A DNA stretch of 63,592 nt, taken from assembly GCA_947177735.1 (NCBI GenBank), contig CAMWVP010000004.1, positions 1 to 63,592 on the forward strand, given 5' to 3'. Shown here in pieces: positions 1 through 63,592 of the stretch; position 1 is the stretch's first letter, and every line of letters starts with the position of its first letter. This DNA is from an uncultured Clostridia bacterium (GTDB taxonomy: Bacteria; Bacillota; Clostridia; Oscillospirales; Ruminococcaceae). The notes below the pieces were generated by a model. That model did no database searches. It saw nothing but the letters and a program-made list of their open reading frames with translations, and was not told the origin of the DNA. The position numbers were made by a program, and so were the translations under genes.

Positions 1-118
1 ATGTAAATACTTTTCATAGTTTGCTGACAATTCGCCCATAATGAACCGCATATTAAGCGTTTTTATGTGCAATTACGTTAAAAAAAACTTTATACGGCTT
101 TATTATACATATATTCCC

Positions 119-147
119 TTGACTTTTTCGGAATTTTATTGTAAAAT
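119..147 (+). promoter_or_regulatory. Sigma-A-type promoter of the GH51 gene
   Basis: TTGACT at 119-124 and TAAAAT at 142-147 are separated by 17 bp. Transcription would start near 154, giving a leader of about 75 nt. The -35 region and the bases after it (CTTGACTTTTTCGGAA) recur at the promoter of the pseudokinase gene at 25.2 kb. Confidence 0.7.
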
Positions 148-227
148 TAATATGGTATTGTTTAACATTTTTGAGGATATTACGAGCGCGCGGAAAGGTC
201 GGCAGATCCGCGCTGAAAGGGGAACGC

Positions 228-1706
228 ATGAAAACGTTAAGGCTCACCGTAAATCCGCTCGACCGGCGGGGCAAAATACGAAAGGAAATATATTCTAACT
301 TCTCGGAACACTTGGGACGCTGTATTTATGACGGCATCTATGTCGGCAAGGACAGTTCCATACCGAATACGGAGGGCTTCCGAAAGGACGTTATAGACGC
401 GTTCAGGCAGATAAAGCTTCCCGTGCTGCGTTGGCCGGGCGGCTGCTTCGCGGACGAATACCACTGGCAGGACGGCATCGGCGAGCTGTCGGTGCGAAAG
501 AAAATGGTCAACACCAACTGGGGACATGTAGTCGAGGATAACAGCTTCGGCACGCACGAGTTTATGCGCTTCTGCGAGCTTGTCGGCTGCGAGCCGTACA
601 TCAGCGCGAACGTCGGCAGCGGCACGGTCGAGGAACTCGCGAAGTGGGTAGAATACATAACCTTCGACGGTATCTCGCCCATGGCGGATCTGCGAAAGAA
701 AAACGGAAGAGAAAAGCCGTGGAAGCTGAAATATCTGGGTATCGGAAACGAGAGCTGGGGCTGCGGCGGCAATATGACACCCGAGTTCTACTGCGACAAC
801 TACCGCCGCTACGCGACCTTCTGCCGCGAATACTCGGGAAATAAGCTCTTCAAAATAGCCTGCGGGCCCAACGCCGACGACTACAACTGGACGGACGTCT
901 GTATGAAAAATATCGGCGCGTGGGGTATGCAGGGGCTGTCGCTGCATTATTACACGGTGCCTACGGGCAATTGGGAGCACAAGGGCAGCGCGACCGACTT
1001 CTCCGAGGAGGAATACTACGACACAATACGCCGCACTCTCAGCATCGACACGCTGATAACCAGACACAGCGGCATTATGAATCGCTACGACCCGCAGCGC
1101 AAGGTCGGTCTTATCGTCGATGAATGGGGTACGTGGTACGACGTTGAGCCGGGCACGGAACCGGGATTCCTCTACCAGCAGAACACCATGCGCGACGCGA
1201 TAGTCGCGGCTATCAACCTGAATATCTTCAACGCGCACTCCGACCGCGTTTTCATGGCGAATATCGCTCAGGCGGTCAACGTATTGCAGGCTATCCTGCT
1301 GACCGAGGGCGATATGACGATAAAGACCCCGACCTATCACATATTCGATCTGTACAAGGAACACCAGGACGCAACGCTGATATACAGCCACGTAGAGAAC
1401 GAGAACGCCTCGGGCGATATCCCCTGCGTTTCGCAGTCGGCGAGCGTTTCCGAGGACGGCAGGATCACGCTCACCGTCTCCAACTGCTCGCTCGATAAGG
1501 AGTTCACGATCGATATCGGCGCGCCGTTCGGCGGCATCACAAGCGCCGAAGGACGCATACTCACGGGCGAATGTCACGCGAAAAATGACTTCGTGCACCC
1601 CGAAAACGTTGTCATAAAGCCGCTTGACGTGAAAACGGAAAACGGACGCGCGGCAGCCGTTCTTCCCCCGTGCAGCGCTGCCGCTGTAACTCTCACATAT
1701 TGCTGA
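228..1706 (+). CDS. abfA: Alpha-L-arabinofuranosidase, GH51
   Basis: This is a retaining exo-acting hydrolase that releases L-arabinofuranose from arabinoxylan or arabinan oligosaccharides. There is no signal peptide, so it acts in the cytoplasm on imported oligosaccharides. The 492-residue length is normal for the family. A GNESWG motif places the acid/base at Glu175 and a DEWGTWY motif places the nucleophile at Glu299, as in characterised GH51 enzymes. An N-terminal LRWPGGCF segment and a C-terminal beta-sandwich are also present. The ATG at 228 follows an AAAGGGG ribosome-binding site; a longer reading from 171 lacks one. It has its own promoter, and the signalling gene follows 16 bp downstream. 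No arabinose transporter is adjacent. Confidence 0.92.
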
Positions 1707-1722
1707 TAAGGCTGGTAAATAA

Positions 1723-4700
1723 ATGGAAAAAGACTATTTTGTAATTTCAAAGTTTGCGGAAGAAGCATACGACGGCTACGGCATTTACAGGCTGACCGAC
1801 GGCAGACTTGAGGTACTACGTGTAAACGACGGCTATAGACGTATTATGGGTTACGCGCAGGAGGAGCTCGGCGAGGACTGCGCGGACGTCTGGAAAAAAT
1901 TCCGACCCGAGGACATCGAGATATCCGCGAAGGCCTGCGCCGAGGCTGCCGAGAGCGGCAAGGCTGTGCGCGCTACCGTCCGCAGATACGGCAAAAACGG
2001 CAATCTGCTTTTTCTTAACGGAACACACATCTCGCTCGGAAACTCGGAGTTCTGCATTGCGTTCAACGATGTGACGGAGCAGTATTCCAACAAGCTCAAG
2101 CTCGAAGCCATAATGCGTAACTTTGACGGCGGTATCGCGCTTGTGGAACGCTCCGGCGGAAACGCTGAAATAGCCTACGCCAACGATAAGTTTTATGATG
2201 TCCTGAACGCCCGCCCTAACAGCAGACGGCTTGATTCTATGCTCTCGATCGTGAACAAAAACGGGATTTTGCGGCGCGATATCCGTATACGCCGCTCCGA
2301 CGGGAGCCGCAGTATAGTTCGTATTAACCTCATAAGTACCGAGGAGGCGGGCGGCTTTATAGTTGCCGTAAACGACGTTACGCAGCAGCGCTCAAGGGCT
2401 GAAAGCCGTATTGCCGAGCGAATGGCGAACGCGTCCGCGGGGCTGTACGACGAGGTTTTCGAGCTGAATTACCGCAGCATGACGACAAAGCTCCTCTCCA
2501 GCCGCAGACTTCCCGAAAGAGCCGCAGAGGCGAAACCGCTTCCCATGGAATATGTCATAACCGGATGGGCGGATAAATATGTACACCCCGACGACAGAGA
2601 TATTCTGCGCAATATCTACCTGGCTCCTTCCTCCAATCCCGACTTCACCGATTTTTACAGTGAGGTGCGTGTCCTTGATGCGTTCGGAGACGGCGAGTAC
2701 CATACGTTCGGTATGGTCATGGTGCGCTCCGGCAGCGACACCTGTATGATGTTCAGCCGTGACAAAGCACGTTTTGATAACTCGCTCACCATGGCACAGG
2801 TCGAGGAGACCAATCGGCTGTATAAGCTCGTCGCCGAGCAGACCAACACCACCGTCATCGAATCCGATCACATTACGGGTCACACTTTCTGCTCTCCGTC
2901 TATCAAGGAGTATTGGGCGGCAAAGCTTGACAAAAACGTATTCATGGATTCCGGCGAGTTCAGCAAGGCTCCCATAGTTTATTCCGAAGACAAGGGATTG
3001 TTTACGGAGTTCCTCAAAAGGCTGTACACCTCCGACGGTTCCGAATCCGTTATTGTCCGCCTGAAAATGGCAGACGGCAGCTTTAAGTGGTGCAGGCTTA
3101 CGATAACGCTCACCCGCGCTAAAAATGGGAACGTTACCAAGTCGCTGTGTACGATAAATCTTGTACACGATGAAGTCACCGCGAGAATGAAAGCCGAAAA
3201 GACCGACGAGCTCCTCCGCAGAACGGTGCGCCATATCCCGCTCGGAGTAGGCGTTTTCCGTCTGCAAAACAACGAGATCGTTCCCGTATATCTCAGCGAC
3301 AATATTTATTCGATATTCCGCATTTCCGACAATAATTCAGACGAAGCTGTCGGGACTGCCCGCAGCTTCCTCAAGAACGCTTCGTTTGAGAACGGCGCCG
3401 AGGATAGCTACATATTGGACAGCGTACGCAGCGACGGAACGCGTTTCTGGCTGAACGTCAGCTACCGCATTCTTGAAGAGGACGGCGAAACGCTGCTGTA
3501 CGCGGCGGTCTCCGATATAACCGAGCGTATAGAAAGTCAGCGCCGCGCCGCCGTGCAGGAGCAGATGTATCAGGTGCTGCTTGAAGAAACGGGCACGATC
3601 GTTTTCAACTACGATCCCGAAAAGGACGAGTTGTCCTATCTGCGGCACAGCTACACAAGCGGTAATGAGTTCGTTGCCTTTGAGCAGATCAGTAAGGATC
3701 CGGACGCTTTCACGCTTATCCAGCAGAGCTTCCGCCCGGGGTTTGTCTCGCTTCTGAAAACGCTCTCAGAAACGCCCGGAACGCGCGAGATCCCCGTAAA
3801 AATAGACGTTGACGGCTACCCGAGACGCTACAAGGCGTTCTTTAAGAGCCTCTGCGACACCGACGGCAGCGTGTTCGATATAATCGGAAAAATCGAGGAC
3901 GTAGACGACGAGATGGCACGGCTTGAGAGCATTCAGGCAAAGGCAATGTACGACTCGCTGTGCATAAATATCTATAACAAGGCTACCACCGAGGAGCTTG
4001 TAAAGGCGGAACTGGAGCGCAGCACAGGCGGCGCGCTGCTGATGATAGACGTGGACGACTTCAAGAGCATAAACGACAGCCTCGGACATATGTTCGGAGA
4101 CGAGTTCCTGAAAAAGTTCGCGGATACCGTAAAGAGCACGTTCCGCGATACGGATATAGTAGGGCGCTACGGCGGCGACGAGTTCTTCGTGTTTATGCCG
4201 CACGCGACCGCCGCGCTTGCCGAGAAAAAGGGCGAGCAGGTATTGCAGAAGATCAAAGAGATCGAAGTTCCCATGGACGGCGGCGTAAAGAGCAGTGTCG
4301 GCGTTGCGGCGGTAAATCCCGACAACCGCAGCTACCGCCAGCTCCTCAAGCAAGCCGACAGCGCGCTTTATCAGGCAAAAAACAACGGCAAGAACTGCGT
4401 TGTGCTGTTCGATCAGTATTCCATGCAGGAGGGCACATACCGTACCGAAGAGGCTGTAAAGCAAGGCAGGACGAACATTGTCCTGAGCAGCAATCCGGGC
4501 GGAGAGACGGCTTCCATCGCAATGCGCATCTTCAGTGCGCTGTACACCAGCGTTGACATAAACGAGGGCATAAAACAGATGCTCGAGCTCGTCGGAAAGA
4601 CCTACGACGTGAGCCGTATGTACATCTTCGAGGATACCGACGACGGCTTGTACACCAACAACACCTTTGAGTGGTGCAACTCTGGAGTGCCGTCCGAGAT

Positions 4701-5346
4701 AGACACGCTGCAAATGGTCTCCTACAAGGACGATCTGGGCGGCGACTACTACGCGAATATGAACGACGACGGCATATTCTACTGCCATGACATAAATGAA
4801 CTGAAAACGCCTCAGCGCGATATCCTCGCGCGGCAGAACATCAAGTCGGTGCTTCAGTGCGCAATCGTCGAAGATGGAGCATTCAAGGGTTTTGTCGGAT
4901 TCGACGAGTGCCGAAGCAACCGCTTCTGGACACAGGATCAGATCGACTCGCTGGTGTTCCTGTCAAAGGTGCTGTCGATATTCCTGCTAAGGGAGCGTTT
5001 CAGGACGCGTTCAAGCAATTACGCGAACTCCCTCAAGTCTATCCTCGACAACTATCCGCAGTACCTGTACATCGTTGAGGACGGCACGAACAAACTGCTC
5101 TACCTCAACAAGCTGACCGAAAAAGGTATCGGAGCCGGAAAGCTCGGCGAGAAGTGCAGTACTGTTATCTGCGGCGATCATCTGTTCCCGCAGTGTCCGA
5201 TACGGTACCTTACGGAAAACGGAAAGAGCCGTCCGATCGAGATGATAAGCCCGGTAATAAAAAAGAAGATAAAAGCCCAAGCTACCCCGGTGGAATGGGA
5301 AGGCAAAAAGGCTTATCTCGTGATCTGCACGATAATCGACGACTAA
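1723..5346 (+). CDS. Multi-PAS/GAF diguanylate cyclase
   Basis: This 1207-residue protein is predicted to make cyclic di-GMP from two GTP. Several PAS-like sensory modules occupy residues 1-750. They are followed by a GGDEF domain with an intact GGDEF signature at 817-821 and an RxxD inhibitory site just upstream (RDTD), so it should be active and product-inhibited. A GAF-like domain covers roughly residues 905-1075, and a final PAS-like module with a short Cys cluster (CGDHLFPQC) ends the protein. There is no EAL or HD-GYP domain and no clear transmembrane segment, so it is probably a soluble sensor. It lies 16 bp after the GH51 gene and may be cotranscribed. The ribosome-binding site is weak. 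The ligands cannot be deduced. Confidence 0.88.
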   Translation: MEKDYFVISKFAEEAYDGYGIYRLTDGRLEVLRVNDGYRRIMGYAQEELGEDCADVWKKFRPEDIEISAKACAEAAESGKAVRATVRRYGKNGNLLFLNGTHISLGNSEFCIAFNDVTEQYSNKLKLEAIMRNFDGGIALVERSGGNAEIAYANDKFYDVLNARPNSRRLDSMLSIVNKNGILRRDIRIRRSDGSRSIVRINLISTEEAGGFIVAVNDVTQQRSRAESRIAERMANASAGLYDEVFELNYRSMTTKLLSSRRLPERAAEAKPLPMEYVITGWADKYVHPDDRDILRNIYLAPSSNPDFTDFYSEVRVLDAFGDGEYHTFGMVMVRSGSDTCMMFSRDKARFDNSLTMAQVEETNRLYKLVAEQTNTTVIESDHITGHTFCSPSIKEYWAAKLDKNVFMDSGEFSKAPIVYSEDKGLFTEFLKRLYTSDGSESVIVRLKMADGSFKWCRLTITLTRAKNGNVTKSLCTINLVHDEVTARMKAEKTDELLRRTVRHIPLGVGVFRLQNNEIVPVYLSDNIYSIFRISDNNSDEAVGTARSFLKNASFENGAEDSYILDSVRSDGTRFWLNVSYRILEEDGETLLYAAVSDITERIESQRRAAVQEQMYQVLLEETGTIVFNYDPEKDELSYLRHSYTSGNEFVAFEQISKDPDAFTLIQQSFRPGFVSLLKTLSETPGTREIPVKIDVDGYPRRYKAFFKSLCDTDGSVFDIIGKIEDVDDEMARLESIQAKAMYDSLCINIYNKATTEELVKAELERSTGGALLMIDVDDFKSINDSLGHMFGDEFLKKFADTVKSTFRDTDIVGRYGGDEFFVFMPHATAALAEKKGEQVLQKIKEIEVPMDGGVKSSVGVAAVNPDNRSYRQLLKQADSALYQAKNNGKNCVVLFDQYSMQEGTYRTEEAVKQGRTNIVLSSNPGGETASIAMRIFSALYTSVDINEGIKQMLELVGKTYDVSRMYIFEDTDDGLYTNNTFEWCNSGVPSEIDTLQMVSYKDDLGGDYYANMNDDGIFYCHDINELKTPQRDILARQNIKSVLQCAIVEDGAFKGFVGFDECRSNRFWTQDQIDSLVFLSKVLSIFLLRERFRTRSSNYANSLKSILDNYPQYLYIVEDGTNKLLYLNKLTEKGIGAGKLGEKCSTVICGDHLFPQCPIRYLTENGKSRPIEMISPVIKKKIKAQATPVEWEGKKAYLVICTIIDD

Positions 5347-5388
5347 TAATCGAAAGCGCCCTGCACAAAGGACGTGCGGTATAAAAAA

Positions 5389-5427
5389 ATTACGGTGCCG
5401 AGCATTTTCGCTCGGCACCGTAATTTT
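5389..5427. terminator. Bidirectional intrinsic terminator
   Basis: A perfect 14-bp stem (arms 5389-5402 and 5411-5424) with an 8-nt loop has an A-run on its left and a T-run on its right. It can therefore terminate both the diguanylate cyclase gene from the left and recG from the right. Confidence 0.88.
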
Positions 5428-5459
5428 ATATGAAACGTAATAAAAGGCGATTCTTAATA

Positions 5460-7628
5460 TCAATTCCACCCGTATTCGTCAACATTCCCGAACAGCTTTG
5501 CGACGTTCGCGCGCAGCCCTGCGTTCTTTTCCTTTTCGAGACGCGCGTCGGTGCGTAGTATCTCCTCAGCGAGCTTGTCAATCTCGTCAAGCTGTCCCGA
5601 ATCGTCCGCGAGGTCCGCAACGCGCATCGGCGGCAGACCGCTCTGCTCACGCCCGAAAAAGTTACCCGGACCGCGCAGCTGCAAGTCGATATCCGCTATC
5701 TTGTAGCCGTCCGCTGTGTCGACCATCGCCTTAGTGCGGGCGCGGGTATATTCCGATTTGCTGTCCGTCATCAATATGCAGAAGCTCTCCGCACTGCCGC
5801 GTCCGACGCGCCCGCGCAGCTGGTGAAGCTGCGAAAGCCCGAACTGCTCGGCGTTCTCGATCAGCATAACGACCGCGTTCGGCACGTCGATACCGACCTC
5901 GATGACCGTCGTCGAGATGAGAAGCTTAAGCTTGTTGTCGCGGAAGTTGTTCATCACAGCGTCCTTATCTGTCTGCTTCATCTTCCCGTACAGCAAGCCC
6001 GTCGGTATCCCCGCGAAGTCACCGTTTGTCAGCGTGTTGTAATACTCGATAGCGCTCTTTTTCTCGGCAGCGCCCGTATCGGTCTCGCTCTGCTCGACCC
6101 TCGGGCAGACTATGAACGCCTGCCGCCCGGCGGCGATATGCTTTTTTATGAAGTTATACACACGCGCGCGGAAGCTCGAATCCACCGCATAGGTCTTGAC
6201 GGGTATACGTCCTTTCGGCATTTCGTTCAGTATCGAAACGTCCAGATCGCCGTAAACTATAAGCGCTAATGTTCGTGGAATAGGCGTAGCCGACATTGCC
6301 ATAATATGCGGAGCCACGCCTGTTGCCCTTAGCAGGGCGGCATCCGTGCCGCCCTCTTGGGGCAACTGCGCGGACATCCTGTCTGCGCCTGTTGCCCTTA
6401 GCAGGGCGGCGTCCGTGCCGCCCTCTTGGGGCAACTGCGCAGGCATCCTGCCTGCGCCCTTTTCCGCTAACGCGGAGCGCTGCCCCACGCCGAAACGATG
6501 CTGCTCGTCAACGATGACGAGCCCAAGCCGCTTTATGTTGACAGACTTTTGTATAAGCGCGTGAGTACCGATAAGCACCTCGATCTCGCCGTTTTCGGCG
6601 GCGGCGCGCATTTCCCTTTTCTCGGCGGCGGTCATACTCCCCGACAGCAGCCCGATAGTCACTCCCAGGGGCTCCAGAAAACCGCTGAACGTGTCATAGT
6701 GCTGACGGGCAAGCACTTCTGTCGGAGCCATAACGAGCGTTGTAAAGCCGTTGCAGCGCGCGAAATACGCCGCCGCTGCCGCGACCAGCGTCTTGCCCGA
6801 GCCGACGTCACCCTGTATAAGCCTGTTCATCGGATACAGTCTCTTCATATCGGCAATGCAGTCGTCAACGGCTTTGAGCTGAGCGTTGGTCGGCGTAAAC
6901 GGCAGCGAGGCATAAAAGCGGCTCAGGTCAACGTCGGTCATAACCGCACCCGATAACATTCTGCCGCAGTTCTTAAGCTGCGACAGCCCAAGCTTAAGCG
7001 TGAGCAGCTCCTCGAACACCAAGCGTTTCCGCGCCGCTTGGTACTCATCACGGCTTTTCGGGAAATGTATCTTCCGCATAGCCTCGTCCGCGCCGAGCAG
7101 CGAAAAGCGCTCGACGATATCCGCGGGGAGGTTTTCGGTGCGCTTGACTGCGGCGAGCGCCGTTTTCATATTCGAGATGAGAACATTGTTCGTAAGTCCC
7201 GATGTGAGCGGGTATTTCGGGATAAGCCCCTCCTCGTTAGGCAGCACGAACTGAGGAGAGTTTATTTGCAGATCCATAAGATCGCCGCCGATCTTGCCGT
7301 AAAAAATATACTCTTGGTTTACGTTCAGCCTGTCAAAAATATACTGCGAGTTAAAAAATACCGCCGTGATCTCGCCCTCGCCGTCCGTCAGCAGCGCCTT
7401 ATAAACCGACACCCTCGACGCATACGAGCCCGGATAGCGCTTACTTGCCACAACTGCGCGAAAGGCGCAGATATCACCTATCTCCGCCTCGCGTATAGTC
7501 TTTGTATCCGTAAAATCCACATAATCGCGCGGGTAATGCTCCGTCAGCCGCTCGACAGTTTCAATGCCGAGCCGCTTGTACAGCTCCGCCTTTTTAGGAC
7601 CCACGCCCTTGAGGTACGTTATTTCCAT
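5460..7628 (-). CDS. recG: ATP-dependent DNA helicase RecG with in-frame repeat insertion
   Basis: RecG is a branch-migrating helicase that remodels stalled replication forks and Holliday junctions. The N-terminal wedge/OB domain begins MEITYLKGVGPKKAELYKRL. It is followed by Walker A (GDVGSGKT, about residues 272-279), the DEQH box (374-377), MSATPIPRTLAL, and the helicase C domain with QLRGRVGRG. At 722 residues it exceeds the usual 680-690. The excess comes from two tandem 23-residue repeats at about residues 392-438, between the DEQH box and the SAT motif, encoded by two 69-bp DNA units (6317-6454). The reading frame is kept and all helicase motifs remain, so the protein may still function. 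The start is 6 bp after the fakA stop, so the two are coupled in one operon. Confidence 0.95.
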   Translation of the reverse strand: MEITYLKGVGPKKAELYKRLGIETVERLTEHYPRDYVDFTDTKTIREAEIGDICAFRAVVASKRYPGSYASRVSVYKALLTDGEGEITAVFFNSQYIFDRLNVNQEYIFYGKIGGDLMDLQINSPQFVLPNEEGLIPKYPLTSGLTNNVLISNMKTALAAVKRTENLPADIVERFSLLGADEAMRKIHFPKSRDEYQAARKRLVFEELLTLKLGLSQLKNCGRMLSGAVMTDVDLSRFYASLPFTPTNAQLKAVDDCIADMKRLYPMNRLIQGDVGSGKTLVAAAAAYFARCNGFTTLVMAPTEVLARQHYDTFSGFLEPLGVTIGLLSGSMTAAEKREMRAAAENGEIEVLIGTHALIQKSVNIKRLGLVIVDEQHRFGVGQRSALAEKGAGRMPAQLPQEGGTDAALLRATGADRMSAQLPQEGGTDAALLRATGVAPHIMAMSATPIPRTLALIVYGDLDVSILNEMPKGRIPVKTYAVDSSFRARVYNFIKKHIAAGRQAFIVCPRVEQSETDTGAAEKKSAIEYYNTLTNGDFAGIPTGLLYGKMKQTDKDAVMNNFRDNKLKLLISTTVIEVGIDVPNAVVMLIENAEQFGLSQLHQLRGRVGRGSAESFCILMTDSKSEYTRARTKAMVDTADGYKIADIDLQLRGPGNFFGREQSGLPPMRVADLADDSGQLDEIDKLAEEILRTDARLEKEKNAGLRANVAKLFGNVDEYGWN
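6317..6454 (-). repeat. Tandem pair of 69-bp hairpin repeats inside recG
   Basis: Two consecutive 69-bp units (6317-6385 and 6386-6454) differ at only a few bases. A third unit appears to begin at 6455 (CGCCC) and then diverges. Each unit forms a long imperfect hairpin, with GCGCCTGTTGCCC near one end pairing with GGGGCAACTGCGC near the other, around an inner GGGCGGC...GCCGCCC stem. A length of 23 codons keeps the frame open. The outer arms match the core hairpin of the intergenic elements at 28.2-35.6 kb, except for a paired change. Confidence 0.9.
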
Positions 7629-7634
7629 ACCGTG

Positions 7635-9266
7635 TCACTCCACCGAGATTATGTAGTAATACACGGGCTGACCGCCGTTTACCAGCACAATATCGATATC
7701 GCTGCTTATCTTCGCGCGCAGCGCCTCAAAAGCCTCGTTCGCGTCCTCGTCCGAAACGTCCGAGCCGTACATTACGGTGATGTAGCTCGAAGCCGAGCTT
7801 ATAAGGCGCTTGGTGAGCTTTATCAGCGACTTGGTGAGGTTTTTCTCGGTGAACACGATCTTGCCGTTGTCCATCGCCAGAATCTCGCCCTGCTTTATCT
7901 TGTGACCGTCGTATTCGCTGTCGCGCACCGCGAACGTTATCTGACCGCTCGCAACGTGGTCGATAGCCTCGGTCATAGTGCTTCTGTTCGCCTTGAAATC
8001 GCCGTCGGGATCGTAGCTCATCATCGCCGAGATACCCTGCGGTATCGTCCTCGTCTGCAATACGCACACGTTCCTGTCCGCAAGCTTGACCGCCTGCTCC
8101 GCCGCCATAATGATGTTCTTGTTGTTCGGCAGAACGAAAACATTGTGCGCGGGAGTCTGTCCGACCGCCTCGAGAATATCCTCGGTGGACGGGTTCATGG
8201 TCTGACCACCGCGGACTACATTGTCAACGCCGAGATCCTTAAACAGCGCTTCGATGCCCGCACCTGCCGCGACCGCAACAAATCCGGTGTCCTTAGTCGG
8301 CGGAACGGGAGCTTTTCTGTTGGTCTGTGCAGCCTTGTCCGCCTTAATGACATTGTTGTGCTGCTCGCGCATATTCTCGATCTTGACCTTGGTCAGCTCG
8401 CCGAACTTCAGACCCTCCTCGATAGCCTTTCCGGGGTGATCGGAGTGGACGTGCACCTTGATTATCTCCTCGTCGTCGACAACGACAACGCAGTCGCCTA
8501 TAGTCTCAAGATACGCGCGGAGAGCCGAAACGTCCTTGTTTGTACCGCGGTGTACGATATACTCCGTGCAGTACGCGAACTTTATCTCCTGCTCCGCCGC
8601 AGCGACAGCCGCGGGAGCCGAAGGCTTGACCTCGTCCTCGCTCTGCACCATCGCGCCGCCCGAAAGAACGCCGAGCATACCCTCGAGTATCACGATAAAG
8701 CCCTTGCCGCCCGCGTCCACAACGCCCGCCTTTTTAAGCGCCGGGAGCAGCTCGGGGGTCTTTTCCAGCGATACCTTAGCCGCCTCGATGTACTTCTCAA
8801 GGAACTCCGCCGCCGAGATATCCTTCGCCGCGTCGGAGACGGTGTTCTCGTATCCCTCGCGCGCGACGGTCAGTATCGTGCCCTCGGTGGGCTTCATAAC
8901 CGACTTATAAGCCGCGTCAACGCCTATCTTGAGCGCCGCGGACAGATCGGCGGCAGTGGCTGTCTCCTTGCCCGACAAGCCCTTGGACAGTCCTCTGAAT
9001 ATCAATGAAAGAATAACTCCCGAGTTTCCCCGCGCGCCGCGCAGCATCGCCGAAGCCGCCTTTTTCGCCACCTCGCCGACAGTCGCGCTGTCGGGGGTAT
9101 TATGCAGCTCTCCGACCGCGTTCTTGATGGTCATCGACATATTTGTTCCCGTATCGCCGTCCGGCACGGGGAATACGTTCAGCTCGTCGACCTCCTGCTT
9201 GTGATTGTAAATATTGTTTGCTCCCGAAATAACGGCGTCGCGAAGGAGCTTTCCCGAAATCGTCAT
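7635..9266 (-). CDS. fakA: Fatty acid kinase catalytic subunit (DAK2/YloV family)
   Basis: FakA-type proteins phosphorylate fatty acids bound to a FakB/DegV carrier so that exogenous fatty acids enter phospholipid synthesis. The N-terminal DhaL-like ATP-binding domain carries the Mg-ligand motif VPDGDTGTNMS near residue 36, and RGARGNSGVILS follows. The linker and C-terminal DegV-like domain (ending in VNGGQPVYYYIISVE) match the 540-560-residue family. No FakB gene is in the window. The neighbours Asp23 upstream and recG downstream form the widely conserved yloU-yloV-recG order of Firmicutes. The ribosome-binding site is AGGAAGGA. Confidence 0.9.
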   Translation of the reverse strand: MTISGKLLRDAVISGANNIYNHKQEVDELNVFPVPDGDTGTNMSMTIKNAVGELHNTPDSATVGEVAKKAASAMLRGARGNSGVILSLIFRGLSKGLSGKETATAADLSAALKIGVDAAYKSVMKPTEGTILTVAREGYENTVSDAAKDISAAEFLEKYIEAAKVSLEKTPELLPALKKAGVVDAGGKGFIVILEGMLGVLSGGAMVQSEDEVKPSAPAAVAAAEQEIKFAYCTEYIVHRGTNKDVSALRAYLETIGDCVVVVDDEEIIKVHVHSDHPGKAIEEGLKFGELTKVKIENMREQHNNVIKADKAAQTNRKAPVPPTKDTGFVAVAAGAGIEALFKDLGVDNVVRGGQTMNPSTEDILEAVGQTPAHNVFVLPNNKNIIMAAEQAVKLADRNVCVLQTRTIPQGISAMMSYDPDGDFKANRSTMTEAIDHVASGQITFAVRDSEYDGHKIKQGEILAMDNGKIVFTEKNLTKSLIKLTKRLISSASSYITVMYGSDVSDEDANEAFEALRAKISSDIDIVLVNGGQPVYYYIISVE

Positions 9267-9310
9267 TTTACAGTTTTCCTTCCTTAAATTTAATTGCAGA
9301 GCATTTAATA

Positions 9311-9375
9311 CCGATTTAATCGCGGTTTTCCCCCGCCTGCGGCGGGGAAAACCGCATAAAATAAGGCTTTAAATT
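9311..9375 (-). repeat. Dispersed GC-rich hairpin repeat, copy 1
   Basis: The segment between asp23 and fakA carries a 34-nt hairpin (9322-9355, GCGGTTTTCCCC arm with a CGCCTGCGGC centre). It is flanked by GATTTAATC on one side and ATAAAATAAGGCTTTAAATT on the other. Nearly the same sequence of about 58 bp, hairpin plus both flanks, recurs at 53200-53265. It lies inside an operon and could act as an attenuator or processing site. Confidence 0.75.
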
Positions 9376-9405
9376 TATAAACATCGGCGTTTCCTTAAAC
9401 CTGCG

Positions 9406-9762
9406 TCACACTCTTATAGAATCCACGAATACGTTTACCTTTTCCACGCCGATACCCGTGCTCTGCTCCACCGTATAACCGACCTTGTTGATTATAGACC
9501 GAACGACCGCGTTCATATTCACGCCGTACATCAGCGAGATATGCAGGTCTATCAGCAGCTTGTCCTTGACGAACCTGACCCTTACCCCGCGCTCGTTCAC
9601 CTTCTTATTTTTCAGCGGAAACGCCGCCGCAAGCGTATCGCGTATTCCCGACACGTTCATCGAGATAACGCCGAAGCACTTTGTTACCGTATTACCGATA
9701 AGCTCCGAGAAATACTCGGGAGAGATCGTTATCTTCCCGACATGATTAGTCAATATGACCAT
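9406..9762 (-). CDS. yloU: Asp23/Gls24 family envelope stress protein
   Basis: This 118-residue protein matches the Asp23/YloU family throughout, starting with GKITISPEYFSELIGNTV and ending in a short VEKVNVFVDSIRV strand. Relatives form abundant cytoplasmic complexes near the membrane and are linked to cell-wall or alkaline stress; the biochemical role is unknown. It precedes fakA and recG on the minus strand, a neighbourhood conserved in Firmicutes. The ATG follows a good AGGAGGT site. It is separated from fakA by a 139-bp spacer containing a hairpin repeat. Confidence 0.88.
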   Translation of the reverse strand: MVILTNHVGKITISPEYFSELIGNTVTKCFGVISMNVSGIRDTLAAAFPLKNKKVNERGVRVRFVKDKLLIDLHISLMYGVNMNAVVRSIINKVGYTVEQSTGIGVEKVNVFVDSIRV

Positions 9763-9795
9763 ATATTACCTCCTGTTCCGCAAAATGTCAGTTCT

Positions 9796-10647
9796 TCAAC
9801 TCTCGTCAATTACCCGAACTCCGTATCCCAGCGGCTTGCAGACTGCCGTGAAATAGCTCGGGAACGCCTTTGCCGCGTCCGCCGCCGTCTGCTCGTCGGG
9901 AAACACTCCGAACACCGCCGCGCCGCTCCCCGTAAGGTTCGCGCCCTGCGCGCCGTTTTCCTTGAGCTTTGCGATGATATCATCGATCTTCCCGTTCTCG
10001 TACAGCTCCTTAAACACATTGTACAGCATTTTCGGGAAGTCCTCTCCAGACTTCAGGAAACGTTTCATCGCGTTTCTCTGCGGCAGGGGATCTTTGTCGT
10101 AGCTCATATAAGCGCCGTGAGTGTCGCAACGGAAATCGGGCATAACCACCAGATACACACGCTCGGGAAAGTCTGCCTCGCCGCGGATATCGTCGCCGAT
10201 CCCTCTGCACAGCTTAGTGCCTCCCGCCACGCAAAACGGCACGTCCGCTCCCGTTTTCGCCGCGACTCTGAGCATCTGCTGCATACCGAGCGGCTCGCCC
10301 ATCATCTTGTTCAGTCCGACTATCACCGCCGCCGCGTCCGCGCTGCCGCCGCCCATTCCCGACGCCCACGGGATCCGCTTATCGATGAATATCTCACAGG
10401 CGGGATAGCGCCGAGCCTCGGTGTAGAAGTAATTTGCCGCCTTATAGCAGATATTCTTCCTGCCGTAGGGAATGTCCGGGTTAGAACACTCGACCGAGGT
10501 CGCGCCCGCAGCGTCGCTCATCGTTATTGTTACAATATCGAAGAGGTCTATGCTCTGCATGACCGTTTCCAATAGGTGGTACCCGTCATTGCGCTTTCCC
10601 GTGATATCAAGGTACAGGTTAAGCTTGGCGTAAGCGCACAGTGACAT
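9796..10647 (-). CDS. ispE: 4-diphosphocytidyl-2-C-methyl-D-erythritol kinase
   Basis: This GHMP-family kinase phosphorylates CDP-methylerythritol in the MEP pathway of isoprenoid synthesis. The N-terminal AYAKLNLYLDITGKRNDGYH motif and the ATP-binding glycine-rich loop IPWASGMGGGSADAAA (about residues 90-105) are diagnostic, and NLTGSGAAVFGVF is the third GHMP motif. I use the ATG at 10647 because family members begin close to this point. An in-frame TTG at 10656 sits 9 nt after a TAGGAG site and is an equally plausible start. It lies between the aminotransferase and asp23 genes with short gaps, in one operon. Confidence 0.9.
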   Translation of the reverse strand: MSLCAYAKLNLYLDITGKRNDGYHLLETVMQSIDLFDIVTITMSDAAGATSVECSNPDIPYGRKNICYKAANYFYTEARRYPACEIFIDKRIPWASGMGGGSADAAAVIVGLNKMMGEPLGMQQMLRVAAKTGADVPFCVAGGTKLCRGIGDDIRGEADFPERVYLVVMPDFRCDTHGAYMSYDKDPLPQRNAMKRFLKSGEDFPKMLYNVFKELYENGKIDDIIAKLKENGAQGANLTGSGAAVFGVFPDEQTAADAAKAFPSYFTAVCKPLGYGVRVIDES

Positions 10648-10676
10648 TTTGTTCAAAAAATTCAACTCCTAAGGAA

Positions 10677-11855
10677 TTATTTGCCTTTAAGTTCATCAAG
10701 AAATTCGCGTATTCTCGCCAGCGCAGTAGTCAGATGCGTTACCGAATACGCGTAGGATACTCTCACGAAGCCCTCGCCGCTCTCGCCGAACGCCGAACCG
10801 GGCACGACCGCGACCTTCTTCTCGTACACCAGCCGTTCGCAGAATTCCGAGCTCGTCATTCCCGTTGACTTTATGCACGGGAACACATAGAACGCGCCCT
10901 CCGGCTCAAAGCATTCAAGCCCCATATCGTTGAAGCCCTTAACGACAAGCCGCCGCCTCATATCGTACTCCCCGACCATTCTCGCCACATCGTCCGCGCA
11001 CTTCTCCATTGCCACAATAGCCGCGTACTGACTGACGGTCGGGCTTGACATAATGCAATACTGATGCAGCTTGAGCATCTGCTTTATTATCGGCTGAGGA
11101 CCCGCGACATATCCGAGCCGCCAGCCTGTCATAGCGTATGCCTTGGAGAAGCCGCTTATGACAAGCGTCCGCTCGCGCATACCCTCCATCTCGGCGATAG
11201 AGACGTGCCTTACGCCGTTATATGTCATCTCCGCGTATATCTCGTCGGATGCAACGACTATGTTTGTGCCGCGCAGCACCTCCGCGACCGCCTCCAGATC
11301 CTCGCGGCGCATAACAGCGCCCGTGGGGTTGTTGGGGTACGGCAGGACGAGCATTTTCGTCCGCGGTGTGATCTTCTCCTTAAGCGCCGCAGCCGTCAAG
11401 CGGAACTTGTCCTCGGCTTTCGTGACGATAGGCACGGCGGAGCCGCCCATCATCGACACGATCGGCGAATAGCATACAAAGCTCGGCTCGGGAACAAGCA
11501 CCTCGTCGCCCGGCTCAACCAGCGCGCGCACCGCAAGATCGATAGCCTCCGAGCCTCCGACGGTTATTATCGTCTCGGTCTCGGGATCGTAGTCAGTGTT
11601 TATGAAATCGTGCAGATATTTGCAGACGGTCTTTCGCAGCTCCATAAGCCCGCTGTTTGCGGTGTAAGCGGTCTTGCCCTTTTCGAGGATATTTATAGCC
11701 TCCTTGCGGGCAGCCCACGGGGTCTTGAAGTCGGGCTCGCCGATAGACAGCGAGATAACGCCCTCGACGTGCTGCGCGATGTCGAAAAACTTACGTATGC
11801 CCGACGGCTGGATATCCCGAATTTTCTGCGGTATCAGTTTATCGTAATCCATCAC
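10677..11855 (-). CDS. Class I/II pyridoxal-phosphate aminotransferase
   Basis: This fold-type I aminotransferase has 392 residues. ISLSIGEPDFKTP lies near the N-terminus, NPTGAV binds PLP, SDEIYAEM follows, and SGFSKAYAMTGWRLGYV holds the Schiff-base lysine. The sequence resembles the aspartate/aromatic aminotransferases (PatA/AspC subgroup) of Firmicutes; the substrate cannot be fixed from sequence. It overlaps the upstream Lrp-type regulator by 4 bp. That arrangement, common in Clostridia, suggests control of amino acid metabolism by the regulator. Start at Met1 or Met2 is uncertain. Confidence 0.88.
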   Translation of the reverse strand: MMDYDKLIPQKIRDIQPSGIRKFFDIAQHVEGVISLSIGEPDFKTPWAARKEAINILEKGKTAYTANSGLMELRKTVCKYLHDFINTDYDPETETIITVGGSEAIDLAVRALVEPGDEVLVPEPSFVCYSPIVSMMGGSAVPIVTKAEDKFRLTAAALKEKITPRTKMLVLPYPNNPTGAVMRREDLEAVAEVLRGTNIVVASDEIYAEMTYNGVRHVSIAEMEGMRERTLVISGFSKAYAMTGWRLGYVAGPQPIIKQMLKLHQYCIMSSPTVSQYAAIVAMEKCADDVARMVGEYDMRRRLVVKGFNDMGLECFEPEGAFYVFPCIKSTGMTSSEFCERLVYEKKVAVVPGSAFGESGEGFVRVSYAYSVTHLTTALARIREFLDELKGK

Positions 11856-12337
11856 GGGGAAACCAGCCCCCTGTCGTCAAAATCGTCCTCGTTGAAAATA
11901 TGCCCCTTTTCCTTATAACGGCGCAGAATGAAATGCGTGGTCGTAGACAATACGCCGTCCAGAACGGCAAGGCGCTCCGAGACAAACAGCGCGACATTGC
12001 GCAGGCTTGTGCCCGAGATTGTCACCGAAAGATCGTTCGCTCCCGAAAGCAGGAACACGCTGTCGACCTCCTCATATCCCATAATGGTATGCGCGAGATC
12101 GTCAAAGCCGCAGTCCTTTACGGGCGTGATCTTCAGCTCGATGATGGCGGTGACGCCGTTCTCGTCGGCTTTTTCCTCGTCGATTATCGCGGAGTAGCCC
12201 ATGATGATGCCCTCGCGCTCCAACCGCGAGATCTCGTCGGCAACGGCAGTCTCGGTCTCGCCGAGCATTACGGCGATCTCGTTGTTTGACAATCGCGCGT
12301 TGCGGCGCAGAATATCCAGCAGTTTGTTAGTATTCAT
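11852..12337 (-). CDS. Lrp/AsnC family transcriptional regulator
   Basis: The N-terminal winged helix-turn-helix (LLDILRRNARLSNNEIAVML, residues 5-24) is followed by a RAM effector domain containing ITPVKDCGFDDLAHTIMGYEEV and SGANDLSVTISG. At 161 residues it is a full-length Lrp/AsnC protein, which would bind DNA as a dimer or octamer and sense an amino acid. It is translationally coupled to the aminotransferase, the most likely functional partner. The PHP gene lies 25 bp upstream on the same strand. Confidence 0.87.
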   Translation of the reverse strand: MNTNKLLDILRRNARLSNNEIAVMLGETETAVADEISRLEREGIIMGYSAIIDEEKADENGVTAIIELKITPVKDCGFDDLAHTIMGYEEVDSVFLLSGANDLSVTISGTSLRNVALFVSERLAVLDGVLSTTTHFILRRYKEKGHIFNEDDFDDRGLVSP

Positions 12338-12362
12338 AAGTAATACAGTCCTCTCTGATAAT

Positions 12363-13211
12363 TTAATCTATCTTAATAAATCTCGGCTCGCGCTTCTCGA
12401 ACACGCATACCTCGTTAAATCCGAGCTCCCGCAGCAGCGCAAGGCTCTCGGGTATATCGGCTGCGACGTCGCAGGTCTGGTGCGCGTCGGAGCCTACGGT
12501 TATCATCCTGCCGCCGAGCTCTCGGTAGCGCTTGATGAACGCCGCGCCCGCCATGGGCTCGCCGAGCCCGCGGCGATAGCCCGAGGAGTTGACCTCAAGG
12601 GCGATGTCCTTCTTTACAATTGTTTCCAGAATTTTATCGATTATCGGTCGGTACACCTCGAAAACGGCATTGCAGCGCTTATCCTTGTCCGTGACCAGCC
12701 CCGACGGTGTGTCGATGCTGACAAACCGCATAAGGAACGTGATGTGCGCGAGCGAGCAGAACCGTCCCCACTCCACGAGTTTCAGCATCTCGTCGAAATA
12801 CTCAGACAGCACGCGCCGCCTGTCAAACTCCGTGTCGGGGATACGGCTCATATGTTCGTAATGCTCGGTACGGTGAACCGAACCGAGAACGAAATCGTAG
12901 TCGTGCTCCGCGAGTATCTCCTCGGCGGTAGGCAGGTCGTACAGCGGCTGACCTATTTCCGCGCCGTAATATATCTTCATCCTTCCGTCAAACTCATCGC
13001 GAAGCCGCTCGAACGTCGGGCGCGACTTGTCGATAGCCGCCCGGTAGTCCCACTCTCCGTCGCCAAACTCATCAAGCTCGATGTGATCGGTGAGCGCGAA
13101 ATGCGAAACGCCCAGTTCATATGCCCGCGCCGCCATATCCATAGGCTCGTCGCTGCCGTCGGAGGATAGGTTCGAGTGGTTATGTATATCGATCAACACT
13201 TCATTTCCCAT
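12363..13211 (-). CDS. PHP-domain phosphatase, histidinol-phosphatase-like
   Basis: This 282-residue PHP-domain metal-dependent phosphoesterase begins DIHNHSNLSSDGSDEP (metal-binding HxH) and has HFALTDHIELDEFG, YYGAEIG, DFVLGSVH and a C-terminal TVGSDAH with metal ligands. The pattern fits the HisK/HisJ-type histidinol-phosphatases, but no other his genes are adjacent, so another small phosphoester is possible. It is the first gene of the minus-strand run to recG. A CAGGAA ribosome-binding site lies unusually close to the ATG at 13211, so an internal start a few codons later cannot be excluded. Confidence 0.8.
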   Translation of the reverse strand: MGNEVLIDIHNHSNLSSDGSDEPMDMAARAYELGVSHFALTDHIELDEFGDGEWDYRAAIDKSRPTFERLRDEFDGRMKIYYGAEIGQPLYDLPTAEEILAEHDYDFVLGSVHRTEHYEHMSRIPDTEFDRRRVLSEYFDEMLKLVEWGRFCSLAHITFLMRFVSIDTPSGLVTDKDKRCNAVFEVYRPIIDKILETIVKKDIALEVNSSGYRRGLGEPMAGAAFIKRYRELGGRMITVGSDAHQTCDVAADIPESLALLRELGFNEVCVFEKREPRFIKID

Positions 13212-13334
13212 TTCCTGTAAATTGCCCTTTCTCTCTCTTTTGCCGTCAATACTGAAAAATATACATAAATAGGTATTGACTTTTCTCTACTTTTATTATT
13301 TTATCACAAATTTTCAAATTTGTCTAGGAATAGA

Positions 13335-13363
13335 TTTACTTTTTTGAAATTTTTTAGTATAAT
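13335..13363 (+). promoter_or_regulatory. Promoter of the ACT/UPF0210 operon
   Basis: TTTACT (13335-13340), a 17-bp spacer and TATAAT (13358-13363) lie about 75 bp upstream of the ACT-domain gene. The region is very AT-rich. Confidence 0.65.
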
Positions 13364-13437
13364 AGAGAAGAAGATATAAAAAATCAACGGTTGCGGGGCA
13401 AATTTTTAGACATTTTGACCGCAGAACAGGAGGAATT

Positions 13438-13707
13438 ATGAGAGCAGTAGTTGCCGTTATCGGTAAGGACACGGTGGGTATACTCGCCAAGGTGAGCGGT
13501 ATATGCGCCGAATACAAGGCAAACGTTATGGACGTTACACAGACGATCATGCAGGATCTGTTCGCAATGACTATGATGATAGAGATATCTCGGCTTACAA
13601 CGGACTACATCGATTTTGCCGAAAAGCTCAAAGCGGCGGGTACGGAAATGGGGCTGCAAATTCATGTAATGCATGAGGATATCTTTAACTCCATGCATAA
13701 GATTTAA
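13438..13707 (+). CDS. ACT-domain protein, UPF0237 family
   Basis: This 89-residue protein is a single ACT domain (AVVAVIGKDTVGILAKVSGI), a small-ligand-binding fold that often senses amino acids. It has a strong AGGAGG ribosome-binding site and is followed 12 bp later by the UPF0210 gene. The UPF0237-UPF0210 pair is a conserved two-gene unit across Firmicutes and probably works together, but its function is unknown. Confidence 0.87.
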   Translation: MRAVVAVIGKDTVGILAKVSGICAEYKANVMDVTQTIMQDLFAMTMMIEISRLTTDYIDFAEKLKAAGTEMGLQIHVMHEDIFNSMHKI

Positions 13708-13719
13708 GGGGGAAAACCA

Positions 13720-15072
13720 ATGCTTAATACAGGCGATATACTGGAAACGATAAAGATGATCCAGGAGGAGAACCTCGACATACGCACCACCACTATGGGA
13801 ATCTCCCTCCTCGACTGCATAGACAGCGACGCCGACCGCGCCTGCGAGAAAATTTACGAGAAAATGATGCGCAAAGCCGAGAACCTCGTCAAGACGGGCG
13901 AGGACATCGAAAAGGAATATGGCATACCGATAATCAACAAGCGCATCTCGGTTACCCCGATAGCTATCGTTTCGGCGGCATCGGGCGAGCCCGTGAAGTA
14001 CGCCCGGACGCTTCAGCGCGTTGCCGAGGGCACGGGCGTGAACTATATCGGCGGCTACTCCGCGCTCGTCCACAAGGGATTCTCCGCGGGAGATAAGGAG
14101 CTTATCGAGTCGATACCCGAGGCGCTTGCCGAGACGACCAACGTATGCTCCTCCGTCAACGTAGGCTCGACCAAGGCGGGCATAAATATGGACGCGGTGT
14201 CGATGATGGGTAAGATCATCCGCGAGGCGTCCGAAAAGACCAAGAACGACCACTGCTTCGGCGCGGCAAAAATTGTCGTATTCTGCAACGCTCCCGAGGA
14301 CAACCCCTTTATGGCGGGCGCGTTCCACGGCGTGGGCGAGTACGACTGCGAGATAAACGTCGGCGTTTCGGGTCCCGGAGTAGTTCGTGCGGCGCTCGAA
14401 AAGCACCCCGATGCGAATATAAGCGAGATAGCGGACGTAATCAAAAAGACCGCGTTCAAGATAACCCGCATGGGTCAGCTCGTCGGCACGGAGGCTTCAA
14501 GGCGCTTGAGAGTGCCGTTCGGTATCGTTGATCTTTCGCTCGCGCCCACTCCCGCGGTAGGCGACTCGGTGGCGCATATTCTGGAGGAGATCGGCCTGGA
14601 GAGCTGCGGTGCGCACGGCACGACCGCGTGTCTGGCAATGCTCAACGACGCGGTCAAAAAGGGCGGCGTAATGGCTTCCTCGCACGTCGGAGGTCTCTCG
14701 GGCGCGTTTATCCCCGTCTCCGAGGACGCGGGAATGATCGACGCCGTAAACCGCGGTTCGCTGTCGCTTGAGAAGCTCGAGGCAATGACGGCGGTATGCT
14801 CGGTAGGTCTGGATATGATAGTAGTGCCCGGCGACACTCCCGCGGACACGCTCTCGGCAATTATCGCGGACGAGGCGGCTATCGGAATGGTCAACTCCAA
14901 GACCACGGCAGTGCGCGTTATTCCCGCTATCGGAATGAAGGAGGGCGAGACCCTCGAATTCGGCGGACTGTTCGGAAGCGGCCCCGTTATGCCCGTAAGC
15001 CGCTTCAGCTCCTCGAAGTTCATCTCGCGCGGCGGACGTATCCCCGCTCCGCTGCAAAGCCTTAAGAATTGA
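13720..15072 (+). CDS. UPF0210 family protein (DUF711)
   Basis: This 450-residue protein belongs to the UPF0210/PFL family, whose fold relates to glycyl-radical-like barrels although its chemistry is unknown. Recognisable segments are [54 protein letters not shown] and a C-terminal [21 protein letters not shown] see no glycyl-radical RVxG motif. It is the partner of the upstream ACT-domain protein. The length is normal for the family. Confidence 0.87.
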
Positions 15073-15099
15073 CGGACGATCACGAAGAAAGGTGCTGAA

Positions 15100-15627
15100 A
15101 TGAAGAAAAAATTTATTGCGTTTGTGATCTTGACGGTGATCTCGACGGTGTTTATGCTGATATTCTCGTTCAGCCTGTGCGATCTGGCGGCGATCAGAAC
15201 GGACTTCGCGGAAAATGTTGACGATCTGACGGTGGACGGCACCGATTTTACGCCGATAATCAAGGCGGGAGCGGGGCTGCTGGATTCTTTTGTCAGCGAT
15301 GTTGTTCCCGTTCTGCTGCTTATACTTTATATCATCGTGCTGCTTCTGCTGAACGTGACGACATTCGGCTTTTTCAGGGCGTTCGGACTGCGGGAGGAAT
15401 TCGCGGTAAGCGCCGGGGAGTTCCGAACCGTCAGCCGTGTGTTCGCGTGCTTTTCGATAGGCGGCGCGGCTGCCGTGCTGATTATCTCGATATGCGGCGC
15501 TGTGTTCTTCGGTTCGTCGGCGCTGTGCTTCTGGGGGCTGCTGTTCTGCTGGCAGTATCCGCTGTTCGCATGGGCGTTCTGTCTGCGGAGACTGAAAAAG
15601 CTGCTAGGCGACAATATTTCCGCGTAA
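15100..15627 (+). CDS. Small integral membrane protein, unknown function
   Basis: This 175-residue protein has about four hydrophobic segments: residues 5-30, about 65-90, 112-135 and 140-160. The N-terminus (MKKKFIAFVILTVIS) resembles a signal-anchor. I recognise no family. It follows the UPF0210 gene by 27 bp with an AGAAAGG ribosome-binding site, so it is probably in the same transcript. A tandem-repeat region begins about 110 bp downstream. Confidence 0.68.
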   Translation: MKKKFIAFVILTVISTVFMLIFSFSLCDLAAIRTDFAENVDDLTVDGTDFTPIIKAGAGLLDSFVSDVVPVLLLILYIIVLLLLNVTTFGFFRAFGLREEFAVSAGEFRTVSRVFACFSIGGAAAVLIISICGAVFFGSSALCFWGLLFCWQYPLFAWAFCLRRLKKLLGDNISA

Positions 15628-15740
15628 CACAAGCTAACCGCGTATCGCTCCTTCCCCGACAAGTCCGCTCCATTGACGAAGCAGAACGTTATGGGTGGTA
15701 AAAGGGATGATTTAGGGCGTGCTGTACGGAAGCATTTTGC

Positions 15741-16003
15741 GGTCGAGCGAAAACGCCCGATACCGCAATTTCCTATGAACCGACTCGCAAAAGGCGGCTC
15801 GCCTTAAGGGGCGCGCAATATATAAGTATTGCGTGGTCAAGCGAAAAAGTCCGATCACGCAGTTTCCTATGAAACGGCTTGCCAAAGGCGGCTCGCCTTA
15901 AGGGGCGCGCAATATATAAGTATTGCGTGGTCGAGCGAAAACGCCCGATCGCGCAATTTCCTATGAAACGGCTTGCCAAAGGCGGCTCGCCTCGGGGGCA
16001 AAT
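15741..16003 (+). repeat. 94-bp direct tandem repeat, three units
   Basis: Units start at 15741, 15835 and 15929, an exact 94-bp period. The third is cut short where it runs into the ribosome-binding site of the PnuC-like gene. Each unit holds a hairpin built on GGTCGAGCGAAAACGCCCGA and TTGCGTGG/CCGATCGCGCAA, followed by a CGGCTTGCCAAAGGCGGCTC segment. The same hairpin head occurs singly at 29667-29702. The rest of the 378-bp gap between the flanking genes shows nothing else. Confidence 0.85.
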
Positions 16004-16004
16004 T

Positions 16005-16703
16005 ATGAAACACTACTTTTCACGGACGGAGACCGCATTATGGTGCGGATCGGTGATCTTGATAACGGCGGCGTTCCTGTTGTTTGACAGGGAGAATTAT
16101 CTCACGCTCGCCGCGTCGCTTATCGGTACGACGTCGCTGATACTGAACGCCAAGGGCAACCCGGCGGGTCAGGTGCTCATCGTTATTTTCAGCGTGATAT
16201 ACGGTGTGATCTCGTTCAATTTTACCTACTACGGCGAGATGATCACCTATCTCGGAATGACTGCGCCGATGTCGGTAGCGGCGCTGATATCATGGCTGAA
16301 GAACCCCTACGGCGGCAGCCGCGCCGAGGTCAGGGTGAACCGCGTACACCGCCGCGAGGCGGTGCTTATGCTTGTGCTCACGGCAGCGGTGACGGTCGGG
16401 TTTTACTTTATCCTCCGCGCGTTCGGTACGGCGAATCTGCTCCCGAGCACGCTTTCCGTGACCACGAGCTTTCTGGCGGTGTACCTGACGTTCCGCAGAA
16501 GCGCTTTTTTCGCACTCGCATATGCCGCAAACGACCTGATACTGATATTTCTCTGGACGCTCGCAGCGCTCGAGGACAAGTCCTACGTCTCGGTGATAGT
16601 ATGCTTTGTTATCTTTTTTGTCAACGATATTTACGGCTTTATCAGCTGGACAAGGATGTACAAACGGCAGAACGGCAGGGAGCGGGATACAGCTTTGCAT
16701 TAA
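16005..16703 (+). CDS. pnuC: PnuC-like nicotinamide riboside/vitamin transporter
   Basis: This 232-residue membrane protein has about seven hydrophobic segments and matches the PnuC family. Characteristic pieces are GNPAGQVLIVIFSVIYGVIS, MSVAALISWLKNP and FFVNDIYGFISWTRM. PnuC proteins move nicotinamide riboside or related vitamins by facilitated diffusion, with trapping by an intracellular kinase. The ATG at 16005 follows a GGGGGC site; an upstream extension would be encoded by the 94-bp repeats and is rejected. A possible nucleoside-type kinase lies 700 bp downstream. Confidence 0.82.
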   Translation: MKHYFSRTETALWCGSVILITAAFLLFDRENYLTLAASLIGTTSLILNAKGNPAGQVLIVIFSVIYGVISFNFTYYGEMITYLGMTAPMSVAALISWLKNPYGGSRAEVRVNRVHRREAVLMLVLTAAVTVGFYFILRAFGTANLLPSTLSVTTSFLAVYLTFRRSAFFALAYAANDLILIFLWTLAALEDKSYVSVIVCFVIFFVNDIYGFISWTRMYKRQNGRERDTALH

Positions 16704-16736
16704 CATACGCTTACAAGCGCATTAACAAAAAGTTTA

Positions 16737-16765
16737 TTCCAAAAAGCCGTTAATTCATTTATAAT
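16737..16765 (+). promoter_or_regulatory. Candidate promoter of the ECF S-component gene
   Basis: TATAAT lies at 16760-16765, with a weak -35 (TTCCAA, 16737-16742) at 17 bp. It is about 58 bp upstream of the start codon. Confidence 0.5.
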
Positions 16766-16822
16766 ATGTATAAGCAGTTTATTTCTTACAAATGTTGGAA
16801 ATCTTTGAAAGGGATCGCAAAT

Positions 16823-17419
16823 ATGGAAAATATGAATAAACCCGCCGATAAGAAGAGAAACCCCGTGCTTGACCTCACGCTTTCGGCAATGTTTCTGGCT
16901 GTCGGACTGTATCTGCCCTTTCTTACCGGGCAGATACAGCAGATCGGCAATATGCTGCTGCCCATGCACATTCCCGTTATTATGTGCGGGCTGATATGCG
17001 GCTGGAAGTACGGACTGGGCGTTGGCTTTGTAATGCCGCTGCTGCGCAGTCTCGTGTTCTCTATGCCCGTTTTCTATCCCAATGCCGTGGCAATGGCGTT
17101 CGAGCTGGCGACATACGGCTTTGTCGTGGGCTTGCTCTATAACCGTTCGCGCTGGAAGTGCATCATTTCTCTTTACCGCAGCATGATTATCGCAATGCTT
17201 GCGGGGCGCGTTGTATGGGGAGTTGCGGAGGTGCTTCTGCTAGGACTGGGTGAAAACGGGTTTACGTGGAAGATGTTCCTCACGGGCGCATTCCTGAATG
17301 CGTTCCCGGGCATTATTTTGCAGCTTATATTTATTCCCGCGATGATGCTCGTGCTCAACCGCACGGGTCTGGTGAAGTTCTCGAGGCACAAAAAGCACGT
17401 CGGGAACACCGAAACTTGA
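16823..17419 (+). CDS. ECF transporter substrate-binding S component
   Basis: This 198-residue membrane protein has about six helices. It matches S components of energy-coupling-factor vitamin transporters, with LSAMFLAVGLYLPFLTGQIQ, LLPMHIPVIMCGLICGWKYG and LNAFPGIILQLIFIPAMMLV. It would work with the shared EcfA/A'/T module, which is not in the window. The substrate cannot be assigned; the LPMHIPV-type group is linked to vitamins such as pantothenate in some genomes. The start at 16823 has a GAAAGGG site. The next gene, a kinase, overlaps the stop codon and may trap the imported compound. Confidence 0.85.
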   Translation: MENMNKPADKKRNPVLDLTLSAMFLAVGLYLPFLTGQIQQIGNMLLPMHIPVIMCGLICGWKYGLGVGFVMPLLRSLVFSMPVFYPNAVAMAFELATYGFVVGLLYNRSRWKCIISLYRSMIIAMLAGRVVWGVAEVLLLGLGENGFTWKMFLTGAFLNAFPGIILQLIFIPAMMLVLNRTGLVKFSRHKKHVGNTET

Positions 17420-17985
17420 CGGCGCAGATGGCAGCCGCCGCGGTTCTCGAGCGCGTCGAGTGCCTTCCCAAGCCGCTTATCGCCGCCATTGACGGGCGGT
17501 GCGGCGCGGGCAAGACGACCCTCGCGGAGCTCCTGCACGAGCGAACGGGCTGCAATGTTATCCACGCGGACAGCTTCTTCCTACGTCCCGAACAGCGCAC
17601 CGCCGAGCGCCTGTCGACACCGGGCGGCAATATTGACTCCGAGCGTCTCGCCGTGGAAGTCCTCGAACCGCTCAGCCGCGGAGAGGCGTTCTCTTACCGT
17701 CCGTTCGACTGCAAGACGATGAGCTTTTCGGAGCCGATAACGGTGCATCCGTCCGCGCTGACGATAGTGGAGGGCTCGTACAGCTGCTGCCCCGCGCTGT
17801 GGGAGTATTACGGACTGCGCGTTTTCCTCACCGTTGACCCGCTCGAGCAGCTTCGGCGTATCGAGCTTCGGAGCGGCACTGAGGCGCTTAAAGTGTTCCG
17901 TGAAAGGTGGATACCGCTTGAGGAGCGGTATTTTTCCGAGCTCAAGGTCGCGGAGAGGTGCGGCATGGTCTTGGAGATGTTGTAA
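17416..17985 (+). CDS. Uridine kinase-like P-loop kinase
   Basis: This P-loop NTPase has Walker A GRCGAGKTTLAE and a downstream VIHADSFFL motif typical of the uridine kinase/phosphoribulokinase family, plus TIVEGSYSC. The length of about 190 residues suits a nucleoside or vitamin kinase. The likeliest start is the TTG at 17416, which overlaps the TGA of the S-component gene (TTGA) and couples translation; an ATG at 17428 is the alternative. The substrate is unknown. Given PnuC and the ECF S component upstream, nicotinamide riboside or another vitamin nucleoside is a reasonable inference. Confidence 0.8.
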   Translation: MTAQMAAAAVLERVECLPKPLIAAIDGRCGAGKTTLAELLHERTGCNVIHADSFFLRPEQRTAERLSTPGGNIDSERLAVEVLEPLSRGEAFSYRPFDCKTMSFSEPITVHPSALTIVEGSYSCCPALWEYYGLRVFLTVDPLEQLRRIELRSGTEALKVFRERWIPLEERYFSELKVAERCGMVLEML

Positions 17986-18032
17986 ACGGGCTCCGAGCCG
18001 TATACGGATCAAATTATTAAGGAGGAACCATT

Positions 18033-19163
18033 ATGGAAAAATACTTCGGCGAAAGCACTCCCAAGCTCGGCTTCGGTCTTATGCGTCTGCCAAAGCAGGC
18101 GGGCGGCAAGATCGACATCGAACATACCAAGAAAATGGTCGATATGTTTATGCAGGCAGGGCTCACCTACTACGACACCGCTTACGTCTATGACAACGGC
18201 GATTCCGAGCTCGCTGCCAAGGCGGCTCTTGTCGACCGCTATCCCCGCGAGAGCTTCACGCTCGCCACCAAGCTCAACGCGTGGCTCGGCGAACCCGACG
18301 AGAAAGCCGCAAAGCGGCAGCTGTATACCAGTCTCGAGCGCACGGGCGCGGGATATTTCGACTACTACCTGCTTCACGCCCTGCAAACCACCAATCGCAA
18401 AAAATACGACGAATACGGTATCTGGGATTTCGTCAAGGAGCAGAAAGCCAAAGGTCTCATCAAGCACTGGGGCTTTTCGTTCCACGCCGGTCCCGATATG
18501 CTCGACGAGCTGCTGACCGAGCACCCCGACGCGGAATTCGTCCAGCTCCAGCTCAACTACGCCGATTGGGAGGATCCCGGCATCGCTTCGCGCGCCAACT
18601 ATGAAGTCGCCCGCAAGCACGGCAAGTCCATTATCGTAATGGAGCCCGTCAAGGGCGGCGCTCTCGCGAACCCGCCGCAGCCGGTCAAGGACGTTTTCGC
18701 CGCCGCGGACAAAAACGCTTCCTTCGCCTCGTGGGCGATACGCTATGTAGCGTCGCTTGACGGCATCATCACCGTGCTTTCGGGTATGTCGAACGTCGAG
18801 CAGATGGCCGATAATCTGTCGTACATGAAGGATTTCAAGCCGCTTGATGAGCGCGAACAGGAGGTCATAAAGGCTGCTCGGGAGGCTCTCGGCAAGGTGA
18901 AGTCTATCGCCTGCACCGGCTGCCACTACTGTACGGACGGCTGCCCGCAGAACATTCCTATCCCCGAGATCTTCGCCGCGCGCAACAAGCAGCTCGTCTG
19001 GGGTCAGATCGAGCGCGGCAATGGCGACTACGCTAACGCGACCGCAAGCCGCGGAAAGGCTTCCGACTGTATAGCCTGCGGGCAATGCGAGAGCGCCTGC
19101 CCGCAGCAGCTCAAGGTCATTGACCTGCTCAGTGAGTGTTCCGAAACTTTAGAGAAACGCTGA
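18033..19163 (+). CDS. Aldo/keto reductase with C-terminal 2x[4Fe-4S] ferredoxin domain
   Basis: This 376-residue oxidoreductase has the aldo/keto reductase barrel (GFGLMRLP, YYDTAYVYDNGDSE, LATKL, LLHALQ). It carries an appended ferredoxin-like tail with two cysteine clusters, CTGCHYCTDGCP from about residue 294 and CIACGQCESACP from about 346. Such fused enzymes are common in anaerobic Firmicutes and probably exchange electrons between NAD(P)H and iron-sulfur partners; the substrate is unknown. It has a strong AGGAGGA ribosome-binding site. Its stop codon lies within the left inverted repeat of a short element (19149-19255). Confidence 0.9.
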   Translation: MEKYFGESTPKLGFGLMRLPKQAGGKIDIEHTKKMVDMFMQAGLTYYDTAYVYDNGDSELAAKAALVDRYPRESFTLATKLNAWLGEPDEKAAKRQLYTSLERTGAGYFDYYLLHALQTTNRKKYDEYGIWDFVKEQKAKGLIKHWGFSFHAGPDMLDELLTEHPDAEFVQLQLNYADWEDPGIASRANYEVARKHGKSIIVMEPVKGGALANPPQPVKDVFAAADKNASFASWAIRYVASLDGIITVLSGMSNVEQMADNLSYMKDFKPLDEREQEVIKAAREALGKVKSIACTGCHYCTDGCPQNIPIPEIFAARNKQLVWGQIERGNGDYANATASRGKASDCIACGQCESACPQQLKVIDLLSECSETLEKR

Positions 19164-19255
19164 TTTAATCCTTTTTTCTGCTTGCGTGGCACGGTTTTAT
19201 CGGCTTTTCCCCGCCTCCGGTGGGGAAAGTTCGTTTAATCAGCGGCTCCTTAGAG
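19149..19255. repeat. TIR-bounded short element, copy near the aldo/keto reductase
   Basis: Imperfect inverted ends (CGCTGATTTAATC and GTTTAATCAGCG) enclose a CTTTTCCCCGCCTCCGGTGGGG hairpin core split around 19204-19227. Elements with the same ends and core occur at 56479-56582, and with the same ends at 47861-48040. The left end overlaps the last four codons and the TGA of the aldo/keto reductase gene. Confidence 0.75.
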
Positions 19256-19280
19256 GTACCCCTTTAATAAATAAAAACAA

Positions 19281-19315
19281 AACCACAGCGATTTCTCGCT
19301 GTGGTTTTTATTGTA
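19281..19315. terminator. Bidirectional terminator
   Basis: An 11-bp stem (19281-19291 with 19296-19306, AACCACAGCGA arm) with a TTTC loop, followed by TTTATT and preceded by an A-rich stretch. It sits between the convergent aldo/keto reductase and solute-binding protein genes. Confidence 0.85.
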
Positions 19316-19411
19316 TCAGTCTGCCTGACAAGGGTATTGCGTGATGTCTGCGCATTGCTTGATGTGTGCGTTTCTGGAGGTGCGCACAGCGGGGTTTCCT
19401 AGGAGGGGAAC

Positions 19412-20842
19412 TTATGAATTCAACTTAGCATTCACGCTGTCAAGCTCGGACTGTACCGGACCTCTTATCGCGTCGCGTGTCTGTGTCCAGCCCGCGCCGC
19501 TGTTGTAGCCTTCCTTCATCGGGTTGTTGATGTAGTCGGCGATAGTGGGAGTTACGGCGTTGTACATCTCGATAACGGGGTGCTCGGCAGTCATATCTAC
19601 TACTCTTTCGAGCATATCCCACTGCTCCTGAGTCCAGCCGTACTCGTCAAATGCCTGACGCATACCGATCTCCTTGGCGATATCGCTGTCGCGCGACGCC
19701 ATTTCGCAGTTAAGGTATGCAGCAACGCCCTTGGGGTTCTTAGCGCCCTTTACAAGCGCAAAGCCGCTGACTCTCGACGGGAGGTAATACGCGTCCGCGT
19801 CGGGGCATTTCGGCATGGGAACGAACATTACGTCCTCCATATTGCCGAAGTCCTGGATAATGTTGTTATAGGGGTAAAGAGCGTAGGTGCCTACCGCGTA
19901 GAACAGTGTGTTGCCCTTGCCAATGTCGTCCGGCTGTATCTTCCAGCCGCGCTCGCTCTTGGGACAGGGAAGATCGTTCTCTTTCATATTGAGCATATAC
20001 GCCTGTACTTTTTCGATCATCGGATCGTCAAGGTTGTGAACTACCTTGCCGTTCTCCATGCCGATATAGGGCTTGCCCGTGGTGAGCGAGATAGCGCCCT
20101 CGAACCACCAGCCGTCCGTCGCAAACTTGCCCTCGTCACGGTTGCAGAACTGGGTCATCATCTTCCAGAGTGCGTCCCAATCCCACTTGCCCTGATTGAG
20201 CAGCTCAACGGGATCATCGAGACCATTGTTGACGATGGTCTTCTTATTGTAGAACATTACGCTGTCGCTTTCTACGTTGATAGCGCCTACGTAGTGCTTT
20301 CCATTCGCACAGAACTGATCGTTTACGTTCTTCATGGGTGCCCAGAGCTCGCTGTCGAAATCAACGTACGGGTCAAGCGGCTGGAAGTTGCCGTTGAGCG
20401 CGCCCTTGGGGAATATATCCATATCGCCCGCGCTGAACATATCGGGAGACTCATCGGAGGCGATGAGCGTAGAGAGCATGGTGTAGCGCTCGTCAAACGA
20501 GGTACGTACAAGCTCAATGCGTCCTCCGAACTGCGTCTGGAACATCTCAAGCGCAACGGAGATGGGCTGACCCTCTGCGGGATTAAGATCCCATTCGCTG
20601 AGGAACTTGACAACGGGATTTTCGAGCTTCTCTGCGCCTATATCTATCTGAGCGACCTTTTCGGCGTCTTCCTCGTTCATCGTAGCGGTGGAGGTGGGAG
20701 TAGACGCCACGGGAGGAGTGCTGCCGCCGGGAGCGGGCGTGCTGTTGCCTCCCGATACGGGGGTCTCTTCTTCGCAGCCTGTGACAGTCAGCACGCAGCC
20801 GACAGCCAGAACCGCCGCGACAATACTCTTTAAACGTTTCAT
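19412..20842 (-). CDS. Extracellular solute-binding lipoprotein (sugar ABC type)
   Basis: This 476-residue secreted lipoprotein has signal peptide MKRLKSIVAAVLAVGCVLTVTGC with the lipidated Cys at about 23. A Ser/Thr/Pro/Gly-rich linker follows. The body resembles family 1 solute-binding proteins for oligosaccharides (MFSAGDMDIFPKGALN, VMFYNKKTIVNNGLDDPVEL, KWDWDALWKMMTQF). No permease or ATPase genes are adjacent, so it must use a transporter encoded elsewhere or act as a surface glycan-binding protein. It is 20 bp downstream of the wall-anchored protein gene, in the same transcript, near the GH16/GH5 genes. Beta-glucan oligosaccharides are the inferred ligand. Confidence 0.85.
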   Translation of the reverse strand: MKRLKSIVAAVLAVGCVLTVTGCEEETPVSGGNSTPAPGGSTPPVASTPTSTATMNEEDAEKVAQIDIGAEKLENPVVKFLSEWDLNPAEGQPISVALEMFQTQFGGRIELVRTSFDERYTMLSTLIASDESPDMFSAGDMDIFPKGALNGNFQPLDPYVDFDSELWAPMKNVNDQFCANGKHYVGAINVESDSVMFYNKKTIVNNGLDDPVELLNQGKWDWDALWKMMTQFCNRDEGKFATDGWWFEGAISLTTGKPYIGMENGKVVHNLDDPMIEKVQAYMLNMKENDLPCPKSERGWKIQPDDIGKGNTLFYAVGTYALYPYNNIIQDFGNMEDVMFVPMPKCPDADAYYLPSRVSGFALVKGAKNPKGVAAYLNCEMASRDSDIAKEIGMRQAFDEYGWTQEQWDMLERVVDMTAEHPVIEMYNAVTPTIADYINNPMKEGYNSGAGWTQTRDAIRGPVQSELDSVNAKLNS

Positions 20843-20862
20843 AGTGACCGTCCTTTCGACAA

Positions 20863-21459
20863 TTACTTTCTCTTCTTGGCAACGATCATTGCGCCGAGCG
20901 CGAGTGCGCCTACGCCTGCTACTACTGCCAGGCTCTCAACACCGGAATCGGGGTTCGCGGATGCTGCGGGAGCGTTATCTGCGGGTGCAGCGGGAGTATT
21001 GTCGGCGGGAGCGGGAGCAGCTGCCTCATTGGAGAGCGTCATCTCGAGGAGCTTAACGCCGTGACCCATAAGAGCCATACCTGCGATCTTTACGTGCTCG
21101 AGATCCTCCTCGTTGAGCTTGAAGCTTACGGAGTTGCCCTCTACGTCAACGGGGATGCTGTCGCCGCCCTCGGAGAGCTCTACACCGATGGCATTCTCGA
21201 GGAAGGGCCAACCCTCGTCGTTGATCATGGGCTTGATGCACCAGTACTCCTGACCGGGCATATCCGCAAGCGCCTTGTTAGCCTCGTAGGTGAACGTGAT
21301 GGTCGTATCGGTGGTCGCATCGTCGAACTCCTCGCCGGGAATGGTGGTGTTAGCCGACCAGCCGAAGCCGAGGTCTACGTCGATAGTGTAAGCGGAAGCC
21401 GAAACGGAAAGAGCCGCGAACGCAGCAGCTGCGGTAACAATGGAAACAAACTTTTTCAT
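20863..21459 (-). CDS. Secreted, probably wall-anchored protein with NPDSG sorting-like tail
   Basis: This 198-residue exported protein has signal peptide MKKFVSIVTAAAAFAALSVSASA. A compact beta-rich domain covers about residues 25-140 (GFGWSANTTIPGEEFDD, YWCIKPMINDEGWPFLE, GHGVKLLEMTL) and looks like a carbohydrate-binding module, though I cannot name a CBM family. An Ala/Pro-rich linker (PAPADNTPAAPADNAPAA) follows. The C-terminus is NPDSGVES, a hydrophobic stretch and KKRK, the architecture of a sortase substrate with NPDSG replacing LPXTG. It is the first gene of the two-gene unit with the solute-binding lipoprotein. Confidence 0.75.
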   Translation of the reverse strand: MKKFVSIVTAAAAFAALSVSASAYTIDVDLGFGWSANTTIPGEEFDDATTDTTITFTYEANKALADMPGQEYWCIKPMINDEGWPFLENAIGVELSEGGDSIPVDVEGNSVSFKLNEEDLEHVKIAGMALMGHGVKLLEMTLSNEAAAPAPADNTPAAPADNAPAASANPDSGVESLAVVAGVGALALGAMIVAKKRK

Positions 21460-21541
21460 AGTGATTATCCTTTCATATCAAGGGGCGTTGCCCCGTTTTT
21501 TCTCCGGAGAGGTCATGCGCCTCTGCCTTAACTGTAATTAG

Positions 21542-21570
21542 ATTATAGCATTTACCCAAAAAAGTTTATA
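21542..21570 (-). promoter_or_regulatory. Promoter region of the wall protein/solute-binding protein unit
   Basis: A minus-strand -10 (TATAAT, 21542-21547) lies about 83 bp upstream of the wall-protein start. No good -35 hexamer is found at 16-18 bp, which suggests activator dependence. The divergent AraC-type regulator is the obvious candidate. Confidence 0.5.
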
Positions 21571-21611
21571 TCAAATTTTTAATCTTTTTATTTTCGGTTT
21601 AATCAAATATG

Positions 21612-21640
21612 TTGACTTTTCGGTTTTTTTTGTGTATAAT
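21612..21640 (+). promoter_or_regulatory. Promoter of the AraC-family regulator gene
   Basis: TTGACT (21612-21617), a 17-bp T-rich spacer and TATAAT (21635-21640) lie about 57 bp upstream of the regulator start. Confidence 0.75.
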
Positions 21641-21696
21641 ATTTAATAATGGCATTTAGAAGCAGTATATTTTATATAGGAAATAGGAGGAAGATT

Positions 21697-22461
21697 ATGG
21701 AGATCGGAAAAGCTTTTTCACAACTGGAGTTCGAAAGGCGCGAAAACGCGCTCAGCCATACGCCCGTTGAGAGAGAGATGAGATTCTACGAGTGCGTCAA
21801 GCGCGGCGACCTCGAGGGCGCGCGCGCAAGCTCCACTCCGCTCGGTGGGGAGGGCTCCGGCGTGCTGTCGACGGATAGTCTGCGCAATCTGAAGTATCAT
21901 TTCGTCATAACGGTTGCGTTTATAACTCGGTTCTGCGTGGAGGGCGGCATGGAGCGTGAGACCGCCTACAACCTTTCCGATCTGTATATACGTATGGCGG
22001 ACAACGCCAAAACGCCTGAGGAGGTCAACGAGATACATTCCGAATGTATCACGGATTTCACCGAGCGAATGGCTAAGCTGAAAAAGAGCTCGAGCTATTG
22101 CTATCAGGTGATCAAGTGCATGGAGTATATCTATGACCATTTGCACGAGCGGCTTGTCGTAAGCGATATCGCGGAAGAGCTCGGATTATCGGTGCAGTAT
22201 CTGTCAAAGCTGTTCCACGCCGAGACCGGCGTAACGCTCAACCGCTATATATTAAAGAAGCGTATAGACGCGGCGTGCCAGATGCTGAAGTATTCGGATT
22301 ATGAGGCGGTCGACATCGGCAGCTTTCTTTCGTTCAGCTCTCACAGCCACTTTATTCAGAAGTTCAAGCAGGAAACGGGTCTGACCCCCAAACAGTACCG
22401 CGAGAGATATTACAATTCCTTGTCGGGAATAAGAGGCGGGGCAGAAATGGCAGCCGAATAA
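21697..22461 (+). CDS. AraC-family transcriptional regulator
   Basis: This 254-residue regulator has a C-terminal AraC double helix-turn-helix (YIYDHLHERLVVSDIAEELG, VQYLSKLFHAETGVTLNRYI, FSSHSHFIQKFKQETGLTPKQYRER). The N-terminal part (residues 1-140) is not the usual cupin and is probably a ligand- or phosphorelay-linked domain seen in many clostridial AraC proteins. The ATG at 21697 follows TAGGAGG. It lies between the divergent wall-protein/solute-binding unit and the GH16-GH5 unit, both with weak -35 regions, so it is the likely local activator of beta-glucan use. Confidence 0.87.
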   Translation: MEIGKAFSQLEFERRENALSHTPVEREMRFYECVKRGDLEGARASSTPLGGEGSGVLSTDSLRNLKYHFVITVAFITRFCVEGGMERETAYNLSDLYIRMADNAKTPEEVNEIHSECITDFTERMAKLKKSSSYCYQVIKCMEYIYDHLHERLVVSDIAEELGLSVQYLSKLFHAETGVTLNRYILKKRIDAACQMLKYSDYEAVDIGSFLSFSSHSHFIQKFKQETGLTPKQYRERYYNSLSGIRGGAEMAAE

Positions 22462-22522
22462 ATCTGATTAAAAACACGATATTTTTAGTCACTTTTTTGT
22501 ATATCTTTTTCCAAGATTGCGG

Positions 22523-22528
22523 TATAAT
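22523..22528 (+). promoter_or_regulatory. -10 element of the GH16-GH5 unit
   Basis: TATAAT is 43 bp upstream of the GH16 start. The position 17 bp upstream reads TATATC, not a recognisable -35, so positive control is likely. Confidence 0.5.
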
Positions 22529-22570
22529 TCAGTCAATAGCTAAAATATTTACCGAAAGGAAAGGGATATT

Positions 22571-23485
22571 ATGAAAAAGTTTATGAAAACAAGCGCCTTC
22601 ATTTTGGCAATAGCGGCATGTGTTTCAATGTGCGGCTGTAACGGCGACAAGGGCACGTCCTCTCAGACGAGCGACAACGTTCAGAGCACGCCCGACAGCA
22701 CCGTTGAGAGCCCCGTAGACAGCACGCCGGAGAGCACTTCCGACAGCACGGTCGAAAGTACCCCCGACAGCACTCCCGAAAGCAGCTCCGACAGCGCGCC
22801 CGGAACCACTCCAGGAAACCTCACCGGCAACGGTCTGCTTGCCGACCTCACGGGAACGATTATGGATGTAAGCAGCGTGTTCGAATGCTCGGACGGCTGG
22901 ACTAACGGCTCAATGTTCAACTGCACATGGAGAAAGTCAAACGTATTATTCTCGGACGGCTCTATGAAGCTGAAGATCGACCTTGACGGCGGCGGACTCG
23001 GCGCGATACCCTATTCGGGCGGGGAGTTCAGGAGCAAGGACTTCTACGGCTACGGTCTGTACGAGGTCGAGATGAAGGCTATCAAGAACGACGGCGTCGT
23101 TTCCTCGTTCTTCACCTACACGGGTCCGTCCGACAACAATCCGTGGGACGAGATCGATATTGAGTTCCTCGGCAAGGACACCACCAAGGTGCAGTTCAAC
23201 TACTACACCAACGGCAGAGGCGGTCACGAACATATGCACGACCTCGGCTTCGACGCGTCGGAGGATTTCCACAAGTACGCGTTCGACTGGCAGGCTGACA
23301 AGATCACATGGTACGTCGACGGCGTGGAGGTCTACTCCGCGGAGAGAAATCTTCCCTCCACACCCAGCAAGATCATGATGAACGTATGGCCCGGCACAGG
23401 AGTAGACGGCTGGCTGAACGCGTTTGACGGCACCGTTCCGCTCACCGCAGAGTACAAGTCGGTAAACTTTACCGCTGCCGAATAA
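22571..23485 (+). CDS. GH16 beta-glucanase lipoprotein
   Basis: This endo-beta-glucanase is of the lichenase/laminarinase type. Lipoprotein signal peptide [20 protein letters not shown] ends in a CGC lipobox. A 50-residue Ser/Thr/Pro/Asp/Glu linker of near-repeats (DSTPEST-like) follows, then the GH16 jelly-roll. The catalytic motif DEIDIEF places Glu194, Asp196 and Glu198. Other family segments are [29 protein letters not shown] and [14 protein letters not shown]. The short loops resemble lichenases. It is anchored on the outer membrane face and would cut mixed-linkage glucan for import. GH5 follows 10 bp downstream. Confidence 0.92.
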
Positions 23486-23495
23486 GGAGGTCGCC

Positions 23496-24524
23496 ATGAA
23501 AGAGTTTGTCGGATTTAAGCATGGAGTGAACCTCGGCGGCTGGCTGTCTCAGTCAAGCTATGAGAAGTCCCATCTCGAGAACTTCATCACCGAGGCGGAC
23601 ATCAAGACGATAGCGGAATGGGGCTGCGACCATGTGCGGCTGCCGTTCGATTACGATATAGTTCTCGGCAGCGATAATGCCGTGAAAGATGACGCGTTCA
23701 AGTATCTTGACCGCTGCGTGGACTGGTGCGAAAAGCACGGGCTGAACATTATCCTCGATCTCCACAAGACGATCGGATTCTCGTTCGATAAGGGCGAGGA
23801 GGAGACGGGCTTCTTTGAGGAGGAGAGCTATCAGGACATTTTTATGGCGATGTGGAGCGAGATCGCCAAACACTACGCCGATAAGGCGGATCACGTCGCT
23901 TTCGAGCTGCTCAACGAGATAACCGATCAGAAGTACGCGATGATCTGGAACGGCATCGCCGCGCGGACTATACGCGAGATACGCCGTTTCGCGCCGGATA
24001 ATTTCGTACTCATCGGCGGCATCTTCAACAACAGCATTTTCGGGCTCACGCTGCTCGATAAGCCGTGCGACGAGAAGATCGTGTTCAATTTCCACTACTA
24101 CAATCCGCTCGTTTTCACACATCAGAAGGCGTACTGGGTGGACAAAATGACCCCCGAGTGCGACATTTACTACCCCGCGTCCAAGGAGGAATACTACGCT
24201 AAATCGCTTGAATTCCTCGGAGAGGATTACGCCGGGAACATCGAACGTTTTGGCGGCGAAACGGTAAACGCCGAGTACATGGAGTGGGAAATGCGCGTTG
24301 CGGTCGAGGTCGCCGAGAAGCTGGAGGTACCGATATACTGCGGCGAATACGGCGTTATCGACAAGGTTGCCGACGACCAGCTCCTCAGCTGGTACAAGGA
24401 CGTTTCGGGCGTTTTCAACAGGTTCGGCATAGGAAGAGCCGCGTGGACATACCGCGCCAAGGACTTCGGCATAACCGATCCCTGCCGCGCCGGAATAGCG
24501 GACAGCATCGTGAAGAATTTGTAA
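23496..24524 (+). CDS. GH5 family beta-glucosidase/endoglucanase (cytoplasmic)
   Basis: This 342-residue GH5 barrel has the N-terminal GVNLGGWLSQS motif, HVRLPFDY, acid/base Glu141 in FELLNEITD and nucleophile Glu284 in YCGEYG. It has no signal peptide, so unlike secreted cellulases it probably processes imported beta-gluco-oligosaccharides. It shares a transcript with the surface GH16 enzyme. The ribosome-binding site is AAGGAGG. A terminator follows. The exact linkage preference cannot be read from the sequence. Confidence 0.88.
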   Translation: MKEFVGFKHGVNLGGWLSQSSYEKSHLENFITEADIKTIAEWGCDHVRLPFDYDIVLGSDNAVKDDAFKYLDRCVDWCEKHGLNIILDLHKTIGFSFDKGEEETGFFEEESYQDIFMAMWSEIAKHYADKADHVAFELLNEITDQKYAMIWNGIAARTIREIRRFAPDNFVLIGGIFNNSIFGLTLLDKPCDEKIVFNFHYYNPLVFTHQKAYWVDKMTPECDIYYPASKEEYYAKSLEFLGEDYAGNIERFGGETVNAEYMEWEMRVAVEVAEKLEVPIYCGEYGVIDKVADDQLLSWYKDVSGVFNRFGIGRAAWTYRAKDFGITDPCRAGIADSIVKNL

Positions 24525-24537
24525 TCTAAAAATAAAG

Positions 24538-24570
24538 ATATCCCCCGCAGCCGCGGGGGATATTTGTCTT
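24538..24570. terminator. Intrinsic terminator after GH5
   Basis: An 11-bp perfect stem (24538-24548 with 24553-24563, ATATCCCCCGC arm) with a 4-nt loop is followed by TTGTCTT and preceded by an A-rich stretch. It separates the convergent GH5 and zinc-ribbon genes. Confidence 0.85.
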
Positions 24571-24572
24571 AA

Positions 24573-24992
24573 TTATTCGCCGTCCTTGGTCTCGTCAATG
24601 ACGTCGGCGTTCTCCTCGGCGGGTTCGGGTTTCACAGGGAGCTTCGCGCCGCACTTTGAGCAATAACTGTTATCGGTCTTGCTCTTTGCGCCGCAGCTCG
24701 GACAGGTGACCTCGTTCCTCATCTCGTCGAACTGCTGACTTATTTCCTCAAGCTGCGCATAGCAATCGTCCAGCTCGGCAACGAGCGCGTCAAACTGTTC
24801 GCTGTTCTTCTCACCCGACTTCGCCATCTGATAGATGAGCGAGCCAAGCGTCTCAAACTTATTCCTGATGTCGCCGTTAAGCTGAGACTCTTTTATCTTC
24901 AGCTTGGAAAAGCGAACCGCCTCGTCGGTCTTTTTGCCCGCGGCGGACACTACGTTTTTGCCTGTGCTGATAACATCGTCAAGAAAACCCAT
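24573..24992 (-). CDS. Zinc-ribbon protein with coiled coil
   Basis: This 139-residue cytoplasmic protein starts with a helical stretch (MGFLDDVISTGKNVVSAAGK). A predicted coiled coil covers about residues 25-90, and a C-terminal zinc ribbon (CPSCGAKSKTDNSYCSKCGAK) ends in an acidic tail. This architecture is common in Clostridia and has no assigned role; scaffold or nucleic-acid contacts are possible. It has its own promoter and no operon partner. Confidence 0.75.
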   Translation of the reverse strand: MGFLDDVISTGKNVVSAAGKKTDEAVRFSKLKIKESQLNGDIRNKFETLGSLIYQMAKSGEKNSEQFDALVAELDDCYAQLEEISQQFDEMRNEVTCPSCGAKSKTDNSYCSKCGAKLPVKPEPAEENADVIDETKDGE

Positions 24993-25043
24993 TTCAAAAA
25001 ACTCCTTTCAACGGTTGGAACAGGGAACATTCCCCTTTAACAT

Positions 25044-25072
25044 ATTGTACCACATTTTTCACAATTTTGCAA
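25044..25072 (-). promoter_or_regulatory. Promoter of the zinc-ribbon gene
   Basis: On the minus strand TTGCAA (25067-25072), a 17-bp spacer and TACAAT (25044-25049) lie about 52 bp upstream of the start. The rest of the 335-bp gap to the pseudokinase gene is AT-rich and holds only the plus-strand promoter at 25232. Confidence 0.7.
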
Positions 25073-25231
25073 GTAAAAATTTGAATTTTTTTGTAATACG
25101 TCCAAAAAAGTACATGGTCAAAATAGCCAAATGACCCGTCGGAAATCACGCGCGCAATTGTTCAAAGGGGAGAAAAAGGTTACAAAATCGTTTCAAACCG
25201 CGTGAAAAAGATTACAATGTTGTCATAATTC

Positions 25232-25260
25232 TTGACTTTTTCGGAAATTTGGTGTATAGT
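25232..25260 (+). promoter_or_regulatory. Promoter of the PASTA pseudokinase gene
   Basis: TTGACT (25232-25237), a 17-bp spacer and TATAGT (25255-25260). The -35 context CTTGACTTTTTCGGAA is identical to that of the GH51 promoter at 118. Confidence 0.72.
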
Positions 25261-25326
25261 ATTAAAGTATATAATTATGCTTTGCTTGGATTACTTTCAG
25301 GACAATAGAAAGGTGAAGTAGATAAA

Positions 25327-27060
25327 ATGATAAAAGAGACTTCATTGTGCATGGGCTGCATGAACGATAAGACATACGACGGCGCGTGCAAGCTGTGCGG
25401 GTACAGCGATCTCGACCCGTGCATACCGACCTATCTCGTTCCGAAAACGTTTCTGAACGAGCGGTACATCGTCGGACGGCTGCTCTCGTACAACGGCGAG
25501 GGCGCCACATACATAGGCTATGACACCGCCGCGGGCACTAAGGTGACCATCAAGGAGTTTATGCCCGACACGCTGTGCAGCCGCCAGAAGGGCGAGACGG
25601 CGATCTCTGTCAACGCCAACAACAGCGCGCTTTATAAGACCTACCTTTCGGAGTTCGAGGATCTCAACCGCTCGCTTATGAAGCTGCGCGGAATGGCGCA
25701 TATACAGGCGGTGCTTGACGTGTTCTCCGAGAACAACACCTGCTATGCCATTCTCGAGTTCATAAGCGGGATATCTCTCAAGACTTACCTCGCAAATTCG
25801 TCAGGCGGACTGGCGTGGGAGCAGGTCAAGGAGCTTTTTCCGCCGATACTTACAACGCTGAGCCTCGCTCACGCGGCGGGGATAATACACCGCGGAATCT
25901 CTCCGCAGACTATTTTCATCACCGACAAGATGGAGCTAAAGCTTTCGGGCTTCTGCATCTCCGCGGCGCGCACCACAAATACCGAGATCGCGTGCGAGAT
26001 ATTCAGCGGATACGCCGCGCCTGAACAGTACTCCAACGAGATAAACGGTACGTGGACGGACGTTTACGGCATTTCCGCGGTGCTGTATAAAGTGCTCACG
26101 GGCGTTGCCCCCGCGGAGGCTATCGCGAGAACGGGCGGCAGTATGCTCGAACCCATGCTCGTCAACCGCAATGTTCCGCAGAACGTCTCAAAGGTGATAA
26201 TGCACGGAATGAAGCTGTCTACCGAGTCACGTATACGCTCTATCACCGAGTTCGTGGATAAGCTGTTCGCGCCGCCGAGATACTCCCCGGGAACGGGCGG
26301 CCCGCGTAAGAACGACAACAGCAGACCGCTTACCAAGGCGGAAGAAAAACGCCTGAAAAAGCAGAAAAAGGAACGCGCAAAATTCCTCGCGGCGCTGATA
26401 ATCGTCGGCATCGTACTGATCGCGTTTGCGTCGGTGTTCGCGCTTACGCTTACGGGTAAGTGCACGTTTGATATCTCCCCCGTAGAAGACAGCTCCGAGG
26501 AGAGCTCCACCATCGTCAGCAGCACGCCCTCGAGCTCGTCGAGCACCACGACTTCCGAGGTAAGCTCTGAGCAGCCGAGCAGCTCCGATAACGGCGCTGC
26601 AAACATCGCGCTGCCCGACTTCACCAACCGCCGCTATGAGGACACAGTGGCGCGGTATGAGGGTATGTTCACATTCGTGCCGACCTACGACTACTCCGAT
26701 GAGTACCCCGCAGGGTTTATGTTCGATCAGTCGATACCCGAGGGCACGATGGTCGCTCCCGGCGAGCAGATCAAGGTCAAGGTCAGCAAGGGCAGAAGCG
26801 TGGTTCCGCTGCCCGACTACACGGGCAAATCGCAGGCGGATTATGTCGCGACGCTTTCGGGACTGAACGTCAAGTATGATGTTATGACTCAGAAATCCGA
26901 CGCCGTTCCCGCAGGATTTGTTATCCGCTGCAGCAAGGAGATAAACGATCTCATCCGAGTAAGCGATGGCGAGACGGTTACGGTTTACGTTTCGGAGGGC
27001 TCGTCGGGCAATACGGGCAGCATCGTCGAAACGCCCGTGGTTTCCGGTTTTGTCGAGTAG
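25327..27060 (+). CDS. Membrane PASTA protein with zinc ribbon and predicted pseudokinase domain
   Basis: This 577-residue protein begins with a short zinc ribbon (CMGCMNDKTYDGACKLCGY). A protein kinase fold follows (RYIVGRLLSYNGEGATYIGYD, VTIKEF), then a single transmembrane helix at about 352-376, a Ser/Thr-rich extracellular linker and two PASTA domains (about residues 425-560). Key catalytic residues are missing. The HRD loop reads HRGISPQT (Asp to Gly190, Asn to Thr195) and the DFG position reads GFC (Asp to Gly208). It is therefore predicted to be catalytically dead and may sense muropeptides through PASTA and signal by binding. PknB/PrkC relatives are active. Downstream pheA is 23 bp away. 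Confidence 0.88.
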   Translation: MIKETSLCMGCMNDKTYDGACKLCGYSDLDPCIPTYLVPKTFLNERYIVGRLLSYNGEGATYIGYDTAAGTKVTIKEFMPDTLCSRQKGETAISVNANNSALYKTYLSEFEDLNRSLMKLRGMAHIQAVLDVFSENNTCYAILEFISGISLKTYLANSSGGLAWEQVKELFPPILTTLSLAHAAGIIHRGISPQTIFITDKMELKLSGFCISAARTTNTEIACEIFSGYAAPEQYSNEINGTWTDVYGISAVLYKVLTGVAPAEAIARTGGSMLEPMLVNRNVPQNVSKVIMHGMKLSTESRIRSITEFVDKLFAPPRYSPGTGGPRKNDNSRPLTKAEEKRLKKQKKERAKFLAALIIVGIVLIAFASVFALTLTGKCTFDISPVEDSSEESSTIVSSTPSSSSSTTTSEVSSEQPSSSDNGAANIALPDFTNRRYEDTVARYEGMFTFVPTYDYSDEYPAGFMFDQSIPEGTMVAPGEQIKVKVSKGRSVVPLPDYTGKSQADYVATLSGLNVKYDVMTQKSDAVPAGFVIRCSKEINDLIRVSDGETVTVYVSEGSSGNTGSIVETPVVSGFVE

Positions 27061-27083
27061 TGACGTGAAAATAAGAGGTAGCA

Positions 27084-28229
27084 ATGGATCTTAGTGAAAT
27101 ACGAAAGAAGATAGACGCGATAGACGACAAGATGCTGGATCTGTTTCTGGAGCGCATGGAGCTGGCGACCGACGTCGCAAAGTATAAGGCTGCAAATAAT
27201 ATGGTGGTTTTCCAGCACGACCGCGAAAAGTTCATAATCGACAATGTTAAGGAGAATTCCCCCGAGGAGCTCCGAAAGAGCGCGGCGTTCCTGTTTATGA
27301 ACATTATGGATATCTCCAAAGTGTCGCAGATCAACGCGATAACGCCCGATATCGAGATACAATGCACGAATAAGGCTAAGGAGCGCCCCTCCGTTGCCGC
27401 TCAGGGGATAGAGGGCTCATACGGTCACGCGGCGGCGCGGCAGCTGTTCGACAGCGGCAGCATCGGTTTCTACGCGGCGTTCCACGAGGTGTTTGAGGCG
27501 GTCGAGAACGGCGATGTAGACTACGGCGTGATCCCCGTCGAGAACAGCACGGCGGGCGAGGTGACGGCGAATATGGAGCTGCTCGAGCGGCATAACGTCT
27601 ACATCTGCCGCACCACGACGGTGGAGTGCGCGCACGTTCTCGCGGCGCGCAAGGGCGTTGCCGAAGAGGACATCAAGATACTTTTCGGGCACGAGCAGGC
27701 TATCCGCCAGTGCGAGGAATACATAGAGGCTCACGAGCCGCTGACGGTCATTCCCTACCACAACAACGCCGCCGCCGCGAAGATGGTCGCGGAAAATCCG
27801 AGCATGGAACTCGGGTGTATATGCTCGGAGGAGTGCGCGGAAATGCACGGTCTGAGCGTTATCAGAAAGCAGATCGCCTCCGATCCGAACAACTGCACGC
27901 GGTTCATATGCATTTCGAAAAACGTCGAGGTGTACGACGGCGCGGACACCGTGGCGGTATCGCTGTCGATACCGAATATCTCCGGCGCGCTGTACAGACT
28001 GCTGACCAAGTTCGCGGTCAACGGGCTGTCGATGTCGAAAATACAGTCCAAGCCGCTGCCCGTTGACGTGAAGAAGCGTTTTCCGGACGATTATATGTTC
28101 TACATCGAGTTCAACGGCAGCCTTGCCGAGCCGAAGATACGCAAGCTCCTGAAAAATTTCGAAGACGAGCTGAACTATTTCAAATTTCACGGCAACTTCA
28201 TAAGGGCGCCTCATAAAAACCTTGTTTGA
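27084..28229 (+). CDS. pheA: Bifunctional chorismate mutase/prephenate dehydratase
   Basis: This enzyme converts chorismate to phenylpyruvate in phenylalanine synthesis. Residues 1-85 are an AroQ-type chorismate mutase (IRKKIDAIDDKMLDLFLERM), about 110-290 the prephenate dehydratase (EGSYGHAAARQLF, GVIPVENSTAGEVTANMELL), and about 300-375 an ACT domain (ISGALYRLLTKFAVNGLSMS, QSKPLP in place of ESRP) for phenylalanine feedback. The length of 381 is normal. The final codons (HKNLV and the TGA) are supplied by the end of an inserted short element at 28210-28444, so the native C-terminus may have been altered. It precedes ispD and ispF. Confidence 0.93.
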   Translation: MDLSEIRKKIDAIDDKMLDLFLERMELATDVAKYKAANNMVVFQHDREKFIIDNVKENSPEELRKSAAFLFMNIMDISKVSQINAITPDIEIQCTNKAKERPSVAAQGIEGSYGHAAARQLFDSGSIGFYAAFHEVFEAVENGDVDYGVIPVENSTAGEVTANMELLERHNVYICRTTTVECAHVLAARKGVAEEDIKILFGHEQAIRQCEEYIEAHEPLTVIPYHNNAAAAKMVAENPSMELGCICSEECAEMHGLSVIRKQIASDPNNCTRFICISKNVEVYDGADTVAVSLSIPNISGALYRLLTKFAVNGLSMSKIQSKPLPVDVKKRFPDDYMFYIEFNGSLAEPKIRKLLKNFEDELNYFKFHGNFIRAPHKNLV

Positions 28230-28444
28230 GGGAAAATCGACATAGCCGCATTATGCGCCTGTTGTCTTTGACAACTGCGCAAAACGCTGCCGTCTGCTAC
28301 GTCAAACCTCAGAGTGACCGCTTGCGGTCATTCGCGCAAGGCATACAGCCTTGCTTCGTCGGCTTTAGCGTTTTGCGCAAAGCGCATAATGCGTGCAGCC
28401 GACGTACTCTGCCGATTTTCCCTTTTCAAACCGGTTTTTAGAGG
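28210..28444 (+). mobile_element. MITE-like element, copy A
   Basis: This 235-bp element has terminal inverted repeats built on TAAAAACC (left TAAAAACCTTGTTTGAGG; right CTTTTCAAACCGGTTTTTA). It is nearly identical, in opposite orientation, to copy B at 35393-35606, apart from an extra segment of about 21 bp around GTGACCGCTTGCGGTCA. It contains the shared core hairpin GCGCCTGTTGTC/GACAACTGCGC (28255-28280) and an inverted GCGCATAATGCG further in. It supplies the end of pheA and separates pheA from ispD. Confidence 0.85.
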
Positions 28445-28463
28445 TACCCAAAAGATAACCGAG

Positions 28464-29168
28464 GTGATAAATACGGTTTCGGTCATTATAGTCGCGGCGG
28501 GGAAGTCGGCGCGTATGAACGGCATAAACAAGCAGCTTGAGAAAATCGGAAACACGCCCGTATTCGTGATGAGCGCGCTGAAGTTCGAGCGCTCGGAAAA
28601 GGTCGGCGAGATCGTGATCGCCGCTCCCGCGGAGGACGTTTCGCGCTATGAGAGACTGGCGGGGAATTTTGGCGTGACTAAGCTCGCCGCCGTTACGGCG
28701 GGCGGAGAGACCAGAGCGCAGTCGGTGCGTAACGCGCTGGAAGCAGTCTCACCGAAAGCCGATCTCATCGCCATTCACGACGGGGCGCGTCCGCTTATCG
28801 AGACCGCCGAGATAGAACGCGTGTTCGCTGACGCGGAAAAGTACGGCGCCGCGATAGCCGCCGTTCCCGCGACGGATACCGTAAAACGCGTCGCCGCTAA
28901 CGGCTTTATCGAGGAAACTCCGAAACGCGAAAGACTCTATTACGCGCAGACGCCGCAGGTGTTTCGGAAAAAGCTGTACCTTTCCTGCCTTGAGAAGCTC
29001 GGCAGCCGAGCGGACGAGGGGACGGACGACAGCAGCATACTTGAGCTTTGCGGGGAATACGTGAAGATAACGGAGATAAACTGCTGCAATATGAAGATAA
29101 CACGCCCCGACGATCTGACCGCGGCGGCGGCGATCTACGATAACAGGAAAACGGTGAAGATAATATGA
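28464..29168 (+). CDS. ispD: 2-C-methyl-D-erythritol 4-phosphate cytidylyltransferase
   Basis: This enzyme transfers CMP from CTP to methylerythritol phosphate. The N-terminal [16 protein letters not shown] nucleotide-binding motif is diagnostic, together with [12 protein letters not shown] and a C-terminal KITRPDDL. The start is uncertain. The GTG at 28464 is the first acceptable codon after the inserted element, but it lies within a strong anti-ribosomal sequence (GAGGTGAT), which would better serve an ACG at 28473. A longer reading upstream runs through the element and is rejected. It overlaps ispF by 4 bp. Confidence 0.9.
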
Positions 29169-29641
29169 GGATAGGTCACGGTTACGACGTTCACAGGCTC
29201 GTGCAGGGCAGACGGCTGGTACTGTGCGGAGAGGTCATTCCGTATGAGCTTGGGCTGCTCGGGCACTCCGACGCGGACGTCGCTGTCCACGCACTTATGG
29301 ACGCGGTTCTCGGTTCGCTGGCGCTTGGCGATATCGGACATCTGTTCCCCGACAGCGACCCCGCCTACAAGGACGCGGACAGTATGAAGCTGCTTTCGCG
29401 TGTCGTTGGGATAATGCGTGACAACGGTTATGTTCTCGGCAACGCCGACGTTACGATAATCGCCGAAAAGCCAAAGCTCGCGCCGCATATATCCGCAATG
29501 CGCGAAAACCTCGCGGCGGCGTTCGGCTGCGGGATCGGGCAGATCTCGGTCAAGGCGACTACCGAGGAGGGCTTGGGTCTCGGCGGCGCAGGCATCGGCG
29601 CGAATGCGGTCGTGCTATTGGAGGAGATCAAAAAAGGTTGA
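29165..29641 (+). CDS. ispF: 2-C-methyl-D-erythritol 2,4-cyclodiphosphate synthase
   Basis: This homotrimeric zinc enzyme forms MEcPP in the MEP pathway. It begins [11 protein letters not shown] (metal-binding Asp and His) and has [29 protein letters not shown] and a C-terminal [10 protein letters not shown]. At 158 residues the length is exact for the family. Its ATG overlaps the ispD TGA, so translation is coupled. A hairpin with a T-containing tail closes the operon. Confidence 0.95.
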
Positions 29642-29666
29642 ATTTTTTTATTACGTATCATAGAGA

Positions 29667-29710
29667 ATTGCGTGGTTGAACGTTTTCGCTCGACCACGCA
29701 ATATTTCTAT
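29667..29710 (+). terminator. Terminator-like hairpin after ispF
   Basis: A long stem (29667-29682 with 29687-29702, ATTGCGTGGTTGAACG arm) with a TTTT loop is followed by ATTTCTAT. Its stem is the same TTGCGTGGTCGAGCG hairpin that heads each 94-bp unit at 15.7-16.0 kb, so it may be a repeat recruited as a terminator. Confidence 0.65.
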
Positions 29711-29744
29711 ATCACACGTTTCTTAACGGTTCAGCCTTTTGTTA

Positions 29745-30593
29745 TCAGTCATCGGGAAGCGGAGACTTTGGCAACTTCCGGAGCTTTATCACCGCCCACA
29801 CCCCCGCTGCGACAATGACCGCCGCCCATGCCGCGATAAAGAAACGCGCAGAGATAATATCCCCCTTCGAAAAGTAAACGTAATCCGGGTTGGCGTGATC
29901 GGTGGCTTTGGACAAAAAGTTGATATTGACAATTATGCGCACTATTCCCGTTGCCGCAATGAGAATGTTGTTGATTATGCGCTTTTCGAGCAGGCGGTTA
30001 AAGAATATGCCGATCATATTTGCGGTCTCGGCGAAGATAGCTATTTTAAGCGCCGAGAGCGGTATAGATATAATGCCCGAAAGAACTGCGTCGGGGAAAA
30101 AGATGAACGTCACGTAGAACACCGCCGGCAAAAGAACGTTCAGCGCTGCCGTAACAATGAAGTGAGAGCGGAACGCGCGAAGCGTGAGCTTTTCGTGAGG
30201 GAGCGCGCCGTGATGCTCGCGCCATATGAGAACGCGCTTGGCGGCAACGCTGCCGAGGTTTATCAGCAGCGAGCCCAGCGCGGTAAAGCCGATGATATCG
30301 TATATACTGCTCCACATCGTGCCGAGGTAGTCCGCGGGATATACCCGCATAACCAATATCAGCCAGATTATGCTAACCGCCAATATCAGCGCCGAAGAGA
30401 CCGCAGCGCCGATGTTGGAGGCGTACCCGAAGTCCTTTCCGACGCGGATGCCGATAAGCTCCCCCGCGAGCAGCACCGCAAGCCCCGCCGCCCAGGCAAG
30501 CGGCAGCAGGATCGGATTGTATGAGTAGACGGCATGGAGCCGAAACAGTAGAGCAAGAGCGGTCAGAATGGTTATGTACGGCAGCTTTTTCAT
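29745..30593 (-). CDS. Polytopic membrane protein, unknown function
   Basis: This 282-residue protein has about eight hydrophobic helices. The segments include MKKLPYITILTALALLFRLH and FFIAAWAAVIVAAGVWAVIK, with few charged loops. I recognise no transporter motif or family. It stands alone on the minus strand, converging with ispF and divergent from the chemoreceptor gene. An AGGAGTTT-type ribosome-binding site precedes the ATG. Confidence 0.68.
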   Translation of the reverse strand: MKKLPYITILTALALLFRLHAVYSYNPILLPLAWAAGLAVLLAGELIGIRVGKDFGYASNIGAAVSSALILAVSIIWLILVMRVYPADYLGTMWSSIYDIIGFTALGSLLINLGSVAAKRVLIWREHHGALPHEKLTLRAFRSHFIVTAALNVLLPAVFYVTFIFFPDAVLSGIISIPLSALKIAIFAETANMIGIFFNRLLEKRIINNILIAATGIVRIIVNINFLSKATDHANPDYVYFSKGDIISARFFIAAWAAVIVAAGVWAVIKLRKLPKSPLPDD

Positions 30594-30631
30594 TGTAAAC
30601 TCCTTATGAAAGGCTGATATATTAAGGCAAC

Positions 30632-30673
30632 ACCGCAGCCCGAAGCGCGGTCTTTGTGCGGTATTGCCTTAAG
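30632..30673. repeat. Short hairpin related to the 57.5-kb element ends
   Basis: TTAAGGCAACACCGCA and TGCGGTATTGCCTTAA form near-perfect inverted repeats around an 11-nt centre. The arm matches the terminal repeat of the element at 57512-57684. It may be a miniature or deleted copy. Confidence 0.6.
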
Positions 30674-30804
30674 TTTATTTTAGCACTTCTTTTCGTATTT
30701 GTCAATGGTCTCGTCGGCGATCTCAAAACGGAAAAACGCTTTATCGGTTATGCCGCAAAATATGAACAAAATGTGAAAAAATGTCCAAAAATGTCAATAG
30801 ACCC

Positions 30805-30833
30805 TTGACAAGGTTATATAGTTAGAGTATAAT
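30805..30833 (+). promoter_or_regulatory. Promoter of the chemoreceptor gene
   Basis: Consensus TTGACA (30805-30810), a 17-bp spacer and TATAAT (30828-30833), 49 bp before the start codon. Confidence 0.8.
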
Positions 30834-30882
30834 AATATTATAATGTGTTATTATACACAATTTTTCTTCGGAGGAAGTTGCT

Positions 30883-32859
30883 ATGAAAAAGAAAAGCCTG
30901 CTCAAGAGTATTCTGTTCTCATCGGTCGGTGTACTGGCGTTGGCTCTTATCGTAGTGTGTCTGGTATTTGCGATAAATGTCAAGATCCAGTATACCAAGT
31001 CGATAAAATCTAACCTCTATCACACGGTTGCTACGGAATCGGCTAAAATGGATACATGGTTCACCGCACATACGACCATTGCCGAAAGCTTCGCGCAGAC
31101 CGCCGCGGAGCAGGGACTGCATGGAGACGAGCTGCAAAAGTATATGCTCGACGTCGTTCATTCGTGCTCGTCCAGCATTATGAACGCGTATCTCGCGTGG
31201 GAGACCGATACTCAAGGAATGGTATGTTCAATATTCCCCGTTGACGATGATTATGTAGCGCAGGAGCGCGGCTGGTACCGCACGGCTAAGCAGCGCGGCA
31301 AGCCGATAATCACCGAGCCCTATATCGACAAGATCACGGGCAAACTCGTTATCACCATTGCCGCTCCGCTCACGGTTGACGGCGCGTTCGCAGGCGTATG
31401 CGGTCTGGATATCGAGCCCGCTGAGCTCGTTCAGCTGACGCAGGATATGAAAGCGGACGAGAACGGCTACGCGGTTCTCGTCGACCATGACAATAACATA
31501 GTCGTTCACGCTCAGAACTCCGCGTATTCCCATACTCTTGAGAACGGCGAGGAGAAAGTGACCCGCCTTGTCGATCTCGCGCCAATCTACAATGAAGTGC
31601 TTATGGCGGCGGGCAGCCCCGACGTAGTATCGGGTCGCGGCTATGACGGCAAGAAGAACTTCTTCCCCGTTGTACCGATAGGCGATACGGATTGGAAGGT
31701 TCTCTATGCCGCCGATTATAACGAGACCATGGCGCCTTTGACGGGAACCATCGTCGTGGCGGTCATCATTTCGGCTGTCGCTATTATCATCGGCGTGCTG
31801 TTCTTCGGCAGTAAGTTTACCCGCAGACTCAAACCCCTGCACTATATTGAAAACGTCGTAACAAGTATGTCCAACGGCGTTCTCGAGCACACCTACCCCA
31901 ACGCCGAAAACGACGAGATCGGCTCTATCAACGAGGATCTGAAGGAGACCAACAGATCGCTCAAGTCTTACATAAGCGAGATAAGCAGACTGCTCGCGCA
32001 TATGGCGGAGGGCAACTTCAAATATGACAGTAAGGTAATGTTCGCGGGTGAGTTCGCGGCTATCGAGAGTTCTATCCGCAATATCTGCGCGGCTATGGAA
32101 TCGACGTTCAAGCAGCTCGGTGAGATCTCCGGTCAGGTAACCGCGGGCTCGAAGAGCGTATCCATAGGCGCTGCCGAGCTGGCGAGAGCGGTAAGCGACG
32201 AGACGCAGCTCATCAGCGAGGTATCTTCCGGCATCGAGGATATCAACAAGCGCGTTACCCAGTCGTCCAATAACGCTTCCGACGTTAAGGAGAGAGCTAT
32301 CAAGGCTACCGATACCGTAAACGGCGGAAACGACAAGATGCAGCAGCTTGTCCGCATTATGGACAGCATTTCGCGTTCGGCTACCGAGATCGTTAAGGTC
32401 AATGAGACTATCGAGGACATCGCGTTCCAGACCAATATCCTCGCGCTGAACGCCTCCATTGAGGCTTCGAGAGCGGGCGTTGCCGGCAAGGGCTTCGCGG
32501 TCGTTGCGGAGGAGGTGCGCTCTCTCGCTACAAAGTCGAGTGAGGCGGCAAGCTCTACCGCGGGGCTTATCGGTGAGACCGTTAAGAAAATTCAGATCGG
32601 CACCGCTGCCGCAAAGGATACCGCGGCGATGCTCGATGAGGTTGTAAAAGAGACGGGCACTATCAGCGGTTCCGTAACCGAGATCGCGGATGTTTCCGAG
32701 GAGGAGACGATCATGCTCGCCGAGATCATGTCGAAGCTCTCAAGGATCACCACGGTCATCAACAAGACCGCTACCACGGCGCACAACGCCGCCGAAGCGA
32801 GCGAGAAGCTTGACGCTCAGGTCATCAAGCTCAATACCAACCTTGAATATTATAAGTAA
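30883..32859 (+). CDS. Methyl-accepting chemotaxis protein with dCache sensor
   Basis: This 658-residue chemoreceptor has TM1 at about residues 10-32, an extracellular double-Cache domain ([35 protein letters not shown]), TM2 at about 285-307 and a HAMP segment. The cytoplasmic signalling coil has the hairpin tip [20 protein letters not shown] and [13 protein letters not shown]. It would sense a small extracellular ligand and control CheA. Other che genes are not in the window. Consensus promoter and ribosome-binding site (GGAGGAAG) are present. The Rsm22-like gene follows 9 bp after the stop. Confidence 0.92.
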
Positions 32860-32868
32860 GAGGATAAT

Positions 32869-33816
32869 ATGGAATTTCCCGCCGCACTGCGCAACAAAAT
32901 AAATCTGCTGCTCGAGGGAGAGGACATCCGCGTGCTCGCCAAGACGGCGGAGGAGCTCTCGGAGCGTTACCGCGACGAGAGCGGGAGCGGAAAGCGCTCC
33001 GCCGCAGGCAGGCGGGATATTCTCGTCTATTCGGCGGTGAGGATGCCCGCGACCTTCGCTGCCGTGAGCCGTGCGCTGGAATTGGCTCTGGAGTGCTTCG
33101 GCGAAGAGATATGCTCGGTTCTGGACGTCGGAGCGGGCACCGGCGCGGGCGCTATCGCGGCTGAACTGCTGACAGACTGCCAAAAGATAACCTGTCTTGA
33201 ACGCGAGCCGAATATGATCGAACTCGGACGGGAATTTTTCGGTTGTCTGGGCATTCCGGGAGACTGGATACGGCGCGATATCAACGACGGGATAGCCGGG
33301 CGCGCTGATCTGGTGATATGCTCCTACTGTCTGAACGAGCTGCCCGAGGGACGGCGAAAAGCAGCGGTGGAACAGCTCGCGGACGCCGCGGACAAGCTGC
33401 TGCTCATAGTTGAGCCGGGCACGCCGAAAGCGTTCGGGAGCGTACTGCAAATGCGCGATCAGCTTATCGCGCGCGGAATGACGATAGCGGCGCCCTGCCC
33501 GACCGACGGAGAATGTAAGCTCGCGGAGGACGACTGGTGCCACTTCACGGCAAGGGCTGCCCGCTCGCGGCTGCACAAGCAGCTTAAGGGCGCGGACGTG
33601 CCCTACGAGGACGAGAAATTTTGTTTCTTGGCGGCGGCAAAGGGAAACGCGCAGCAATGCAGCGGACGGGTACTTCGCCGACCGTTCGTCGAGACGGGAA
33701 AGATAACGCTGAATATCTGTTCGGAGGGCGGCATATCCTCCGAGCTTGTTACCAAGAAGAGCCCGCTGTTTAAGGCGGCAAGAAAAAGCGGCGCGGGAGA
33801 CAGATTCCCGTTATAA
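32869..33816 (+). CDS. Rsm22/METTL17-like ribosomal small-subunit methyltransferase family protein
   Basis: This 315-residue protein has a Rossmann methyltransferase core (VLDVGAGTGAGAIAAELL, CLEREPNMIELG, DLVICSYCLNELPE). A downstream CPTDGECKLAEDDWCHF cluster matches the conserved cysteines of the Rsm22 family, whose mitochondrial member METTL17 binds an iron-sulfur cluster and assists small-subunit assembly. The bacterial role is not established. The length is typical. It is 9 bp downstream of the chemoreceptor gene. A TIR-bounded element begins 1 bp after the stop codon. Confidence 0.83.
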   Translation: MEFPAALRNKINLLLEGEDIRVLAKTAEELSERYRDESGSGKRSAAGRRDILVYSAVRMPATFAAVSRALELALECFGEEICSVLDVGAGTGAGAIAAELLTDCQKITCLEREPNMIELGREFFGCLGIPGDWIRRDINDGIAGRADLVICSYCLNELPEGRRKAAVEQLADAADKLLLIVEPGTPKAFGSVLQMRDQLIARGMTIAAPCPTDGECKLAEDDWCHFTARAARSRLHKQLKGADVPYEDEKFCFLAAAKGNAQQCSGRVLRRPFVETGKITLNICSEGGISSELVTKKSPLFKAARKSGAGDRFPL

Positions 33817-34038
33817 GAGCCTGTTCAGAACCTCTCCGTATGCGTCTTTCTTGCAGCTTTTGCATATTTCTTCGTTGTTTTTTCTTGAGCGTTTTGCGCA
33901 GTTGTCCTAAAGACAACAGCGCATAATGCGTACATAAAGTACACGCATTATGCCTTCGGCAAAACGCTGCGAAAAAACGCCTCGAAATCCGCAAAATCTG
34001 CTACGAAATCCGCGTACGTCGAGATTCTGAACAGGCTC
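33817..34038. mobile_element. TIR-bounded element with GAGCCTGTTCAGAA ends
   Basis: This 222-bp element runs from GAGCCTGTTCAGAACCTC to GAGATTCTGAACAGGCTC. It contains the core hairpin GCGCAGTTGTCCTAAAGACA and onward (33896-33922), flanked by GCGTTTTGCGCA and GCATAATGCG segments shared with copies A and B, but its outer ends are unrelated to theirs. It fills the gap between the Rsm22-like and Sfp-type genes. Confidence 0.8.
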
Positions 34039-34054
34039 AAAGAGGAGCAATCAC

Positions 34055-34684
34055 GTGGAAATTCTTTTGATGAAGGTCAGCGACAAATTGACATGGCTCG
34101 AGCTGGAGGGCTATCTGGGCTGCCTTTCGGCGGCTAAGCGGCGCGCTATAATGAAGAAAAAAAGCGACGGCGACAGAATAAACGCGCTGCTCTCACAGCT
34201 GCTGGTGCTGTCGGAGCTGGCGCGCAGGACGGGTATGCCGCTCCGCAAGATAAGGTTCGAGCTCGGAACACACGGCAAGCCCTATCTCAAGGACAGCGAA
34301 GCGCAATTTTCGTTGTCGCATACGGGCGGCGCTATCTGCGCGGCGTTCTCGGACAAGGATGAGATCGGCGTTGACATCGAGCGAAAGGACAGGCGCGTGA
34401 ACGAGAATATGTACAAGCGCGTGCTGTCTGAGGAGGAAATGTTCCACCTTACCTCGGGCGCGGATTTCCTGCGGTTCTGGGTGCAGAAGGAGGCGTTCCT
34501 GAAGCGTCTCGGCATCGGGATAACGCGCGATCTGCGCGGCGTAAATTCGCTTGAGCTGCCCGATACGGCAGTGACCGAGCAGGACGGATACTTTATCGGC
34601 GCGTCGGGCAAGGGCGCTAAGGACGCGGCTGTGCGCCGGATAACGGTCGACGAGGTATTGGCGCGGTATGTTCTCGAGGTGTAA
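34055..34684 (+). CDS. Sfp-type 4'-phosphopantetheinyl transferase
   Basis: This enzyme transfers phosphopantetheine from CoA to carrier-protein serines. The 209-residue protein has the family motifs FSLSHTGGAICAAF, IGVDIERKDR (Mg-binding Asp and Glu) and FWVQKEAFLKRLGIG (the WxxKEAxxK motif). Sfp-type enzymes serve carrier domains of fatty-acid, polyketide or nonribosomal pathways, but none is encoded nearby. The start is a GTG at 34055 after AAAGAGGAG. A hairpin terminator follows. Confidence 0.87.
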   Translation: MEILLMKVSDKLTWLELEGYLGCLSAAKRRAIMKKKSDGDRINALLSQLLVLSELARRTGMPLRKIRFELGTHGKPYLKDSEAQFSLSHTGGAICAAFSDKDEIGVDIERKDRRVNENMYKRVLSEEEMFHLTSGADFLRFWVQKEAFLKRLGIGITRDLRGVNSLELPDTAVTEQDGYFIGASGKGAKDAAVRRITVDEVLARYVLEV

Positions 34685-34700
34685 CGGCGTTTAAAAGCAG

Positions 34701-34740
34701 CGTGGTGTCGAGCGTGAGCGCCCGACACCACGGTTTTATA
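34701..34740 (+). terminator. Intrinsic terminator after the Sfp-type gene
   Basis: A 14-bp imperfect stem (34701-34714 with 34719-34732, CGTGGTGTCGAGCG arm) with a TGAG loop is followed by GTTTTATA. The stem resembles the TTGCGTGGTCGAGCG hairpins at 15.8 and 29.7 kb. Confidence 0.78.
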
Positions 34741-34960
34741 CTAATTGCCAATCGAAGTATAGACAAGATTTGCGGCAAGACCGCGCCTGGCGCAAGGACG
34801 CATTATGCGCCTGTTGTCTTTAGGACAACTGCGCAAAACGCTGCGACGCAGGCGTACTGTACGCATTATGCCTTTGGCAAAACGCTCCAAGGAGATTTGA
34901 CGCGGCGATAGGTGTGGGTTTGACGCAAAGATGTCTATACGTAGATTGACAATTAGTATT
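34738..34960. mobile_element. TIR-bounded element with CTAATTG ends
   Basis: This 223-bp element has inverted ends ATACTAATTGCCAATC and GATTGACAATTAGTATT, and inner AGTATAGACA/TGTCTATAC repeats. Its core hairpin (34807-34834) and GCATTATGCG/GCAAAACGCT neighbours are shared with the elements at 28.2, 33.8 and 35.4 kb, although the ends differ. It fills the space between the convergent Sfp-type and mazF genes. Confidence 0.8.
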
Positions 34961-34961
34961 A

Positions 34962-35303
34962 TTACAGTCCGAAGCTGACCGAAAGCGCATCGTTCACCTG
35001 CTGCATGGAGCCGCTGTCAAGCTCTCCCATGCGCTCCTTAAGCCGCCTTTTGTCCAATGTACGAACCTGCTCGAGAAGTACCACCGAGTCCTTTGCCAAG
35101 CCGCAGGACGACGCTGCCACGGAAATATGTGTCGGGAGCTGGGACTTTTCCTTTTTGCTGGTTATCGCCGCCGCAATGACTGTCGGCGAGTGCTTGTTTC
35201 CGATGTCGTTCTGCACTATCAGTACGGGTCTGATACCGCCCTGCTCCGAGCCTACGACGGGGCTCAGGTCGGCATAGTATATTTCACCGCGTTTAACTAA
35301 CAT
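34962..35303 (-). CDS. mazF: MazF/PemK-family endoribonuclease toxin
   Basis: This 113-residue protein matches the MazF/EndoA family of mRNA interferases: VKRGEIYYADLSPVVGSEQGG at the N-terminus (split here by convention), RPVLIVQNDIGNKHSPTVI, LEQVRTLDKRRL and a C-terminal helix. The ATG at 35303 follows AGGAAGGG; a longer upstream reading is rejected. No MazE-like antitoxin gene lies upstream, where the space is occupied by MITE copy B. In Firmicutes this gene often sits after alr with a small antitoxin; neither is present here. Confidence 0.9.
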   Translation of the reverse strand: MLVKRGEIYYADLSPVVGSEQGGIRPVLIVQNDIGNKHSPTVIAAAITSKKEKSQLPTHISVAASSCGLAKDSVVLLEQVRTLDKRRLKERMGELDSGSMQQVNDALSVSFGL

Positions 35304-35392
35304 TATAACCCTTCCTTTCGTTATTGTCGGCAGAAGTCTGCCTTGCCTGTCGAGAATATTATTGACCTTGATATTGTGATTATTCAAGGGCA

Positions 35393-35606
35393 TCTCTAAA
35401 AACCGGTTTGAAAAGGTAAAATTGGCATAGCATGTCGGCTGCACGCATTATGCGCTATGCGCAAAACGCTGAAAGCCGACGAAGCAAGGCTGTATGCCTT
35501 GCGAGAAGGTTTGACGACGCAGACGGCAGCTTTTTGCGCAGTTGTCAAAGACAACAGGCGCATAATGCGGCTATGCCGATTTTGCCTCAAACAAGGTTTT
35601 TAGAGA
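35393..35606 (-). mobile_element. MITE-like element, copy B
   Basis: This 214-bp element is an inverted near-identical copy of 28210-28444. Its ends are CTCTAAAAACCGGTTTGAAA and CTCAAACAAGGTTTTTAGAG. The core hairpin lies at 35536-35561. It occupies most of the 376-bp gap between mazF and the dGTPase gene, upstream of both. Confidence 0.85.
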
Positions 35607-35678
35607 GCCCTCAATAATTTTCCGACATTATATTTTATTCCGAACGGCTCTTTATTGCTATCGGAGAACGGAGTTTTT

Positions 35679-37103
35679 ATGTTTACATGGGAAAAGCTGC
35701 TCTGCGCGAAACGCGAGCGCGAGCATTCCTCGCGCAACCCCGAGGATATCCGCACGGAGTTCCGCAAGGATTATCACCGCATAATCGGCAGCGCCTCGTT
35801 CAGGCGCTTGCAGGACAAGGCGCAGGTCTATCCGCTCAAGCGCGGAGACCGCGTAAGAACACGCCTTACGCACTCGCTGGAGGTGAGCTCGTTCGCGGGC
35901 TCGCTCGGCGACACGATCTTCCGCAGGCTCATCGACGAGGGCAAGCCCGGAGTTGACGAGATCGTCCGCGAGAACTGCTCGGATATCCTCGAATGTGCGG
36001 GACTCGTCCATGATATCGGCAATCCGCCTTTCGGGCACTTCGGCGAGTTCGCGATACGTCAGTGGTTCGACGACAATCTGTCTAAGCTGTCGTTTAGGGG
36101 TCAGCCGGTGTCCGAGCTGCTGACCGATCGTATGAAAGCGGATTTCCTCAACTTTGAGGGCAACGCGCAGGCGCTCCGCGTGCTCACGCGGCTGCACTGC
36201 CTGATGGATATGGACACGGGAATGAACCTCACCTACGCGCTGCTGAACACGATAGTGAAGTACCCCGTAAGCTCTTTGGGCATCGATAAGAACAGCGGCG
36301 ATATCAGGACTAAGAAGATGGGATACTACCTTTCGGAGGAGCCGCTTTTTCGGGATATCACCGAATGTACCGGTGCGGGAGAGCTGCGCTACCCGCTGAC
36401 GTTTATCCTCGAGAGCGCGGACGATATCGCCTACAAGACCGCCGATATTGAGGACGCCGCCGTAAAGGGAATGGTAAGCTATCACCGCATACTTGACGAG
36501 CTGCGCGGCGGCAGATACCGCGAGAACCGATCCTCCGAGGAGACCGCGATGCTCGACGACGCGGCTGACCGTCTCGAACGGTCGTTCAAGGAGGCGGGCG
36601 AGTTCAATATGCGCGACCCGCAGCTAAAAGCCGTTCAGCGTTGGATAGTCGGACTTCAGAGCACGCTCATCTACGCTGCCGCGGACGCGTTCTGCGGCAA
36701 TTATGAGGCTATAATGAACGGAGAGTTCAGGCGCGAGCTGCTTGCGGCAAGCCCCGCGGCAGCGCTTGCCGATGCGCTGGGCGACATCGCATACCGATAC
36801 GCGTTTCGCTCGTCGTCGATCGTGATGAGCGAGCTTTCCGAGGACGCGATGATGACGTTCCTGCTGGACAAGATCGTCGGCGCCGCGCTGCGCTTCGATA
36901 CGGACGAAAAACGCATCTTTGACCGCGACCTCACCGAGGTGCTGTCCGAGAACTATCTCGAGATCTGCCGCCGCGCCTGCGACGGAAAAACGGACGCGGA
37001 GCAGTGCTATCGGAGACTGCTTTTCGCGACGGACTGCGTATGCGGAATGACGGACAGCTATGCGGAGGAATTTTATCGTATGCTTAGCGGAAACGAGGGT
37101 TGA
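35679..37103 (+). CDS. dgt: Deoxyguanosinetriphosphate triphosphohydrolase-like HD protein
   Basis: This 474-residue HD-domain hydrolase would remove triphosphate from dNTPs. It has FRKDYHRIIGSASFRRLQDK, RTRLTHSLEVSS, the HD pair in AGLVHDIGNPPFGHFGE, FEGNAQALRVLTRL and LESADDIAYKTADIEDA. This is the clostridial Dgt-like type, somewhat longer than the shortest members. The start at 35679 (MFTWEKLL) follows a GGAG site. The response regulator gene begins 1 bp after its stop, so the two are cotranscribed. Confidence 0.9.
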   Translation: MFTWEKLLCAKREREHSSRNPEDIRTEFRKDYHRIIGSASFRRLQDKAQVYPLKRGDRVRTRLTHSLEVSSFAGSLGDTIFRRLIDEGKPGVDEIVRENCSDILECAGLVHDIGNPPFGHFGEFAIRQWFDDNLSKLSFRGQPVSELLTDRMKADFLNFEGNAQALRVLTRLHCLMDMDTGMNLTYALLNTIVKYPVSSLGIDKNSGDIRTKKMGYYLSEEPLFRDITECTGAGELRYPLTFILESADDIAYKTADIEDAAVKGMVSYHRILDELRGGRYRENRSSEETAMLDDAADRLERSFKEAGEFNMRDPQLKAVQRWIVGLQSTLIYAAADAFCGNYEAIMNGEFRRELLAASPAAALADALGDIAYRYAFRSSSIVMSELSEDAMMTFLLDKIVGAALRFDTDEKRIFDRDLTEVLSENYLEICRRACDGKTDAEQCYRRLLFATDCVCGMTDSYAEEFYRMLSGNEG

Positions 37104-37104
37104 T

Positions 37105-37773
37105 ATGTACAAGGTTTTTCTTGCCGAGGACGACGACGGCATTGCAAATGCGATAACAAAGCGGCTCACCGATTGGGAGTTTTCGGTGCGCCGCGCGGAT
37201 AACTACCGCGACGTGCTCGCGGAGTTTCGGGAGTTCGACCCGCATATAGTGCTGCTCGACATCTCGCTGCCGTTCTTTGACGGCTTCCACTGGTGCAGCG
37301 AAATACGACGCGTGAGCAAATGTCCCGTGATGTTCATCTCGTCCGCTTCGGACAATCTGAACATCGTCACGGCAATGAATATGGGCGGCGACGATTTCAT
37401 CGCGAAGCCGTTCGATCTGAGCGTTATGGTCGCCAAGGTTCAGGCGCTGCTGCGCAGGAGCTACGATTTCGCCGAGAACGTCGGCGTTATCACGCATAAG
37501 GGCGCTGTGCTGAATACGGGCGACGCGACATTGACGTTCAACGGCGAAAACATAGACCTGACCAAAAACGAGTTCAGGATAATGCAGACGCTGATGGAAA
37601 ACAAAGGAAAAGTCGTGAGCCGCGAGCTGCTGATGAACAGGCTCTGGGCGACCGACAGCTACGTCGACGAGAACACCCTCTCGGTGAATATCGCGCGGCT
37701 GAGAAAAAAGCTCGAGCAGGCGGGTCTGCATGACTTTATCACGACCAAGGTCGGAATGGGGTATATTGTATAA
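37105..37773 (+). CDS. OmpR-family response regulator
   Basis: This 222-residue two-component regulator has a receiver domain (YKVFLAEDDDGIANAIT, phospho-acceptor Asp in HIVLLDISLPFFDG, SSASD, DDFIAKPFD with the conserved Lys). A winged-helix DNA-binding domain follows (LTKNEFRIMQTLMENKGKVV, NTLSVNIARLRKKLE). No sensor kinase gene is adjacent: dgt precedes it and a hydrolase follows. This is unusual because OmpR-type regulators normally pair with a kinase in the same operon. The partner may be elsewhere. Confidence 0.9.
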   Translation: MYKVFLAEDDDGIANAITKRLTDWEFSVRRADNYRDVLAEFREFDPHIVLLDISLPFFDGFHWCSEIRRVSKCPVMFISSASDNLNIVTAMNMGGDDFIAKPFDLSVMVAKVQALLRRSYDFAENVGVITHKGAVLNTGDATLTFNGENIDLTKNEFRIMQTLMENKGKVVSRELLMNRLWATDSYVDENTLSVNIARLRKKLEQAGLHDFITTKVGMGYIV

Positions 37774-38405
37774 TGGTGAACACAATGAATCTGATACTGC
37801 TGCACGGTCTGGGGCAAAGCGCTGCGGCGTGGGATAATACCATAGATCACTTGCCCGAAAGCATTTCTCCCGTCCGCCCCGAGCTTTCGAAGCTTGCCAA
37901 AGGCGACTACAACAAGCTTTATATGGCGTTCTGTGACTACTGTAACGGCTTTGATATGCCGCTCGACTTGTGCGGACTGTCGCTCGGCGCGGTGTTGGCG
38001 CTAAACTACGCCGTTGACTTTCCCGAAAAGGTGCGCTCGGCGATACTTATAGCGGGACAGTATAAAGTGCCGAAAGCGCTTATGAAATTTCAAGGTCTGA
38101 TATTCCGCCTTATGCCGAAAAAGACTTTTTCGGACATGGGTTTCGACAAGTCTGACTTTATCGCGCTGAACGGTTCTATGGCGGGTCTTGATTTCACCGA
38201 TAAGATGAAGAACATGACGGCAGACGTACTTGTCGCCGTCGGGGAACGCGACAAGCCCAACGCAAAGGCGGCGAATGAAATGTCCGGGCTGCTTGACTGT
38301 TCTTTGGAGGTAATTCCGAATTCGGGTCACGAGGTCAACGTCGATAATCCTAAGGCGCTTGCGGAGATGATCGCGGCGTTTTACGAGAGGTCAGGGCTTA
38401 TCTAA
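37773..38405 (+). CDS. Alpha/beta hydrolase
   Basis: This 210-residue alpha/beta-hydrolase has an oxyanion segment (LILLHGLGQSAAAWDN), the nucleophile elbow CGLSLGAVLALNYA (Ser in GLSLG), VAVGERDKP (acid) and the catalytic His in NSGHEVNVDNPK. The substrate is unknown. The ATG at 37773 shares one base with the upstream stop; a second ATG at 37785 is possible. The 3' end overlaps the convergent FAD/Rieske gene by 15 bp. Confidence 0.85.
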   Translation: MVNTMNLILLHGLGQSAAAWDNTIDHLPESISPVRPELSKLAKGDYNKLYMAFCDYCNGFDMPLDLCGLSLGAVLALNYAVDFPEKVRSAILIAGQYKVPKALMKFQGLIFRLMPKKTFSDMGFDKSDFIALNGSMAGLDFTDKMKNMTADVLVAVGERDKPNAKAANEMSGLLDCSLEVIPNSGHEVNVDNPKALAEMIAAFYERSGLI

Positions 38406-39704
38406 GTCGACGTTGGCGGGATTGTCGAGCAGCTTGCCGTCGCGCGCGAACCGAGAGCCATGGCAGGGGCAGTCCCACGAGCGCTCTGTCGAGTTCCACT
38501 TCAACGCGCAGCCAAGGTGCGGGCAGCGCGGAACAGTCGGCGTGAACAGGTTTTTCGCGGCGCTCAGCCCGTTTACCGCGAGCTGCTTTTTCATCATACT
38601 GCGGCTCGGATTGAATACCTCGGCATAGGGGTTAGGCTTGCCGAGAATCTTGTCGCGGAGTATCTCCGCGGCAGTCATCGCTGTCGTCATTCCCCACTTG
38701 TTGAAGCCCGTCGCCACGTACATATTCGGCGTGAGCAGGGAGTAGTTCCCGATATACGGCAGCCCGTCGAGCGACATACAATCCTGCGCGCTCCAGAGGT
38801 ATTGCACCTCCGCGTCGGGATAGGCGAGCCCGGCAAAGTTTTCCAGTTCCCGTCTGCGGCACGGCTCGCCCGTCTTGTGCGCCTCGCCGCCTATTATAAG
38901 CAGCTCCCCGAGGTTTCTGAACGAATAGCCTCGGGTGTTCTCGTCCATATATATACCGTTCAGGACGGGGGCGTTTTTCAGAGCGATCACCTCTGAGCGG
39001 CTCTGATACAGCTTGAGAAAATAACTGCCGTGAGTGTTGATAAACGGGAAATGTGTGGCTATGACTATCTTGTCGGCGGTTATCTTTGCGCGTTTCGAGA
39101 GGGCTGTCCTGCCGCTTAATTCGATTATGTGGGTGTGCTCGAAAATGCGGACGTTATCGGACATCTCGTCAACAATACCGCGCAGGAATCTCAGCGGCTC
39201 GAACACCGCCTGCCCCTTGAACTTTATCGCGCCGACCGTCTGAAACGGCAGCTCGTCGACCTTGCAGAGCTCCGCCGTGAAGCCTATCTTTGCAAGAGCG
39301 GTCATTTCGCTTTCAAGCGCGGCACGGTTAGTGCGCGAGTAGATAAAGCTGTCCGTTTTACGGAAGCCGCAGTCGATCTTACGGCTCAGCTCCGCGTAAC
39401 GTTTCAGCGCGTTTCGGTTAGCGTCAAGGTACATTTTCGCCTTTTCCGCTCCGTAGTCTGAAAGTATGCGCCGGTAGATGAGCCCATGCTGGAACGTGAT
39501 CTTGGCGGTCGTTTTGCCCGTTATGCCCGAGCAAATACGCCTGCGCTCCGCGACGACGCAGGAAACGCCGCTTTTTTGCAGTTCATACGCCGTAAGCAAT
39601 CCGGCAATACCGCCGCCGACTATTAGAACGTCGGCTTTTATACTGCCCCTTGCCGCGGGAAATTCGGGCATTTCAACGTCTGCCCAGACGGATAGATTTT
39701 CCAT
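38391..39704 (-). CDS. FAD-dependent oxidoreductase with C-terminal Rieske [2Fe-2S] domain
   Basis: This 437-residue DAO-type flavoprotein has an N-terminal dinucleotide fold (ADVLIVGGGIAGLLTAYEL), SCVVAERRRICSGITGKTTA, and ATGFNKWGMTTAMTAAEIL near the end of the FAD domain. A C-terminal Rieske domain follows, with CPHLGCALKW and CPCHGSRF ligands. Homologues are annotated as glycine/D-amino-acid oxidase-like proteins fused to Rieske, of unknown substrate. The ATG at 39704 follows GGAGTGAGGA; an upstream extension is rejected. An 18-bp sequence upstream is shared with the ABC ATPase gene at 49.7 kb. Confidence 0.88.
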   Translation of the reverse strand: MENLSVWADVEMPEFPAARGSIKADVLIVGGGIAGLLTAYELQKSGVSCVVAERRRICSGITGKTTAKITFQHGLIYRRILSDYGAEKAKMYLDANRNALKRYAELSRKIDCGFRKTDSFIYSRTNRAALESEMTALAKIGFTAELCKVDELPFQTVGAIKFKGQAVFEPLRFLRGIVDEMSDNVRIFEHTHIIELSGRTALSKRAKITADKIVIATHFPFINTHGSYFLKLYQSRSEVIALKNAPVLNGIYMDENTRGYSFRNLGELLIIGGEAHKTGEPCRRRELENFAGLAYPDAEVQYLWSAQDCMSLDGLPYIGNYSLLTPNMYVATGFNKWGMTTAMTAAEILRDKILGKPNPYAEVFNPSRSMMKKQLAVNGLSAAKNLFTPTVPRCPHLGCALKWNSTERSWDCPCHGSRFARDGKLLDNPANVDLDKP

Positions 39705-39734
39705 TTCCTCACTCCGTTTCAGTTGGATTTTGTA

Positions 39735-39752
39735 GAACAGGTTCTTACTATT
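39735..39752 (-). promoter_or_regulatory. Shared 18-bp leader motif, copy 1
   Basis: Minus-strand AATAGTAAGAACCTGTTC lies about 30-48 bp upstream of the FAD/Rieske start. The same motif (one T for C) occurs at the same distance from the ABC ATPase start, and it contains a GAAC-N2-GTTC inverted repeat. It could be an operator or a remnant of an element end. Confidence 0.45.
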
Positions 39753-39830
39753 ATTTCCCAAAAACTCTAAAAAATCCTCTCATGTAATATTTCGCGAAAA
39801 ATGCGCAAAATACTGCAAAGAGGTGTGAAA

Positions 39831-40241
39831 ATGAAACTAACGGTAATAGTCGGAGAAAGCCACGCGGAGCTCGGGGATTGTCCCGTCGTAAAAGCGCGGG
39901 GCGGGGCGTCAGTGGACTGCCCGTTTGCGGCGGTGATAGTCGGAAAGGGCGCGGAAGTGGAGGTGAGCTCCGCGCTCGGGGTCATCGCAGACGGCAGCAG
40001 TTTTCGGCAGAAGCTGCCGCGCGGCATACAGCTCATCACCTGCGGGATAAGCCCGAAGAACACCGTTTCGGTGACGTCGCGCACGTCGGACAGGCTGACG
40101 CTCGCGCTGAACCGCTCGGTGCGGACGGCGTCGGGAGTATGCGAGCCGCTCGAACAGCCCGTCGACGCCGCGGAGGACGAAGATGAGTACGATATTATGG
40201 CGGCGTTCGCGGCGCGGATAATCCTCGGACTGCCCGAATAA
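39831..40241 (+). CDS. Hypothetical protein
   Basis: This 136-residue soluble protein begins KLTVIVGESHAELGDCPVVK and has a middle region rich in Ser and Thr (SVTSRTSDRLTLALNRS) and an acidic tail. It has a good AGAGGTG ribosome-binding site and is followed 16 bp later by a 40-residue Cys-rich protein gene. I do not recognise the family. It may form a small operon with the next gene. Confidence 0.65.
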   Translation: MKLTVIVGESHAELGDCPVVKARGGASVDCPFAAVIVGKGAEVEVSSALGVIADGSSFRQKLPRGIQLITCGISPKNTVSVTSRTSDRLTLALNRSVRTASGVCEPLEQPVDAAEDEDEYDIMAAFAARIILGLPE

Positions 40242-40257
40242 ATCACGGAGGTGCGGT

Positions 40258-40380
40258 ATGAATATGATAATATGCGGCGAGGACTGCCGCCACCAGAAGG
40301 ACGGATATTGTATGCTCGACGACCTCACTCACGCGAACGCCTCCGCGTCATCGGAGTGCTGCTATTTTGAGAAAAGATAA
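40258..40380 (+). CDS. Small Cys-rich conserved protein
   Basis: This 40-residue protein has the cysteine pattern ICGEDCRHQKDGYCMLDD and a terminal CCYFEKR. It matches a small widespread clostridial family often mislabelled hydroxymyristoyl-ACP dehydratase; a metal-binding role is inferred, not shown. The GGAGGTG ribosome-binding site and tight spacing to the preceding gene support it. A terminator follows 3 bp after the stop. Confidence 0.72.
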   Translation: MNMIICGEDCRHQKDGYCMLDDLTHANASASSECCYFEKR

Positions 40381-40383
40381 ACC

Positions 40384-40411
40384 TAAGCTCCCGCGGAATT
40401 TCGCGGGAGCT
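40384..40411 (+). terminator. Hairpin after the small Cys-rich protein gene
   Basis: AAGCTCCCGCG pairs with CGCGGGAGCTT around a short GAATTT loop. No long T-run follows because a TIR-bounded element begins at its last bases. Confidence 0.65.
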
Positions 40412-40543
40412 TCAGACTGTCGATAAACCCTCATCTACTTCGTCAACGGCTTGTTCGGCAGCCATTAAGGCTAGCCGACAAGCCTAGGTTGACCGCGAAG
40501 CGGTCATTCGTCCTCGTATCTGAGGGCTTCTCGACAGTCTGAA
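40411..40543. mobile_element. TIR-bounded element with TTCAGACTGTCGA ends
   Basis: This 133-bp element has 23-bp imperfect inverted ends (TTCAGACTGTCGATAAACCC and its partner CTTCTCGACAGTCTGAA). The inside has further inverted pairs (GGCTTGTTCGGC/GCCGACAAGCC and GACCGC/GCGGTC). The ends are distinct from all others in the window. Confidence 0.78.
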
Positions 40544-40591
40544 TGTGGACTTTTTCTACAAGCTGCGCGCCGTCGCTTTGCAACGGCGCTT

Positions 40592-40915
40592 ATGCGTTAT
40601 AACAACGGCATAGTGGAACGTCACATAGAGCGCGTACTTTCTGCACACCATATCGATGAGCATATCACCCCGGGTATTATACCGTATGTCGGTGCGATGC
40701 GACTTGCGCTCAGCGGTCCCGGGCTCCTTGCAATATGAGCCCGCGTTTTTTCTTTCGGAGAAGCTTCCGCGCCGACTGCCGTACCGTCCGCAAAAGCGCT
40801 TCCCGAGCGGTCTCAAGCAATCCGTTATCCTACGCCGAATAAATAATAGAACGATCAAAATCGCAAAAAACTGCACAAATTTTGCAAGTCGGAAAAATTT
40901 TTTCTGCAAAAACAC
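40592..40915. other. Gene-free stretch with possible small ORF and decayed transposase remnant
   Basis: From 40544 to the promoter at 40916 no convincing gene is visible. A 48-codon plus-strand reading (40592-40738) ends in a GGGCTC/GAGCCC hairpin with a GCGTTTTTT tail at 40721-40749, a good terminator shape. The minus strand has an open frame whose end (YVTFHYAVVITHKRRCKA) faintly resembles the HxVxxTKYRR motif of IS200-type transposases. Neither is strong. Confidence 0.35.
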
Positions 40916-40944
40916 TTGAAAAAAAATCGCTAAAGGTGTATTAT
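40916..40944 (+). promoter_or_regulatory. Promoter of the RpiR-type regulator gene
   Basis: TTGAAA (40916-40921), a 17-bp spacer and TATTAT (40939-40944) lie about 120 bp upstream of the start. Confidence 0.65.
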
Positions 40945-41065
40945 GTAATAGGTAAAGAATTTGAAACAGCCCCGCCCCATCCGCAAGACCGTCGGGGAAC
41001 GTTCGCGGAAAGAACGGCGCGAAACGACGCGCGCGTATCGGTTCGGGCTGACCAAGGAGTAAAAA

Positions 41066-41926
41066 ATGAACGAGGATCTTTTAAAGCAGATAGAGGATAA
41101 GCTCCCAAAATTTTCCAAGAGCCAGAAGCTCATTGCCAGATTCATTCTCGAGCACTACGAGAAAGCCGCGTATATGACGGCGCTCAAGCTCGGGAACGCG
41201 GTCGGCGTGAGCGAGAGCACGGTCGTGCGCTTCGCCATCGAGCTCGGCTTCGAGGGCTATCCGCAGCTTCAGCGCTCACTGCAAAGCCACATCAAGAACC
41301 GACTGACCTCGCTCCAAAGAATGGACGTTACGAGAAGCCGCATCGGCGACGAGGATCCCGTCGTCGGCGTTCTCAATCAGGATATCGATAAGATACGCCG
41401 CACCCTCGAGACCATCGACAAGGAGAGCTTTGACAACGCTGTCTCGACCATCTGCGCGTCAAAGCGGATATACATTCAGGGCGCTATGTCGTCGGGCTTG
41501 CTCGCGAGCTTTATGCACTACTATCTGCGGCTGATATTCGACAGCGTAACGCTCGTAGGCGCGGTGGGCACGGCGGAGCTGTACCGTCAGATGATACACA
41601 TCGGCGAGGGCGACCTGCTCATTGCGATGAGCTTTCCGCGCTATGCCTCGGGCACTATCGAGGCGTGCCGATTCGCGCGCGAGTCGGGAGCGCACATAAT
41701 CGCCATAACCGACAGCGACAACTCGCCACTCGTGCAGTACGCTCACACCTCCTTGTACGCCTACTCGGATATGGTGTCGTTCGTCGACAGTCTTGTAGCG
41801 CCCATGAGCCTTATCAACGCGCTGATAGCCACGGTCTCGGCGGCAAACCGCTGCCGCGTCGAGCAGACCTTCGGCAAGCTCGAACAGCTCTGGGACAGCA
41901 GCGGGGTCTATAAGAAAGATGTCTGA
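41066..41926 (+). CDS. MurR/RpiR-family transcriptional regulator
   Basis: This 286-residue regulator has an N-terminal RpiR helix-turn-helix (residues 1-77, LGNAVGVSESTVVRFAIELG) and a C-terminal SIS sugar-phosphate-binding domain (about 120-260, YIQGAMSSGLLASFMHYYLR, GDLLIAMSFPRYASGTIEAC). Such proteins usually sense phosphosugars. No sugar gene is beside it, so the target is unknown; it precedes a small hypothetical gene it overlaps by 8 bp. The ribosome-binding site is AAGGAG. Confidence 0.88.
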   Translation: MNEDLLKQIEDKLPKFSKSQKLIARFILEHYEKAAYMTALKLGNAVGVSESTVVRFAIELGFEGYPQLQRSLQSHIKNRLTSLQRMDVTRSRIGDEDPVVGVLNQDIDKIRRTLETIDKESFDNAVSTICASKRIYIQGAMSSGLLASFMHYYLRLIFDSVTLVGAVGTAELYRQMIHIGEGDLLIAMSFPRYASGTIEACRFARESGAHIIAITDSDNSPLVQYAHTSLYAYSDMVSFVDSLVAPMSLINALIATVSAANRCRVEQTFGKLEQLWDSSGVYKKDV

Positions 41927-42236
41927 TAAAGAGTGGAGCTTTTTTTACCGTCAATTGGAATCGGGATTGCATATCGACGAGACCTGCTTTTATTTTTCCG
42001 ACGATCCAAACGAGTGCGAGCATTATCTCGGCTGTCTGCCGCAATATGAAAAGCCGTATTGGATAGGATACTGCGACGTTGAAAACGGCTGCGAATTTAA
42101 GTCCGCCCTCGAGTTGGTAAACGCACCCGTATTTGACGGCAGATCGCTGGAGCAGCGCCGGGGAGAAATGGTCATTATCTCGGTGGATGGATTATCGTAT
42201 GATAACTGGCTTAGGCTTAGGCAGAGGCTGCACTGA
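41919..42236 (+). CDS. Hypothetical protein
   Basis: This 105-residue acidic soluble protein (CFYFSDDPNECEHYLGCLPQ, YWIGYCDVENGCEF) has no family I recognise. It overlaps the regulator gene by 8 bp, so it is translated from the same mRNA. Its TGA lies inside the CACTGATCAAAC end of a degenerate short element (42230-42288). Confidence 0.65.
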   Translation: MSDKEWSFFYRQLESGLHIDETCFYFSDDPNECEHYLGCLPQYEKPYWIGYCDVENGCEFKSALELVNAPVFDGRSLEQRRGEMVIISVDGLSYDNWLRLRQRLH

Positions 42237-42288
42237 TCAAACGGCTGCCCGGGATCTCACATAAGCCTTTTATCGGTGTTTCCTTAGA
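42230..42288. repeat. Degenerate short TIR element
   Basis: CACTGATCAAACGG at the left and TCGGTGTTTCCTTAG at the right match the ends of the element at 56479-56582 (CACTGATTAAACGG and CAGCGTTTCCTTAG). Only 59 bp remain. It overlaps the stop codon of the upstream gene. Confidence 0.6.
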
Positions 42289-42324
42289 AATTATGCGACA
42301 TTGCGGGGCAAGAGGTTGAATACT

Positions 42325-43551
42325 ATGTTTGACGTAATTGTGGTCGGCGGCGGCGCGGCGGGAATGATGGCGGCGATTGCCGCTGCGGAAAACGGTGCAA
42401 AGGTACTATTGCTCGAAAAGAACGACCGTATGGGAAAAAAGCTCGCCATCACGGGCAAGGGGCGCTGCAACGTTACAAACAACTGCGATCTGACAACGCT
42501 TATGGAGAATATTCCCAATAACGGCAGATTCTTGTACAGCGCGCTGTCGCAGTGGCTGCCGAGCGATACTATGGCTTTTTTCGAGGGCATGGGCGTGCCG
42601 CTGAAAACCGAGCGCGGACAGCGGGTGTTCCCCGTCTCGGACAAGGCTGCGGATATTGTGAACGCTCTGATAAAGCGGCTTGAGCAGCAGGGCGTGGAAA
42701 CGGTGCGCGAAAATGCGCGCTCGCTGATCATTGAGGACGGAGTCTGCCGCGGAGTTAATACCTGCAATCGCCAACTCAAAGCCAAGTCGATAATACTCGC
42801 GACGGGCGGCGCGTCCTACCCGAAAACGGGCTCGGACGGCTTCGGGTACCGTCTCGCGGAGCAGGCGGGACACTCGATAGTCACGCCGCGTCCCTCGCTG
42901 TCGGCGCTTGTGACTGAGGAAGCATGGGTGCGCAATGCCGCCGGGTTGACACTCAGAAACGCGGCAGTTAAGCTGTTTGACGGCGGCAAGGTCATTTACG
43001 AGGATTTCGGCGAGGCCGCGTTCACCGCGGACGGGATAGGCGGCGCTACGATACTGAGCGCCTCCGCGCACATTCCCGAGATGGCGGAGGGGCGCTATTC
43101 CGTGACGATCGACCTCAAGTCCGCGCTGACCGAAAAGCAGCTTGACGCGCGGATCCTGCGCGATTTTGCGAAGCTGAGCGGCGGAACGTTCGGACAGAGC
43201 CTGAGGAAACTCCTGCCCAAAGAGCTTGCCGAGATTTTTCCCGAATTGACGGGTATTCCCGGCGACAAAAAAATCAGCGAAATCAATAAATCCGAACGCA
43301 GAACTTTAGTAAATACGCTGAAATTTCTTAAACTGAACATACGGGATTTTCGCCCGATCGAGGAAGCTATCGTTACGCGCGGCGGCGTGAACGTTAAGGA
43401 AATATTTCCGAAAACGCTTGAGAGCCGGCTTTGCAGAGCGCTTTTCTTCGCGGGGGAGCTCATCGACGTCGACGCGTATACGGGCGGCTTCAATCTACAG
43501 ATAGCATTCGCAACCGGCAGGCTTGCAGGAGTATCGGCTGCAAATTCATGA
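42325..43551 (+). CDS. BaiN/HI0933-family FAD-dependent oxidoreductase
   Basis: This 408-residue flavoprotein has an N-terminal FAD motif (DVIVVGGGAAGMMAAIAA), LLLEKNDRMGKKLAITGKGR, CNVTNNCDL, and a C-terminal EEAIVTRGGVNVKEIFPKTL with the final FAGELIDVDAYTGGFNLQIA. These are hallmarks of the HI0933/YhiN family, to which BaiN of bile-acid dehydroxylating clostridia belongs; the function in most bacteria is unknown. It precedes cmk, as in many Clostridia. The ATG at 42325 follows AAGAGG. Confidence 0.9.
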   Translation: MFDVIVVGGGAAGMMAAIAAAENGAKVLLLEKNDRMGKKLAITGKGRCNVTNNCDLTTLMENIPNNGRFLYSALSQWLPSDTMAFFEGMGVPLKTERGQRVFPVSDKAADIVNALIKRLEQQGVETVRENARSLIIEDGVCRGVNTCNRQLKAKSIILATGGASYPKTGSDGFGYRLAEQAGHSIVTPRPSLSALVTEEAWVRNAAGLTLRNAAVKLFDGGKVIYEDFGEAAFTADGIGGATILSASAHIPEMAEGRYSVTIDLKSALTEKQLDARILRDFAKLSGGTFGQSLRKLLPKELAEIFPELTGIPGDKKISEINKSERRTLVNTLKFLKLNIRDFRPIEEAIVTRGGVNVKEIFPKTLESRLCRALFFAGELIDVDAYTGGFNLQIAFATGRLAGVSAANS

Positions 43552-43580
43552 AAATTTAATGAAAAAAGTTGAAAACCCTC

Positions 43581-43609
43581 TTGAAATTTAGATCGATATA
43601 TGTTATAAT
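43581..43609 (+). promoter_or_regulatory. Promoter of the cmk-plsC-ispH/rpsA operon
   Basis: TTGAAA (43581-43586), a 17-bp spacer and consensus TATAAT (43604-43609) lie about 74 bp upstream of the cmk start. Confidence 0.75.
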
Positions 43610-43682
43610 GAAGTGATTGATAAGGGTGAATTGTACCTTTTTTATCATTTTACATTTTTTACCTGTTCGGAGTGTACACGAT

Positions 43683-44351
43683 TTGAAGCTGATCTCTGTT
43701 GCCATTGACGGGCCGGTAGGCGCGGGCAAAAGCACTGTTGCGAGAGCCGCCGCCGAGCGTATGAACTTTATATATTGCGATACCGGCGCGCTTTACCGCG
43801 CGGTCGGGCTGTACTGCAAAAGGAACGGCGTCGATATGCACGACCCGTCGTCGATCGCGGTGGCAATGAGCGATATAAAGCTGGATATCCGTCTCGCGGA
43901 GGGCGCTCAGCGAATCTACCTCAACGGCGAGGATGTTTCGGACGAGATAAGGCTCCCCGAGATATCCATGGCGGCGAGCGTGGTCTCTCCGGTTCCCGAG
44001 GTGCGCGCGGCGATTTTGGTGCTGGAGCGCGATATCGCCGAGAAGAACAACGTCATCATGGACGGGCGCGATATCGGAACGGTCGTGCTGCCGAACGCCG
44101 ACGTGAAAATATTCCTCACCGCCGAACCCGAGATACGTGCGAAACGGCGCTATGAAGAGCTTGTCGCGAAAGGAAAGGACGTAACGTTCGAGGAGGTTCT
44201 GAGCGACCTCAATCAACGCGATTACAACGACTCACACAGAGCTGCCGCGCCGCTCAGACAAGCTGCCGACGCGGTTCTCGCCGACACATCGGGAATGGAT
44301 CTCGAACAGTCTGTAGATCTGGTGTGCGGGCTGATAAAGGAGCGGCTGTAA
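43683..44351 (+). CDS. cmk: Cytidylate kinase
   Basis: This enzyme phosphorylates CMP and dCMP. The protein begins LISVAIDGPVGAGKSTVARA (P-loop), with MNFIYCDTGALYRAVGLYC, MDGRDIGTVVLPNADVKIFL and RAKRRYEEL lid residues. The start is a TTG at 43683, 8 nt after GGAGTG, giving 222 residues; an upstream reading has no ribosome-binding site. Its stop overlaps plsC by one base. The cmk-plsC-ispH/rpsA order is conserved in Clostridia. Confidence 0.93.
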   Translation: MKLISVAIDGPVGAGKSTVARAAAERMNFIYCDTGALYRAVGLYCKRNGVDMHDPSSIAVAMSDIKLDIRLAEGAQRIYLNGEDVSDEIRLPEISMAASVVSPVPEVRAAILVLERDIAEKNNVIMDGRDIGTVVLPNADVKIFLTAEPEIRAKRRYEELVAKGKDVTFEEVLSDLNQRDYNDSHRAAAPLRQAADAVLADTSGMDLEQSVDLVCGLIKERL

Positions 44352-44956
44352 TGTTCTACGAGATAGCACGCGGTCTTGTAAACTTCGTGTTTCACATCTG
44401 GTTTCACATTACCGTTGTGGGAAAGGAAAATATCCCGAAAGCAAAGGGCGGCTATATAATAGCTTCCAATCACGTTTCCAACAACGACCCGCCAATGGTC
44501 GGGATCGTTTTTAAGGGAAAATATACATTTATGGCGAAAGATGAGCTTTTTCATCTGAACCCCATTTTCACGTGGCTTATCAAGAAGCTGGGCGCGTTCC
44601 CCGTGAAGCGCGGCTCAAAGGACACGAGTGCTATAGACAACGCGCTCAAGAGCCTTGACGACGGGCGCATCTTCGTGATATTCCCCGAGGGCACGCGTTC
44701 AAAGAACGGCGAGCTCGGAAAGCCGAAAAGCGGCGTTTCTCTGATAGCGGCGAGGGCTAAGGTGCCCGTAGTTCCGGTGTTCGTCAAGTACGGGCGCAAG
44801 AAGCTGCGGCAAAACGTTCTGGTGTCGATCGGAGAACCGATACCCGCGGATAACTTTGACGTAGATTATACCGATAAGAAAGCCATTCGCACGGTCAGCG
44901 AGAAGATAATGGGCAATATCGTCAAGCTCAAGGAGAACGCTCCAGATGTATATTGA
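44351..44956 (+). CDS. plsC: 1-acyl-sn-glycerol-3-phosphate acyltransferase
   Basis: This membrane-associated enzyme acylates lysophosphatidic acid to phosphatidic acid. The 201-residue protein has a hydrophobic N-terminus, the catalytic ASNHVSNNDPP (HX4D variant), GAFPVKRGSKDTSAIDNALK and FPEGTRSKNGELGKPKSG. The ATG at 44351 overlaps the cmk stop; the 3' end overlaps ispH-rpsA by 11 bp. Tight overlaps indicate translational coupling within the operon. Confidence 0.92.
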   Translation: MFYEIARGLVNFVFHIWFHITVVGKENIPKAKGGYIIASNHVSNNDPPMVGIVFKGKYTFMAKDELFHLNPIFTWLIKKLGAFPVKRGSKDTSAIDNALKSLDDGRIFVIFPEGTRSKNGELGKPKSGVSLIAARAKVPVVPVFVKYGRKKLRQNVLVSIGEPIPADNFDVDYTDKKAIRTVSEKIMGNIVKLKENAPDVY

Positions 44957-46904
44957 GATCGCCGAAAAGTCGGGCTTCTGCCCCGGAGTAAAACGCGCGA
45001 TAGCGCTGGCGGAGGAAGCCGCCGAAAAGTACGGCGAGGTCTGTACGCTCGGTGAGCTCATTCACAATGAGCGCGCGGTCGCGGAGCTTGAAAAAAAAGG
45101 CGTCCGCGCAGTGCAAAGCATTGAAGAGGCGGACGGAAAACCGCTGATAATACGCTCTCACGGAGTGCCGAGAGCAGTCGGTGAGGAGGCGCGCAGACGC
45201 GTTCCGACCGTTATCGACGCTACCTGCACATTTGTTAAAAAGATACATAAAATAGTTGCCGGGCTGCCCGAAAGCGCGAAAGCGATTGTGCTGGGGGATA
45301 AGAATCACCCCGAGGTCATCGGGATAATCGGCAGCGCTGGCTGCACAGCATACGCGTGCAGAGATATTGATGAGATAGAGAAGCTGTTCGCAGACGGCAG
45401 TATAGCCGCGGACGGTGAGACCGTTTTGGTCGCTCAGACTACCTTCGACCGCAGCAAGTTTTTGGATATCTCCCGCAAAGTCGGGGAGAAATACGGCTGC
45501 GTTAGGATATACGACACAGTTTGCGACGCTACCGCTCAGCGCCAAGAATGCGCGCGGGAGCTTGCAAAACGGGCTGCGCTGATGATCGTCGTCGGAGGCA
45601 GAAGCAGTTCAAATACAAGGAAGCTCGCGGATATCTGCGGCGAATACTGCGAAACGGTGTTCGTGACGTCCGCCGAAGAGCTGCCTTTGCAGGTTTTGAA
45701 GAGCCTGCGCTCCGATAGTATTATCGGAATAACGGCAGGAGCCTCGACTCCCGCTTATACCATTAAGGAGGTTCATGATAGAATGAACGAAGAAATCACC
45801 AAAATCAATAATGAAAATGAGGAGGACTTTGCTTCGCTGCTCGAGCAGGATCAGTCTTTTAACAGATTATATACCGGCAAAAGAGTTAAGGCTACGGTTG
45901 TCAGCGTATCCAAAAAGGAAGCTGTCGTTGAGGTCGGAGCAAAGCAGACAGGCTACATAGTCCGCGAGGAGCTCACCAACGACCCGAATGCCGAGGTTTC
46001 GGACATCGTTAAGCCCGGCGACGTTATCGACGCTGTTGTCGTAAAGGTCGATGATTCCGTCGGTACGGCGGCGCTTTCAAAGAAGCGTGTTGACGCTCAG
46101 CTCGGTCTTGAGAAGCTCCAGGAGGTAAAGGACTCCGCGGAGACGATCGAGGGCACAGTCGCTCAGGTCGTAAAGGGCGGCGTTATCGTGATCTACGAGA
46201 ACACACGCGTATTTATCCCCGCCTCTCACACAGGCGTTCCGCGCGGCGGCAAGCTTGACGACCTGCTCAAGAAGCCCGTCAAGTTCAAGATCATCGAGGT
46301 CACCAACGAGCGCGGCGGCAGAGTCGTAGGCTCTATTCGTCAGGCTAACAAGGAAGTCCGCGATGCCGAGAGAGCGAAGTTCTGGGAGAGCATTGAGGTA
46401 GGTCAGAAGTTCGAGGGCGAGGTTCGCTCTATCGAGAGCTATGGCGTATTCGTTGATATCGGTCCGGTTGACGGCTTGGTTCACACCGCAGATCTGACAT
46501 GGAACAGAGTCGGTCACCCGAAGGATATCGTTAAAGTCGGCGACAAGATCAGCGTCGTTGTAAAGAGCTTCGATCCCGAAAAGAAGAGAGTTTCCCTCTC
46601 CGCTAAGGATCCCAACGACAATCCTTGGACAAAGTTTGTTTCCGAGTATCAGAAGGGCGACGTTATCAAGGCGACTGTCGTTTCCATCACCGAGTTCGGC
46701 GCGTTCGCGCAGATCATTCCCGGTGTTGACGGTCTTATCCACATCTCGCAGATATCCACCGAGAGAGTTGCGAACATAGCGTCCGTGCTCGCGGTAGGTC
46801 AGGAAGTAGAGGTCAAGATCATTGAGATCGACGAGGAGAAGAACCGCGTAAGCCTGTCCATCAAGGCGCTTATGGAGAGCGAAGCTTCCGACGAGGAAGA
46901 ATAA
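44946..46904 (+). CDS. ispH-rpsA: Bifunctional HMBPP reductase (IspH)/ribosomal protein S1 fusion
   Basis: Residues 1 to about 282 are IspH, the [4Fe-4S] enzyme making IPP and DMAPP from HMBPP. Cluster cysteines lie in GFCPGVKRA (Cys12), IDATCTFVKK and DTVCDATAQRQ. From about residue 283 four S1 RNA-binding repeats follow (VKATVVSVSKKEAVVEVGAK, VEGTVAQVVKGGVIVIYENT-like, FEGEVRSIESYGVFVDIGPV, IKATVVSITEFGAFAQIIPG), ending in an acidic tail. This fusion is a recognised clostridial trait that links isoprenoid synthesis to translation-associated S1. It ends the cmk-plsC operon and is followed by a terminator. At 652 residues the length is normal for the fused form. Confidence 0.95.
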   Translation: MYIEIAEKSGFCPGVKRAIALAEEAAEKYGEVCTLGELIHNERAVAELEKKGVRAVQSIEEADGKPLIIRSHGVPRAVGEEARRRVPTVIDATCTFVKKIHKIVAGLPESAKAIVLGDKNHPEVIGIIGSAGCTAYACRDIDEIEKLFADGSIAADGETVLVAQTTFDRSKFLDISRKVGEKYGCVRIYDTVCDATAQRQECARELAKRAALMIVVGGRSSSNTRKLADICGEYCETVFVTSAEELPLQVLKSLRSDSIIGITAGASTPAYTIKEVHDRMNEEITKINNENEEDFASLLEQDQSFNRLYTGKRVKATVVSVSKKEAVVEVGAKQTGYIVREELTNDPNAEVSDIVKPGDVIDAVVVKVDDSVGTAALSKKRVDAQLGLEKLQEVKDSAETIEGTVAQVVKGGVIVIYENTRVFIPASHTGVPRGGKLDDLLKKPVKFKIIEVTNERGGRVVGSIRQANKEVRDAERAKFWESIEVGQKFEGEVRSIESYGVFVDIGPVDGLVHTADLTWNRVGHPKDIVKVGDKISVVVKSFDPEKKRVSLSAKDPNDNPWTKFVSEYQKGDVIKATVVSITEFGAFAQIIPGVDGLIHISQISTERVANIASVLAVGQEVEVKIIEIDEEKNRVSLSIKALMESEASDEEE

Positions 46905-46928
46905 CGGCAGGTTAATATTCAGACGATT

Positions 46929-46964
46929 GAGGTGTTAAGCGACAACGCTTGACACCTCTTTTTT
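46929..46964 (+). terminator. Strong intrinsic terminator after ispH-rpsA
   Basis: A 12-bp stem (46929-46940 with 46947-46958, GAGGTGTTAAGC arm) is followed immediately by TTTTTT. Confidence 0.92.
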
Positions 46965-47038
46965 CTGTGAGACGGTTTGACCCGGGCGATACCCCTTTCA
47001 CAAAATACGCAAAAACTATATTTTTTTAATAAAATATG

Positions 47039-47067
47039 TTGAAAACTTCGTTTTTTTATGTTATAAT
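47039..47067 (+). promoter_or_regulatory. Promoter of the GSF-repeat protein gene
   Basis: TTGAAA (47039-47044), a 17-bp spacer and TATAAT (47062-47067), about 92 bp upstream of the start. Confidence 0.72.
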
Positions 47068-47158
47068 TATTATGTATTAAACTGTTCATAAGATAAGATC
47101 AAACTTTGATAAACCATTAACGATAAAAACAATGACGTTAAAGAGGGGAGGCGCGGCT

Positions 47159-47842
47159 ATGGAATGTGCTTTGTGGCTGAACAGGCGAAAGGTTTATTCA
47201 GCCGATGAGATCGCAGAAGCTCCCGATATCGCAGCTCTGCGCGGCTATTTTCTCGCTGGCAGCCTCGTCGAGTGGCTGAACGAGCACGGCGGTGAACACT
47301 ACGCGAAAAAGCTGGCAAAGCTGCGCAGTGACGACCCCAAGCTGAACGAAAAGCTCGCGAGGATATTCGGCGGCTCTCCCTCGGACGGCAAGCGTTTCGG
47401 CGATGGCAGTGTGTCACCCGCTTCGGGAAGTATGTCCTCCTCCCTGCCCGGTTCGTTTATTTGGTCTGCATTAAGCTCCTACGGCAGCTTTACACGCTCT
47501 TGGAAGGAGCTGCTGACATCATTCCGTCTCGGTAGCTACGTCTTCGGCAGCGGTATGCACGAATGGGAGTGGGAGTGGCTGTTCCGAATGTACCGCAGCG
47601 GCTCGTTCACTTCGTTCGGGTTTACGAGCTTTGGCGCGTTTAAGCGCTCCCGCTTTTTTAATGTGATAGGATACGGCTCGTTCGGATCGTTCACGTTCGG
47701 CAGCTTTTGGGGCAATATCGGAAGCTTTCCGCTGCCCGAGGCAATTGACTTGGACTGTCTTGACGAATATGACAGAATAATGCTCGAAACGCTGATGATG
47801 TGTCCGCTCGACCGTTTCGGGTACGGCATCCACAATATCTGA
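47159..47842 (+). CDS. Low-complexity GSF-repeat protein with N-terminal helical module
   Basis: This 227-residue protein has an unusual two-part build. Residues 1-75 form a helical domain (ADEIAEAPDIAALRGYFLAG, SLVEWLNEHGGEHYAKKLAK, LNEKLARIFGG). From about residue 80 to 195 the chain is dominated by Gly-Ser-Phe/Tyr units (SYGSF, SGSFTSFGF, GYGSFGSFTFGSFWGNIGSF) spaced roughly every five residues, with a Trp-rich interruption (HEWEWEWLF). The tail is acidic. It has its own consensus promoter and a GGGGAGG ribosome-binding site, so it is a real gene, but I do not recognise the function. A beta-solenoid or phase-separating repeat is possible. Confidence 0.75.
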   Translation: MECALWLNRRKVYSADEIAEAPDIAALRGYFLAGSLVEWLNEHGGEHYAKKLAKLRSDDPKLNEKLARIFGGSPSDGKRFGDGSVSPASGSMSSSLPGSFIWSALSSYGSFTRSWKELLTSFRLGSYVFGSGMHEWEWEWLFRMYRSGSFTSFGFTSFGAFKRSRFFNVIGYGSFGSFTFGSFWGNIGSFPLPEAIDLDCLDEYDRIMLETLMMCPLDRFGYGIHNI

Positions 47843-47860
47843 CGGCTGCTACGAAAAAAT

Positions 47861-48040
47861 TATGGAACCGCTGATTAAATCTGGTGCGCATATCGCGCAG
47901 TCAGATTTTTCGGCAGATTGTACAAAGTGAGCGCCGCAAGGCTGACGCCTTGCAAGCGAACTTTGGGCAAGATGACGGAAAATATGCAAGCGAGATGCGT
48001 GCCAAGCCGTAAGGCGTGATTTAATCAGCGGTTCCTTAGA
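47861..48040. mobile_element. TIR-bounded element with CCGCTGATTAAATC ends
   Basis: This 180-bp element has ends GGAACCGCTGATTAAATC and GATTTAATCAGCGGTTCC. Its ends match those at 19.15 and 56.48 kb, but the centre is different, containing GCGCCGCAAGGCTGACGCC and a GCAAGCGA pair. The rest of the 354-bp gap to the next gene (48041-48195) has a 43-codon open stretch with no start, perhaps a gene remnant. Confidence 0.78.
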
Positions 48041-48195
48041 CATCAACGGCTCAAAGCGGCAGTTCCCTTTCGGTCTCGAAACGGGAGTGCCGCTCGTTCG
48101 GTATTTTTACGGTAATTCCGCGAAAAAACTCGGATTCGGTCACAATGCGCAGGGCGCTGCCGGGCGCTTATGATAAAAAACTTTAGGAGAAAATT

Positions 48196-48846
48196 ATGAA
48201 ATATTTGAAAACAAGGTTACTGATCATGTTCATTGCTTTCGCGGTATTGGGCATTATAATGCTTGTGGGCAGCATCAGGGATAAGATCGAGCTCTCAAAG
48301 CCGCGCGGAAATCTCGAGACAATGACCGCCGCCGACTTCTACAACGGACGGTTCGTCGAGGGAGACATAATCGAAATATGGGACGAATACGCTTATATGC
48401 GGGAGACGGACACGTTCTTCGGGATTACGTACAACACCAAGGTGACGTCGCACAGCTACTCTATGCCGCTGCCGTCGTCGTTTGAGAGCTCCTCGCCGAA
48501 GTTCATCTCCCTCAGCATACGCGACGGTGAGTTGAAGAAAACCGCCGACAAAATAGTTTCCGAGACCAATAATTACCTGATCAACGACGTTGTGCTTGAT
48601 GATTGGACGTCGATACATATCGAGGGCAAGGTCACAAAGCTGAGTGGCGACAATCTCAAGCTGTTCAGGGAATACTTTCAGGAGATCGGCGGCGACGAGT
48701 CAAATATCGTCGCGTATGAGGTGCACGTCGGCAACGACGGCAGCAACAGCACGACCGGTCTGATAGTGTCAATTGTCTTAACGCTCATCGGTCTGGGCGG
48801 TCTGGGCTTCATTATCGCCCGCAAGATATTGTCGGGAAGCTATTAA
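48196..48846 (+). CDS. Membrane protein, DUF6709-like
   Basis: This 216-residue protein has a hydrophobic helix at each end (residues 8-25 and about 187-207) and an extracytoplasmic domain between them (ADFYNGRFVEGDIIEIWDEY, YMRETDTFFGITYNTKVTSH). Such proteins are common in Clostridia; the function is unknown. The ribosome-binding site is AGGAG. The glycosyltransferase-like gene starts one base after the stop, so they are coupled. Confidence 0.7.
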   Translation: MKYLKTRLLIMFIAFAVLGIIMLVGSIRDKIELSKPRGNLETMTAADFYNGRFVEGDIIEIWDEYAYMRETDTFFGITYNTKVTSHSYSMPLPSSFESSSPKFISLSIRDGELKKTADKIVSETNNYLINDVVLDDWTSIHIEGKVTKLSGDNLKLFREYFQEIGGDESNIVAYEVHVGNDGSNSTTGLIVSIVLTLIGLGGLGFIIARKILSGSY

Positions 48847-48847
48847 A

Positions 48848-49672
48848 ATGAACGCCATACATATCGCGTCCTCGGCGCCCGCGTTTGCCAAGGGTAGAAA
48901 AGTTCTCCGCGTTGAGGATTTCGATCTCTACTGCACGGCGCTCTCGGCGCTCTGCTGGCGGCGCTTCAACGGGGATATAACTCTCTGCTGCGACAGCCGC
49001 TTTGCCGAATACTATGACAGTATAGGTCTTACCGATATCTGGAATGGAGTCAATGTCTGCGTCGCGGACGACCTTGAGGGGATAGATCCCTTGATGTTCT
49101 GGGCGGGCGGCAAGCTGCTCGCGCTACGCGCGGTCGAGGCTCCCGTCGTGATGCTCGATATGGACTTTATCGCCTGGAAGAAGCTGGGATTCGGCAGCGC
49201 ACTCATTGCCGCGCACCGCGAGGAAATATCGGACGGCATATATCCGCCGCTTGATCATTTCAACGCTGGCAGCCACACAATCCCCGATTTCAGCGAGGAA
49301 GTACTGCCGCTCAACACCGCGTTCCTGTACGTGCCCGACAACGACTTCAAGGAGTTCTACACCGGGCAGGCTATCGCGTTTATGAAGTCGGCGGCGCACT
49401 GTGACGACTATCTGAAATATATGGTGTTCGCCGAGCAGCGCCTAGCAGCGATGTGCGCCGACTACACGGAAACGCCCGTTGAAACGCTGCTCGATAAGGA
49501 CACGCTGTTCCGTCCGCAGGGCGACTTCACACATCTCTGGGGCGCGAAGCAGGCGATGCGCGACCACCCCGAGCTCCGCGGGGAGTTCCTGTGGCGGTGC
49601 CGCAAGCGCCTGATTGACGAGTTTCCCGATTACGCCTACATAGCCGATATGATTGACGGTCTGGGCGAATAA
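48848..49672 (+). CDS. Glycosyltransferase-like protein (DUF6734-type)
   Basis: This 274-residue protein looks like a GT-A-fold glycosyltransferase: LTLCCDSRFAEYYDSIG-like sugar-nucleotide region (here ITLCCDSRF), VVMLDMDFIAWKKL with a DxD metal motif, PLNTAFLYVPDND, and FTHLWGAKQAM near the C-terminus. It has no signal peptide or transmembrane segment. Acceptor and donor are unknown. It follows the membrane protein gene directly. Confidence 0.65.
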   Translation: MNAIHIASSAPAFAKGRKVLRVEDFDLYCTALSALCWRRFNGDITLCCDSRFAEYYDSIGLTDIWNGVNVCVADDLEGIDPLMFWAGGKLLALRAVEAPVVMLDMDFIAWKKLGFGSALIAAHREEISDGIYPPLDHFNAGSHTIPDFSEEVLPLNTAFLYVPDNDFKEFYTGQAIAFMKSAAHCDDYLKYMVFAEQRLAAMCADYTETPVETLLDKDTLFRPQGDFTHLWGAKQAMRDHPELRGEFLWRCRKRLIDEFPDYAYIADMIDGLGE

Positions 49673-49692
49673 TCGGCGATATTTCCGCTCAA

Positions 49693-49712
49693 AATAGTAA
49701 GAACTTGTTCTC
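49693..49712 (+). promoter_or_regulatory. Shared 18-bp leader motif, copy 2
   Basis: AATAGTAAGAACTTGTTCT lies 29-48 bp upstream of the ABC ATPase start, matching the motif upstream of the FAD/Rieske gene. Confidence 0.45.
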
Positions 49713-49740
49713 ATAATTTTCTGTTTTGGGAGGAACACCT

Positions 49741-50403
49741 ATGATACACACTCGCGACCTGCAAAAATACTACACCGTCGGCGGCACCACCGTAAGAGCG
49801 CTGGACGGCGTTTCGCTCGATATCGACGACGGCGAATACGTGACGGTAGTCGGAACGTCGGGCTCGGGAAAGTCCACGCTGATGAATATTCTCGGCTGCC
49901 TTGACGCGCCGACCTCGGGGAGCTACACGCTCGACGGCAAGGACGTTTCGGCGCTCTCCGACAACACGCTCTCCGATATCCGCAGCAATAAGATCGGATT
50001 TATCTTCCAGAGCTTCAACTTGATCCCGGGACTGACGGCGCTGGAAAATGTCGAGCTGCCGCTTTTGTACAGGAAGGTTCCGAAGAGACAGCGCAGTGAA
50101 ACGGCAATGCGCGCGCTTGAGAGCGTCAGGCTCTCCGACAGGGCGCTGCATCGTCCGACCGAGCTTTCGGGCGGTCAGCAGCAGCGCGTAGCCATAGCCA
50201 GAGCGATAGCGGCGAATCCCGCCATTATCCTCGCCGACGAGCCCTGCGGCAACCTCGACAGCAGATCCGGCGCGGAGGTTCTTGATATCCTCTCCGGTCT
50301 CAGCCGCAGCGGAAAAACGGTCGTGATGATAACCCATAACGAGGACACCGCACGCAAGGCTCAACGGCTCGTGCGGATATCGGACGGAAAAATATTGCAG
50401 TAA
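49741..50403 (+). CDS. ABC transporter ATP-binding protein, MacB/LolD type
   Basis: This 220-residue ATPase has Walker A VGTSGSGKSTLMN, the Q-loop FIFQSFNLIPGLTALEN, signature LSGGQQQRVAIARAI, Walker B AIILADEPCGNLD and the H-loop MITHNED. It belongs to the MacB/LolD/FtsE-like group that normally pairs with an FtsX/MacB permease, but none is adjacent; the flanking genes are glycosyltransferase-like and a sirtuin. It may power a permease encoded elsewhere. The ATG at 49741 follows GGGAGGA. Confidence 0.9.
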   Translation: MIHTRDLQKYYTVGGTTVRALDGVSLDIDDGEYVTVVGTSGSGKSTLMNILGCLDAPTSGSYTLDGKDVSALSDNTLSDIRSNKIGFIFQSFNLIPGLTALENVELPLLYRKVPKRQRSETAMRALESVRLSDRALHRPTELSGGQQQRVAIARAIAANPAIILADEPCGNLDSRSGAEVLDILSGLSRSGKTVVMITHNEDTARKAQRLVRISDGKILQ

Positions 50404-50426
50404 AATTCGGTTAAGGAGCTGATATA

Positions 50427-51140
50427 ATGACCTTGCAGGAAATAATCGACGACAGCAAGCGGATAGTGTTTTTCGGCGGCGCAGGAGTGTCCACCGAGAG
50501 CGGCATACCCGATTTCCGCAGCGTGGACGGGTTGTACAATCAAAAGTACAAATACCCTCCCGAGACGATAATCAGCAGGAGCTTCTACGAACGCAATTAC
50601 GAGGAGTTTTTCAGGTTCTACCGCGACAAGATGATATTTGCCGACGCAAAGCCGAACGCCGCGCACCTGAAGCTTGCCGAGCTTGAACGCGCGGGAAAAC
50701 TCTCGGCGGTGATAACGCAGAACATCGACGGGCTTCATCAGGCAGCGGGGAGTAAAAATGTTATCGAGCTTCACGGCAGTATTCACCGGAACTATTGCTT
50801 TGAATGTGCCGAGCCTTACCCGCTCGATTACATAATAAATTATGACGGAACTCCGTACTGCGAAAAATGCGGAGGACGGATAAAGCCCGACGTGGTGCTG
50901 TACGAGGAGAGCCTTAACAGCGACGATATCAACCGCGCAGTCAACGAGATAATGAACGCCGATACGCTGATAATCGGCGGCACGTCGCTTGTCGTCTACC
51001 CCGCGGCGGGATTCGTGAATTACTTCACCGGGAAGCACCTCGTAGTGATAAACAAATCGCCTACCAACGCCGACAAGAACGCGGAGCTGGTCATAAGCGA
51101 GAGCATAGGCGAGGTCATGGGTAATATTAAAGTTAGTTAA
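50427..51140 (+). CDS. cobB: NAD-dependent protein deacylase, Sir2 family
   Basis: This sirtuin removes acyl groups from protein lysines using NAD+. The 237-residue protein has FFGGAGVSTESGIPDFRSVD, TQNIDGLHQAAGS (catalytic site), LHGSIHRNYC with the catalytic His, a zinc-binding pair CFEC...CEKCGG, and VINKSPTNAD. A strong AAGGAG ribosome-binding site is present. Its TAA lies at the start of a short inverted-repeat element (51137-51232). Confidence 0.92.
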   Translation: MTLQEIIDDSKRIVFFGGAGVSTESGIPDFRSVDGLYNQKYKYPPETIISRSFYERNYEEFFRFYRDKMIFADAKPNAAHLKLAELERAGKLSAVITQNIDGLHQAAGSKNVIELHGSIHRNYCFECAEPYPLDYIINYDGTPYCEKCGGRIKPDVVLYEESLNSDDINRAVNEIMNADTLIIGGTSLVVYPAAGFVNYFTGKHLVVINKSPTNADKNAELVISESIGEVMGNIKVS

Positions 51141-51232
51141 GGACACGCCGATCAAGGCGAAGCGTAACGCGATCTGACGCGTGAGTTCGCTTGTTTGAGC
51201 GCGGTGATCGTGTTTTGATCGGCGGCTCCCGG
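51137..51232. repeat. Short inverted-repeat element after the sirtuin gene
   Basis: AAGGACACGCCGATCAAGG at the left and TTTTGATCGGCGGCTCCC at the right form inverted ends similar to the CCGCTGATTAAA family. The TAA of the sirtuin gene falls within the left end. Confidence 0.6.
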
Positions 51233-51250
51233 TACATATAAGGAGAAAAT

Positions 51251-52345
51251 ATGGAAAGTGTACAGACAATTACGTACCAGTGCCCGAACTGTAACGCGGC
51301 ATTGGAGTATGACAACGTGAGCGGAGGGTTCAAGTGCTTCTACTGCGACAGCAGGTTCTCTGACCGCGAGATACGCAACATCTTCAAGCACAACGAGGAG
51401 GAAGTAAACCTCGATACGGCAGTCGAGCCCGAGCTTGACGAAACGCAGGAGCAGATGGAAGAATTCACGGGACAAAGCGCCCTGTACAGCTGCCCGAACT
51501 GCGGCGCTGGCGTTATCTGCGACAGCCTCACATCGTCGACGCGCTGCCACTTCTGCCATACGCCCGTAATACTTTCGGGGCGGCTTTCGGGCGAGTTCAA
51601 GCCGAATATGATAATCCCGTTCTCGAGCACGCGCGAGCGCGCCGAGGAGAAGTTCAAGGAGTACATAAAGGGCAAGTTCCTGCTGCCGAGAGGGTTCAAG
51701 TCCGAAGCGCAGATAAGCAATATCTCGGCGCTGTATGTGCCGTATTGGCTGAAGAGCGGTCTCGCGGACGCGCACCTCACGGCGACGGGCAAGACTATCC
51801 GCACATGGTCGACGGCAAGCCGCCGCTACACGCACACCAAGGTATACCACGTCGAGCGCGACGCGGAGCTCTCGTTCATACGTGTTCCGTGCGACGGATC
51901 CAAGCGCATTGACGACAGTCTTATGGAGAGCATCGAGCCGTTTACGTACAGCGGTCTCAAGCCGTTTTCGATGTCATATCTGTCGGGCTGCGCAGCGGAG
52001 AAGTACGATATTTCCAAAGAGGAGGCTGCGGTGCGCATTGACCAGCGTGTTCTGGAGGCCGCGCAGGAGGAGATACGCAGAATGGCGACCGTCTACACAA
52101 CTCTCGAGAACGTGCAGACTAACTTCGTCTATCGTCAGCAGCAGTATGTTTACGCGCTGCTGCCCGTGTGGTTTCTGAATTACAATTACAAGGGCAAGGA
52201 CTACTCGTTCGCAATGAACGGGCAGACCGAAAAGATGTTCGGAGAGCTCCCCGTCAGCAAGTTCAAAGCATTCCTGTTTGGCGCGGGGATATTCCTTGTT
52301 CTCTGGATAATAGCGTCGTTTTTGGGAGGTATGTGCCTTGATTAA
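51251..52345 (+). CDS. Zinc-ribbon membrane protein
   Basis: This 364-residue protein begins with two zinc-ribbon pairs (CPNCNAALEYDNVSGGFKCFYC and later CPNCGAGVICDSLTSSTRCH, quoted in part) and has a PF-conserved middle domain (YVPYWLKSGLADAHLTATGK) and a C-terminal transmembrane helix (FGAGIFLVLWIIASFLGGMC). It resembles a common clostridial family of membrane-tethered zinc-ribbon proteins adjacent to TPM-domain proteins. It overlaps the TPM gene by 8 bp. Function unknown. Confidence 0.78.
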   Translation: MESVQTITYQCPNCNAALEYDNVSGGFKCFYCDSRFSDREIRNIFKHNEEEVNLDTAVEPELDETQEQMEEFTGQSALYSCPNCGAGVICDSLTSSTRCHFCHTPVILSGRLSGEFKPNMIIPFSSTRERAEEKFKEYIKGKFLLPRGFKSEAQISNISALYVPYWLKSGLADAHLTATGKTIRTWSTASRRYTHTKVYHVERDAELSFIRVPCDGSKRIDDSLMESIEPFTYSGLKPFSMSYLSGCAAEKYDISKEEAAVRIDQRVLEAAQEEIRRMATVYTTLENVQTNFVYRQQQYVYALLPVWFLNYNYKGKDYSFAMNGQTEKMFGELPVSKFKAFLFGAGIFLVLWIIASFLGGMCLD

Positions 52346-53174
52346 GACAAGAAAAGCGTCGGCTTTTATATTGGCGCTGCTGACGTTGATGGCGGCGCTG
52401 CTCGTTTTCGATACGCGCGCCTATGCCGCAAAAGCTACGAAAAGCATAGCTATAGGCGACTTCGACAACAGACTGACCGACCATCAGGAAAATGAGCTGA
52501 GGACGCTTATGCAGGCGGCAGCCGAAGAGACGGGACTGAATATCGGCATAGTTATAACCGGCGATCTTAACGGCAGGAACGACGAGAGCTTTACGAACGA
52601 ATTCGGTTTCTCGGCGTTCGGCGACAGCGATTGGGTCGTGCTTATGCTGTTCAACTCCTACGACCGCCCGGAATATTCGAGATATACCGACGTTATCTCG
52701 CGCCACAGAAAAGCGGACGACAGGCTCAGGCGGTACGACAAGCAGATGTTCGACAACATCTACGCCGTGCTGGAACGCAACGCCTATAAGGACTACAGCG
52801 AGGAGGATATTTATCACCTGTTCGACTACTACGGCGCCTGCAGGGTATTCGTCTCGGACGTGAAAAAGCTCGGCTCGGATTCGTTCGCAACCCGGCTGTG
52901 GGTGCTTATCCAGTACCACACGGGGCAGATACTGCTCGGCGCAGTGATAGCGGCGGTGGTCACGGTTATCATTGTCACCTCGACGGTCAAGGGTTACAAA
53001 AAGGTAAAACCCATCAGCGCGACAAACTACATTGACCGCAGCCGCACGCGCATAACCCGTCAGGTGGATCGATTTATGCGTGAATATACCACCAGCGTCT
53101 CCACAAGCAGCTCGCACAGCGGAGGTCACGGCGGCGGAGGGCACCACAGCTCCAGCCACGGACATCACAGATAA
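52338..53174 (+). CDS. TPM-domain membrane protein
   Basis: This 278-residue protein has a signal peptide (SAFILALLTLMAALLVFDTR), an extracytoplasmic TPM domain (DNRLTDHQENELRTLMQAAA, LNIGIVITGDLNGRNDES, DWVVLMLFNS) and a transmembrane helix at about 195-215. It has a cytoplasmic tail rich in Gly, His and Ser (GGHGGGGHHSSSHGHH). TPM domains act in photosystem or respiratory complex repair in plants and in envelope functions in bacteria. The start is a TTG at 52338, 8 nt after GGAGG, overlapping the upstream gene. A hairpin repeat follows. Confidence 0.78.
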   Translation: MIKTRKASAFILALLTLMAALLVFDTRAYAAKATKSIAIGDFDNRLTDHQENELRTLMQAAAEETGLNIGIVITGDLNGRNDESFTNEFGFSAFGDSDWVVLMLFNSYDRPEYSRYTDVISRHRKADDRLRRYDKQMFDNIYAVLERNAYKDYSEEDIYHLFDYYGACRVFVSDVKKLGSDSFATRLWVLIQYHTGQILLGAVIAAVVTVIIVTSTVKGYKKVKPISATNYIDRSRTRITRQVDRFMREYTTSVSTSSSHSGGHGGGGHHSSSHGHHR

Positions 53175-53199
53175 CGAAACTGCCGATAAAATCGTTTTT

Positions 53200-53265
53200 A
53201 TAAAATTTAAAGCCTTATTTTATGCGGTTTACCCCGCCTCCGGCGGGGTAAACCGCGATTAAATC
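53200..53265 (+). repeat. Dispersed GC-rich hairpin repeat, copy 2
   Basis: The hairpin GCGGTTTACCCCGCC/GGCGGGGTAAACCGC (53223-53255) has AATTTAAAGCCTTATTTTAT on the left and GATTAAATC on the right. It is nearly identical over 58 bp to the repeat between asp23 and fakA at 9.3 kb, in opposite orientation. Here it could serve as a terminator for the TPM operon. Confidence 0.75.
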
Positions 53266-53314
53266 AATTTTTCCATAACTTCCCGCAGTCGGGAATTAGT
53301 ATTCGGGTGAGGAT

Positions 53315-53749
53315 ATGAGGATAGTAATACAAAGAGCGGAGCGCGCGAGCGTGTCCGTTGACGGAATGGTCGTCGGCGCGATCGGAAAGGGCTTTCTGGT
53401 GCTGCTCGGCGTAGGCGCCGAGGACACCGAAGCCGATTGTGAGCGGCTGGCGAAAAAGCTGATAGGACTGCGGATATTCGAGGACGAGAACGGCAAGACC
53501 AACCTCTCGCTCAAGGACGTGAACGGTGAGCTGCTGATAATCTCGCAGTTCACCCTCTATGCCGACTGCCGCAAGGGAAACCGTCCGAACTTCCTTATGG
53601 CGAAGGAGCCCGTGGAGGCGGAGAGACTGTATGAGCTGTTTTGCGGTCTCTGCGCACGGGAGATACCCGTTGTCGAGCGCGGGATATTCGGCGCGGAGAT
53701 GCGCGTGGAGCTCGTCAACGACGGTCCGTTCACGATAATTCTGGAGTGA
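53315..53749 (+). CDS. dtd: D-aminoacyl-tRNA deacylase
   Basis: This enzyme hydrolyses D-aminoacyl-tRNA, preventing D-amino acids from entering protein. The 144-residue protein has MRIVIQRAERASVSVDG, a SQFTLYADCRKGNRPNF motif (catalytic Ser-Gln region) and a C-terminal VELVNDGPFTIILE (the GP motif). The length matches the family exactly. It starts an operon with a SRPBCC-like protein (4 bp downstream) and a cysteine desulfurase. Confidence 0.93.
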   Translation: MRIVIQRAERASVSVDGMVVGAIGKGFLVLLGVGAEDTEADCERLAKKLIGLRIFEDENGKTNLSLKDVNGELLIISQFTLYADCRKGNRPNFLMAKEPVEAERLYELFCGLCAREIPVVERGIFGAEMRVELVNDGPFTIILE

Positions 53750-53753
53750 TGAT

Positions 53754-54146
53754 ATGGCAATTTCAAGCATACGCGCGGAGCTGTCCGCAGACATTGCGGA
53801 CGTGTGGGCGGTGGTCACATCGGCAGACGGCACGTGGAGGAGCGATCTGCGCGAAATAGTCCCGACAGACGATAAGCATTTCGCCGAGATCGACAGGAGC
53901 GGCTTTGAGACGCGCTTTACGGTAACCGCGTTCGAGCCCTGTTCGTTGTATGAATTGGACATCGAAAACGAAAATATGACGGGGCATTGGACGGGAAAAT
54001 TCACCTCCGCGAACGGCAGAACGATAATCGAGTTCACCGAGGATGTGACCCCGAAAAAAGCACTGATGAAGCCGTTTGTCAAGGCGTTTCTGAAACGTCG
54101 GCAGACGGCATATCTGCGTGATCTGAGAAAGGCACTTGAAGAATGA
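53754..54146 (+). CDS. SRPBCC-like hypothetical protein
   Basis: This 130-residue protein resembles the START/SRPBCC helix-grip fold (SIRAELSADIADVWAVVTSA, FTVTAFEPCSLYELDIENEN, EFTEDVTPK, a long C-terminal helix). Members bind hydrophobic ligands; no specific ligand is visible. It lies between dtd and the cysteine desulfurase, overlapping the latter by 4 bp. Confidence 0.72.
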   Translation: MAISSIRAELSADIADVWAVVTSADGTWRSDLREIVPTDDKHFAEIDRSGFETRFTVTAFEPCSLYELDIENENMTGHWTGKFTSANGRTIIEFTEDVTPKKALMKPFVKAFLKRRQTAYLRDLRKALEE

Positions 54147-55288
54147 TCTACCTTGACAACGCGGCGAGCGCGCCCGTGCACCCTAAGGCGCTTGCGGCGG
54201 CTATGCCGTTTCTGACGGACAATTTCGCGAACCCGTCCTCGGCTCATTCATTGGGGCAGGCGGCTGCGCTGGCGATAATGACCGCACGCGAGCAGTGCGC
54301 TGCGGCTCTGGGAGCGCTCCCGGAGGAGATTTTCTTCACGAGCGGCGGCACCGAGAGCGACAACCTTGCGATATTCTCCGCGCTCCGTGCGATGGGCGGC
54401 GGCAAGGTCGTGACTACCGCAATAGAGCACCCTGCCGTTCTGAACGCCTGCAAAGCGGCTCGGCACAGCGTTTGCTCCGTAAGCTCCGAGGGGATCGTAT
54501 CGCCGCGCGATATTGAACGTCTGATCGACGAGGACACCGCGCTGGTCTCCGTAATGACGGCTAACAACGAGATAGGCACGCTCCAGCCGATAGCCGAGAT
54601 CGGCGCGATATGCCGCGAAAAAGGCGTACTGTTCCACACGGACGCCGTACAGGCTGTCGGCAGTACGGAATTGGATATGAGCGACTTACCCGTCGATATG
54701 TTATCGCTGTCGGCGCATAAGATCGGTGGCATAAAAGGCGCAGGGCTGCTGTATGCACGAAGGGGAACGCCGCTTTCGGCAATGCTCCTCGGCGGCGGTC
54801 AGGAGCGCGGAATACGCTCGGGAACCGAGAACGTCGCGGCGATAGCGGCTCTCGGCGCGGCGATGACGGAGATCAGCCGCGATATCCCCGAACGTGTCCG
54901 CAAAGTGTCACGGCTGCGTGACATATTGATGACGGAGCTGGAGAAGATACCCTTTTCGCGCATAAACGGCAGCAGAACCGAGCGCCTTTGCGGCAATGTC
55001 AACGTTTCTTTCCGTGACATCGACGGCGAGGCGCTGGTGATGAGCCTTGACCTTATGGGTGTGTGCTGTTCTACGGCGTCGGCTTGCTCGTCGGGAAAGC
55101 AAAAGCGCTCCCACGTATTGGAAGCGCTGGGAATAAGCGGAGAGTGGCTTGACGGTACTATAAGACTCACCCTCTCGGAGAGCAATACCGAAAGCGAGAT
55201 AACGCGCGTGGCAGCGATTATCGCGGAGTGCGTGGAACGGCAGCGCGCCGCCGTCATCATAGCTTATCCGCATAATACGCCAGAATGA
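54143..55288 (+). CDS. Cysteine desulfurase (NifS/IscS family)
   Basis: This PLP enzyme converts cysteine to alanine and provides sulfur for Fe-S clusters or thiolation of tRNA. The 381-residue protein has IYLDNAASAPVHPKALAAA, the PLP lysine in SLSAHKIGGIKGAGLLY and the catalytic Cys in CSTASACSSGKQKRSHVL. No IscU gene follows, so an SUF or tRNA-thiolation partner elsewhere is likely. Its 3' end overlaps the convergent DUF3810 gene by 32 bp. Confidence 0.9.
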   Translation: MIYLDNAASAPVHPKALAAAMPFLTDNFANPSSAHSLGQAAALAIMTAREQCAAALGALPEEIFFTSGGTESDNLAIFSALRAMGGGKVVTTAIEHPAVLNACKAARHSVCSVSSEGIVSPRDIERLIDEDTALVSVMTANNEIGTLQPIAEIGAICREKGVLFHTDAVQAVGSTELDMSDLPVDMLSLSAHKIGGIKGAGLLYARRGTPLSAMLLGGGQERGIRSGTENVAAIAALGAAMTEISRDIPERVRKVSRLRDILMTELEKIPFSRINGSRTERLCGNVNVSFRDIDGEALVMSLDLMGVCCSTASACSSGKQKRSHVLEALGISGEWLDGTIRLTLSESNTESEITRVAAIIAECVERQRAAVIIAYPHNTPE

Positions 55289-56381
55289 GCTCGGTGACGC
55301 GTCCATAGCTGAACGTGCCCTCGGGAACGCCCTGCACCTTGATGAAGGTATCGTTGACCGCATTCGAGACCTCGGAGACCGTAACGCTGCCGCCGCTGCT
55401 TCCGATTTTTATCGTGAAGATGTGGGAGCTTATGTACTCGTTTTCGGCATTGAAATCGGCGAGCATTCCGTCGGTCAGCAGCGCGTGAGCCTCGCGCCAC
55501 ATATCGTCGTCGTAGGCGAAAAGCGCGTTGGAGCAGTACTTGAACGCCTCCATATATCCCGAGTAGCGGAACTCGGGGTATTCGCTGTTTATGCAGGACA
55601 GAAACGCGAGGAAATTGCACTCGTTCTCAAAGGCTATGCCGCGCGAGTGCGCGCTTTCGTGTGCGGCGGTGTAGGGGATAGAGAAGTCGGGCTGCGCCGT
55701 GTTCACGTTGCACTCCGCAAGGAACGGGTCGTACATTCCCGTAATGTGCGTGTAAGACCACGGCTCGGACAGCATTACGGGCTTCTGCCGCCATATCGGC
55801 GTCCACAGGAACGGATAATCGGCAGTGAGCGCCTTGTAGCCGCTGTTCGTGCGCGAGAGCTCGGTGTAAATGCTCTCGGAAAACCGCATACAGCCGTTCT
55901 CGTCCGTTTCGAGCTCGGCGCGCGCCTCGGCTGCTCCCGCTGCAAGCTCCCTGCACACCGCGAGCAGAAACTCGGGAGACTTCTGCGAGGTGTCCAGCTG
56001 CATTATCTGTTCGATCGGACAGCGATAATAATTTGCACCGTGGCATATCATATACATAAGGCTCGCGAACGACAGCGCCGCACACAATCCGCGCCCCGCC
56101 CCGAGCAGTATCTTTCCGCGCTTGCCCTTGCCTTTCTTTAGCTTCACGATAAGCAGTATGATAAGAAATATCAGCAGCGGCAGCGCAAGCACGATAACAA
56201 GCTCCGTAAGCGATATCGGCAGAAGCGCCGTGACAAATCCGACGGGCACGGTGACGAGCTTAAACAGCCCGCGCGAGCACACGTACTCCGTGAACTGCGG
56301 GAAATAAGGCAGCAGAAAGTACATTGCCGCCGCTAAAACAGCGGGAAAAAATATCCAAACAGCTTTGATTATTTTTTTCAT
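55257..56381 (-). CDS. DUF3810 membrane protein, metallopeptidase-like
   Basis: This 374-residue protein has three N-terminal transmembrane segments (residues 7-25, about 45-85 and about 88-110) and an extracytoplasmic domain with AAHESAHSRGIAFENECNFL, an HExxH-type zinc site. This is the signature of DUF3810, a conserved Firmicutes family thought to be a zinc metalloprotease; no substrate is known. It is a single-gene unit with an AAGGATAAGC leader on the minus strand. Confidence 0.82.
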   Translation of the reverse strand: MKKIIKAVWIFFPAVLAAAMYFLLPYFPQFTEYVCSRGLFKLVTVPVGFVTALLPISLTELVIVLALPLLIFLIILLIVKLKKGKGKRGKILLGAGRGLCAALSFASLMYMICHGANYYRCPIEQIMQLDTSQKSPEFLLAVCRELAAGAAEARAELETDENGCMRFSESIYTELSRTNSGYKALTADYPFLWTPIWRQKPVMLSEPWSYTHITGMYDPFLAECNVNTAQPDFSIPYTAAHESAHSRGIAFENECNFLAFLSCINSEYPEFRYSGYMEAFKYCSNALFAYDDDMWREAHALLTDGMLADFNAENEYISSHIFTIKIGSSGGSVTVSEVSNAVNDTFIKVQGVPEGTFSYGRVTELILAYYADKL

Positions 56382-56478
56382 AGCTTATCCTTTCAAAAAA
56401 CGGTGTGCTTTTTTGTGTACTTTTTACAAAAATATCAAAAAATTATAACATCAAGTTGATTTTGTGCTACAATGTAGT

Positions 56479-56582
56479 TATGGAACCACTGATTAAACGG
56501 CTTTTCCCCGCCTCCGGCGGGGAAAAGCCGATAAAACCGTGCCCCGTAAGCTGAAAAACGGATTAAATCAGCGTTTCCTTAG
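56479..56582. mobile_element. TIR-bounded element with GC-hairpin core
   Basis: This 104-bp element has ends GGAACCACTGATTAAACGG and GGATTAAATCAGCGTTTCC, and core hairpin CTTTTCCCCGCC/GGCGGGGAAAAG (56501-56527), as in the element at 19149-19255. It lies in the 230-bp gap upstream of the next gene. Confidence 0.78.
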
Positions 56583-56611
56583 CAAATTTTCACCAAAAGA
56601 AGGTGCGCAGA

Positions 56612-57196
56612 TTGAGGCTGTCAGAAAACTCGAGCGATTGGCTCTCCGACTATCTTCGAGATATCAAGACCGCTAACAGAGAGCTTGCCGAAAAAAATTT
56701 TAATCCCGACCCCGCGGATGTCATCTGTGACATCTATGTCCTGCCGTCGCATAATCATCAGACGTTCTACGGAAAGCTGACAGCTGATCGCGGCTTTTAT
56801 AAGATCATCTACGCCAAAGCGATACAGAATTCGATGTGGTTTTCCGAGCCGATATATATGTACCGCTTTGAAGAGGCGAAGCGTTTTGAGGATCACCCCA
56901 TGAAAAAGGGGCGGATCATCTGCCGCGCAAAAATGATGGACAAAGCGCTGATAAACCGTCTGCTGATCACGTCGGAAAAGCTCGCCAACAAGCAGTCTCC
57001 GGATGCTGTGATACCCGAGCCGGACAGCGTGTTCACTGCCGTGCGCATTTACGAAAACGGTTCCATCAAGAGGAAGATATTGTATACCGACTCCGAAAAG
57101 CTTGCGTTCCGCGAGGACGCGGAAAAGGGCGACGCTTCCGAATTTCTCGCTAATCTTTATCTGGCAATCGAGAAAATCATTGGTATCGGGGAATAA
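56612..57196 (+). CDS. Hypothetical protein
   Basis: This 194-residue soluble protein (NFNPDPADVICDIYVLPSHN, IYMYRFEEAKRFEDHPMKKG) has no recognisable family. The TTG at 56612 is 6 nt after AGAAGGTG; a GTG at 56603 is the alternative. It is a single gene, followed by a strong terminator, and has no partners. Confidence 0.68.
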   Translation: MRLSENSSDWLSDYLRDIKTANRELAEKNFNPDPADVICDIYVLPSHNHQTFYGKLTADRGFYKIIYAKAIQNSMWFSEPIYMYRFEEAKRFEDHPMKKGRIICRAKMMDKALINRLLITSEKLANKQSPDAVIPEPDSVFTAVRIYENGSIKRKILYTDSEKLAFREDAEKGDASEFLANLYLAIEKIIGIGE

Positions 57197-57204
57197 GTTG
57201 TTGT

Positions 57205-57237
57205 GTTACCGTCCGGCAGATCGGACGGTAACTTTTT
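57205..57237 (+). terminator. Intrinsic terminator
   Basis: An 11-bp stem (57205-57215 with 57222-57232, GTTACCGTCCG arm) is followed by TTTTT. Confidence 0.9.
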
Positions 57238-57320
57238 GTTATATTCCACGCGCTTTTTACGGTCTGTATTGGATTAACCCGGCGTTGCCCACACCCAGCA
57301 TGACCGCAAAGACAAATCCC

Positions 57321-57383
57321 TAGTACTTGGTAAAGTCTAAAGCTTGAATAAGATTGCCAAGTTTTAGGCTGTACCAAGTACTA
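57321..57383. repeat. Miniature palindromic element
   Basis: The 63-bp sequence has 12-bp perfect inverted ends (TAGTACTTGGTA/TACCAAGTACTA) and a second imperfect pair inside (CTTGGTAAAGTCTAAA with GCCAAGTTTTAGG). It is the smallest TIR element in the window and has no other copy here. Apart from this, the terminator at 57205, the promoter at 57477 and the element at 57512, the 545-bp gap holds nothing else. Confidence 0.6.
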
Positions 57384-57476
57384 ATTATATACATTATAAC
57401 CTATTCTGTAAATTATTTCAAGACCCAAATTTCCCTATTTTCACCCTACTTTCACGAAAAATTTTTAAAAAAGGGC

Positions 57477-57505
57477 TTAACATTTCATTTAAAATGTGCT
57501 ATAAT
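57477..57505 (+). promoter_or_regulatory. Promoter of the class A PBP gene
   Basis: TTAACA (57477-57482), a 17-bp spacer and TATAAT (57500-57505). The predicted start near 57512 coincides with the left end of a TIR-bounded element, so the element would form the mRNA leader. Confidence 0.7.
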
Positions 57506-57511
57506 GATTAA

Positions 57512-57684
57512 GGGCAACACCGCACAATTACCGCCCTTCGGGCTTTGTCGGCGATTACTGGCAAATTTTCCGTCATTTTTGCCGAAAACTCCTTGAAATA
57601 CGTCAGTATTACTGCGTCGTTTTCGGCAATCTGCCGAAAAATTTGCTGGCGTAATCGCTCGACAATAATTGTGCGGTGTTGCCC
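57512..57684. mobile_element. TIR-bounded element between promoter and PBP gene
   Basis: This 173-bp element has perfect 19-bp inverted ends (GGGCAACACCGCACAATTA). Its inside is highly palindromic (GGCGATTACTGGCAAATTTT with AAAATTTGCTGGCGTAATCG; GCCGAAAACTCC with GTCGTTTTCGGC). The arm also appears at 30632-30673. It lies downstream of the only good promoter, about 57 bp before the PBP start codon. Confidence 0.82.
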
Positions 57685-57741
57685 ATACGCCATTGGGGAA
57701 AGAGGTTTATAAACAGTCTATCGTTCAAGGGGTGAATAAAA

Positions 57742-60102
57742 ATGAACAAAAGACGTAACTATCGTTACATTAAAATCAAAGATGATGAACCCAAGAAGCC
57801 GAAAAAAAAGCGCGAAAAGGGCAGAGTGGCACGGAATATCGGACATGCCCTGACAGTCGTAGGTACGACCATATCCTCTATGCTGCTCATTTTCGTCATT
57901 ATGATGTGCATAGTGGTGACGGTCATCACCGTGTATATACTCAACTTCGCCGACAACGGCTACGACGCTAACCTCCGCGACGCGGAGATGCGCTACACGA
58001 CGATGATCTACGCCTATGACGCGGAAGGCAACGAGGTCGAGGTCAAGCGCCTGCACGACGATGAAATACGCGTATGGGTCGATTATGAGGATATTTCTCC
58101 GCACCTCATCCACGCCGTTACCGCAACGGAGGACAAGCGCTTCTACGATCATAAGGGCGTCGACTGGAGAAGAACCGTTTACGCGCTCGCCGCGGACGTG
58201 CTCCACCTCTCCGGCGAGGGTCAGGGCGGCTCCACGATAACTCAGCAGCTTATCAAGAACCTCACGCAGGACGACGAGCAGACATGGGAGCGTAAGCTCC
58301 GCGAGATATTCAGAGCGTTGTCGCTGGAGGAAAAATACACCAAAATAGACATTATGGAGAGTTATCTCAACTGCATATGGTTCGACGGAATAACCTACGG
58401 TGTAGGCGCTGCTTCACAGTATTATTTCGGCAAAGAGGCAAAGGATCTTGACATTGCCGAGTCCGCGATACTGGCGGGTATGATACGAAATCCGGGATTG
58501 CGCTCGCCGTATTACGATCTCGAAAACTGCAAATACTGGCAGGAATACGCGCTTCAGAATATGTACCAGCAGGGCTGGATAAACACTAAGGAATACGAAT
58601 CGGCTCTCGTTGAAAAGGTACAATTCGCATATGCCGTCAACGGCGACGCTTTCGGCTACATCGACCCGCGCTCCATCAAAACGGAGGAGCCCAAGGACGA
58701 TGATGAGGAAGAGGATGACGAGACTGACAGCGAATACAAAGCATACCGCTGGGAGGGCTACGAGGTCGACCAGAACTGGTATGTCGACGCGGCGCTCGTT
58801 CAGGTCATCGAGGACTACGCGGAGCTTAAAGGCATCGGTTACAACTCGGCGAAACGCGAGATATACAACGGCGGCTACCGTATTTACATCAACGAGGATA
58901 TGGAGATTCAGGACTTTGTCGAGGAGAAGTTCCGCGACCCCTATCTCGTGGTTCCGTATTACGATGAGAATGCGCAGCCGGATGACCTCCTTCAGGCGGC
59001 GTTCGTGCTTATGGATTATTCGGGCACCGTCATTGCGATGGCGGGCGGGCTCGGAGACAAGCCCGGTATCGACTGCTTCAACCGCGTCACCGACGCGAAG
59101 CGCGCTCCCGGTTCGACAATGAAGCCGATCTCCGCATACGCGACGGCTGTGCAGAACAACCTTATCACCTACTCGACCATGCTGCCCGACAAGGGTATCA
59201 GCATTATCGACGGCGGAGAGATCAAAGCGTGGCCGACAAACTTTAACTTCGCGGGCAACGACGGTTCGCTTATGCCCATCTGGGAGGCTGTCCGCGAGTC
59301 GCGAAACACCATTGCCGTAAGAGTTGCGCAGATGCTCACTCCACAGGTCTGCTACAATCAGCTCACCCAAAATCTGGGAATAACCACGCTTGTGGAATCG
59401 GATATCGACTACTCGCCGATAACGCTCGGCGCGCTCACCGACGGAATACGGCTCGTTGAACTGGCGGCGGCGTATCAGGTATTCGGCAACGGCGGCGTAT
59501 ACTATGAGCCCAAGATGTACAGGCGCGTTATCGACAGCAAGAACAACGTTATCCTCTCGCAGGACTTCTACGGCACGCAGGCGATCGACAGCGACGCGGC
59601 ATGGGTGACTAACAGAATGCTGAGAACCGTTATTACGACGACCACCGGCTCCGGACGTCATGCCAACCTCCAGAATGTCGAGGTCATAGGAAAGACAGGA
59701 ACCTCGAACGACGACCTTAACCTGTTGTTCGTGGGCTGTACGCCTAACTATGTCGGAGTTGTCTGGATGGGTTACGACAAGAACAACCACGAGGTATTCA
59801 ACGGCGACGGCAGCCACAGATACGGCGCCGAGATATGGTACGATCTGATGTCCGAGATCGAGGACACCTCCGCGGTGAACAAGTTCACGGCAGACACAAC
59901 GGTTCTCGAGCGCAGATTCTGTACCGTGACGGGGCTTCTCGCCTCCCCTTCCTGTACGACCACCGACGTCGGCTACTACCGCAAGAGCAACATACCAGAA
60001 GCATGCTCCGGCGATCATGTCAAGGAGACGCAGAAGATACAGGATTACTGGACACAGATCGACGAGGAAAACCGCAAGGAACTCGAACAGTGGACTTACT
60101 AA
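57742..60102 (+). CDS. Class A penicillin-binding protein (PBP1A-like)
   Basis: This bifunctional peptidoglycan synthase has 786 residues. A cytoplasmic Lys-rich tail is followed by a transmembrane helix at about 45-72 and a GT51 glycosyltransferase domain (AVTATEDKRFYDHKGVDWRR, QGGSTITQQLIKNL). A transpeptidase domain then has Ser458 in GSTMKP, SRN at 520-522 and Lys651 in GKTGTS. An acidic insertion (EEPKDDDEEEDDETDSEYK) lies between the two domains. It makes glycan strands and crosslinks them outside the membrane. The mRNA leader includes the TIR element at 57512-57684. Confidence 0.93.
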   Translation: MNKRRNYRYIKIKDDEPKKPKKKREKGRVARNIGHALTVVGTTISSMLLIFVIMMCIVVTVITVYILNFADNGYDANLRDAEMRYTTMIYAYDAEGNEVEVKRLHDDEIRVWVDYEDISPHLIHAVTATEDKRFYDHKGVDWRRTVYALAADVLHLSGEGQGGSTITQQLIKNLTQDDEQTWERKLREIFRALSLEEKYTKIDIMESYLNCIWFDGITYGVGAASQYYFGKEAKDLDIAESAILAGMIRNPGLRSPYYDLENCKYWQEYALQNMYQQGWINTKEYESALVEKVQFAYAVNGDAFGYIDPRSIKTEEPKDDDEEEDDETDSEYKAYRWEGYEVDQNWYVDAALVQVIEDYAELKGIGYNSAKREIYNGGYRIYINEDMEIQDFVEEKFRDPYLVVPYYDENAQPDDLLQAAFVLMDYSGTVIAMAGGLGDKPGIDCFNRVTDAKRAPGSTMKPISAYATAVQNNLITYSTMLPDKGISIIDGGEIKAWPTNFNFAGNDGSLMPIWEAVRESRNTIAVRVAQMLTPQVCYNQLTQNLGITTLVESDIDYSPITLGALTDGIRLVELAAAYQVFGNGGVYYEPKMYRRVIDSKNNVILSQDFYGTQAIDSDAAWVTNRMLRTVITTTTGSGRHANLQNVEVIGKTGTSNDDLNLLFVGCTPNYVGVVWMGYDKNNHEVFNGDGSHRYGAEIWYDLMSEIEDTSAVNKFTADTTVLERRFCTVTGLLASPSCTTTDVGYYRKSNIPEACSGDHVKETQKIQDYWTQIDEENRKELEQWTY

Positions 60103-60109
60103 ACAGCAT

Positions 60110-60141
60110 ACGGCGGCTTGAATAGAGCCGCCGTTGGTTTT
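60110..60141 (+). terminator. Terminator of the PBP gene
   Basis: ACGGCGGCT (60110-60118) pairs with AGCCGCCGT (60126-60134), followed by TGGTTTTAT. Confidence 0.82.
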
Positions 60142-60172
60142 ATAAAAAATAAAGGGCGCTGTTAAGCGCCCT
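60142..60172 (-). terminator. Terminator of rpmB
   Basis: AGGGCGCT (60153-60160) pairs with AGCGCCCT (60165-60172) around GTTA. On the minus strand it is followed by a TTTATTTTTTAT tract, suitable for rpmB. Confidence 0.85.
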
Positions 60173-60188
60173 TGAGTTTTCCGAATCA

Positions 60189-60377
60189 TCAGCCTGCTCT
60201 CTGAACGAGCTTGGAGCGAAGGCAGCGCGAGCAAACGTTTACTCTGCAGGGAGTACCGTTTACGACAGCCTTTACTTTCTTAACATTCGGTTTAAATGTT
60301 CTGTTGCTGCGTCTGTGCGAGTGGGAAACCTTGATGCCGAAAGAAACACTCTTGCCGCAGATCTCACATTTAGCCAT
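60189..60377 (-). CDS. rpmB: 50S ribosomal protein L28
   Basis: This 62-residue zinc-type L28 (AKCEICGKSVSFG and CSRCLRSKLVQRAG, the CxxC pairs) carries the VSHSHRRSNRTFKPNVKKVK signature. The start is at MAKCEICG (60377) after an AAGGACGG leader; a longer upstream reading is rejected. It has its own promoter and terminator. Confidence 0.95.
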   Translation of the reverse strand: MAKCEICGKSVSFGIKVSHSHRRSNRTFKPNVKKVKAVVNGTPCRVNVCSRCLRSKLVQRAG

Positions 60378-60423
60378 TATATACACCGTCCTTCCGATCA
60401 ATATTTTATCAGTAACAAATAAT

Positions 60424-60452
60424 ATTGTACCAGAAATTGCGCGAAAATGCAA
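60424..60452 (-). promoter_or_regulatory. Promoter of rpmB
   Basis: On the minus strand TTGCAT (60447-60452), a 17-bp spacer and TACAAT (60424-60429), 46 bp upstream of the start. Confidence 0.75.
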
Positions 60453-60538
60453 GTAATATTTTTATTTTCCCTGAATTTTTGTGCAGTCGTACAATATAAT
60501 CGTTTGCCGGCTTTGCTTTTTCGTCGTTCTGCACAACG

Positions 60539-61540
60539 TCAGAATACGATAAATCCGACCTTTTTCTGAACCTTTTGCAGCGTCCTGCGGGAGATCTTGT
60601 ACGCCTTTTCCGCGCCCTGCTTCATGCAGTTCTCAATATAGGTCTTGTCGGCGGATATGCGCTTGTATTCCTCCTGCATCGGAGCGAGCCTGTCCGCGAC
60701 CGCCTCGCCTACCGCGAGCTTGAAGTCGCCGTAGCCCTTGCCCTTGAACTCCGCCTCGATCTCGTCGAAGCTCTTCCCCGTAGCGCCGCTGTAAATGGAC
60801 ATCAGGTTGATGATGCCGTCCTTGCCCTCGCGCGCGCAGACTTCGGTCTCGCTGTCGGTGACGGCGCGCTTGAACTTGCGGATTATCGTGTCGCGATCAT
60901 CAAGCACCGATACAGACGCGTTGGCGTTCTCGTCCGACTTGGACATCTTCTTTGTCGGCTCCTGGAGCGACATTACCTTTGCCGTAGTCTTGGTGGTGTA
61001 GCCCTCGGGCATTGTGAACACGTCGCCGTAAATGCCGTTAAAGCGCTGACAGATGTTTCGCGCAAGCTCCAGATGCTGAAGCTGATCCTGTCCCACGGGC
61101 ACCAGATCCGCCTGATACAGCAGAATATCCGCCGCCATAAGCACGGGATAGGTGAACAGACCCGCATTGATATTGTCGGGGTGCTTGGAGGACTTATCCT
61201 TGAACTGCGTCATTCTGGACAGCTCGCCGAACTGGGTGTAGCAGTTGAGTATCCACGCGAGCTCGGAGTGGCACGGATTATGCCCCTGCACAAACAACAC
61301 GGAGCGCTCGGGATCGAGCCCGCACGCTATCAGCAGCGCGTAGCTCTCCTTGATCTGCGCGCGGAGCTTTACGGGGTCCTGCCGCACGGTGAGTGAGTGC
61401 AGGTCGGCGATCCCGTAGGCGCAGTCGAACTCCTCCTGCATTTTTACCCAGTTGCACATCGCGCCGAAATAGTTGCCGATAGTCGGCGTGTTGGTGGGCT
61501 GGATGAGACTTAAAATTTTCTTTTTCTTCTGTTCTTCCAT
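60539..61540 (-). CDS. trpS: Tryptophanyl-tRNA synthetase
   Basis: This class I synthetase charges tRNA-Trp. The 333-residue protein has the HIGH-like PTNTPTIGNYFGAMCNW, DLVPVGQDQLQHLELARNI and the KMSKS loop in KKMSKSDENANASVS. It follows the DUF4304 gene by 13 bp on the minus strand, so it has no separate leader and no T-box. The ribosome-binding site is GAAAGGAAA. Confidence 0.95.
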   Translation of the reverse strand: MEEQKKKKILSLIQPTNTPTIGNYFGAMCNWVKMQEEFDCAYGIADLHSLTVRQDPVKLRAQIKESYALLIACGLDPERSVLFVQGHNPCHSELAWILNCYTQFGELSRMTQFKDKSSKHPDNINAGLFTYPVLMAADILLYQADLVPVGQDQLQHLELARNICQRFNGIYGDVFTMPEGYTTKTTAKVMSLQEPTKKMSKSDENANASVSVLDDRDTIIRKFKRAVTDSETEVCAREGKDGIINLMSIYSGATGKSFDEIEAEFKGKGYGDFKLAVGEAVADRLAPMQEEYKRISADKTYIENCMKQGAEKAYKISRRTLQKVQKKVGFIVF

Positions 61541-61553
61541 AATATTTCCTTTC

Positions 61554-62243
61554 TTATGCTTTAACGATATACTTTGTTAGGGCGGCAAGTGAAACCGCTT
61601 CGTTCCGCCGGATCTCCTCTTGAATCTCGGACAGATCGCCGCTTTCGACAAGCACAAGTAGCGATTTATCAAGCTCTTTACGCTTGATAAAAACGTCCGT
61701 GTATTGCTCGGTTTCGATGTGCTGTTCCCACTTTTTGATACTGTTGCGAAGCACAAGCTTGCAGCATTCGGGCTCGTTTAAGCTCAAAAGCATTTTTACC
61801 CATTCATCGCTTTTGAAAAGGCGAAATATCTCTGCCGCGAGATTGTCGTTTCCCGAACCGTCTATAATAGGCTTTGCAAACTCGAACAGTCCGCGGTATG
61901 ACAAACACCCGTCAAAAATCGGGAAAGCAACTTTACGCGTAAGAGCTGCAGCGTCTTTTGCGGAAGCGGGCGAATAACTCCACCATTGGTCGCTGCCGTA
62001 GGCAAGCGTACCCAATCGCATTTGAAAATTGGGGGTTTTAGCGTCTGTATTTCCTGTACACAAGGGCATTAAGCCGATATTTACGCAGAACTCGTCACCA
62101 TATTTCGAACCTTGAATATAAACCGTCTGGTAAACCCGAGAATTGACAAGGCGCATATACCATTGACCCTCGGTCTTAAAGCCGCGCTGCTTCATATCAT
62201 CTTTCAGCTCCGCTTTCAGGAGTTTGAGCGTTTCCTTGTCCAT
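61554..62243 (-). CDS. DUF4304 domain protein
   Basis: This 229-residue cytoplasmic protein has LKDDMKQRGFKTEGQWYMRL, VYIQGSKYGDEFCVNIGLMP and YGSDQWWSYSP, matching the DUF4304 fold often found in toxin-immunity contexts. No polymorphic toxin is nearby. It sits between the aminotransferase gene (9 bp upstream) and trpS in one minus-strand unit. Function unknown. Confidence 0.75.
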   Translation of the reverse strand: MDKETLKLLKAELKDDMKQRGFKTEGQWYMRLVNSRVYQTVYIQGSKYGDEFCVNIGLMPLCTGNTDAKTPNFQMRLGTLAYGSDQWWSYSPASAKDAAALTRKVAFPIFDGCLSYRGLFEFAKPIIDGSGNDNLAAEIFRLFKSDEWVKMLLSLNEPECCKLVLRNSIKKWEQHIETEQYTDVFIKRKELDKSLLVLVESGDLSEIQEEIRRNEAVSLAALTKYIVKA

Positions 62244-62252
62244 AACGGCTCC

Positions 62253-63440
62253 TTATTTAAAAAACTCCTTGGCGCACTTTCCGAGTATCTCCACTCCCCT
62301 GTCGATCTGCTCGTCGGTAGGCGTGGAGAAGTTCAGTCTGAACGAATGCGAAACGCCGTTTTCGTCGGCAAGGAACGCGTTGCCCGGCACTACCGCGACC
62401 TTTTGGTGGACTGCCGCCGTGCAGAACGCGTTCATATCGTATTGCTCGGGGATATCCGCCCAGATGAACAGACCGCCCTCGGGCTCGGAGTAAGTCACAC
62501 AGTCGGGCATTTCCGCTTTCAGCGCGTCCGCCATACGCTTGTACTTGGCGCGGTAGATGCCTTGCAGCCGCTTTAAATGCTCGTTGAAATCGACCGTTGT
62601 AACGAAGCGGTGAGCCAACATCTGCGCCCATATGTTTGTGTGGACGGTACTGGTTTGCAGACCGACGACGGCTTTCTGAACAAGCTCGGCGGCTCCGCAG
62701 AGATACCCGACGCGAAGTCCCGGCGCGAGCACCTTGGAGAACGTTCCCGCGTACAGTACGTTGCCCGTCTTGTCAAGCGATTTGTAGCTCGGCACGGGCG
62801 TTCCCGCAAAACGCAGGTCGCCGTATGGGTTGTCCTCGAGTATGTACAGTCCGTGCCGCACCGCCAGCTCCAGCACGGCATTGCGGCGCTCAAGAGAGGT
62901 CGTGTTTCCGGTGGGGTTCTGGAAGTTCGGTATCGTATACAGAAATTTCGCGTTCGGATAGGCTTTGAGCGCCTCCTCAAGCTTTTCGGGGAGTATGCCG
63001 TCCTTGTCGGCGGGCACTCCGACGAGCTTTACGCCGTAGCTCCTGAATGCGTTCAGCGAACCGATAAAGCTCGGGTCCTCGCAGAGAATGACGTCGCCCT
63101 CGTTGCAGAGTATCTTCGCGGTGGTCTCGATCGCCTGCTGAGCGCCCGCGGTGACGATGACCATATCGTTATCGGCGAACATTCCCTTGCCGCGCAGATC
63201 GGCTTCAAGCCACTTGCGGAGCGGCATATAGCCCTCGGTCACCGAGTATTGCAAGGCGTTTATCGGCTCCTCGGCAAAAATCTCCGCGGAGAGCTTGCCG
63301 ATGGTATCCACGGGGAACGCTTCGGGAGCGGGATTTCCCGCGGCGAAGCTGATGACCTCGGGATCGGCGGTAAACTTTAAAATCTCGCGGATAGCCGACG
63401 GGGCAAGTCCCGAGACCTTATTGGAAAAAGGCTTTAACAT
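62253..63440 (-). CDS. PLP-dependent aminotransferase, 2-aminoadipate/MocR-type fold
   Basis: This 395-residue fold-type I enzyme has VISFAAGNPAPEAFPVD, VTAGAQQAIETTAKIL, NFQNPTGNTTSLERRNAVLE, LEDNPYGDLRF and the PLP lysine in YAGTFSKVLAPGLRVGYLCG. The GNPAPE and EDNPYG patterns fit the 2-aminoadipate/LysN-like group that is related to MocR regulators but lacks their helix-turn-helix. The substrate is probably an amino acid, not specified by sequence. The ribosome-binding site is GGAGGT. It heads the DUF4304-trpS unit. The 152 bp after it to the window end hold its leader and nothing else recognised. Confidence 0.88.
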   Translation of the reverse strand: MLKPFSNKVSGLAPSAIREILKFTADPEVISFAAGNPAPEAFPVDTIGKLSAEIFAEEPINALQYSVTEGYMPLRKWLEADLRGKGMFADNDMVIVTAGAQQAIETTAKILCNEGDVILCEDPSFIGSLNAFRSYGVKLVGVPADKDGILPEKLEEALKAYPNAKFLYTIPNFQNPTGNTTSLERRNAVLELAVRHGLYILEDNPYGDLRFAGTPVPSYKSLDKTGNVLYAGTFSKVLAPGLRVGYLCGAAELVQKAVVGLQTSTVHTNIWAQMLAHRFVTTVDFNEHLKRLQGIYRAKYKRMADALKAEMPDCVTYSEPEGGLFIWADIPEQYDMNAFCTAAVHQKVAVVPGNAFLADENGVSHSFRLNFSTPTDEQIDRGVEILGKCAKEFFK

Positions 63441-63592
63441 TTTGTATACCTCCGTGATATTTTTACTTGCGGTATAAATTTCGTTATGTTAATTGAGACT
63501 GATCCTAAGGCTGTCTCTTAAACAACTCTGACTCACCACAAAGAGAGTATAGTGTATCTCTCGGGTCTCGGCATAAAATAAAAAAAAATAAG

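Follow-up and report, generated by a model that had tools for sequence, protein, structure and literature searches.

The window, a stretch of 63,592 nucleotides from the genome denoted G000, carries on the minus strand at 5460–7628 a recG gene, recognised as an open reading frame with matches to RecG family models and to the solved structure PDB 1gm5. The encoded ATP-dependent DNA helicase has 722 residues and includes an in-frame insert of 46. As an earlier note on this DNA had described, the insert lies between the DEQH and SAT motifs and is made of two tandem 69-nt units; the copies are 94% identical at a spacing of 69, and a single open frame runs through both. The NCBIfam model TIGR00643 covers residues 20–684, and thus both sides of the insert. 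The note had set the insert at 6317–6454, which is off by one base: the codons fill 6318–6455 on the minus strand, corresponding to residues 392–437.

The unit that comes first in gene order (AGRMPAQLPQEGGTDAALLRATG; 23 codons) occupies 6387–6455 on the minus strand, and the second (ADRMSAQLPQEGGTDAALLRATG; 23 codons) occupies 6318–6386 on the same strand. Both were delimited as direct repeats, and they score 94.2 bits (at 6387–6457) and 81.4 bits, respectively, against a covariance model of the unit, R1. Each contains an inner hairpin (B), placed from the direct repeat at 6403–6424 in the first unit and at 6334–6355 in the second, and a single hairpin (C). The latter spans 6437–6457 in the first unit (GCGCAGGCATCCTGCCTGCGC), where the last two bases belong to the host flank, and 6368–6388 in the second (GCGCGGACATCCTGTCTGCGC), as located by folding. 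Folded as DNA, the stretch 6318–6388 reaches −29.8 kcal/mol against a shuffle mean of −13.3 kcal/mol (z −7.45), and none of 200 shuffles folds as well.

The place of the insert corresponds, in the Thermotoga maritima RecG structure (1gm5), to a short stretch between residues 514 and 519. An AlphaFold2 model of the window RecG, built on 31 RecGs (mean pLDDT 77.9, pTM 0.61), sets the insert between a helix (residues 381–392) and a strand (441–446). Residues 393–436 are modelled as coil with pLDDT below 50, mostly near 25, from which the insert is predicted to form a disordered loop. Nothing points to a benefit for RecG, and the insert is most likely neutral or slightly harmful selfish DNA.

A RecG-like match was returned for all 61 genomes searched, with helicases such as Mfd matching too, and the recG site was read in the 29 relatives' loci that were fetched, best first. 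In the alignment of RecG from these relatives, proposed earlier as a check, 28 of the 29 have no insert of any kind at the site. The sole exception is G027, which carries one related unit of approximately 22 residues at the same codon as in G000, with a different sequence. At the DNA level, the gap between recG of G000 and the insert-free gene of G020 measures 138 bp. The insert is likewise absent from all 23 loci that cover the motifs among 24 taken from a named genome collection, several of which represent the same species as genomes of the first set while others are distant. In the RecG tree, G000 groups with the insert-free G019 and G020 (support 100/99), and G027 falls in another clade (100/100) with the insert-free G011, G023 and G025. 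Since the two carriers sit in separate clades that both have insert-free members, the simplest reading of the sequences is that the inserts of G000 and G027 are probably two independent insertions at one codon; alternatively, the insert may have been lost in other lineages.

Architecture of the unit and other repeats in the window

The unit is composed of an outer stem that encloses a hairpin, followed by a second hairpin, and all three stems covary. The G027 insert and other copies have different stem sequences arranged on the same plan. In a MAFFT alignment of nine sequences, standard pairs make up 98.9% of the lettered cells, and changes on both sides are seen in 13 of 22 pairs, compared with a shuffle mean of 6.9 and with 1–4 for slid structures. 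Among 53 distinct rows fitted to R1 the corresponding values are 98.1% and 20 of 22 pairs, and among 90 distinct rows 97.4% and 21 of 22, both alignments being biased towards the model by the fitting. On the coding strand the loops read CAGGATG, CACGATG or CACGGATG, and two inner loops, approximately CAAAAG and AACAAAG, appear conserved by eye. Unit lengths are mostly 64–72, and the most frequent 3' end is A-G-G-C.

Rfam gave no matches within the window, and in eight element loci there was no match over the unit at the gathering score, the best overlap, below threshold, being CcsR1 (24.1 bits; cut-off 65.3). When the genome was searched at the protein level with the 46-residue insert, only the insert itself gave a convincing E-value. 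Because the stems vary, and with them the peptide, other copies escaped this search, and a structure model was needed. R1 was trained on nine units, six of them in genes, so that the share of copies found in genes is a biased estimate.

The earlier note had also linked the RecG units to intergenic elements near 28.3, 33.9, 34.8 and 35.5 kb. The outer arms do match those of the intergenic hairpins, with the correction that the lower-coordinate unit has A (6316), not G, as its outermost arm base. The one differing arm position was read correctly as a change from T-A to C-G, compensated on both sides. Apart from the shared outer arms, the intergenic hairpins are built on a different plan, mostly GCATTAT-[stem-loop]-AAAACGC. 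They lie at 28248–28287 (plus strand; GCATTAT...AAAACGC; 11.8 bits with R1, at 28257–28337), 33889–33929 (minus strand; one arm base fewer), 34800–34841 (plus strand; 13.4 bits) and 35536–35568 (minus strand; 14.2 bits). The last is contained in an inverted copy of the 28.2–28.45 kb element, and its AAAACGC side is changed. Three of them thus score 11.8–14.2 bits, compared with 81–94 bits for the RecG units, and the 33.9-kb hairpin is not listed by R1 at E≤10 in the window. The scores and the differing plan rule out these four intergenic elements as full copies.

The second kind of hairpin, GCATTAT-[stem-loop]-AAAACGC, is seen at 28248–28287, 28392, 33889–33945, 34800–34863 and 35445. Its inner stem-loops are exchangeable (GCCTTCGGC, GCGCTATGCGC, CCGCTTCGCGG or a long GCGCCTGTTGTC hairpin); 32 distinct inner sequences occur in the window and the fetched loci taken together, a few of them stemless. 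A MITE-like element of about 230 bp is present as inverted copies at 28214–28449 and 35388–35602, which are 90–97% complementary in three pieces, and further copies are apparent by eye at 33817–34038 and approximately 34740–34960. Elsewhere in the window, a repeat stands three times in tandem at 15715–15992, spaced by 94 bp; the copies are 78–82% identical to the first, and an inverted relative lies at 29654–29726. Strong hairpins around CCCCGCC-TCC-GGCGGGG lie within longer repeats at 9323, 19201, 53224 and 56498; of these longer repeats, 19154–19252 and 56479–56577 are 86% complementary.

Distribution, host genes and empty sites

Other genomic copies of the unit, for which the earlier note had suggested a search, are present both within and between genes. 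G000 has 29 R1 matches at E≤1, of which the 22 at E≤1e-5 were counted. At least eight of the 22 lie in genes: two in recG, two in a hydrolase gene, and one each in metK, an ABC transporter gene, glmS and a RumA-like methylase gene, the last being antisense and supported solely by the domains to either side. Within the genus, R1 matches at E≤1e-4 occur in 36 of 43 genomes; searches of more than 40 genomes were run with stricter filters, and the E-values of R1 are rough. The richest is G017, with 41 copies at E≤1e-4 and 46 at E≤0.01. Beyond the genus, R1 found nothing in 24 genomes from other families. When 295 genomes were drawn evenly across the order, three proved positive, namely G000 itself, G109 (10 copies) and G150 (one copy), the latter two from a second, sister genus within the family. 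Most of the genomes are drafts, and those named within the genus are metagenome assemblies; the carrier Clostridia have genomes of about 1.8–3.5 Mb. In G003 three element units stand in tandem at one place (L247:1956–2157). By eye, loci L269 and L270 of G109 show the hairpins in longer arrays of alternating units.

From the relatives 100 stretches were fetched, and R1 was run on 55 loci (58 hits at E≤0.001) and 85 loci (98 hits at E≤0.0001). These 156 hits were reduced to 150 by removing identical contexts, to 136 usable ones, and to 126 distinct ones for a table of flanks. Many of the 150 contexts have no long spanning open reading frame and were counted as intergenic or undecided; 43 spanning frames were scanned with Pfam or NCBIfam. 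Under a strict definition, in which a family match or an ortholog alignment is present on both sides of the unit, 17 in-frame insertion events are co-directional with the host gene and three are antisense. The co-directional events are in recG (G000), recG (G027), lysA, purL, metK, glmS, purD, mobL, a PhoR/PnpS-like kinase gene (in the ATPase domain), two ABC transporter genes, three hydrolase sites, a gene for a V-type ATPase subunit, virB4 (one site, in G018 and G031) and ribU (one site, in G062 and G017, in tandem in G062). The antisense events affect an FAD-binding oxidoreductase gene, the gene for a DUF3987 protein and a single C5-methylase site shared by G017 and G029. Upstream of the insert-carrying metK, at L095:901–1054, lies a SAM riboswitch (RF00162, 46 bits). 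A wider count that admits one-sided or neighbouring-domain support adds SecA, ApbE, AlbA, AstE, a helicase-like protein, RumA and an N6-methylase, and gives 22 co-directional against five antisense events; the antisense N6-methylase of G003 (L248) is placed by its match to L220, and other frames were too weakly supported.

Several sites are polymorphic. In the hydrolase gene, two sites are filled in G000 and empty in G029, and one is filled in G029 and empty in G000. An empty site is seen for purL in G017 and for metK in G032, and all five gaps are exactly 69 bp. The ABC transporter genes of G000 and G063 are reciprocally filled at the protein level, where the DNA alignment is poor. In the empty gene the junction reads GGC and then G at the hydrolase, recG, purL and metK sites, gap placement being ambiguous by a few bases. 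The GGC found on both sides of a unit may be a 3-bp target-site duplication or the unit's own end. When all 126 flanks are taken together, those of intergenic copies among them, the left flank shows no more than a weak preference.

The LysA unit is 94–96% identical to two units elsewhere, and the 30-bp flanks agree in 7–9 bases; in general, units that are 90–97% identical have both flanks at chance level. The near identity of such copies within differing flanks defines sharp boundaries of the unit. Together with the reciprocal 69-bp empty sites, these sequence comparisons support mobility of the element, and they uphold the earlier proposal that a structural, probably mobile element also resides inside a gene. 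Judged by eye, several larger inverted-repeat elements contain many of the intergenic copies, and part of the copy number may therefore be due to hitch-hiking. It is very likely, in our view, that the RecG insert consists of a short non-autonomous mobile element, about 69 bp long and a member of a genus-wide family, present here in two tandem copies.

Strand, reading frame and candidate mechanisms

The excess of co-directional events is significant in both counts (p 0.0026 for 17 versus 3; p 0.0015 for 22 versus 5). Stop codons are ruled out as its cause, as the frames are about equally open on both strands: in 95, 100 and 110 of 135 units for the three sense frames, and in 104, 102 and 116 for the antisense frames. 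The sense peptides are polar, with a mean GRAVY of about −1.1, and the antisense peptides are hydrophobic (about +0.3 to +0.4) and richer in Cys. Selection on the peptide is thus likely to act as the filter for strand.

One reading frame also predominates. In the wider list, the last base of the unit is at codon position 3 in 21 of 24 co-directional units and in 19 of 22 events. In 13 open reading frames, mostly insert-bearing themselves, GGC is in the Gly frame in 54% of cases; against this baseline, 19 of 22 in a single phase (p 0.0017) would be unlikely from the target alone. Because all three sense frames are polar, hydropathy alone fails to account for the choice among them. We infer that peptide selection and the GGC target act together to set the frame preference.

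Movement of the element by an IS200/IS605-type HUH (Y1) transposase, in the way that REP elements are associated with RAYT, appears unlikely. HUH (Y1) chemistry involves recognition of a folded single strand and leaves no clear duplication, and a GGC at both the host side and the unit end, with no clear duplication, would fit it. The transposase domain PF01797, however, was found in nine of the 43 genus genomes and not in G000, G017 (41–46 copies) or G064 (14 copies), and over 126 flanks the unit ends have neither GTAG nor CGTC. For a possible autonomous version, the open reading frames between neighbouring units were inspected in five loci; their first 70 residues contain nothing transposase-like by eye.

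We also consider it quite improbable that the unit is kept mainly as a structured RNA whose copies serve as mobile CsrA sites or decoys. CsrA-binding RNA presents GGA in hairpin loops, and the transcript loops CAGGAUG or CACGGAUG are ones that we take to resemble CsrA-binding hairpins. The conserved loops, strand-specific A-rich inner loops and covarying stems would fit an RNA role, as would the mostly co-directional orientation of copies in genes (17 versus 3, p 0.0026), but that bias is also compatible with selection against hydrophobic, Cys-rich antisense peptides. Many loops read CACGATG, which lacks GGA, and in some units GGA is absent from both loops. Of the 43 genus genomes 38 have CsrA, and the CsrA-less G002, G005, G007 and G010 (96–99% complete) are without the element, but these four form one clade. 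Moreover, G023, G030 and G035 have CsrA and no element, and G025 (75% complete) has elements and no CsrA hit. Both the loops that lack GGA and the genomes in which CsrA and the element do not go together weaken this reading.

Retro-insertion of an RNA copy by a reverse transcriptase seems very doubtful. The RNA-like covariation and the strand-specific conservation of single-stranded parts would be in keeping with it, and a reverse transcriptase domain occurs in 17 of the 43 genus genomes, G000 and G017 included. Against this, RVT_1 was not found in G064 (95% complete, 14 copies), G036 (89%, 12 copies) or G011 (86%, 12 copies). As resident mobilizers, the Y1 transposase and the reverse transcriptase are both unsupported, each being missing from some copy-rich genomes. 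That the residues are an ordinary lineage-specific extension of RecG, grown by tandem duplication and devoid of mobility, is extremely improbable: the second of the two RecG units, 94% identical neighbours, could be a local duplication, but the unit also occurs in numerous other, unrelated genes and in intergenic positions, and empty sites exist; these copies elsewhere refute such an origin for the first RecG unit.

For a short mobile element, a plausible sequence of events can be outlined. An enzyme acting in trans would recognise the folded strand and join a copy to the host at GGC. As the inserted end would recreate GGC, a second unit could join behind the first, which would explain the tandem pairs in RecG and RibU, although local duplication would explain them as well. 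Within genes, copies would persist only where their length is a multiple of three and their peptide polar and flexible, and a peptide of the type GGTDAAQ..ATGG would be tolerated in a surface loop. Tentatively, and at rather low confidence, the element could represent an undescribed class of mobile, structure-encoded elements in which stems drift freely by compensation, loops and inner loops stay fixed and an enzyme joins the folded strand at GGC, mostly in the Gly phase. It could conceivably amount to a natural and recurrent protein linker-insertion system that reached one recG codon separately in two clades, and an RNA-binding partner, for instance CsrA, might be involved.

Comparison with known elements

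The closest resemblance in behaviour is to the palindromic elements of Rickettsia (RPE) and Wolbachia, which passages of PMC2229807 and PMC3767692 describe as short, present between genes and in frame in conserved genes, solvent-exposed, and encoding a tolerated peptide. The Clostridia element likewise has intergenic copies and, judged from sequence, enters conserved genes in frame without destroying them (17 + 3 events). The parallel with Rickettsia drawn in the earlier note is apt in this respect. The element differs in its two hairpins, its occurrence in Oscillospiraceae-like Clostridia, its mostly single phase and the GGC at its junction. Since it measures about 69 bp, compared with about 100–150 bp for the RPEs of Rickettsia, and the likeness, drawn from published descriptions, is one of behaviour alone, we describe it as RPE-like and claim no membership of that family.

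Intragenic REP elements, marked by GTAG/CGTC, are described in parts of PMC3733652 as lying in open reading frames as dimers or groups and coding for 20–30 amino acids, many of them in replication or repair genes, including recB, where two Xanthomonas species carry them at nearly the same position. Going by that description, the common ground is a small hairpin repeat, some copies of which are inside open reading frames. Unlike REPs, the Clostridia element has no GTAG/CGTC tag at its ends, and no Y1 transposase was found in G000, G017 and G064. Palindromic repeats with coding potential in Methanocaldococcus jannaschii are cited together with RPEs in a portion of PMC2996958; they are archaeal and are compared here by description alone. 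The same source portrays PARCELs as palindromic DNA coding repeats of about 25 amino acids. From what it relates, these are tandem amphipathic domains (DUF285) in genes for membrane proteins or proteins of unknown function, whereas the Clostridia element occurs as one or two units in unrelated housekeeping proteins; a Pfam scan of 40 proteins listed no DUF285-type match. Coding MITEs (ERIC, YPAL and similar) are presented in sections of PMC2229807 as small non-autonomous repeats that can fuse in frame. Unlike in a MITE, the ends of the Clostridia unit are not inverted repeats of each other, as its start lies in a hairpin of its own and its end a few bases beyond another stem; it also sits within several larger inverted-repeat elements.

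A literature search over titles and the beginnings of abstracts returned no description of a comparable element from Clostridia. Rickettsia and Wolbachia are the best-known hosts of in-frame palindromic elements, and the reduced genomes of an intracellular life might account for the tolerance of them there. The family of in-frame elements described here lies in Clostridia, with many core enzymes as hosts and naturally polymorphic sites. The analysis extends the earlier note from the RecG locus to a two-hairpin, covarying, genus-wide palindromic element in many housekeeping genes, apparently mobile and repeatedly entering core genes in frame. For annotators and structure predictors it serves as a warning that residues of this kind are mobile DNA and not domains. 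It also makes testable both how such elements move and what effect in-frame insertions of about 23 residues have on essential enzymes.
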